DNA of 22,543 nt from a virus. The stretch spans positions 1-22,543 of the IMG/VR virus record IMGVR_UViG_3300020445_000085, one strand, 5' to 3'. The notes beneath the pieces were generated by a model. That model did no database searches. It worked only from the letters and a program-made list of their open reading frames with translations, and was not told where the DNA came from. Both the position numbers and the translations under genes were made by a program. Below, one piece after another: positions 1 through 22,543 of this stretch. Numbering within the stretch: position 1 is the stretch's first letter; every line of letters starts with the position of its first letter.

Positions 1-320
1 ATGGTGAAAAAACAGGATCAACTTGGCTGACTAGTTATTCTACAATTCGTTTTAATAAATATGAAGTTGGAACTATGATGAGAAAGCATTACGATCATAT
101 ACATGATATATTTGATGGTAAAAGAAAAGGTGTTCCTTTAGTATCTATTGTAGGAAACTTAAATGAAGATTACGAAGGATCAGAATTTCATTGTAGAAAT
201 AAAGAGATTAAGTTAAAAACAGGAGATATATTAATGTTTCCTTCTAATTTTATGTATCCTCACGAAGTCACGGAATGCACAAAAGGCACTAGATATTCAT
301 TTGTTAGTTGGGCGTTTTAA
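1..320 (+). CDS. 2OG-Fe(II) oxygenase, C-terminal part (5' end outside window)
   Basis: The open frame enters the window from the left (first full codon at 3) and ends with TAA at 318-320, giving about 105 residues of C-terminal domain. It carries the double-stranded beta-helix signature of Fe(II)/2-oxoglutarate dioxygenases. An HYD (HxD) iron-binding motif lies near visible residues 29-31, followed by an 'NEDYEGSEF' strand, a 'GDILMFPSN' strand, the distal histidine in 'YPHEV' and the 2OG-binding arginine in 'GTRYSFVSW'. All expected ligands are present, so the enzyme should be active. Marine T4-like phages often carry such prolyl-hydroxylase-like proteins; substrates are generally unknown. 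Internal ATGs at 75 and 78 would remove N-terminal residues of the fold, so they are unlikely to be real starts. It precedes a late promoter and structural genes. Confidence 0.85.
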   Translation, partial: GEKTGSTWLTSYSTIRFNKYEVGTMMRKHYDHIHDIFDGKRKGVPLVSIVGNLNEDYEGSEFHCRNKEIKLKTGDILMFPSNFMYPHEVTECTKGTRYSFVSWAF

Positions 321-326
321 ATATAT

Positions 327-334
327 TATAAATA
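327..334 (+). promoter_or_regulatory. T4-type late promoter box TATAAATA
   Basis: A perfect TATAAATA lies in the 47-nt gap after the oxygenase gene. T4-like late promoters need only this -10 box, which is recognised by the gp55 sigma. A start about 6 nt downstream (near 340) would leave a leader of roughly 28 nt containing TAGGAAT before the ATG at 368. Confidence 0.7.
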
Positions 335-367
335 TAAGAAAAGATTTAATATATAGGAATTTGACTA

Positions 368-703
368 ATGGCAACAATACAAAATATCACTATTGACCAA
401 GATTGCGATTATACAGAAACTTTAACAGTAAAAGATTCTACTGGAACTGTTGTAGATTTATCTAACGAAACAATAACTGCTAGTTTGAGAAAGACGCATT
501 TGTCTGCTACAGCATATGATTTTACAACTGCTAAAGTTAGTGCAACTGATGGAACTTGTTCTATCACAATGACGGATGCTGTAACAACAACTCTTACTGA
601 AGGTCGGTATGTGTGGGATTTAACAACAACTGATTCATCTGGTTTAATTACTAGAAGAATTGAAGGAAGAGCAACAGTTACTCCAAGCGTAACTAGATCG
701 TAA
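368..703 (+). CDS. Small beta-rich (Ig-like) putative virion accessory protein
   Basis: A 111-residue protein with no membrane segment or signal peptide. It is rich in Thr, Ser and Val in alternating strand-like patterns ('ETLTVKDSTGTVVDL', 'CSITMTDAVTTTL', 'YVWDLTTTDSSG'). It ends 'RRIEGRATVTPSVTRS', a closing pattern seen in small beta-sandwich proteins of phage baseplates and fibre attachment regions. That resemblance is by eye only. The start follows a late promoter box and a TAGGAAT ribosome site. The stop is one base before the ATG of the next gene, a fibre-like protein, so the two are probably translationally coupled and may work together. The structural role is inferred from position and composition; no catalytic motif is visible. 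Confidence 0.6.
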   Translation: MATIQNITIDQDCDYTETLTVKDSTGTVVDLSNETITASLRKTHLSATAYDFTTAKVSATDGTCSITMTDAVTTTLTEGRYVWDLTTTDSSGLITRRIEGRATVTPSVTRS

Positions 704-704
704 T

Positions 705-2171
705 ATGTCAACTAAAAGATATCTACAAAACGGTAAGTGGCCAGGACTTGAAACAAAGAAACCAAATATACCAAAAGTAAAATTGGCTCAAGTTGAAGGT
801 AACCTAGAGATTGATGTAGATATTGAAAAGAAGATAGCACAATTACAAGAAGCAAGAATAGCAGGTGAAATAGAAAAGCCAAAACAACTATCTATTGATC
901 CTGAAAAACAAATAAGTGAATGGCACCTTGAAAAAGGATTAAAAACTTTTCTTAATAATGTAGAGTTTGAAAAAGAAGATTTAGATAAAAAGATAAAAGA
1001 AGAAGACGCTAAAATTTCTGCTTTAGAAGAATTGTTTGGTGGTTTAGCTGATAAACCAAAAACAAAAAAAGAAATAGAAATAGAAAATACTGAAGTAATT
1101 TCTGAAACATCTTTTAATGAAATATCGGAAGAAGATAAAAAAGAAAGAGAACACGCTAGGTTAAAAGCATTAGCTGTTTTATTTGAAAAGAATATAGTAA
1201 AAGAGAAAAAAGAAAAAGAAGAAGATAGACTAAAAAGATTAGAAGAAGAAAGAAAAGAAAAATTATTAATTGATTCTGGTTTAGAAAAACCAAAAGTTAC
1301 ACTAGATAAAGAAACAATTAAAGAGCACAAGTTAGCAAGAAAAAATGTTGAAGAAAAATATGGACAAGCAGGTGCTTTAGCAGTTGAAGGTTTATTAAAA
1401 GCTTCTCATAAAGAAATTGAAGAAGATCCTGAAATAGTTGATAAAGTTTTAAATCATATTTCAGAAATGAAAGTTGCTAATGAGTTAGACAAAGACAAGA
1501 TGAAGTCTTTGAAATCAATTGACACATTAGAAAAACTAACTAAAGAATTTTTAAACTTTAAAAATTTAACTTCTATTCAACTTTCTACTGTTGGTGGTGG
1601 ATTAGATCCGAATAAAATATCTGCTGATCTATTACCTACAACATCAGGAACTTATGATTTAGGTTCTTCAGCAAGACCTTGGCGTAAGTTATATCTAACA
1701 AGTGGTTCATTAATTGTAGGTTCAAGTGAACTTACTGGTACAGAATTAGGACTATTAGATGGTATAACTGCAGGTACAGTTGCTGCTAGTAAAGCAGTAG
1801 TTGTTGACTCTAACAAAGATGTATCAGGATTTAGAAATGTAGTTATTGCTGGGGATTTAACAGTACAAGGTACAACTACTACTGTGGAATCTACAACGGT
1901 TAATATACAAAATGCGTTTGTGTTTGAAGGTGCAACAGATGACGCACATGAAACAACATTAACAACGATTGAACCTACTGCTGATAGAACAATTAAGTTG
2001 CCAAATGTTTCAGGAACTATACCTGTTTTAGCAGCCGAAAGTTCAACTGCTATTACAGCAACACCTACTGAATTAAATTATTGTGATGGAGTGACTGGCA
2101 ATATACAAACTGCAATAGACGCTAAAGCAACAAAAGCATTTGCAATTGCACAAGCAGTCGCATTAGGATAA
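705..2171 (+). CDS. Charged coiled-coil / tail-fibre-like structural protein
   Basis: A 488-residue protein in two contrasting parts. Residues 1 to about 295 are extremely Lys/Glu-rich (for example 'KEKKEKEEDRLKRLEEER'), have few aromatics and should form long helices or coiled coils. From about residue 296 the composition switches abruptly to Gly/Thr/Ser/Val. This part holds motifs common in phage fibres: 'TYDLGSSARPWRKLYLTSG', 'TGTELGLLDGITAGT', 'AGDLTVQGTTTTVESTTVNI', and a second related 'TPTELNYCDGVTGNI' near the C-terminus. Such repeats usually form trimeric beta-helical shafts. Its place directly before the neck genes and behind a late promoter fits a virion protein. No enzymatic domain or autocleaving chaperone is obvious. 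It could be a whisker, side fibre or neck fibre; which one cannot be told from sequence. Confidence 0.7.
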   Translation: MSTKRYLQNGKWPGLETKKPNIPKVKLAQVEGNLEIDVDIEKKIAQLQEARIAGEIEKPKQLSIDPEKQISEWHLEKGLKTFLNNVEFEKEDLDKKIKEEDAKISALEELFGGLADKPKTKKEIEIENTEVISETSFNEISEEDKKEREHARLKALAVLFEKNIVKEKKEKEEDRLKRLEEERKEKLLIDSGLEKPKVTLDKETIKEHKLARKNVEEKYGQAGALAVEGLLKASHKEIEEDPEIVDKVLNHISEMKVANELDKDKMKSLKSIDTLEKLTKEFLNFKNLTSIQLSTVGGGLDPNKISADLLPTTSGTYDLGSSARPWRKLYLTSGSLIVGSSELTGTELGLLDGITAGTVAASKAVVVDSNKDVSGFRNVVIAGDLTVQGTTTTVESTTVNIQNAFVFEGATDDAHETTLTTIEPTADRTIKLPNVSGTIPVLAAESSTAITATPTELNYCDGVTGNIQTAIDAKATKAFAIAQAVALG

Positions 2172-2172
2172 A

Positions 2173-2179
2173 CTAAATA
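2173..2179 (+). promoter_or_regulatory. Variant late promoter box CTAAATA before gene 13
   Basis: CTAAATAGT sits just after the fibre gene stop. It shares TAAATAGT with the boxes at 16441 and 20403. A start 6 nt beyond the box falls near 2185 and leaves a short leader with the AAGGAAG ribosome site before the ATG at 2198. Confidence 0.6.
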
Positions 2180-2197
2180 GTATTATAAGGAAGAATT

Positions 2198-3115
2198 ATG
2201 GCAATACCAAACACAAGGGCAACATTAAAAGATTACTGTTTAAGAGCATTAGGTAAACCTGTAATTGATGTTAATGTTGACGAGGACCAAGTTGAAGATA
2301 GAATAGACGAGGCACTTCAATATTTTGCTCAATATCATACAGATGGTGTTGAGAGAATGTATCTTAAATATAAAATAACAGCAGATGATGTTGTTAGATT
2401 GAAAAAAAATATATCTTATAATGTTGATGAAAAAGGAACAGTTGCTTTTAATATAGAATTAGAAGATGGAACAAATACTTTATTAGAAGGTAAAGGTGAT
2501 TTAATACAACAAGATGGTGCAGCTATTATTACAGAAGATTCAACACTAGTAAGAACAACTTACGAAGAAAATCAAAACTATCTAATAGTTCCAGATCATG
2601 TATTAAGTGTAGTAAATATTTTCCCATTATCTGATAGAGCAAACTTAAATATGTTTGATGTTAGATATCAATTAAGATTAAATGACTTGTATGATTTTTC
2701 ATCTACAAGTATTGTCCATTATGAAATGACAATGAAACATTTAGATTTTCTTGACCATATATTAGTGGGAGAAAAACCAATTAGATTTAACCAATTATCA
2801 AATAGATTGTACATTGACCAAGATTGGACAAATGATGTTAATGCTGATGAGTATATAATTATTGAATGTTATAGAAAATTAGATCCAACTCAACATACAA
2901 GTATCTTTGATGACATTTATTTAAAAAGATATACTACTGCTTTAATCAAAAGACAATGGGGACAAAATCTTTCAAAATTTTCAGGTACTGCTATGTTAGG
3001 TGGAGTAACACTTAACGGTCCTGAATTATTTTCAACTGCATTGGCCGAAGTTCAAAAACTAGAAGAAGAAATAAGATCAAATTACGAAGAACCTGCACAT
3101 ATGCAACAAGGATAA
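2198..3115 (+). CDS. 13: Neck protein gp13 (head completion)
   Basis: A 305-residue protein, close to T4 gp13 (about 309). The N-terminus ('IPNTRATLKDYCLRALGKP', then 'VNVDEDQVEDRIDEALQYF') is the hallmark of T4-like gp13. The middle has the conserved pattern 'YLIVPDHVLSVVNIFP' and 'YRKLDP...YLKRYTTALIKRQWG'. In T4, gp13 and gp14 form the neck that closes the filled head at the portal and receives the tail; that role is transferred here by family. AAGGAAG precedes the ATG by about 6 nt. Gene 14 starts 7 nt after the stop, as in other T4-like phages. Confidence 0.95.
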   Translation: MAIPNTRATLKDYCLRALGKPVIDVNVDEDQVEDRIDEALQYFAQYHTDGVERMYLKYKITADDVVRLKKNISYNVDEKGTVAFNIELEDGTNTLLEGKGDLIQQDGAAIITEDSTLVRTTYEENQNYLIVPDHVLSVVNIFPLSDRANLNMFDVRYQLRLNDLYDFSSTSIVHYEMTMKHLDFLDHILVGEKPIRFNQLSNRLYIDQDWTNDVNADEYIIIECYRKLDPTQHTSIFDDIYLKRYTTALIKRQWGQNLSKFSGTAMLGGVTLNGPELFSTALAEVQKLEEEIRSNYEEPAHMQQG

Positions 3116-3122
3116 AAACTAA

Positions 3123-3893
3123 ATGCCAACAAATGTTTATTTTGACACTGGCACAACTTCAGAACAACGATTATACGAAGATTTAATTATTGAACAGCTG
3201 AAGATATATGGCCAAGATGTTTATTACTTGCCAAGAAAATTGGCAAATAAAGATGATATATTTGGAGAAGATCCAGCTTCATCTTTTGATGACTCATATA
3301 TTATAGAAATGTATGTTAATAATACTGATGGATTTATGGGTGAACAGGAGATAATTAAGAAATTTGGTTTAGAATTAAGAGATGATATTAAGTTTACTGT
3401 TTCTAAATTGAGATGGGAAACTTTAATATCTAACAATAGTGATTTACAAACTACATTAAGACCTAATGAAGGTGATCTAGTTTATTTCCCTACAACAAAA
3501 GCATTCTTTGAAATACAATTTGTTGAACACGAGCAACCATTCTATCAACAAAATGCTTTACCTGTTTATCAATTATCTTGTACTAAATGGGAATACGCTT
3601 CTGAAAGAATTGATACAGGCATTACTGCTATTGATACTGTTGAAGATGATATATCAACTGATACAATGAATTTCCAATTTACTTTAGAAAATGAAGTAGG
3701 ATCATTTGTATTAGAAAGTGATATAGGTGAAACTAATTATGTTATTAATGAAAGCTTTACAATGAAAACTCAACAACCTGTGGACACAGGAAAAGCATTT
3801 GAAACAAAAGCAGGTACAACAACAACATCTACCGATGATGATATATTGGATTTCAGCGAAAGAAATCCTTTTGGAGAGGCTGACGAATATTAA
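3123..3893 (+). CDS. 14: Neck protein gp14
   Basis: A 256-residue protein, the same length as T4 gp14. It begins 'PTNVYFDTGTTSEQRLYEDL' and continues 'IEQLKIYGQDVYYLPR', 'DDIFGEDP' and 'SYIIEMYVNN', all typical of gp14 in this phage group. Later 'EGDLVYFPTTKAFFEIQFVEHEQPF' type sequence forms the conserved beta core. With gp13 it makes the head-tail connector collar. The acidic, low-complexity C-terminus ('TTTTSTDDDILDFSERNPF') probably protrudes. The TAA overlaps the ATG of the next small gene in TAATG, so translation is coupled. Confidence 0.95.
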   Translation: MPTNVYFDTGTTSEQRLYEDLIIEQLKIYGQDVYYLPRKLANKDDIFGEDPASSFDDSYIIEMYVNNTDGFMGEQEIIKKFGLELRDDIKFTVSKLRWETLISNNSDLQTTLRPNEGDLVYFPTTKAFFEIQFVEHEQPFYQQNALPVYQLSCTKWEYASERIDTGITAIDTVEDDISTDTMNFQFTLENEVGSFVLESDIGETNYVINESFTMKTQQPVDTGKAFETKAGTTTTSTDDDILDFSERNPFGEADEY

Positions 3894-4072
3894 TGGATAG
3901 AGATAGACATAGACAACTTACAGATTTTCAACAAAAGAGTTTGAAAGAACAAAAAGAAATGAACATGGTTAGAAATCTTAAAAAAGAAGTAGAAATTGGT
4001 GCTAATGGCACAAGAGATTATGTGATTAAACAAGGACCTAATAAAGGTAAAATAGCAGACAAAGGACAATAA
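3893..4072 (+). CDS. Uncharacterised 59-residue protein between genes 14 and 15
   Basis: A short basic, highly charged ORF that starts in the TAATG overlap with gene 14 and stops in another TAATG overlap with gene 15. It begins 'MDRDRHRQLTDFQQKSLKEQ' and ends 'VIKQGPNKGKIADKGQ'. The first 35 residues look helical and amphipathic; the end is Gly/Lys-rich and probably flexible. The exact double overlap, the uninterrupted frame and the tight syntenic slot argue that it is translated. No family is recognised. Position suggests a small neck or tail-assembly factor, but that is inference only. Confidence 0.7.
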   Translation: MDRDRHRQLTDFQQKSLKEQKEMNMVRNLKKEVEIGANGTRDYVIKQGPNKGKIADKGQ

Positions 4073-4890
4073 TGTTTGGAAAACACTTTTACCATAAAGT
4101 AATAAGAAATACTGTAATTGCATTCGGTACGATATTTAATAATATAAATATCAGACGATTGGATTCTAGCGGAAATCCTTTGCAATCAGTTAGAGTGCCT
4201 CTTTCATATGCACCAAAGGAAAAATTTATAGCAAGATTAGATCAGAATAGTGATTTAAAAGGATCAAATTCAAGTGTGGCGATTACTCTACCTCGTATGT
4301 CGTTTGATGTGACTGGCTATTCTTATGATCCTTCTCGTAAATTAAATAAGAATCAAAAAATTGGAGCAACTAAAAATACAAGTGGTGATACAAAAACTTT
4401 AAACACACAATATATGCCAGTACCTTATGATGTGAGTTTTGAGTTAAATGTTTTCACTGCTACTTCCGATGATGGTTTACAAATTATTGAACAAATACTT
4501 CCATATTTTCAACCTGACTATACAGTAACTATGATTATTGATAGAGATTATATGGATACAAAAAGAGATATTCCTATTATATTAGAAAGTGTTGATTATG
4601 AAGATAGTTATACAGGTTCATTAACAGAAAAAAGAAGAATTATATACACATTAAAATTTACAGCAAAAGTATATCTATATGGTCCAATTAGTTCAAATGC
4701 TGTAATTAAAACAGTATCAGCAGATACTTATACGAACACAGCAGACCAAAGTCCATCTCGTAGTCAAAGAGTTACGGTTACACCAAATCCAACATCAGCA
4801 GATAAAGATGACACTTACACATATACAACAACATTGGAATTTTTTAATGATGGTAAAAACTATGATGAAACAACTGGTAACGATACATAA
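4072..4890 (+). CDS. 15: Tail sheath stabiliser / tail terminator gp15
   Basis: A 272-residue protein, the same length as T4 gp15. The start 'MFGKHFYHKVIRNTVIAFG' followed by 'LFNNI'-like 'IFNNINIRRLDSSG' and 'VRVPLSYAPKEKFIARLDQ' matches the gp15 family. So do the internal 'LPRMSFDVTGYSYDPSRKLN' and 'QIIEQILPYFQPDYTVTM'. In T4, gp15 forms the hexameric ring that caps the sheath and tube and joins the tail to the neck. The ATG is in TAATG with the preceding small ORF. The C-terminal 60 residues are Thr/Ser/Asp-rich and poorly conserved in the family. A TATAAATA inside the gene (4143-4150) falls on ordinary codons and is not taken as a promoter. Confidence 0.95.
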   Translation: MFGKHFYHKVIRNTVIAFGTIFNNINIRRLDSSGNPLQSVRVPLSYAPKEKFIARLDQNSDLKGSNSSVAITLPRMSFDVTGYSYDPSRKLNKNQKIGATKNTSGDTKTLNTQYMPVPYDVSFELNVFTATSDDGLQIIEQILPYFQPDYTVTMIIDRDYMDTKRDIPIILESVDYEDSYTGSLTEKRRIIYTLKFTAKVYLYGPISSNAVIKTVSADTYTNTADQSPSRSQRVTVTPNPTSADKDDTYTYTTTLEFFNDGKNYDETTGNDT

Positions 4891-4907
4891 TAAAAAAGGT
4901 TTTTAAA

Positions 4908-5342
4908 ATGAGTACAATTGATGATAAATTAAATGAAGTATTAAATATAGCTGACGAAGTATTAGAAAAAAAAGAAGAAAAGAATCCTTTAGAAGTAGCA
5001 AACGAAGCACCAAAACCTGTTGCACCTGAAAATGATGAGGTTGAAACAGACTTTGATTCTGGTAGAAATGAATTATATAAACTATTAGACAAAGGTAATA
5101 CAGCAATAGATGGTATTTTAAATCTTGCTAAAGAAGGAGAACACCCTAGAGCATACGAAGTTGCAGGACAATTAATTAAAACACAAAGCGAAATAGCACA
5201 AAACTTATTAGACCTGCAAGATAAACTTAAAAAAATAAAAGATGTAAAAGGTGAAACACCTAAAAATGTAACCAATGCTTTATTCGTAGGGTCAACAACA
5301 GAATTACAAAAACTTATAAAGAAAAATAAAGATAAAAAATGA
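4908..5342 (+). CDS. 16: Small terminase subunit gp16
   Basis: A 144-residue acidic/lysine-rich helical protein; T4 gp16 is about 164. The conserved core is 'GRNELYKLLDKGNTAIDGIL' followed by 'HPRAYEVAGQLIKTQSEI' and a heptad-like 'AQNLLDLQDKLKKI', the central coiled-coil region of T4-like small terminases. It forms a ring that regulates the large subunit and the initiation of packaging. The C-terminus ('LFVGSTTELQKLIKKNKDKK') is strongly basic. The stop overlaps gene 17 in ATGA, the typical 16/17 coupling. Confidence 0.92.
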   Translation: MSTIDDKLNEVLNIADEVLEKKEEKNPLEVANEAPKPVAPENDEVETDFDSGRNELYKLLDKGNTAIDGILNLAKEGEHPRAYEVAGQLIKTQSEIAQNLLDLQDKLKKIKDVKGETPKNVTNALFVGSTTELQKLIKKNKDKK

Positions 5343-6988
5343 GTAAGTTAGATCAGTATTTAGGAAATCCTAATCTAAAGAAAGCACATACAAAATCACG
5401 ATTTACACCAAAACAAGTAGATGAAGTGATGAAGTGTTTGGAGAATCCAAAATACTTTATAGAAACATATTTAAAAATAGTCACAATTGATAAAGGTTTA
5501 ATACCTTTTCAAATGTACGACTTTCAGCGGAAGATGGTAGATACTTTTCACGACAATAGGTTTACAATTTGCAAGTTACCTAGACAAAGTGGAAAGTCAA
5601 CTATCATTGTCTCCTACCTCTTACATTATGTTTTATTCAATGATAATGTAAATGTTGCAATACTAGCCAACAAATCTTCTACGGCAAGGGATTTATTAGG
5701 GCGATTGCAACTTGCTTACGAGCACTTGCCGAAATGGATGCAACAAGGCGTTCTTAATTGGAACAAAGGTTCCCTAGAATTAGAAAACGGAAGTAGAATC
5801 GTAGCGGCGAGTACATCTTCTAGTGCTGTTCGGGGAAGTACCTTTAATATTATATTCCTAGATGAGTTCGCCTATGTACCAAATAATATAGCCGAAGAAT
5901 TTTTTAGTTCAGTTTATCCTACAATATCTTCTGGTAAATCTTCTAAAGTAATGATAGTATCTACACCTCACGGAATGAATATGTTTTACAAGATGTGGAT
6001 GGATGCTCTTAATAAGAAAAATACTTTTCAACCTATTGAAGTACATTGGAGTGAAGTTCCAGGTAGGGATGCTAAATGGAGAGAACAAACAATTAAGAAT
6101 ACAAGTGAGTCACAATTTCAAACCGAGTTTGAGTGTGAGTTTTTAGGAAGTGTTGATACACTTATTAATGCAAGTAAACTTAAAACTATGGCAGTTGTAG
6201 ACCCACAAAAGAGTCCTGGTGGTCTTGATGTTTATGAAATGCCTAAAAAAGGACATACTTATGTTATGACTGTTGATGTCGCAAGAGGTATTCAAAATGA
6301 CTATTCTGCTTTTGTAGTTATAGACGCAACAAAGGCACCTTATAGAATTGTTGCGAAGTATAGAAATCACGATATCAAACCTATTGTCTTTCCTAATATG
6401 TTAAAGAAAGTAGGTAACTATTATAATAAAGCATATTGTCTAATAGAGATAAACGATTTAGGACAACAAGTAGCAGACGCAATGCAATTTGAGCTAGAAT
6501 ATGATAATATGATGATGGTTACACAAAGAGGAAGAGCAGGTCAAGTACTAGGTGGAGGCTTTAGTGGACGGGGTAATCAGTTAGGTTTGAGAATGACAAA
6601 GGGTACAAAAAAAATTGGAACTTCAAATCTGAAAAGTCTTGTAGAATCTGATAAACTAGTAATTCAAGATTTTGATATAATTTCGGAACTTTCTACTTTC
6701 ATATCTCGTGGAAAATCTTTTGAAGCTGAGCAGGGTGCGAATGATGATTTAGTAATGTGTTTAGTTGTCTTTTCTTGGATGGCTAATCAAAGATACTTTA
6801 AAGAATTGACAAATGTTGATGTTAGAGGTCAAATGTTTACTGAACAACAAAACGCAATTGAGGCAGATATGGCACCTTTTGGGTTCATAGATGACGGATT
6901 ACACGATCCAGAAGGTCGTGATAACTCGTTTTTTGATGACGCAGGAGTATTATGGAGTCCTGTGACCTATCGTAAAGGAGAAAACTAA
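5339..6988 (+). CDS. 17: Large terminase gp17 (packaging ATPase and headful nuclease)
   Basis: A 549-residue two-domain motor; T4 gp17 is 610. N-terminal ATPase: Walker A 'PRQSGKST' at about 81-88, Walker B with catalytic Glu 'IIFLDEF' at about 171-177, and the coupling motif 'STPHG' at about 208-212. C-terminal RNase H-like nuclease: metal-binding Asp in 'TVDVARG' (about D313), Glu in 'CLIEIND' (about E370) and the Asp pair in 'GANDDLV' (about D469-D470). All catalytic residues are present. It cuts concatemeric DNA and drives it through the gp20 portal. It starts within the ATGA overlap with gene 16. The last 50 residues are acidic and variable. Confidence 0.98.
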   Translation: MSKLDQYLGNPNLKKAHTKSRFTPKQVDEVMKCLENPKYFIETYLKIVTIDKGLIPFQMYDFQRKMVDTFHDNRFTICKLPRQSGKSTIIVSYLLHYVLFNDNVNVAILANKSSTARDLLGRLQLAYEHLPKWMQQGVLNWNKGSLELENGSRIVAASTSSSAVRGSTFNIIFLDEFAYVPNNIAEEFFSSVYPTISSGKSSKVMIVSTPHGMNMFYKMWMDALNKKNTFQPIEVHWSEVPGRDAKWREQTIKNTSESQFQTEFECEFLGSVDTLINASKLKTMAVVDPQKSPGGLDVYEMPKKGHTYVMTVDVARGIQNDYSAFVVIDATKAPYRIVAKYRNHDIKPIVFPNMLKKVGNYYNKAYCLIEINDLGQQVADAMQFELEYDNMMMVTQRGRAGQVLGGGFSGRGNQLGLRMTKGTKKIGTSNLKSLVESDKLVIQDFDIISELSTFISRGKSFEAEQGANDDLVMCLVVFSWMANQRYFKELTNVDVRGQMFTEQQNAIEADMAPFGFIDDGLHDPEGRDNSFFDDAGVLWSPVTYRKGEN

Positions 6989-7001
6989 AGAATTGGAATA
7001 T

Positions 7002-7009
7002 AATAAATA
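7002..7009 (+). promoter_or_regulatory. Possible late promoter box AATAAATA before gene 18
   Basis: AATAAATA lies in the 82-nt gap between genes 17 and 18. It fits the relaxed NATAAATA form used by marine T4-like phages. The surrounding sequence is all A/T, so a chance match is quite possible. The leader down to the AAGGAG at 7056-7061 would be about 55 nt. Confidence 0.4.
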
Positions 7010-7070
7010 TCTACAAAAGGGTTATAACTAATAAATTTAATAATACTTAATATATTAAGGAGAATAAACT

Positions 7071-9068
7071 ATGGCTTTTCAAGTATCACCAGGTGTTCTC
7101 GTAACCGAAAAGGACTTGACAAATATCGTACCAGCAGTATCTACTACTTCTGGAGGTATTGTTATTACAGCAGCTAAAGGACCAGTAGATGAAATTACAA
7201 CTATTTCATCTGAACAAGAATTAGTTGACATATTTGGAAAACCAAATGCGTCTAACTACGAAGAATGGTTAACAGCTGCAAGTTTTTTAGGATACGGAAA
7301 TAATCTGAAAGTAGTAAGACCAGTTACAGGTATGGTAAATGCTTGTACATCTGGAACTGCTATTATAATAAAATCTACAACTGATTACTGGGAAAATTAT
7401 GGTCCTGACGCTAGTTTTGCTGGAAGTGTTGGAGCTTATGCTGCTAGAGAACCAGGCACTTTAGGAAATAGTCTTAAAGTTTCTGTATGTTCAAACTCTA
7501 CAGCTTTTGGTCCCGACTCTCAAAGCGGAACTCTAGTTAATGACTCATCTGCTGCTATCGGCGATACAACTATAACAGTTGACGATGGTAGTATAATGCA
7601 AGTTGGTGACATTTTAGAATTTGGAGACGCAAGTAATATACCTTCATCTTCAGGTGCACCGTCAGGATTTTATTACAAAATCACAAGTATCAGTTCTCAT
7701 ACATTAACAATAGCAAGATTCAACCCTGCAACTGGTAAAACAGAAACAGGTGGATTAAGACACGCTGTTGTTGACAATGCAAAACTATGGAGACATTGGG
7801 AATACTTTTTCAATTTCTCTCAACCACCAACAACAACAGATGATGTGTTAGCTGCTGGCGGATCACTAGACGAAATGCATATTGTAGTAACAGATGAAGA
7901 TGGATCAATTACAGGAAATGCAGGTGAAATTTTAGAAACTTTTGAAGGTGTTTCACAAGCAAAAGACGCTAAAACTGCTTCTGGTAATTCAAACTATGTT
8001 GCTGATGTAATATACAGTCAATCAAAATATGTTTATTACATGGATCACGAAACTACACTTGCAAATGCTGGTTCAGCAAAAACAGGTCAAACTTTTGATA
8101 ACGCTCAAGGCGATGCTTTTGTTGTTAAAAGTTATTCATTAGCGAGTGGTACAGACGATTATGCTGCTACTAATGCTGAGATTGCTACTGCATACGAAAA
8201 ATTTAATGACACAGAAAATGTGGATATTAGTTTATTAATGTGTGGACCTTCTCAAACAGGTGCTGACGCAACTGGAGACACAAAAGCAACTGCTGTTATG
8301 GATATCGCAACAGACAGAAAAGATTGTGTTGCCTTTATATCACCTGCAAAAGCAGATGTGGTTGGTGTTGCAAATGCAATGACGCAATTATCTAATGTTA
8401 GAAGTTTTGCTGATGGTTTACCATCATCAAGCTACGCTGTATTAGATAGCGGATACTCTTACAAGTATGATAGATACAATGATGTTTACCGTTGGGTTCC
8501 ATTAAACGGAGATATTGCTGGTCTATGTGCTAGAACCGACAATGTTGCAGACGCATGGTTTTCACCAGGCGGATTCAATAGAGGTCAAATTAGAGGTGCT
8601 GTTAAATTAGCGTTCAATCCAAACCAAGCTCAAAGAGATGATTTATACAAGAAAAGAGTAAATTCTGTTGTATCATTTCCTGGACAAGGTACGGTATTGT
8701 ATGGAGATAAAACAATGCAATCTAAACCTAGTGCTTTTGACAGAATAAATGTTAGAAGACTGTTTATCGTTTTAGAGAAGGCAATTTCTACTGCTGCTAA
8801 ATTCCAATTGTTTGAGTTCAATGATGAGTTCACAAGAGCGCAATTTAGAAACCTAGTAGAACCTTTTTTAAGAGATGTACAAGGTAGAAGAGGTATTACA
8901 GACTTTTCAGTAGTTTGTGATGATACTAATAACACAGGTGATGTTATAGATAGAAACGAATTTAGAGCTGACATATTTGTTAAGCCTGCTCGTTCTATCA
9001 ATTTCATTCAACTTAACTTTGTGGCTACAAGATCAGGCGTTGCCTTTTCTGAAGTCGCAGGATCTTAA
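7071..9068 (+). CDS. 18: Contractile tail sheath protein gp18
   Basis: A 665-residue protein; T4 gp18 is 659. The N-terminus 'FQVSPGVLVTEKDLTNIVP' and 'GGIVITAAKGPVDEITTISS' is the standard sheath start. The conserved C-terminal fold shows 'NVRRLFIVLEKAISTAAKF', 'FEFNDEFTRAQFRNLVEPFL', 'VQGRRGITDFSVVCDD' and 'ADIFVKPARSINFIQLNFV'. The middle (roughly residues 90-350) is the variable outward-facing part and is Ser/Thr/Asp-rich. It assembles as hexameric rings round the gp19 tube and contracts at infection. A strong AAGGAG lies 9 nt before the ATG, as expected for a highly expressed gene. Confidence 0.98.
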   Translation: MAFQVSPGVLVTEKDLTNIVPAVSTTSGGIVITAAKGPVDEITTISSEQELVDIFGKPNASNYEEWLTAASFLGYGNNLKVVRPVTGMVNACTSGTAIIIKSTTDYWENYGPDASFAGSVGAYAAREPGTLGNSLKVSVCSNSTAFGPDSQSGTLVNDSSAAIGDTTITVDDGSIMQVGDILEFGDASNIPSSSGAPSGFYYKITSISSHTLTIARFNPATGKTETGGLRHAVVDNAKLWRHWEYFFNFSQPPTTTDDVLAAGGSLDEMHIVVTDEDGSITGNAGEILETFEGVSQAKDAKTASGNSNYVADVIYSQSKYVYYMDHETTLANAGSAKTGQTFDNAQGDAFVVKSYSLASGTDDYAATNAEIATAYEKFNDTENVDISLLMCGPSQTGADATGDTKATAVMDIATDRKDCVAFISPAKADVVGVANAMTQLSNVRSFADGLPSSSYAVLDSGYSYKYDRYNDVYRWVPLNGDIAGLCARTDNVADAWFSPGGFNRGQIRGAVKLAFNPNQAQRDDLYKKRVNSVVSFPGQGTVLYGDKTMQSKPSAFDRINVRRLFIVLEKAISTAAKFQLFEFNDEFTRAQFRNLVEPFLRDVQGRRGITDFSVVCDDTNNTGDVIDRNEFRADIFVKPARSINFIQLNFVATRSGVAFSEVAGS

Positions 9069-9088
9069 TAGAGAGGAGATAAAATAAA

Positions 9089-9616
9089 ATGCCAAATATA
9101 AATGATTTCAAATCTCGTTTAAGAGGTGGCGGAGCTCGTGCTAACCAGTTTAAGGTAACTTTACCTTTTCCTGGATACGCTGCTGTTGGAGGTGAAACAT
9201 CTGATCTTGCTTTCTTATGTAAAGCAACTCAAATACCTGGACAAACAGTAGGTAATGTACCTATTGATTTTAGAGGTAGAAAACTTAATATCGCTGGGGA
9301 CAGAACTTTTGAACCTTGGACGATTACAGTTTTAAACGATACTGACTTTAAATTGTATAGAGGTTTTGAAAGATGGATGAATGGTATTAACAATATGACT
9401 GACAACGAAGGTATCGCAAATCCTGCTGATTACCAAGTTGACGCTTTTGTTGACCATTTAGACAGAAATGGAAATACTCTTAAATCATATACATTTAGAG
9501 GATTGTTTCCAACTGCTTTGGATAGTATTGCACTAAACTATGGCACAAATGACGCTATAGAAGAATTTGGTGTTACTTTCCAAATCCAATACTTTGAAAC
9601 AGATACAACTACATAA
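9089..9616 (+). CDS. 19: Tail tube protein gp19
   Basis: A 175-residue protein; T4 gp19 is 163. The start 'PNINDFKSRLRGGGARANQF' is followed by 'KVTLPFPGY', 'FLCKATQIPGQTVG', 'DFRGRKLNIAGDRTFEPWTI' and 'YRGFERWMNGINN', the classic T4-like tube fold with the IPG turn and GD...W pattern. Hexamers stack to form the DNA conduit inside the sheath. GAGAGGAG gives a strong ribosome site. A diverged relative with the same pattern lies at 16454-17053. Confidence 0.98.
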   Translation: MPNINDFKSRLRGGGARANQFKVTLPFPGYAAVGGETSDLAFLCKATQIPGQTVGNVPIDFRGRKLNIAGDRTFEPWTITVLNDTDFKLYRGFERWMNGINNMTDNEGIANPADYQVDAFVDHLDRNGNTLKSYTFRGLFPTALDSIALNYGTNDAIEEFGVTFQIQYFETDTTT

Positions 9617-9645
9617 TAAGTTAATTCAAAAAGGAAGATTATAAT

Positions 9646-11199
9646 ATGGTACAACTACTTGGATTTGAAATAACAAGAAAAAATAATGATCTGGAGAAGC
9701 CAGCGAAGTCTAAACAGGCTTTCACTATACCTTCTCCAGATGACGGTACAACAACTATATCTGCTGGCGGTTACTTTGGCCAATACTTGGATATGGAAGT
9801 TACTGCCAAAAATGATTTTGATTTAATTAAGAGATATCGTGAAGTTGCCCAGCATCCAGAATGCGATATGGCAGTTGAGGACATAATCAATGAGGTTATT
9901 GTTTCAAACGATAGAGACCAATCAGTTTCATTATCATTAGATAAACTTGCTATTTCAGAAAATATTAAACAAAAAATTAGAACAGAATTTGATGAGGTGT
10001 TAAGTCTTTTAAACTTTGAAGAAAAAGGACATGACATCTTTAAAAGATGGTACATTGACGGTAGGATTTACTTTCATAAGGTAATTGATCCTAATAGTCC
10101 TAGAAAAGGTATATCGGAATTAAGATATATTGATCCACGAAAAATTAGAAAAGTTCGTGAGATAAAAAAATCTAGGGATATGAAAAGTAAAGGTATTGAA
10201 ATGGTTGAACAAACAGCAGAATGGTTTGTTTATAATGAAAGAGGAATACAAGCAGGAAATACAAATGCTGGTATAAAAATTGCCTCCGATTCAATTTGCT
10301 TTATAACTTCTGGTGTTGTAGATCAAACTAGAAATATGGTTATGGGACATTTGCATAAGGCAATTAAACCTGTCAATCAATTAAGAATGATTGAGGACGC
10401 TGTTGTTATTTACAGAATAGTAAGAGCGCCTGAAAGACGAGTTTTTTATGTTGATGTTGGTAACTTACCAAAAATGAAAGCGGAATCTTATCTTCGTGAT
10501 GTAATGGCAAGATATAGAAACAAACTTGTTTATGACGCTTCAACTGGTGAGATTAGGGATGACAGAAAACATATGTCAATGCTTGAAGACTTTTGGTTAC
10601 CTCGTAGAGAAGGTGCAAAAGGAACTGAAGTATCTACTTTACCAGGTGGACAAAATCTTGGTGAAATATCAGATGTTCAATACTTTCAAAAGAAATTATA
10701 CAAAGCATTGAATGTACCGATTTCAAGAATGGAATCAGAATCTGGTTTCAATCTTGGTAAGGCTGCTGAGATTACTAGGGACGAATTGAAGTTTACTAAA
10801 TTTGTTCAAAGATTAAGAAAAAGATTTACACAAGTCTTTAATGATGTACTTAAAACACAATTAGTTTTAAAAGGTATTATTACTATTGAAGACTGGCAAA
10901 AAATTGGGCAACATATTCAATATGACTATTTAAAAGATGGATACTTTGCTGAATTAAAAGAAGCTGAAATTTTAAGAGATAGATTAAGTCTTGCTGAACA
11001 AGTTAGTCCTTATATAGGAAAATATTATTCAGTAGATTATATAAGAAAAAGAGTGCTTAGACAAAGTGATGAGGATATAGTTGATATTGATAACCAAATT
11101 GCTAAAGAAATAAAACAAGGAATTATCGCTGCTCCTGAAGGACAAGATATGCAGGCAAATGATGATAATTCTGATATAAATATAGGAGAAAATGAATAG
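9646..11199 (+). CDS. 20: Portal vertex protein gp20
   Basis: A 517-residue protein; T4 gp20 is 524. Conserved portal segments include 'YREVAQHPECDMAVEDIINE' (about residues 64-83), 'DGRIYFHKVIDPNSPRKGI', 'RYIDPRKIRKVREIKKS', 'IYRIVRAPERRVFYVDVGNL' (about 255-274) and 'FWLPRREGAKGTEVSTLPGG' (about 315-334). The last includes the loop widely used to identify T4-like phages. The dodecameric ring nucleates prohead assembly and is the docking site for terminase. AAAAAGGAAG precedes the ATG. The last 20 codons are Asn/Asp-rich and contain TATAAATA at 11175, discussed among the rejected items. Confidence 0.98.
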   Translation: MVQLLGFEITRKNNDLEKPAKSKQAFTIPSPDDGTTTISAGGYFGQYLDMEVTAKNDFDLIKRYREVAQHPECDMAVEDIINEVIVSNDRDQSVSLSLDKLAISENIKQKIRTEFDEVLSLLNFEEKGHDIFKRWYIDGRIYFHKVIDPNSPRKGISELRYIDPRKIRKVREIKKSRDMKSKGIEMVEQTAEWFVYNERGIQAGNTNAGIKIASDSICFITSGVVDQTRNMVMGHLHKAIKPVNQLRMIEDAVVIYRIVRAPERRVFYVDVGNLPKMKAESYLRDVMARYRNKLVYDASTGEIRDDRKHMSMLEDFWLPRREGAKGTEVSTLPGGQNLGEISDVQYFQKKLYKALNVPISRMESESGFNLGKAAEITRDELKFTKFVQRLRKRFTQVFNDVLKTQLVLKGIITIEDWQKIGQHIQYDYLKDGYFAELKEAEILRDRLSLAEQVSPYIGKYYSVDYIRKRVLRQSDEDIVDIDNQIAKEIKQGIIAAPEGQDMQANDDNSDINIGENE

Positions 11200-11201
11200 T
11201 T

Positions 11202-11534
11202 ATGCCAAATGATAATGTAAAAAGTATGATAGACTCACTTGCTAGTGGGGATAATGTTAAGGCTCAAGACGCATTTAAAAATGCTTTGTCTGATAAGATA
11301 GGAAGTGCCCTAGATAATAAAAGACAATCAGTAGCAACTGATTGGTTAGGTAGTGCTAAAGAATTAGAAGCAGTTAAAGACGCTTCTGGTTTAGATAAAG
11401 TATCAGGTGCTGTATCAACTCCAGTTGGAGGTGCAGAAACTATGGCTGTACAAACACCAGGACAAGAACAAGAACCTGTTGAAATAGACCAAGGTGGAGA
11501 AGAAAATGCAGAACCTGTCGTTCCAGAAGTTTAA
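11202..11534 (+). CDS. 67: Prohead core protein, gp67-like
   Basis: A 110-residue protein directly after the portal gene. Its N-terminal half ('MIDSLASGDNVKAQDAFKNA', then 'KIGSALDNKRQSVATDWLG') resembles the T4 gp67 N-terminus by length and pattern: a short helix ending in (S/N)-D/G-(N/D)-hydrophobic-A, then a second helix ending K..(A)..(F/W)L. The C-terminal half is acidic and Pro/Val/Glu-rich ('EQEPVEIDQGGEENAEPVVP'), as in gp67, whose tail is acidic and is processed. In T4, gp67 is part of the internal scaffolding core and is cut by the gp21 protease. The match is from memory of the family, so the symbol is probable rather than certain. Confidence 0.65.
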   Translation: MPNDNVKSMIDSLASGDNVKAQDAFKNALSDKIGSALDNKRQSVATDWLGSAKELEAVKDASGLDKVSGAVSTPVGGAETMAVQTPGQEQEPVEIDQGGEENAEPVVPEV

Positions 11535-11760
11535 AAAACAACTGGTAGAAAAGAAGGACGATAGTCCTAAGGAAACTGCTGAGTTTAAAAAATTATCGCC
11601 AGCTGAAAAGATGGCAGTAAAAGATATTTTCGCTATGTTAGATAATACCAAAGGTGAAATTATTAGCAAAATTGAAGGTATTATTAAAAAGGTAGCAAAA
11701 AAAAGAAATGTTAAAGTGTCAAGTATAGAAGATTATTTTGACAATGAAATATTAAATTAA
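11506..11760 (+). CDS. Small basic head-core candidate (gp68 position)
   Basis: An 84-residue Lys-rich helical protein beginning 'MQNLSFQKFKKQLVEKKDDS' and containing 'LSPAEKMAVKDIFAMLD', ending 'SIEDYFDNEILN'. It overlaps the end of the gp67-like gene by 29 nt. The ATG at 11506 is preferred over the upstream GTG at 11494 because AAGGTGGAG at 11491-11499 is a good ribosome site for 11506 and would otherwise be inside the coding region. It sits where T4 has gene 68, another prohead core protein. Composition (short, charged, helical) would suit that role, but no specific gp68 motif was recognised, so it stays a positional guess. Confidence 0.6.
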   Translation: MQNLSFQKFKKQLVEKKDDSPKETAEFKKLSPAEKMAVKDIFAMLDNTKGEIISKIEGIIKKVAKKRNVKVSSIEDYFDNEILN

Positions 11761-11770
11761 GGGATAAAAA

Positions 11771-12199
11771 ATGGCAATTGCAACAAGAACATTAAAAGAC
11801 ACAAAAATAGCAACTGGTAGTGGTGCTGCTGGTGGTAAAGTAACTGTATTAGTAAATATGAATGACAATACTACTGCTGATTCCGTTGTACTTGACGCTA
11901 GTGGATTAGCAGGACACGCTAATGGTGCTATGTTAGATATAACAAGAATATGGTGGGCATTAGTACAAGGTACTGCTGACGACAATACTGGTTGGGCTTC
12001 TATTGAATTTGTAGGCGCTTCGGCAGATACATTGGCAATCAATCTTGCAGGTACAGGACATTATGATGGTACTGCTGGTAAGATTGAAAACAATGCAACA
12101 AATACTGGTGCGACTTCAGGAGACCTAAAGTTAAATGCTTATGGTGTTTCTGGATATGTATTAATTGAATTAAGAAAAGACGAATCATTTACTGCATAG
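11771..12199 (+). CDS. Small beta protein A of a three-gene paralogue cluster (head block)
   Basis: A 142-residue protein, mostly predicted beta, with no charged helices, signal peptide or membrane segment. The diagnostic core is 'DITRIWWALVQG', 'SIEFVGAS', 'GTGHYDGTAGKIENNATNTG' and a closing 'GDLKLNAYGVSGYVLIELRK'. The same order of motifs is found in the gene at 12556 and, weakly, in the gene at 12209. It has no counterpart I recognise in T4. Lying between prohead core genes and the protease gene, it is probably a virion component such as a capsid decoration or head-fibre protein; this is inference from position and fold type. AAGGGAT precedes the ATG by about 6 nt. Confidence 0.7.
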   Translation: MAIATRTLKDTKIATGSGAAGGKVTVLVNMNDNTTADSVVLDASGLAGHANGAMLDITRIWWALVQGTADDNTGWASIEFVGASADTLAINLAGTGHYDGTAGKIENNATNTGATSGDLKLNAYGVSGYVLIELRKDESFTA

Positions 12200-12208
12200 G
12201 TCTTTCTT

Positions 12209-12556
12209 ATGACAATAACGAATACTAGTGTTGTTGACACTACTTCCAAATATATTGTTAAGTCAATAGGTATTGGAAGTGAAACTGACCAGATAATGGC
12301 AGACGCTGAGAAATTAGCGAGTGGGAATAACGAAAGTAAAATTAGTCTTATAGAATGTTTTTATGAGGTTAAAGGTACTGGAACATTAACGATTAGTGCT
12401 AGTAGTGAAACAGATGATTTAACTTTGACTGGTAGAGGTAAGTATGGATTACGACCTGACCAATTAAAGTTTGGTAATGATAAACAAATATTATTAACAA
12501 CTGACTCAAATGTAACCAGTTATTTGTTAATAACAGAATTTAGGAGAAATAATTAA
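12209..12556 (+). CDS. Small beta protein B of the paralogue cluster (most diverged)
   Basis: A 115-residue protein with alternating beta pattern. Its C-terminal two thirds can be aligned by eye with the neighbours: 'KISLIECFYEVKGTG' matches the 'ITRIWWA' strand, 'TLTGRGKYGLRPDQLKF' the 'GxGHYD' loop, and 'ILLTTDSNVTSYLLITEFRR' the final strands ending in E-x-R. It lacks the WW pair. The ribosome site is weak (AGG about 12 nt upstream of the ATG), which suggests lower or coupled expression. Its stop overlaps the ATG of the next paralogue in TAATG. Function unknown; a head-surface role is inferred from context. Confidence 0.65.
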   Translation: MTITNTSVVDTTSKYIVKSIGIGSETDQIMADAEKLASGNNESKISLIECFYEVKGTGTLTISASSETDDLTLTGRGKYGLRPDQLKFGNDKQILLTTDSNVTSYLLITEFRRNN

Positions 12557-12975
12557 TGGCTGATGTAGTTACAAGTCAAACTTTGGTAGATACAGCTGGA
12601 ACAAAAACAGTAATGAAATTTACTAATATGTGTGACGGATCAGGTGAAACGCTGGTCACTAAAATGGATGCTAGTGCATTAACATTTATGACCGAAGACG
12701 CTGCAAGAAGTATTGCAAAAATTTGGTGGGCAGTTAATACTACTAATGGTAAATCAGGTATTGAATTGTTATGGGCAGGTAGTGGAACAAGTGCTGCTAA
12801 TGCAACAATAGGTTTTTTATCTGGTAGAGGTTATCACGATTATTATACTGCTGGAAATATGATACCTAATAATGCAACATTGACAGCTAATACATCTCCT
12901 GCTGGAGATTTATTGCTTTCAACAAAAGGTTTTGTGGCTGGGGATAATTATACTATCATTATTGAAGTAAGATAA
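12556..12975 (+). CDS. Small beta protein C of the paralogue cluster
   Basis: A 139-residue protein clearly related to the gene at 11771. Shared elements in order are 'SIAKIWWAVN', 'GIELLWAGSG', 'GRGYHDYYTAGNMIPNNAT', 'PAGDLLLSTKGF' and a terminal 'YTIIIEVR'. The IWWA, H/Y-D, AG-x-I/M-x-x-NNAT and GDL-x-L positions are common to both. The N-terminal third differs. TAGGAG lies 9 nt before the ATG, inside the end of gene B, and TAATG overlaps occur at both ends, so B, C and the 57-residue gene after it are translated as a coupled set. Probably structural; no enzymatic motif is present. Confidence 0.7.
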   Translation: MADVVTSQTLVDTAGTKTVMKFTNMCDGSGETLVTKMDASALTFMTEDAARSIAKIWWAVNTTNGKSGIELLWAGSGTSAANATIGFLSGRGYHDYYTAGNMIPNNATLTANTSPAGDLLLSTKGFVAGDNYTIIIEVR

Positions 12976-13148
12976 TGCCAGACTATAATAAACAAATACT
13001 TGAAAGAATTGTCGGCACTAAAGGCAAAGGTGAATTGGCAGATAAATTTAAGTTAGCTTTTGCTGAAAAGTTTAAAATTAAACAAGAAGAAGTTAAAAAA
13101 GGAATTGTAGATAAAGTCTATAATAAAAAAGAGAAGGTGGAGAGATAA
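12975..13148 (+). CDS. Uncharacterised 57-residue basic protein just before gene 21
   Basis: A small Lys-rich ORF starting in TAATG with the preceding gene. It begins 'MPDYNKQILERIVGTKGKGE' and continues with the helical 'LADKFKLAFAEKFKIKQEEV'. Its TAA is followed immediately, in the same frame, by the ATG of gene 21, so readthrough would give a fusion. The last codons supply the AAGGTGGAG ribosome site for gene 21. The uninterrupted frame and exact junctions argue for translation. No family is recognised. A prohead core peptide is possible given size, charge and location. Confidence 0.65.
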   Translation: MPDYNKQILERIVGTKGKGELADKFKLAFAEKFKIKQEEVKKGIVDKVYNKKEKVER

Positions 13149-13796
13149 ATGAAACTAATAACAGAAACAATTGAAAACATTGAAGTCTTAACCGAAGAGA
13201 AGGCTAACGGCAAAAAAGATTATAAAATTAGAGGTGTCTTTATGCAAGCGGATATCAAAAACCGTAATGGTAGAGTTTATCCTGTACAGACTCTTGCTAA
13301 AGAAGTTAAGAGATACACTTCAGAATTTATAAACAAGAAAAGAGCTTTCGGTGAACTAGGACATCCAGATGGACCAACAGTTAACCTAGAAAGAGTTTCA
13401 CACATGATTACTAGTCTAAAACCAGAAGGTAAAAACTTCATAGGTGAGGCTAAAATAATGGATACTCCTTACGGTAAAATCGTTAAGAATTTAATTGACG
13501 AAGGTGCTCAATTAGGTGTATCATCAAGAGGTATGGGTTCTTTACAATCAGGATCAAATGGTTCTGTTGTAGGTAAAGACTTTTATCTTGCTACTGCTGC
13601 TGATATAGTTGCAGATCCGTCTGCTCCAGACGCTTTCGTTGAAGGTATAATGGAAGGTAAAGAGTGGGTATGGGACAACGGAATACTGAAAAGTATGGAA
13701 GTTGAGAAGTACAAAGAAGAAATAGAGAAGACTAGGCGTGCCGAGTTGGCTGAGAAAAAAGCGTCTATTTTTAAGAACTTTCTGACTAAAATCTAA
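13149..13796 (+). CDS. 21: Prohead core protease gp21
   Basis: A 215-residue protein; T4 gp21 is 212. Family patterns are 'RGVFMQADIKNRNGRVYP' (about residues 28-45), 'FGELGHPDGPTVNLERVSHM' (about 67-86, with candidate catalytic His 85) and 'LGVSSRGMGSL' (about 122-132, with the Ser-Ser-Arg nucleophile region). The fold is the herpesvirus-like prohead serine protease. It cleaves scaffold, core proteins and the capsid N-terminus during head maturation. The C-terminal segment (from about 185) is highly charged and is normally removed during auto-processing. It starts right after the TAA of the 57-residue gene with AAGGTGGAG upstream. Confidence 0.95.
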   Translation: MKLITETIENIEVLTEEKANGKKDYKIRGVFMQADIKNRNGRVYPVQTLAKEVKRYTSEFINKKRAFGELGHPDGPTVNLERVSHMITSLKPEGKNFIGEAKIMDTPYGKIVKNLIDEGAQLGVSSRGMGSLQSGSNGSVVGKDFYLATAADIVADPSAPDAFVEGIMEGKEWVWDNGILKSMEVEKYKEEIEKTRRAELAEKKASIFKNFLTKI

Positions 13797-13799
13797 ACA

Positions 13800-13829
13800 A
13801 CGCAATTGCTCATAAGCTGCGTAGGTTTT
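13800..13829 (+). terminator. Possible weak intrinsic terminator after gene 21
   Basis: ACGCA (13800-13804) can pair with TGCGT (13818-13822) and the inner GCT (13808-13810) with AGC (13815-13817) round a CATA loop; ATT is bulged. A TTTT run follows at 13826-13829. The short T run and the bulge make it weak. It lies just before a late promoter, where a boundary would make sense. Confidence 0.35.
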
Positions 13830-13843
13830 AAGATGAATGGAAG

Positions 13844-13851
13844 TATAAATA
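13844..13851 (+). promoter_or_regulatory. Late promoter box TATAAATA for genes 22-23
   Basis: A perfect TATAAATA in the 111-nt gap between genes 21 and 22. A start about 6 nt later (near 13857) would give a roughly 50-nt leader. Genes 22 and 23 follow without another clear box, so this is the likely source of capsid mRNA. Confidence 0.7.
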
Positions 13852-13860
13852 ATAATAACG

Positions 13861-13880
13861 AAAAAATAAATTTATTTTTT
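13861..13880 (+). repeat. Perfect 20-bp A/T palindrome in the gene 22 leader
   Basis: The left half AAAAAATAAA is directly abutted by its exact reverse complement TTTATTTTTT. It starts about 10 nt after the late promoter box, so it would lie at the 5' end of the gene 22-23 transcript. With only A-U pairs and no loop it is a poor RNA hairpin. It may affect DNA melting, or simply reflect composition. Confidence 0.6.
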
Positions 13881-13907
13881 AATATTTAATAATCAAGGAG
13901 AGACCGA

Positions 13908-15008
13908 ATGTCTGACATAGAAAAAGTTAATGTAGAAGAACAGAAGAATGTAGCAAATAAAGACGCTGCTCCTGCTGAAGCTCCTACACTTAAAAATGAC
14001 GCAGTTGATATGGGTCCTGCGGTTGTAAAACCAACTGATAGTAATCCAGACGCTGCTTCTAAAGCGAAACAGAATACTTCGGATCCATCAAAGAAAAATG
14101 CTAAAGATGGTTCTTTACCTAAAGATAACAAACCTGGCGCTTCAATTAAAAAAGAAGAGGTTTCAGCTGATGACAAAGATAAAAAAGACGACAAAGAAGT
14201 TAAAGCTGAAAATGACGAGAAAAAAGAAGACGAGAAGGAAGTTAAAAAAGAATCAAAAGAAGTAGAAATTGATTTATCCGATGATGTTAAAGCATTAGTT
14301 TCAAGTGACGCTGATTTATCTGAAGAATTTAAAGATAAAGCTGCAACTATTTTTGAAACTGCTGTTAAGACACGAATTAAGGAACAAACAAAAATCCTTG
14401 AGGCTCAATACGAAGAAAAACTATCATCTGAAAAAGAAACAATGAAAGAAGCTATGGTGTCAAAAGTTGACTCATACCTAAACTATGTTGTGGAAGAGTG
14501 GATGAAAGAAAATGAATTAGCGGTTGAAAGAGGAATTAGAACTGAAATCGCTGAAGACTTCATAACAGGTCTTAAAGATTTATTCAAAGAACACTACATT
14601 GATGTTCCTGAAGAAAAATATAATGTACTAGATGACTTAACAAGTCAAAATAAAAAACTTGAAGATAAACTTAACGAACAAATTGAAAAAAATGTTGAGT
14701 TAAGCAAACAAGTTTCTGACGCTGATAGAGGTTCAATCATGGCTGAAATAGCTGATGATTTAGCTGATACAGAAAAAGAAAAGTTTACTTCAATGGCTGA
14801 AAATGTTGAGTACGATAGTGCTGATAAATTTAGAGAGAAATTAGAAACTATTAAAGAATCTTATTTCCCTAAAAAGAAAATAGAAGAAAGCTCAACTAAA
14901 GATGAGGTTGATTCTGTTGCGGCTAACGCTCCAATTGAGAGCAATACCGATGCTATGGCTGCATATACAGCCGCTATAACTAAAAACATTAAATCTGTAA
15001 AGGTTTAA
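13908..15008 (+). CDS. 22: Prohead scaffold (major core) protein gp22
   Basis: A 366-residue protein; T4 gp22 is 269, so this one is about 100 longer. Residues 1-120 are a disordered Lys/Asp/Glu/Ala/Pro stretch. From about 121 ('IDLSDDVKALVSSDADLSEE') the conserved helical core begins, followed by 'KTRIKEQTKILEAQYEEKL', the 'YLNYVVEEWMKENELAVERG' segment and a coiled coil near 240-270. The C-terminus ('DAMAAYTAAITKNIKSV') is the conserved end that contacts the shell. The protein forms the internal core round which gp23 assembles and is then degraded by gp21. AAGGAGAG precedes the ATG. It sits between the protease and capsid genes as in all T4-like phages. Confidence 0.93.
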   Translation: MSDIEKVNVEEQKNVANKDAAPAEAPTLKNDAVDMGPAVVKPTDSNPDAASKAKQNTSDPSKKNAKDGSLPKDNKPGASIKKEEVSADDKDKKDDKEVKAENDEKKEDEKEVKKESKEVEIDLSDDVKALVSSDADLSEEFKDKAATIFETAVKTRIKEQTKILEAQYEEKLSSEKETMKEAMVSKVDSYLNYVVEEWMKENELAVERGIRTEIAEDFITGLKDLFKEHYIDVPEEKYNVLDDLTSQNKKLEDKLNEQIEKNVELSKQVSDADRGSIMAEIADDLADTEKEKFTSMAENVEYDSADKFREKLETIKESYFPKKKIEESSTKDEVDSVAANAPIESNTDAMAAYTAAITKNIKSVKV

Positions 15009-15039
15009 TAATTATTAATAATTAAGGAGAGATAAAAAA

Positions 15040-16365
15040 ATGTATCTTACTGAAAACTTACAATCAAAATGGCAGCCAGTATTGGAGCATCCTGATCTTC
15101 CAAAGATTGAGGACGCATACAAAAGAGCTGTAACAACAGTTATTCTTGAAAACCAAGAAAAAGCTGTTAGAGAAGACAGATCATTTATGACAGAAGCAGC
15201 ACCAGCTAACGCAACTGGTACTTCTGTTGATACTTGGGATCCTGTTTTAATCTCATTAGTACGAAGAGCTATGCCTAACCTAATTGCTTACGATATCTGT
15301 GGTGTTCAACCGATGACTGGTCCAACTGGACTTATCTTCGCTATGAAATCAAGATATGGTTCTCAAGCGGGTGCTGAGGCATTGTTTGACGAAGCTGATT
15401 CAGATTTTTCTGCTGAAGACGCTGCTTCAAATACTGGTTCGCCAGACTCACATTCAGGCACTAACCCTGCAACATTAAACGATTCACCATCTGCTGGAAC
15501 TTACACAACTGGTTCTGGTATGACTACTGCTCAGGCAGAAACATTAGGTGACGGAACTGATGAATTTGCAGAAATGGCTTTCTCAATAGATAAAGTTACG
15601 GTTACTGCTAAATCAAGAGCTCTTAAAGCTGAATACACTATGGAACTTGCACAAGACTTAAAAGCAATCCACGGTTTAGACGCTGAAACAGAACTTGCAA
15701 ATATCTTATCAAGTGAGATTCTTGCTGAGATCAATAGAGAAGTAGTTAGAACAATTTACTCACACGCTAAAGCGGGTGCACAAGTAAATACTACAACTGC
15801 TGGTATCTTTGATCTTGACACAGACTCAAATGGTAGATGGTCAGTTGAGAAATTCAAAGGACTATTATTCCAACTTGAAAGAGATGCTAATGCTATAGGT
15901 CAATTAACAAGAAGAGGAAAAGGTAATATAATTCTTTGCTCTGCTGATGTTGCTTCTGCACTTCAAATGAGTGGTGTTTTAGATTACGCTCCTGCTCTTG
16001 CGACTAACCTAAATGTAGATGACACTGGTAATACTTTCGCTGGTGTACTTAATGGTAAATTCAAAGTATATGTTGATCCATATTCTGCGAATGTATCTGC
16101 AAGTCAATTCTATGTTGTTGGTTACAAAGGAACTTCACCTTACGATTCTGGTCTGTTCTATTGTCCATATGTTCCACTACAAATGGTGAGAGCAGTTGGT
16201 CAAGACAGTTTCCAACCAAAAATTGGATTCAAGACTAGATACGGAATGGTTCAAAACCCATTTGCTACTTCAGCAGGTGCTGGTGCATTAGATAACTCTG
16301 GTGCAGTTGGTTCTACACACCAAAACTTATATTACAGACGAGTTAAAATTACTAACATTATGTAA
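15040..16365 (+). CDS. 23: Major capsid protein gp23
   Basis: A 441-residue precursor, shorter than T4 gp23 (521) and typical of marine relatives. The N-terminal 52 residues form the assembly peptide; 'RSFMTE' followed by 'AAPANATG' puts a likely gp21 cleavage after Glu 52 (hydrophobic-x-Glu). The conserved core reads 'PVLISLVRRAMPNLIAYDIC', 'GVQPMTGPTGLIFAMKSRYG', 'TAKSRALKAEYTMELAQDLK', 'AETELANILSSEILAEINRE' and, near the end, 'QPKIGFKTRYGMVQNPF'. The HK97-type fold builds the head lattice. AAGGAGAG lies 9 nt before the ATG. No gene 24 (vertex protein) follows, so gp23 may also fill the vertices, or gene 24 may lie elsewhere. Confidence 0.98.
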   Translation: MYLTENLQSKWQPVLEHPDLPKIEDAYKRAVTTVILENQEKAVREDRSFMTEAAPANATGTSVDTWDPVLISLVRRAMPNLIAYDICGVQPMTGPTGLIFAMKSRYGSQAGAEALFDEADSDFSAEDAASNTGSPDSHSGTNPATLNDSPSAGTYTTGSGMTTAQAETLGDGTDEFAEMAFSIDKVTVTAKSRALKAEYTMELAQDLKAIHGLDAETELANILSSEILAEINREVVRTIYSHAKAGAQVNTTTAGIFDLDTDSNGRWSVEKFKGLLFQLERDANAIGQLTRRGKGNIILCSADVASALQMSGVLDYAPALATNLNVDDTGNTFAGVLNGKFKVYVDPYSANVSASQFYVVGYKGTSPYDSGLFYCPYVPLQMVRAVGQDSFQPKIGFKTRYGMVQNPFATSAGAGALDNSGAVGSTHQNLYYRRVKITNIM

Positions 16366-16370
16366 TTTTA

Positions 16371-16388
16371 CTTTCTTGTTTTAGAAAG
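16371..16388 (+). other. Small hairpin between gene 23 and its terminator
   Basis: CTTTCT (16371-16376) pairs perfectly with AGAAAG (16383-16388) across a TGTTTT loop. It starts 5 nt after the gene 23 stop and 9 nt before the terminator stem. It could protect the 3' end of the abundant capsid mRNA. Confidence 0.5.
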
Positions 16389-16396
16389 AAATACAG

Positions 16397-16426
16397 AAAA
16401 AGGGGGATTTATTCCCCCTTTTTTTT
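16397..16426 (+). terminator. Strong intrinsic terminator after gene 23
   Basis: An 11-bp perfect stem, AAAAAGGGGGA (16397-16407) with TCCCCCTTTTT (16413-16423), a 5-nt loop and T's continuing to 16426. The five consecutive G-C pairs stand out in this AT-rich DNA. The flanking A's give a T run on the opposite strand, so it could also stop leftward transcripts. It closes the head operon. Confidence 0.92.
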
Positions 16427-16440
16427 GGTCTAAAATTCAT

Positions 16441-16448
16441 TATAAATA
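16441..16448 (+). promoter_or_regulatory. Late promoter box TATAAATA abutting the next start codon
   Basis: A perfect TATAAATA followed by GTAGT and the ATG at 16454. A start 6 nt after the box coincides with the ATG, implying a leaderless mRNA. No Shine-Dalgarno sequence is visible. It directly follows the gene 23 terminator. Confidence 0.75.
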
Positions 16449-16453
16449 GTAGT

Positions 16454-17053
16454 ATGACAGAAACAAATGTATATACAAGACAACCTACTAAAATGGACTA
16501 TGCAAGTCCTATTCAGTTTAGGTTTACAATCACTAAACTACCACAAGTACAATTTTTTATACAAACGGCAAATATACCTGGTATAAATTTAGGTACAGCA
16601 ACTGTGCCAACACCTTTGTATGACTATCCTGTACCTGGTGATACTCTAACTTATCAAGCTTTAGATATATCTTTTTTAGTAGATGAGAACTTAAATAACT
16701 ATAAAGAATTGCATGATTGGTTAAGTGGTTTAGGATTTCCTAAAAATCATACTCAATTTGCTGACTTACAAGCAGGAAGTACTGATAGATTTCCAGGGAC
16801 AACAGCAAGTACAGCTGCAACAGGAACATCTATTAAACAACCAATTGATGAAGGTGGTACATATTCAGACGCAACTTTAACAGTTTTAAATAGTAAGAAC
16901 ATTGCTAAAACAGAAATAAGATTCCATAACATTTACCCTACAAGTTTAGGGTCATTATCTTATGATGTTAAAGCAAGTGATGTTGATTATATACAAGTAC
17001 AAGCAAGTTTTAATTATTTGAATTATGATATTGTACAAATATCTACTACATAA
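16454..17053 (+). CDS. Tail-tube-fold structural protein (gp19 paralogue)
   Basis: A 199-residue protein. Residues 18-95 carry the same landmarks as gp19: 'PIQFRFTITKLP', 'QTANIPGINLGTA', 'PVPGDTLTYQALDISFLVDE' and 'YKELHDWLSGLG', matching gp19's QF..T, IPG..(V/L)G, AGD...W.I and RWMNGI. After a Thr/Gly/Ser/Pro-rich insertion (about 105-138) the fold closes with 'SDATLTVLNSKN' and 'EIRFHNIYPTSLGSLSYDVK'. Related proteins follow gene 23 in other marine T4-like phages as unnamed structural proteins. It may form a special ring at one end of the tube or in the baseplate, as T4 gp48 and gp54 do; that is inference. It is expressed from its own late promoter, apparently without a leader. Confidence 0.75.
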   Translation: MTETNVYTRQPTKMDYASPIQFRFTITKLPQVQFFIQTANIPGINLGTATVPTPLYDYPVPGDTLTYQALDISFLVDENLNNYKELHDWLSGLGFPKNHTQFADLQAGSTDRFPGTTASTAATGTSIKQPIDEGGTYSDATLTVLNSKNIAKTEIRFHNIYPTSLGSLSYDVKASDVDYIQVQASFNYLNYDIVQISTT

Positions 17054-17079
17054 TAAAAAAATATATAGGATGATTATTG

Positions 17080-17886
17080 ATGAAAACTTTAAGATGGATA
17101 GACACGGCCGTCTGCTTAGGTAATGGGCAATCAAGACAAGGTCTAGACCTCAACAAATTAAAAAAATACTCAACAGTAATAGGTTGCAATGCAATTTATA
17201 GAGATTTTGAGCCTGATATATTAGTGGCATTAGATTCAAGGATGAGTCACGAAATATATCGGTCAGGATATGCACAAGATAATATTTGTTATTTAGGATA
17301 CTGGACACCTGTACCAAGTGTAGTTGGTGATTTTATGATAGCAGATAAGTGGTACGGTAAGGGTAAAGTAGATAACGAACCAAACGGTTGTGATAATGTT
17401 GTTTATCATGGTGCTGATGGTGTGTTTACTTTAAATGTTAAAGTAAAAAAAGGTGAAAGTCTTGGTGTAAGTTATGTAACAGGTGTAAAACCTGATGATA
17501 AAGTTACCGATATTGATCCTAAAGTAGAAAACTTTGCTTATGCAACAGGCAGTAGATCAGTTTATCTTGCTTGTGAATTAAATGCTAAAGAAGTATATCT
17601 TGTAGGGCATGATTTATATTCTGATAATAAGAAAGTAAATAACATATATGCTGGTACAAAGAGTTATGCCGAAAAAGACGCATTGGCAGCTAGACCTGAT
17701 AATCCAGATGAAACATATAATTGGATACTACAACATAAGAATACATTTGATAAGTTTAAAAATGTCCAATTCTATAAAGTAAATAAAGGCGAAGCAAAAA
17801 CCGCTTCCAATATAAGTGAATGGAGCTCATGTGATAACCTAAAATATATCTCCATTAAAGAAATGGAACAAAAGCTTTACAATTAA
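17080..17886 (+). CDS. Glycosyltransferase-like (DUF115/sialyltransferase-type) protein
   Basis: A 268-residue protein starting at ATG 17080; an in-frame TTG at 17077 is less likely. N-terminal Rossmann-like motif 'CLGNGQSRQGLDLNKL' (about 12-27), then 'VIGCNAIYRDFEPDILVALD' (about 33-52), and later 'ATGSRSVYLACELNAKEVYL' with 'VGHDLY' (about 155-180). The order GNG-x-S, C-N-x-x-Y, (P)D-x-x-x-x-x-D, G-S-x-x-x-A and G-x-D is that of DUF115 and CMP-sialic-acid-transferase-like proteins. Homologues in marine T4-like phages carry vague labels such as 'morphogenetic'. It could modify a virion protein or host surface glycan, but activity is unproven. An AGGAT ribosome site precedes the ATG. The uvsY promoter -35 region lies in its last codons. 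Confidence 0.6.
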   Translation: MKTLRWIDTAVCLGNGQSRQGLDLNKLKKYSTVIGCNAIYRDFEPDILVALDSRMSHEIYRSGYAQDNICYLGYWTPVPSVVGDFMIADKWYGKGKVDNEPNGCDNVVYHGADGVFTLNVKVKKGESLGVSYVTGVKPDDKVTDIDPKVENFAYATGSRSVYLACELNAKEVYLVGHDLYSDNKKVNNIYAGTKSYAEKDALAARPDNPDETYNWILQHKNTFDKFKNVQFYKVNKGEAKTASNISEWSSCDNLKYISIKEMEQKLYN

Positions 17887-17904
17887 CCGAAAAGGTGATA
17901 TAAT
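17868..17904 (+). promoter_or_regulatory. Sigma70-type early promoter for uvsY
   Basis: The -35 TTTACA (17876-17881), a 17-bp spacer and -10 TATAAT (17899-17904) with TG one base upstream (extended -10). The upstream ACAAAAGC and the -35 are identical over 14 nt to the promoter before gene 55. Expected start is at or near 17911, the uvsY ATG. Confidence 0.8.
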
Positions 17905-17910
17905 ATTATT

Positions 17911-18339
17911 ATGACATTAGAAGAATTACAACAATCAGTTAATAAAGATTTTAAATTGGATGATACCGAACTAGATAGAGAATCGGTAAACATACCATTA
18001 TTACATAACAAATATTTAATACACTTTAATAAGTTTAGTTTATTATTAAAGAAATCAGATTATGAACATAAAACACTTACAAGACAAAAGTGGGAATACT
18101 ACACAGGTAAAGCAGACCCTAGTGTATATAAAGAAAAACCTTTTGATATAAAAGTATTAAAAGCGGATGTTCATATCTATATGGATTCTGATCCTGAATT
18201 ACAAAAGGCGGATCAAAAAGTTGCTTACTTAAATCAAATAGTAAAATACCTTGAACAAGTATTAAGAGGTGTAAACAATAGAACATTTTTAATTAAGAAT
18301 GCTATTGAATGGAAAAAGTTTACTAGTGGTGCATTGTAA
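17911..18339 (+). CDS. uvsY: Recombination mediator UvsY
   Basis: A 142-residue protein; T4 UvsY is 137. The family layout is recognisable: 'MTLEELQQSVNKDFKLDDTE' at the start (T4: MRLEDLQEEL...), 'IPLLHNKYLIHFNKFSLLLK', 'ARQ'-type 'LTRQKWEYYTGKADP', 'KVLKADVHIYMDSDPELQKA' and the C-terminal 'RGVNNRTFLIKNAIEWKKF'. UvsY hexamers load the UvsX recombinase onto gp32-coated single-stranded DNA. It stands under an early-type promoter whose start is predicted at the ATG; AAAGGTGAT lies upstream but about 11 nt from the ATG. The stop overlaps the next gene in TAATG. Confidence 0.92.
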   Translation: MTLEELQQSVNKDFKLDDTELDRESVNIPLLHNKYLIHFNKFSLLLKKSDYEHKTLTRQKWEYYTGKADPSVYKEKPFDIKVLKADVHIYMDSDPELQKADQKVAYLNQIVKYLEQVLRGVNNRTFLIKNAIEWKKFTSGAL

Positions 18340-18941
18340 TGGATAGACAAAAGATATTTTCAACAAACATTTTTATAAAAGATGAGTTTCTTTCTCCTCA
18401 AAGATTACCTGCAATGGAAGAAGAAATACAAAGATTATATAAACAAAGAACATATGAAGATAATTGGCAGACAAAACATAATTTACATGAAACTGAACCT
18501 TTTAAATGGTTTGCAAAAGATATTGCTAAAGCAGCCTTTAATGTTTTTGATACATTAGATTATAGCGTAGATAATATAGAGATTACTGGTATGTGGGGAA
18601 ACATTTTAAAACCTGGTGAAATGCACCAATCACATACACATTCAAATAATTTTTTAAGTGGAGTATTTTATTTAAACTCCGACGGAGCAACTGGTCTAAC
18701 TATTTCAGACCCTAGACCAGCTGCAGATGTACTAGTTCCAAGAAAAGCAAAAAAGACAACAGATAATTCAAATTTATTATCTTATAAATCAAATCAAAAT
18801 AGACTAATAATATTTCCATCGTGGTTAGTACATTGGGTCCCAGTAAATAAATCTAAAAGAAATCGGACAAGTATTTCTTTTAATATACAAGTAAAAGGAC
18901 AACTAGGTGAACTCCACGAATTCCAATCAGCAGAATACTAA
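18339..18941 (+). CDS. 2OG-Fe(II) oxygenase (TIGR02466-like)
   Basis: A 200-residue protein. The iron-binding HxH is in 'MHQSHTHSNNFLSGVFYLNS' (H99 and H101), the third ligand in 'IIFPSWLVHWVPVN' (H165) and the 2OG-binding Arg in 'RNRTSISFNI' (about R176). Together with 'GMWGNILKPGEM' this is the pattern of the phage/bacterial 2OG-Fe(II) oxygenase family with HTHxN and SGVYY-like motifs. All ligands are intact. It is translationally coupled to uvsY (TAATG) and overlapped by uvsW, so it is expressed with the recombination genes. The substrate is unknown; a nucleic-acid or protein target is possible but unproven. Confidence 0.85.
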   Translation: MDRQKIFSTNIFIKDEFLSPQRLPAMEEEIQRLYKQRTYEDNWQTKHNLHETEPFKWFAKDIAKAAFNVFDTLDYSVDNIEITGMWGNILKPGEMHQSHTHSNNFLSGVFYLNSDGATGLTISDPRPAADVLVPRKAKKTTDNSNLLSYKSNQNRLIIFPSWLVHWVPVNKSKRNRTSISFNIQVKGQLGELHEFQSAEY

Positions 18942-20406
18942 TCTATTAATCATAGAAAAAAAAGACGAGGTTTACATATCGGTAGAATGTGACCCTGGTA
19001 TACAAAGAGAGTTATCGGAGTTTTTTACTTTCTATGTTCCTGGATATAAGTTTATGCCAGCATTCCGAAATCGTATGTGGGATGGTAAAATTAGATTATT
19101 TTCTCAAAGAACAAAAGAAATATATTACGGACTATATCCTTATATAAAAGCATTTGCTGAAGAAAGAGGATATGTTATAGTAGCAGGTAGAAATGTAGAA
19201 GTGGATAATAAAGTAGATAGGGATACTGTAATTAAATATTGTAATAGTTTAGGTCAAAAATTTGAGGCAAGAGATTATCAGATAGACGCTGTATATAATA
19301 ATTTAAGATTAAATAGATCATTATTATTAAGTCCTACAGCCTCTGGTAAATCATTTATAATATATGCTTTGATTCGTTATTATTCACATCTTATAAAAGA
19401 TAAGAAGTGTTTATTAATAGTACCAACAACATCATTAGTAGAACAAATGTATACCGATTTTGAAACATATGGTTGGAATGTAAAAAAGAATTGTCATAGA
19501 TTATATAGTGGATATTCAAATCAAACAAATAAAAAAGTATTAATATCAACATGGCAAAGTTTATTTAGATTACCGAAATCATATTTTAAACAATTCGGTG
19601 CTGTATTTGGTGATGAGGCTCACTTATTTAAATCAAAGTCATTAACAGAAATTATGACTAAACTTACCGATTGTAAATTTCGTATAGGTTTAACTGGAAC
19701 TTTAGATGGTGCTCATACACACAAGTTAGTATTAGAAGGGTTGTTTGGTACTGTAAATAAAGTAACCACTACTAAAAAGCTAATGGACAAAAGTCAATTA
19801 AGTAATTTGGTGGTTAGATGCTTAATCCTCAAACATAGTGAAGCCAATGCTAAAATGGTGACAAGTGGTAAGTATCAAGATGAAATAGACTATTTGGTTT
19901 CTAGTAAATCAAGAAATAACTTTATTAAAAATTTGGCACTTAAAATAAAAGGAAATACTTTAATACTATTTCAATTAGTAGAAAAACATGGAAAGGGATT
20001 ATATGAACTTATTAAAGATAAATCGGGAAAAGATAGAAAAGTCTTTTTCATCTATGGTGGAGTGGATGCAGAACAAAGAGAAAAGGTCCGAGAGATTACA
20101 GAAAAAAGTAGCAACGCTATTATCGTTGCAAGTTATGGGACTTTCAGTACAGGCATTAATATACGGAACTTGCATAACATTATTTTTGCTAGTCCTAGTA
20201 AGTCTAGGATAAGAAACTTACAAAGTATAGGTAGAGGATTAAGATTAGGTGATAATAAAGTTAATGCTACCTTATATGATATAGCAGATGATCTACAATA
20301 TAAATCAAAAGAAAATTTTACCTTAAAGCACTTCCAGGAAAGAATAAATATATACACAGAGGAAGAATTTGATTACGAAATACATAATATTAACCTAAAG
20401 GACTAA
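18907..20406 (+). CDS. uvsW: RNA-DNA / branched-DNA helicase UvsW
   Basis: A 499-residue SF2 helicase; T4 UvsW is about 503. The N-terminal DNA-binding domain shows 'FFTFYVPGYKFMPAFRNRMW' then 'DGKIRLF' (about 39-65). Motifs: Q-like 'RDYQIDAVY', Walker A 'SPTASGKS' (142-149), DEAH (about 236-239), 'LTGT' (262-265), 'GTFSTGINI' (411-419) and motif VI 'QSIGRGLR' (439-446). It unwinds D-loops, R-loops and stalled forks, and in T4 switches off origin replication late in infection. No ATG is available; the GTG at 18907 is the most upstream plausible start, preceded by AAAAGGAC, and it overlaps the oxygenase gene by 35 nt. Homologues start nearer residue 12, so the first dozen residues are uncertain. 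Confidence 0.94.
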   Translation: MNSTNSNQQNTNLLIIEKKDEVYISVECDPGIQRELSEFFTFYVPGYKFMPAFRNRMWDGKIRLFSQRTKEIYYGLYPYIKAFAEERGYVIVAGRNVEVDNKVDRDTVIKYCNSLGQKFEARDYQIDAVYNNLRLNRSLLLSPTASGKSFIIYALIRYYSHLIKDKKCLLIVPTTSLVEQMYTDFETYGWNVKKNCHRLYSGYSNQTNKKVLISTWQSLFRLPKSYFKQFGAVFGDEAHLFKSKSLTEIMTKLTDCKFRIGLTGTLDGAHTHKLVLEGLFGTVNKVTTTKKLMDKSQLSNLVVRCLILKHSEANAKMVTSGKYQDEIDYLVSSKSRNNFIKNLALKIKGNTLILFQLVEKHGKGLYELIKDKSGKDRKVFFIYGGVDAEQREKVREITEKSSNAIIVASYGTFSTGINIRNLHNIIFASPSKSRIRNLQSIGRGLRLGDNKVNATLYDIADDLQYKSKENFTLKHFQERINIYTEEEFDYEIHNINLKD

Positions 20407-20409
20407 ATA
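20403..20409 (+). promoter_or_regulatory. Variant late promoter box CTAAATA abutting a start codon
   Basis: CTAAATAGTTAT leads straight into the ATG at 20415, with 5 nt between box and ATG, the same geometry as at 16441. A start 6 nt after the box is at the ATG. AAAGGA upstream (about 12 nt from the ATG) could serve a readthrough mRNA from uvsW. Confidence 0.6.
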
Positions 20410-20414
20410 GTTAT

Positions 20415-20855
20415 ATGGCTGATACTACCGATTATCGTATGGTTAAACTAACTGATGGAACTACTCTTATGGGTAGCATAACAGTTGACAAAGATTTCTT
20501 ACGAATCACAAACGCATTAGAATTACAAACTTGCCAAAGACATACCGAATTTGGCGTTAAGGATGATTCTACTTTGGCACCTTGGATTCCATTTACAGAT
20601 GACAAGACCTTTGTAGTCCCTAGAGATAAAGTATTAGTTATAACCCAAGCGGACAAACATATATCGCATTACTATGAAGTTGTTTTAAATAAATTAGAGA
20701 AAGCAGCTTCAAGTGCGAAACCTCCATTATCAGCACAAGAAATGGAAAAAATTTATAAGTTAGCGGATCAATTAGATAAGAAAATAAAAGATGATGAAAT
20801 AAGATACCATGAAGAAGATTTACTTGATATATTTGGAAAGAAAACTATTCACTAA
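20415..20855 (+). CDS. Sm-like (LSm fold) phage protein
   Basis: A 146-residue protein. Residues 8-36 read 'MVKLTDGTTLMGSITVDKDF' then 'LRITNALEL', which fits the Sm1 pattern (hydrophobic-x-D/N-G-x-x-x-x-G, then F-x-x-hydrophobic). Residues 65-80 ('TFVVPRDKVLVITQADK') fit the Sm2 strand pair. A helical, charged tail follows ('SAQEMEKIYKLADQLDKKI', 'YHEEDLLDIFGKK'). A Sm-like protein of presumed cyanophage origin has been described structurally, and I believe this is the same type; that link is from memory. Such proteins may bind RNA or act as ring-forming adaptors. Placed after uvsW and under a late-type box. Confidence is moderate for the fold and low for any function. Confidence 0.6.
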   Translation: MADTTDYRMVKLTDGTTLMGSITVDKDFLRITNALELQTCQRHTEFGVKDDSTLAPWIPFTDDKTFVVPRDKVLVITQADKHISHYYEVVLNKLEKAASSAKPPLSAQEMEKIYKLADQLDKKIKDDEIRYHEEDLLDIFGKKTIH

Positions 20856-20942
20856 ATTGGGCTAGCTAGGTGGTCTCTCAAGCGACTACATAGTCAGTAT
20901 AACATACAATCCTGTAGCCGTCAAGCATTTCAAAAAAATAAT
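20856..20942. other. Noncoding island with a minus-strand promoter-like signal
   Basis: About 87 nt between the Sm-like gene and the gene 55 promoter without a plausible ORF. It is less A-rich than its surroundings. It holds a CTAGCTAG palindrome (20862-20869), GACTA/TAGTC (20884-20888 and 20891-20895), and CTACA/TGTAG (20886-20890 and 20913-20917). A small RNA or leader element is possible. No tRNA fold was found. Confidence 0.4.
20896..20924 (-). promoter_or_regulatory. Minus-strand sigma70-type promoter candidate
   Basis: Read on the minus strand: TTGACG (20919-20924), a 17-bp spacer, and TATACT (20896-20901) with TG one base upstream (extended -10). The predicted start is near 20889, running leftward, antisense to the Sm-like gene and uvsW. 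It is divergent from the gene 55 promoter. Confidence 0.45.
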
Positions 20943-20979
20943 ACAAAAGCTTTACATTATGAATCAAAAATGTTATAAT
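20943..20979 (+). promoter_or_regulatory. Sigma70-type early promoter for gene 55
   Basis: The -35 TTTACA (20951-20956), a 17-bp spacer and -10 TATAAT (20974-20979) with TG one base upstream. The 14 nt ending in the -35 (ACAAAAGCTTTACA) are identical to the uvsY promoter. The predicted start near 20986 gives a leader of about 20 nt. Confidence 0.85.
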
Positions 20980-21005
20980 AATTATATTAATCAAGAAAGA
21001 AAATT

Positions 21006-21527
21006 ATGAGTGGAAAACACAAAGCAAAAGAACATTATGTAGATAACAAATTGTTTCTTAAAGCTATGACAGATTGGCGTTTAAAATATGAGAAATCGTC
21101 CAAATTAAATAGAAAAAATCCTACTGTAACTAACTATATTGGTGAATGTTTTTTGAAGATTGCGAATCATTTATCTTATAGACCGAATTTTATAAACTAT
21201 ACCTATCGTGATGATATGATATCTGATGGTATAGAAAACTGCTTACAATATATGAGCAACTTTAATCCAGAAAAATCTAATAATCCATTTGCATATTTTA
21301 CACAAATTATATACTATGCATTTATTAGAAGAATACAAAAAGAGAAAAAACAACAAGATGTAAAAGCAAAAGTAATTGCAAATTCCAATGTTGAATTAAT
21401 GGTAAACTCTTTAGATGGTGATGACGCTCAATATAAAAGTCAGATGTTGGATTTCTTACAAAAAAATGTTAAAGAAAGTAATCCAGAAGAACCAAAAAAA
21501 TTGAAGAAGAAAAAGAAAAAGAAGTAG
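21006..21527 (+). CDS. 55: Late-transcription sigma factor gp55
   Basis: A 173-residue protein; T4 gp55 is 185. The sigma region-2-like core spans about 67-116: 'YRDDMISDGIENCLQYMSNF' then 'NPEKSNNPFAYFTQIIYYAF' and 'IRRIQKEKKQ'. It redirects host RNA polymerase to the TATAAATA-type boxes seen in this window. 'MLDFLQK' (about 147-153) is a hydrophobic/acidic patch that may be the sliding-clamp attachment motif; in T4 that motif is at the extreme C-terminus. Here it is followed by a basic tail, with nine Lys among the last ten residues. It is under its own early-type promoter, consistent with production before late transcription. Confidence 0.93.
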   Translation: MSGKHKAKEHYVDNKLFLKAMTDWRLKYEKSSKLNRKNPTVTNYIGECFLKIANHLSYRPNFINYTYRDDMISDGIENCLQYMSNFNPEKSNNPFAYFTQIIYYAFIRRIQKEKKQQDVKAKVIANSNVELMVNSLDGDDAQYKSQMLDFLQKNVKESNPEEPKKLKKKKKKK

Positions 21528-21545
21528 TTATATAATTAGGTAGGT

Positions 21546-22543
21546 ATGAAAATAGCGTTGTTAAACGACACACACTTTGGTGTCCGTAATGATAGTATGA
21601 TATTTGATGATTTCATACATAAGTTTTATGATGAAATCTTTTTCCCATATTTGGAGAAACATAATATTAAAACACTTATTCATTTAGGTGATGTAGTTGA
21701 TAGAAGAAAATATATTAATTTTAGAGTAGCAGATAACTTTAGAAAAGGTTTCTTAAACAAACTATGGGATATGAAGATAGATACCCATATACTTATCGGT
21801 AATCACGATATATATTTCAAAAATACAAACAAGGTTAATTCTTTACAACAGTTGTGTACAGCACCTGATGGTGTTAATGAGCCTTGGATATATGAAGAAC
21901 CTAAAGTAGTTAATTTTGATGGTCTTGATATATTAATGTTACCTTGGATAAATCCTGAAAATCAAACACAATCTTTTGAAATGTTGAATACAGCAAAGGC
22001 TGATGTGTGTATGGCTCATTTAGATTTAAACGGTTTCTATATGCATGAGAATATAACACAAACACATGGTTTTGATAAAAGTATTGTACAAAGATTTGAT
22101 AAAACATTTAGTGGTCACTTTCATACAAAAAATGATGACGGCCAAATATTTTATTTAGGTTCTCAATACGAAATGACTTGGTCAGATTACGGTCAACAAA
22201 AATACTTTCATATATTTGATACCGAAACAAGAGAGATACAACCAATAGCAAATCCATTTACTATATTTGCTAAACTTGTTTATGATGATGAAGTGACAGA
22301 TTATGATAAACTTGAAATACATCCTTATCACAATAAATTTGTAAAACTAATTGTAAGAAATAAAAAAAATAACGAAATGTTTGACCGATTACTTGAAAGA
22401 TTATATAATAAAATAACGGTACATGAATTAAAAATATTAGAAGACTATTCCGACCTTAATGCTAATCTAGTAAGTGATGATGTTGTTGAAGGTACGGAAG
22501 ATACAATGACATTAGTAAACAATTATGTAGATCAATTACCAGT
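21546..22543 (+). CDS. 47: Recombination nuclease subunit gp47 (Mre11-like), 3' end outside window
   Basis: The frame is open from ATG 21546 to the window end (332 codons visible); T4 gp47 is 339, so little is missing. Metallophosphoesterase motifs appear in order: D-x-H in 'LLNDTHFG' (D8, H10), 'HLGDVVDRR' (D49), 'IGNHD' (about 84-88), 'MAHLD' (H158) and 'SGHFH' (about 189-193). It pairs with the SbcC/Rad50-like gp46, presumably encoded next, to resect DNA ends for recombination-dependent replication. TAGGTAGG lies just before the ATG, 18 nt after the gene 55 stop, so the two are cotranscribed. Confidence 0.95.
   Translation, partial: MKIALLNDTHFGVRNDSMIFDDFIHKFYDEIFFPYLEKHNIKTLIHLGDVVDRRKYINFRVADNFRKGFLNKLWDMKIDTHILIGNHDIYFKNTNKVNSLQQLCTAPDGVNEPWIYEEPKVVNFDGLDILMLPWINPENQTQSFEMLNTAKADVCMAHLDLNGFYMHENITQTHGFDKSIVQRFDKTFSGHFHTKNDDGQIFYLGSQYEMTWSDYGQQKYFHIFDTETREIQPIANPFTIFAKLVYDDEVTDYDKLEIHPYHNKFVKLIVRNKKNNEMFDRLLERLYNKITVHELKILEDYSDLNANLVSDDVVEGTEDTMTLVNNYVDQLP

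Follow-up and report, generated by a model that had tools for sequence, protein, structure and literature searches.

The whole stretch of DNA analysed here, a 22.5-kb viral contig (the window), carries a block of structural genes from a T4-like marine phage, a pelagiphage; the closest cultured relatives found were the Pelagibacter phages Mosig EXVC030M and HTVC008M. Portal, gp67, gp68, gp21, gp22 and gp23 are kept in T4 order, and three small genes, designated A, B and C, lie between gp68 and gp21, 2–3 kb upstream of gp23 in the same head block (Table 1). The three open reading frames were confirmed at the positions given in the initial annotation, which was also correct that T4 has nothing equivalent: T4 gene 68 runs 1 nt into gene 21. 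A fourth conserved small open reading frame, X57, had been overlooked there; it gave no family match above chance and belongs to no database family. Intergenic gaps from gp68 onwards are 10, 9, -1, -1 and 0 nt, the start of C overlapping the stop of B, and the start of X57 the stop of C, by 1 nt each. The arrangement gp20-gp67-gp68-[A-B-C]-gp21-gp22-gp23 was found in more than 100 loci. No family in Pfam, PHROGs or NCBIfam covers A, B or C.

Table 1. Features of the head-assembly block in the window
Feature	Coordinates	Strand	Basis or remark
TATAAATA, T4 late-promoter core match	11175..11182	+	27 nt before gp67; possible promoter of gp67-gp68-A-B-C-X57-gp21 unit
gp67-like prohead core protein	11202..11534	+	phrog_1064 'prohead' E 0.0011; position
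gp68-like prohead core protein	11494..11760	+	between gp67 and gp21 as in T4; conserved in slot census
Paralogue A, 142 aa, jelly-roll family, variable member	11771..12199	+	HHalign to C E 2.9e-12, to B E 7.4e-10
Paralogue B, 115 aa, predicted eight-stranded jelly-roll	12209..12556	+	AlphaFold2 pLDDT 94.1; fold matches
Paralogue C, 139 aa, predicted jelly-roll, most conserved member	12556..12975	+	AlphaFold2 pLDDT 84.6; fold matches
X57, conserved charged ORF, 57 aa, between C and gp21	12975..13148	+	in ~half of loci
gp21 head maturation protease	13149..13796	+	PF03420 E 3.3e-32; phrog_207 E 2.2e-81
gp22 scaffold	13908..15008	+	phrog_237 E 2e-88
gp23 major capsid protein	15040..16365	+	PF07068 E 1.3e-149

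The putative late promoter was examined across the locus set. Of 168 loci, 100 had TATAAATA no more than 90 nt before gp67 (85 at -24 or -27), and the 60 nt preceding A, B or C never contained it; its recurrence before gp67 could come in part from conserved portal coding sequence. Five sites were counted in the window against 4.66 expected from shuffled sequence, a total not above chance, so the promoter is proposed solely from position and recurrence. All five (327, 4143, 11175, 13844 and 16441, + strand) lie on the coding strand, several of them a short way before head or tail genes. Late transcription of A, B and C in a single head-assembly unit with gp67, gp68 and gp21 is most likely, with C probably translationally coupled to B.

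Profiles of the three proteins were compared pairwise with HHalign, and all three pairs were related beyond column-shuffled controls. Scores were 74.3 for A-C, 59.8 for A-B and 33.4 for B-C (E 4e-5; other E values in Table 1), against best scores of 28.0, 19.5 and 22.2, respectively, in 100 column shuffles each; reversed-profile controls scored 13.7–17.1. In searches of ten whole phage genomes, a combined A+C profile recovered the Mosig B gene (E 1.2e-7) in addition to A and C genes, and a B profile recovered the HTVC008M A gene (E 1.9e-5); neither profile had a match in the whole genomes of T4, four cyanophages or Melnitz. By these comparisons A, B and C are three real paralogues, with homology above both kinds of control; the B-C link taken alone is the weakest of the three and leans partly on A. 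The motifs that had been listed as common to A and C (IWWA, G-x-G-[HY]-x-D, GDL-x-L and I/L-E-x-R) are present in both, but the AG...NNAT element does not have one fixed spacing, its spacer measuring 3 residues in A but 4 in C. In B the WW pair is missing, as had been observed, and so is NNAT; among 61 B homologues, G-x-G-x-Y is kept in 57 and E-x-R in all 61. Profile comparison, tree and common predicted fold all support the duplication and divergence of one beta domain, as first proposed from these motifs.

In the tree, A, B and C formed three supported groups (supports 97/86, 99/98 and 98/96), each with members from at least two phage lineages; the C group takes in two long-branched non-T4 rows, and the long branches make the branching order among the three groups unsafe. 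Because each group spans several phage lineages, the triplication is, on the evidence of the tree, ancient. Median dN/dS over 63 distinct full-set loci was 0.21 for A, 0.20 for B and 0.11 for C, compared with 0.11 for gp21 and 0.10 for gp23. All three paralogues are thus under purifying selection; C matches gp21 and gp23 in its conservation, and A and B vary faster than C.

A census of the gp68-gp21 slot, in which some loci share one contig and the sampling follows the queries used, gave A-B-C in 107 loci, A-C in 63 (the HTVC008M type) and A alone in 4. Three further loci carry B-C plus an unrelated 82-aa protein in A's place, and in Mosig B-C is accompanied by an unrelated 78-aa protein where A would be. 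The slot holds no family member in four cyanophages and none in Melnitz, where only a different 82-aa protein occupies it (L267:4251-4499). The cyanophages and Melnitz nevertheless build heads, so the family is not a general requirement. A fixed 1:1:1 hetero-oligomer, raised as a possibility in the initial annotation, was rejected because A+C, B+C and A-only genomes exist. In the A-only phages, A is 69–70% identical to window A while the portal is only ~60% identical; in locus L171 the portal is 84% identical to that of the window and A only 61% identical. This mismatch suggests that A has been exchanged between phage lineages. The 82-aa protein in A's place (L032:5403-5651 and L183:5753-6001) belongs to a beta-type family with a weak phrog_19805 match; membership of the Mosig 78-aa protein in that family was rejected, as the sequences do not support it. 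The head block of the A-only T4-like phages has an insertion between the gp67 and gp68 positions, where two different proteins, PAAR-like by eye, were seen (L131:5446-5739 and L133:5441-5740).

Distant homologues were found in small phages of another kind: Roseobacter phage CRP-901 (tblastn E 4e-3; profile E 2.8e-5) and the spring-water phage MW202796 (tblastn E 1e-4; profile E 2.6e-11), both of which have a different major capsid protein, of the phrog_371 type. Of 135 related loci, 114 have a capsid gene of this type 0.3–1.9 kb before the homologue; the remaining 21 begin within ~1.4 kb of the homologue, so that all 114 loci long enough show it. The link to a capsid gene thus holds in unrelated capsid systems, and this neighbourhood, which is independent of T4-like gene order, is the strongest clue to function. 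Downstream of the CRP-901 and MW202796 homologues come genes with the annotation tail adaptor or tail collar fibre. Scans of contigs from bacterial and archaeal genomes detected nothing related to C or to the MW202796 homologue, and at close range the family therefore looks phage-specific. Two neighbouring genes were recorded in passing. Between the capsid gene and the homologue MW202796 encodes a 96-aa protein (L186:9697-9987) whose match (E 3.7e-19) is to the C-terminal end of phrog_24355, a family of phage polysaccharide deacetylases, and which is possibly a detached attachment domain; both non-T4 phages have, upstream of their capsid gene, one with the annotation GroES/chaperonin 10 (L003:8105-8509 and L186:6277-6612).

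Structures of B and C were modelled with AlphaFold2 from family alignments; the fold of A is taken from its homology to C. Strand order and structural matches indicate that B and C are eight-stranded jelly-rolls, and the two models share a fold: of the ten top-ranked hits that each gave in a viral structure library, nine are common to both, and these are all uncharacterised phage proteins. PDB matches of B included the STIV turret protein (Z 9.2 over 95 residues, 2.7 Å), cupins (Z ~8), endospore appendage subunits (7.7) and an HFTV1 turret chain (7.5); by Foldseek alone, cupins came first for B (E 4e-4). C matched endospore appendage subunits (Z 7.5), the KHP40 trimeric cement protein (7.5), the HFTV1 turret (6.9), the phage baseplate-cup chain 9f4b_F2 (6.8), nucleophosmin (6.6) and Pam1 capsid chain H (6.1). 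Jelly-rolls are a common fold, and all of these Z values except the STIV match and one cupin are in the range where a common arrangement matches without kinship. Besides viral turret and cement proteins, the predicted folds are similar to cupins and nucleoplasmins. Sequence searches of the PDB with the profiles gave insignificant matches only, such as antibodies.

A capsid-gene neighbourhood in two capsid systems, beta-rich and weakly charged proteins, and a likeness to turret and cement proteins make capsid decoration the simplest explanation. We consider it likely that A, B and C are small jelly-roll proteins, the products of an old triplication within one family, and that they decorate or cement the exterior of the gp23 capsid of T4-like pelagiphages. 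Decoration, already suggested in the initial annotation, is the best-supported function given the position in the head operon, the neighbouring capsid genes and the turret- and cement-like folds, although most fold matches fall below Z 8 and B is nearly as similar to cupins as to turrets; it is the virion location itself that we infer. A literature search found no virion proteomics of HTVC008M or Mosig and no capsid structure of a member.

A reading that shares this location and differs on purpose holds the proteins to be capsid-surface adhesins, turret or head-fibre subunits that bind carbohydrates of hosts or particles more than they stabilise the shell. The STIV and HFTV1 turret matches, the presence of the carbohydrate-binding modules CBM29, CBM16 and CBM22 among the structure matches of C, the faster variation of A and B relative to C and the seeming exchange of A between lineages are all in its favour, but such modules have a generic sandwich fold and the conservation of C is too high for a typical receptor binder, so that we regard it as unlikely.

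The placement of the genes among those of the prohead core, between gp68 and the protease gp21, makes an internal or core role possible, either as part of the prohead core or as packaged internal proteins. Charged residues, however, make up 15–23% of A, B and C against 40% of gp68 and 41% of gp22, and the three are all-beta by prediction, unlike scaffold proteins. [LI]xE, which we take to be the gp21 cleavage motif, was found only inside predicted strands (at B residue 47 and towards the C-termini) and not near the N-termini, and the homologues adjoin the capsid gene also in phages of another capsid type. A protein of the T4 prohead core type, a charged scaffold with gp21 cleavage sites near its ends, was accordingly rejected for A, B and C, and an internal location in general appears improbable. 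Residence in the head-tail vertex, the neck or the tail fibres instead of the icosahedral shell is suggested by the tail adaptor or tail collar fibre genes that follow the CRP-901 and MW202796 homologues and by the match of C to the baseplate-cup chain, yet the T4-like relatives keep the genes in the head block away from neck and tail genes, the non-T4 homologues lie between capsid gene and adaptor, and loss of one or two paralogues is tolerated; this placement we rate as quite improbable. Non-virion proteins, such as cupin-type enzymes or assembly chaperones, are very improbable in spite of the Foldseek ranking of cupins for B, and cupin enzyme function was rejected as unlikely: cupin enzymes require a metal-binding histidine cluster, but histidine is absent from 46 of 61 B homologues and averages fewer than one residue in C of the window group.

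If the proteins do decorate the head, small oligomers of A, B and C would probably bind the gp23 shell after expansion, as trimers at three-fold positions or as rings on hexamers, adding stability and an outer surface and perhaps standing in for Hoc and conceivably for gp24. Contact with the capsid would fall to C, the constant member, and A and B would lie further out as variable members, subject to loss, swapping or exchange in individual lineages. More speculatively, and with considerable doubt, the T4-type head may bear a modular three-part jelly-roll coat, with C as a constant base and A and B as outer proteins traded among marine phage lineages, derived from a decoration family common to unrelated small phages.

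Decoration and cement proteins with beta-sandwich folds are already known (PMC9698820, PMC12494034). A, B and C appear to be an unrecorded family among them, whose job is probably an ordinary one, coating the outside of the virus shell; what is unusual is the old triplication and the modular loss. The family provides a link between head genes in T4-like phages and in unrelated small phages of marine and fresh waters. Pelagiphages infect SAR11, the bacteria that dominate the surface ocean and are the most abundant in the sea, and their accessory head proteins are unannotated. Two cultured phages, HTVC008M and Mosig, supply testable candidate virion proteins, and a surface role, if true, would show how T4-like phages with a single gp23-family gene and no Hoc coat their shells.

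In T4-like capsids the accessory outer-head proteins known from T4 are Hoc, Soc and gp24, which are different genes from A, B and C. The lack of Hoc and gp24 remarked on in the initial annotation for the window extends to the complete genomes of related phages, T4 being positive for both: a search with T4 Hoc of T4, HTVC008M, Mosig and Melnitz recovered only T4 Hoc itself, and genes of the Gp23 family (PF07068) number one each in HTVC008M, Mosig, Melnitz and P-SSM2 against two in T4. A, B and C have no Pfam match to PF07068 and so are not of the gp24/gp23 type. Direct homologues in the same head-block slot, all annotated as hypothetical, are HTVC008M gp086 (to A, E 6e-6) and gp087 (47% identical to C) and Mosig genes 40 (to B, E 1e-7) and 39 (59% identical to C), HTVC008M lacking B and Mosig lacking A.

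Among characterised virion proteins, HFTV1 turret chain 8QPG_TD is, like B and C by prediction, a single small jelly-roll domain and is located on the surface of the virion head, with 15% identity and Z values in the chance-arrangement range, so that no sequence homology is claimed. At 114 residues it is most likely the turret base protein gp30; the small turret base protein of HFTV1 forms a hexamer on each capsid hexamer (PMC12494034). The trimeric cement proteins of KHP40/KHP30 and Pam1 are small beta-sandwiches on an HK97-type shell, those of KHP30 and Pam1 sitting as trimers at three-fold and quasi-three-fold sites (PMC9698820). They have no detectable sequence relation to A, B or C, and one cement protein is described per phage, in contrast to the three paralogues found here. 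The STIV turret protein (4IND, 3J31) has a jelly-roll domain like B; STIV is an archaeal non-tailed virus, and its turret is a triple jelly-roll of which only one domain matches B.
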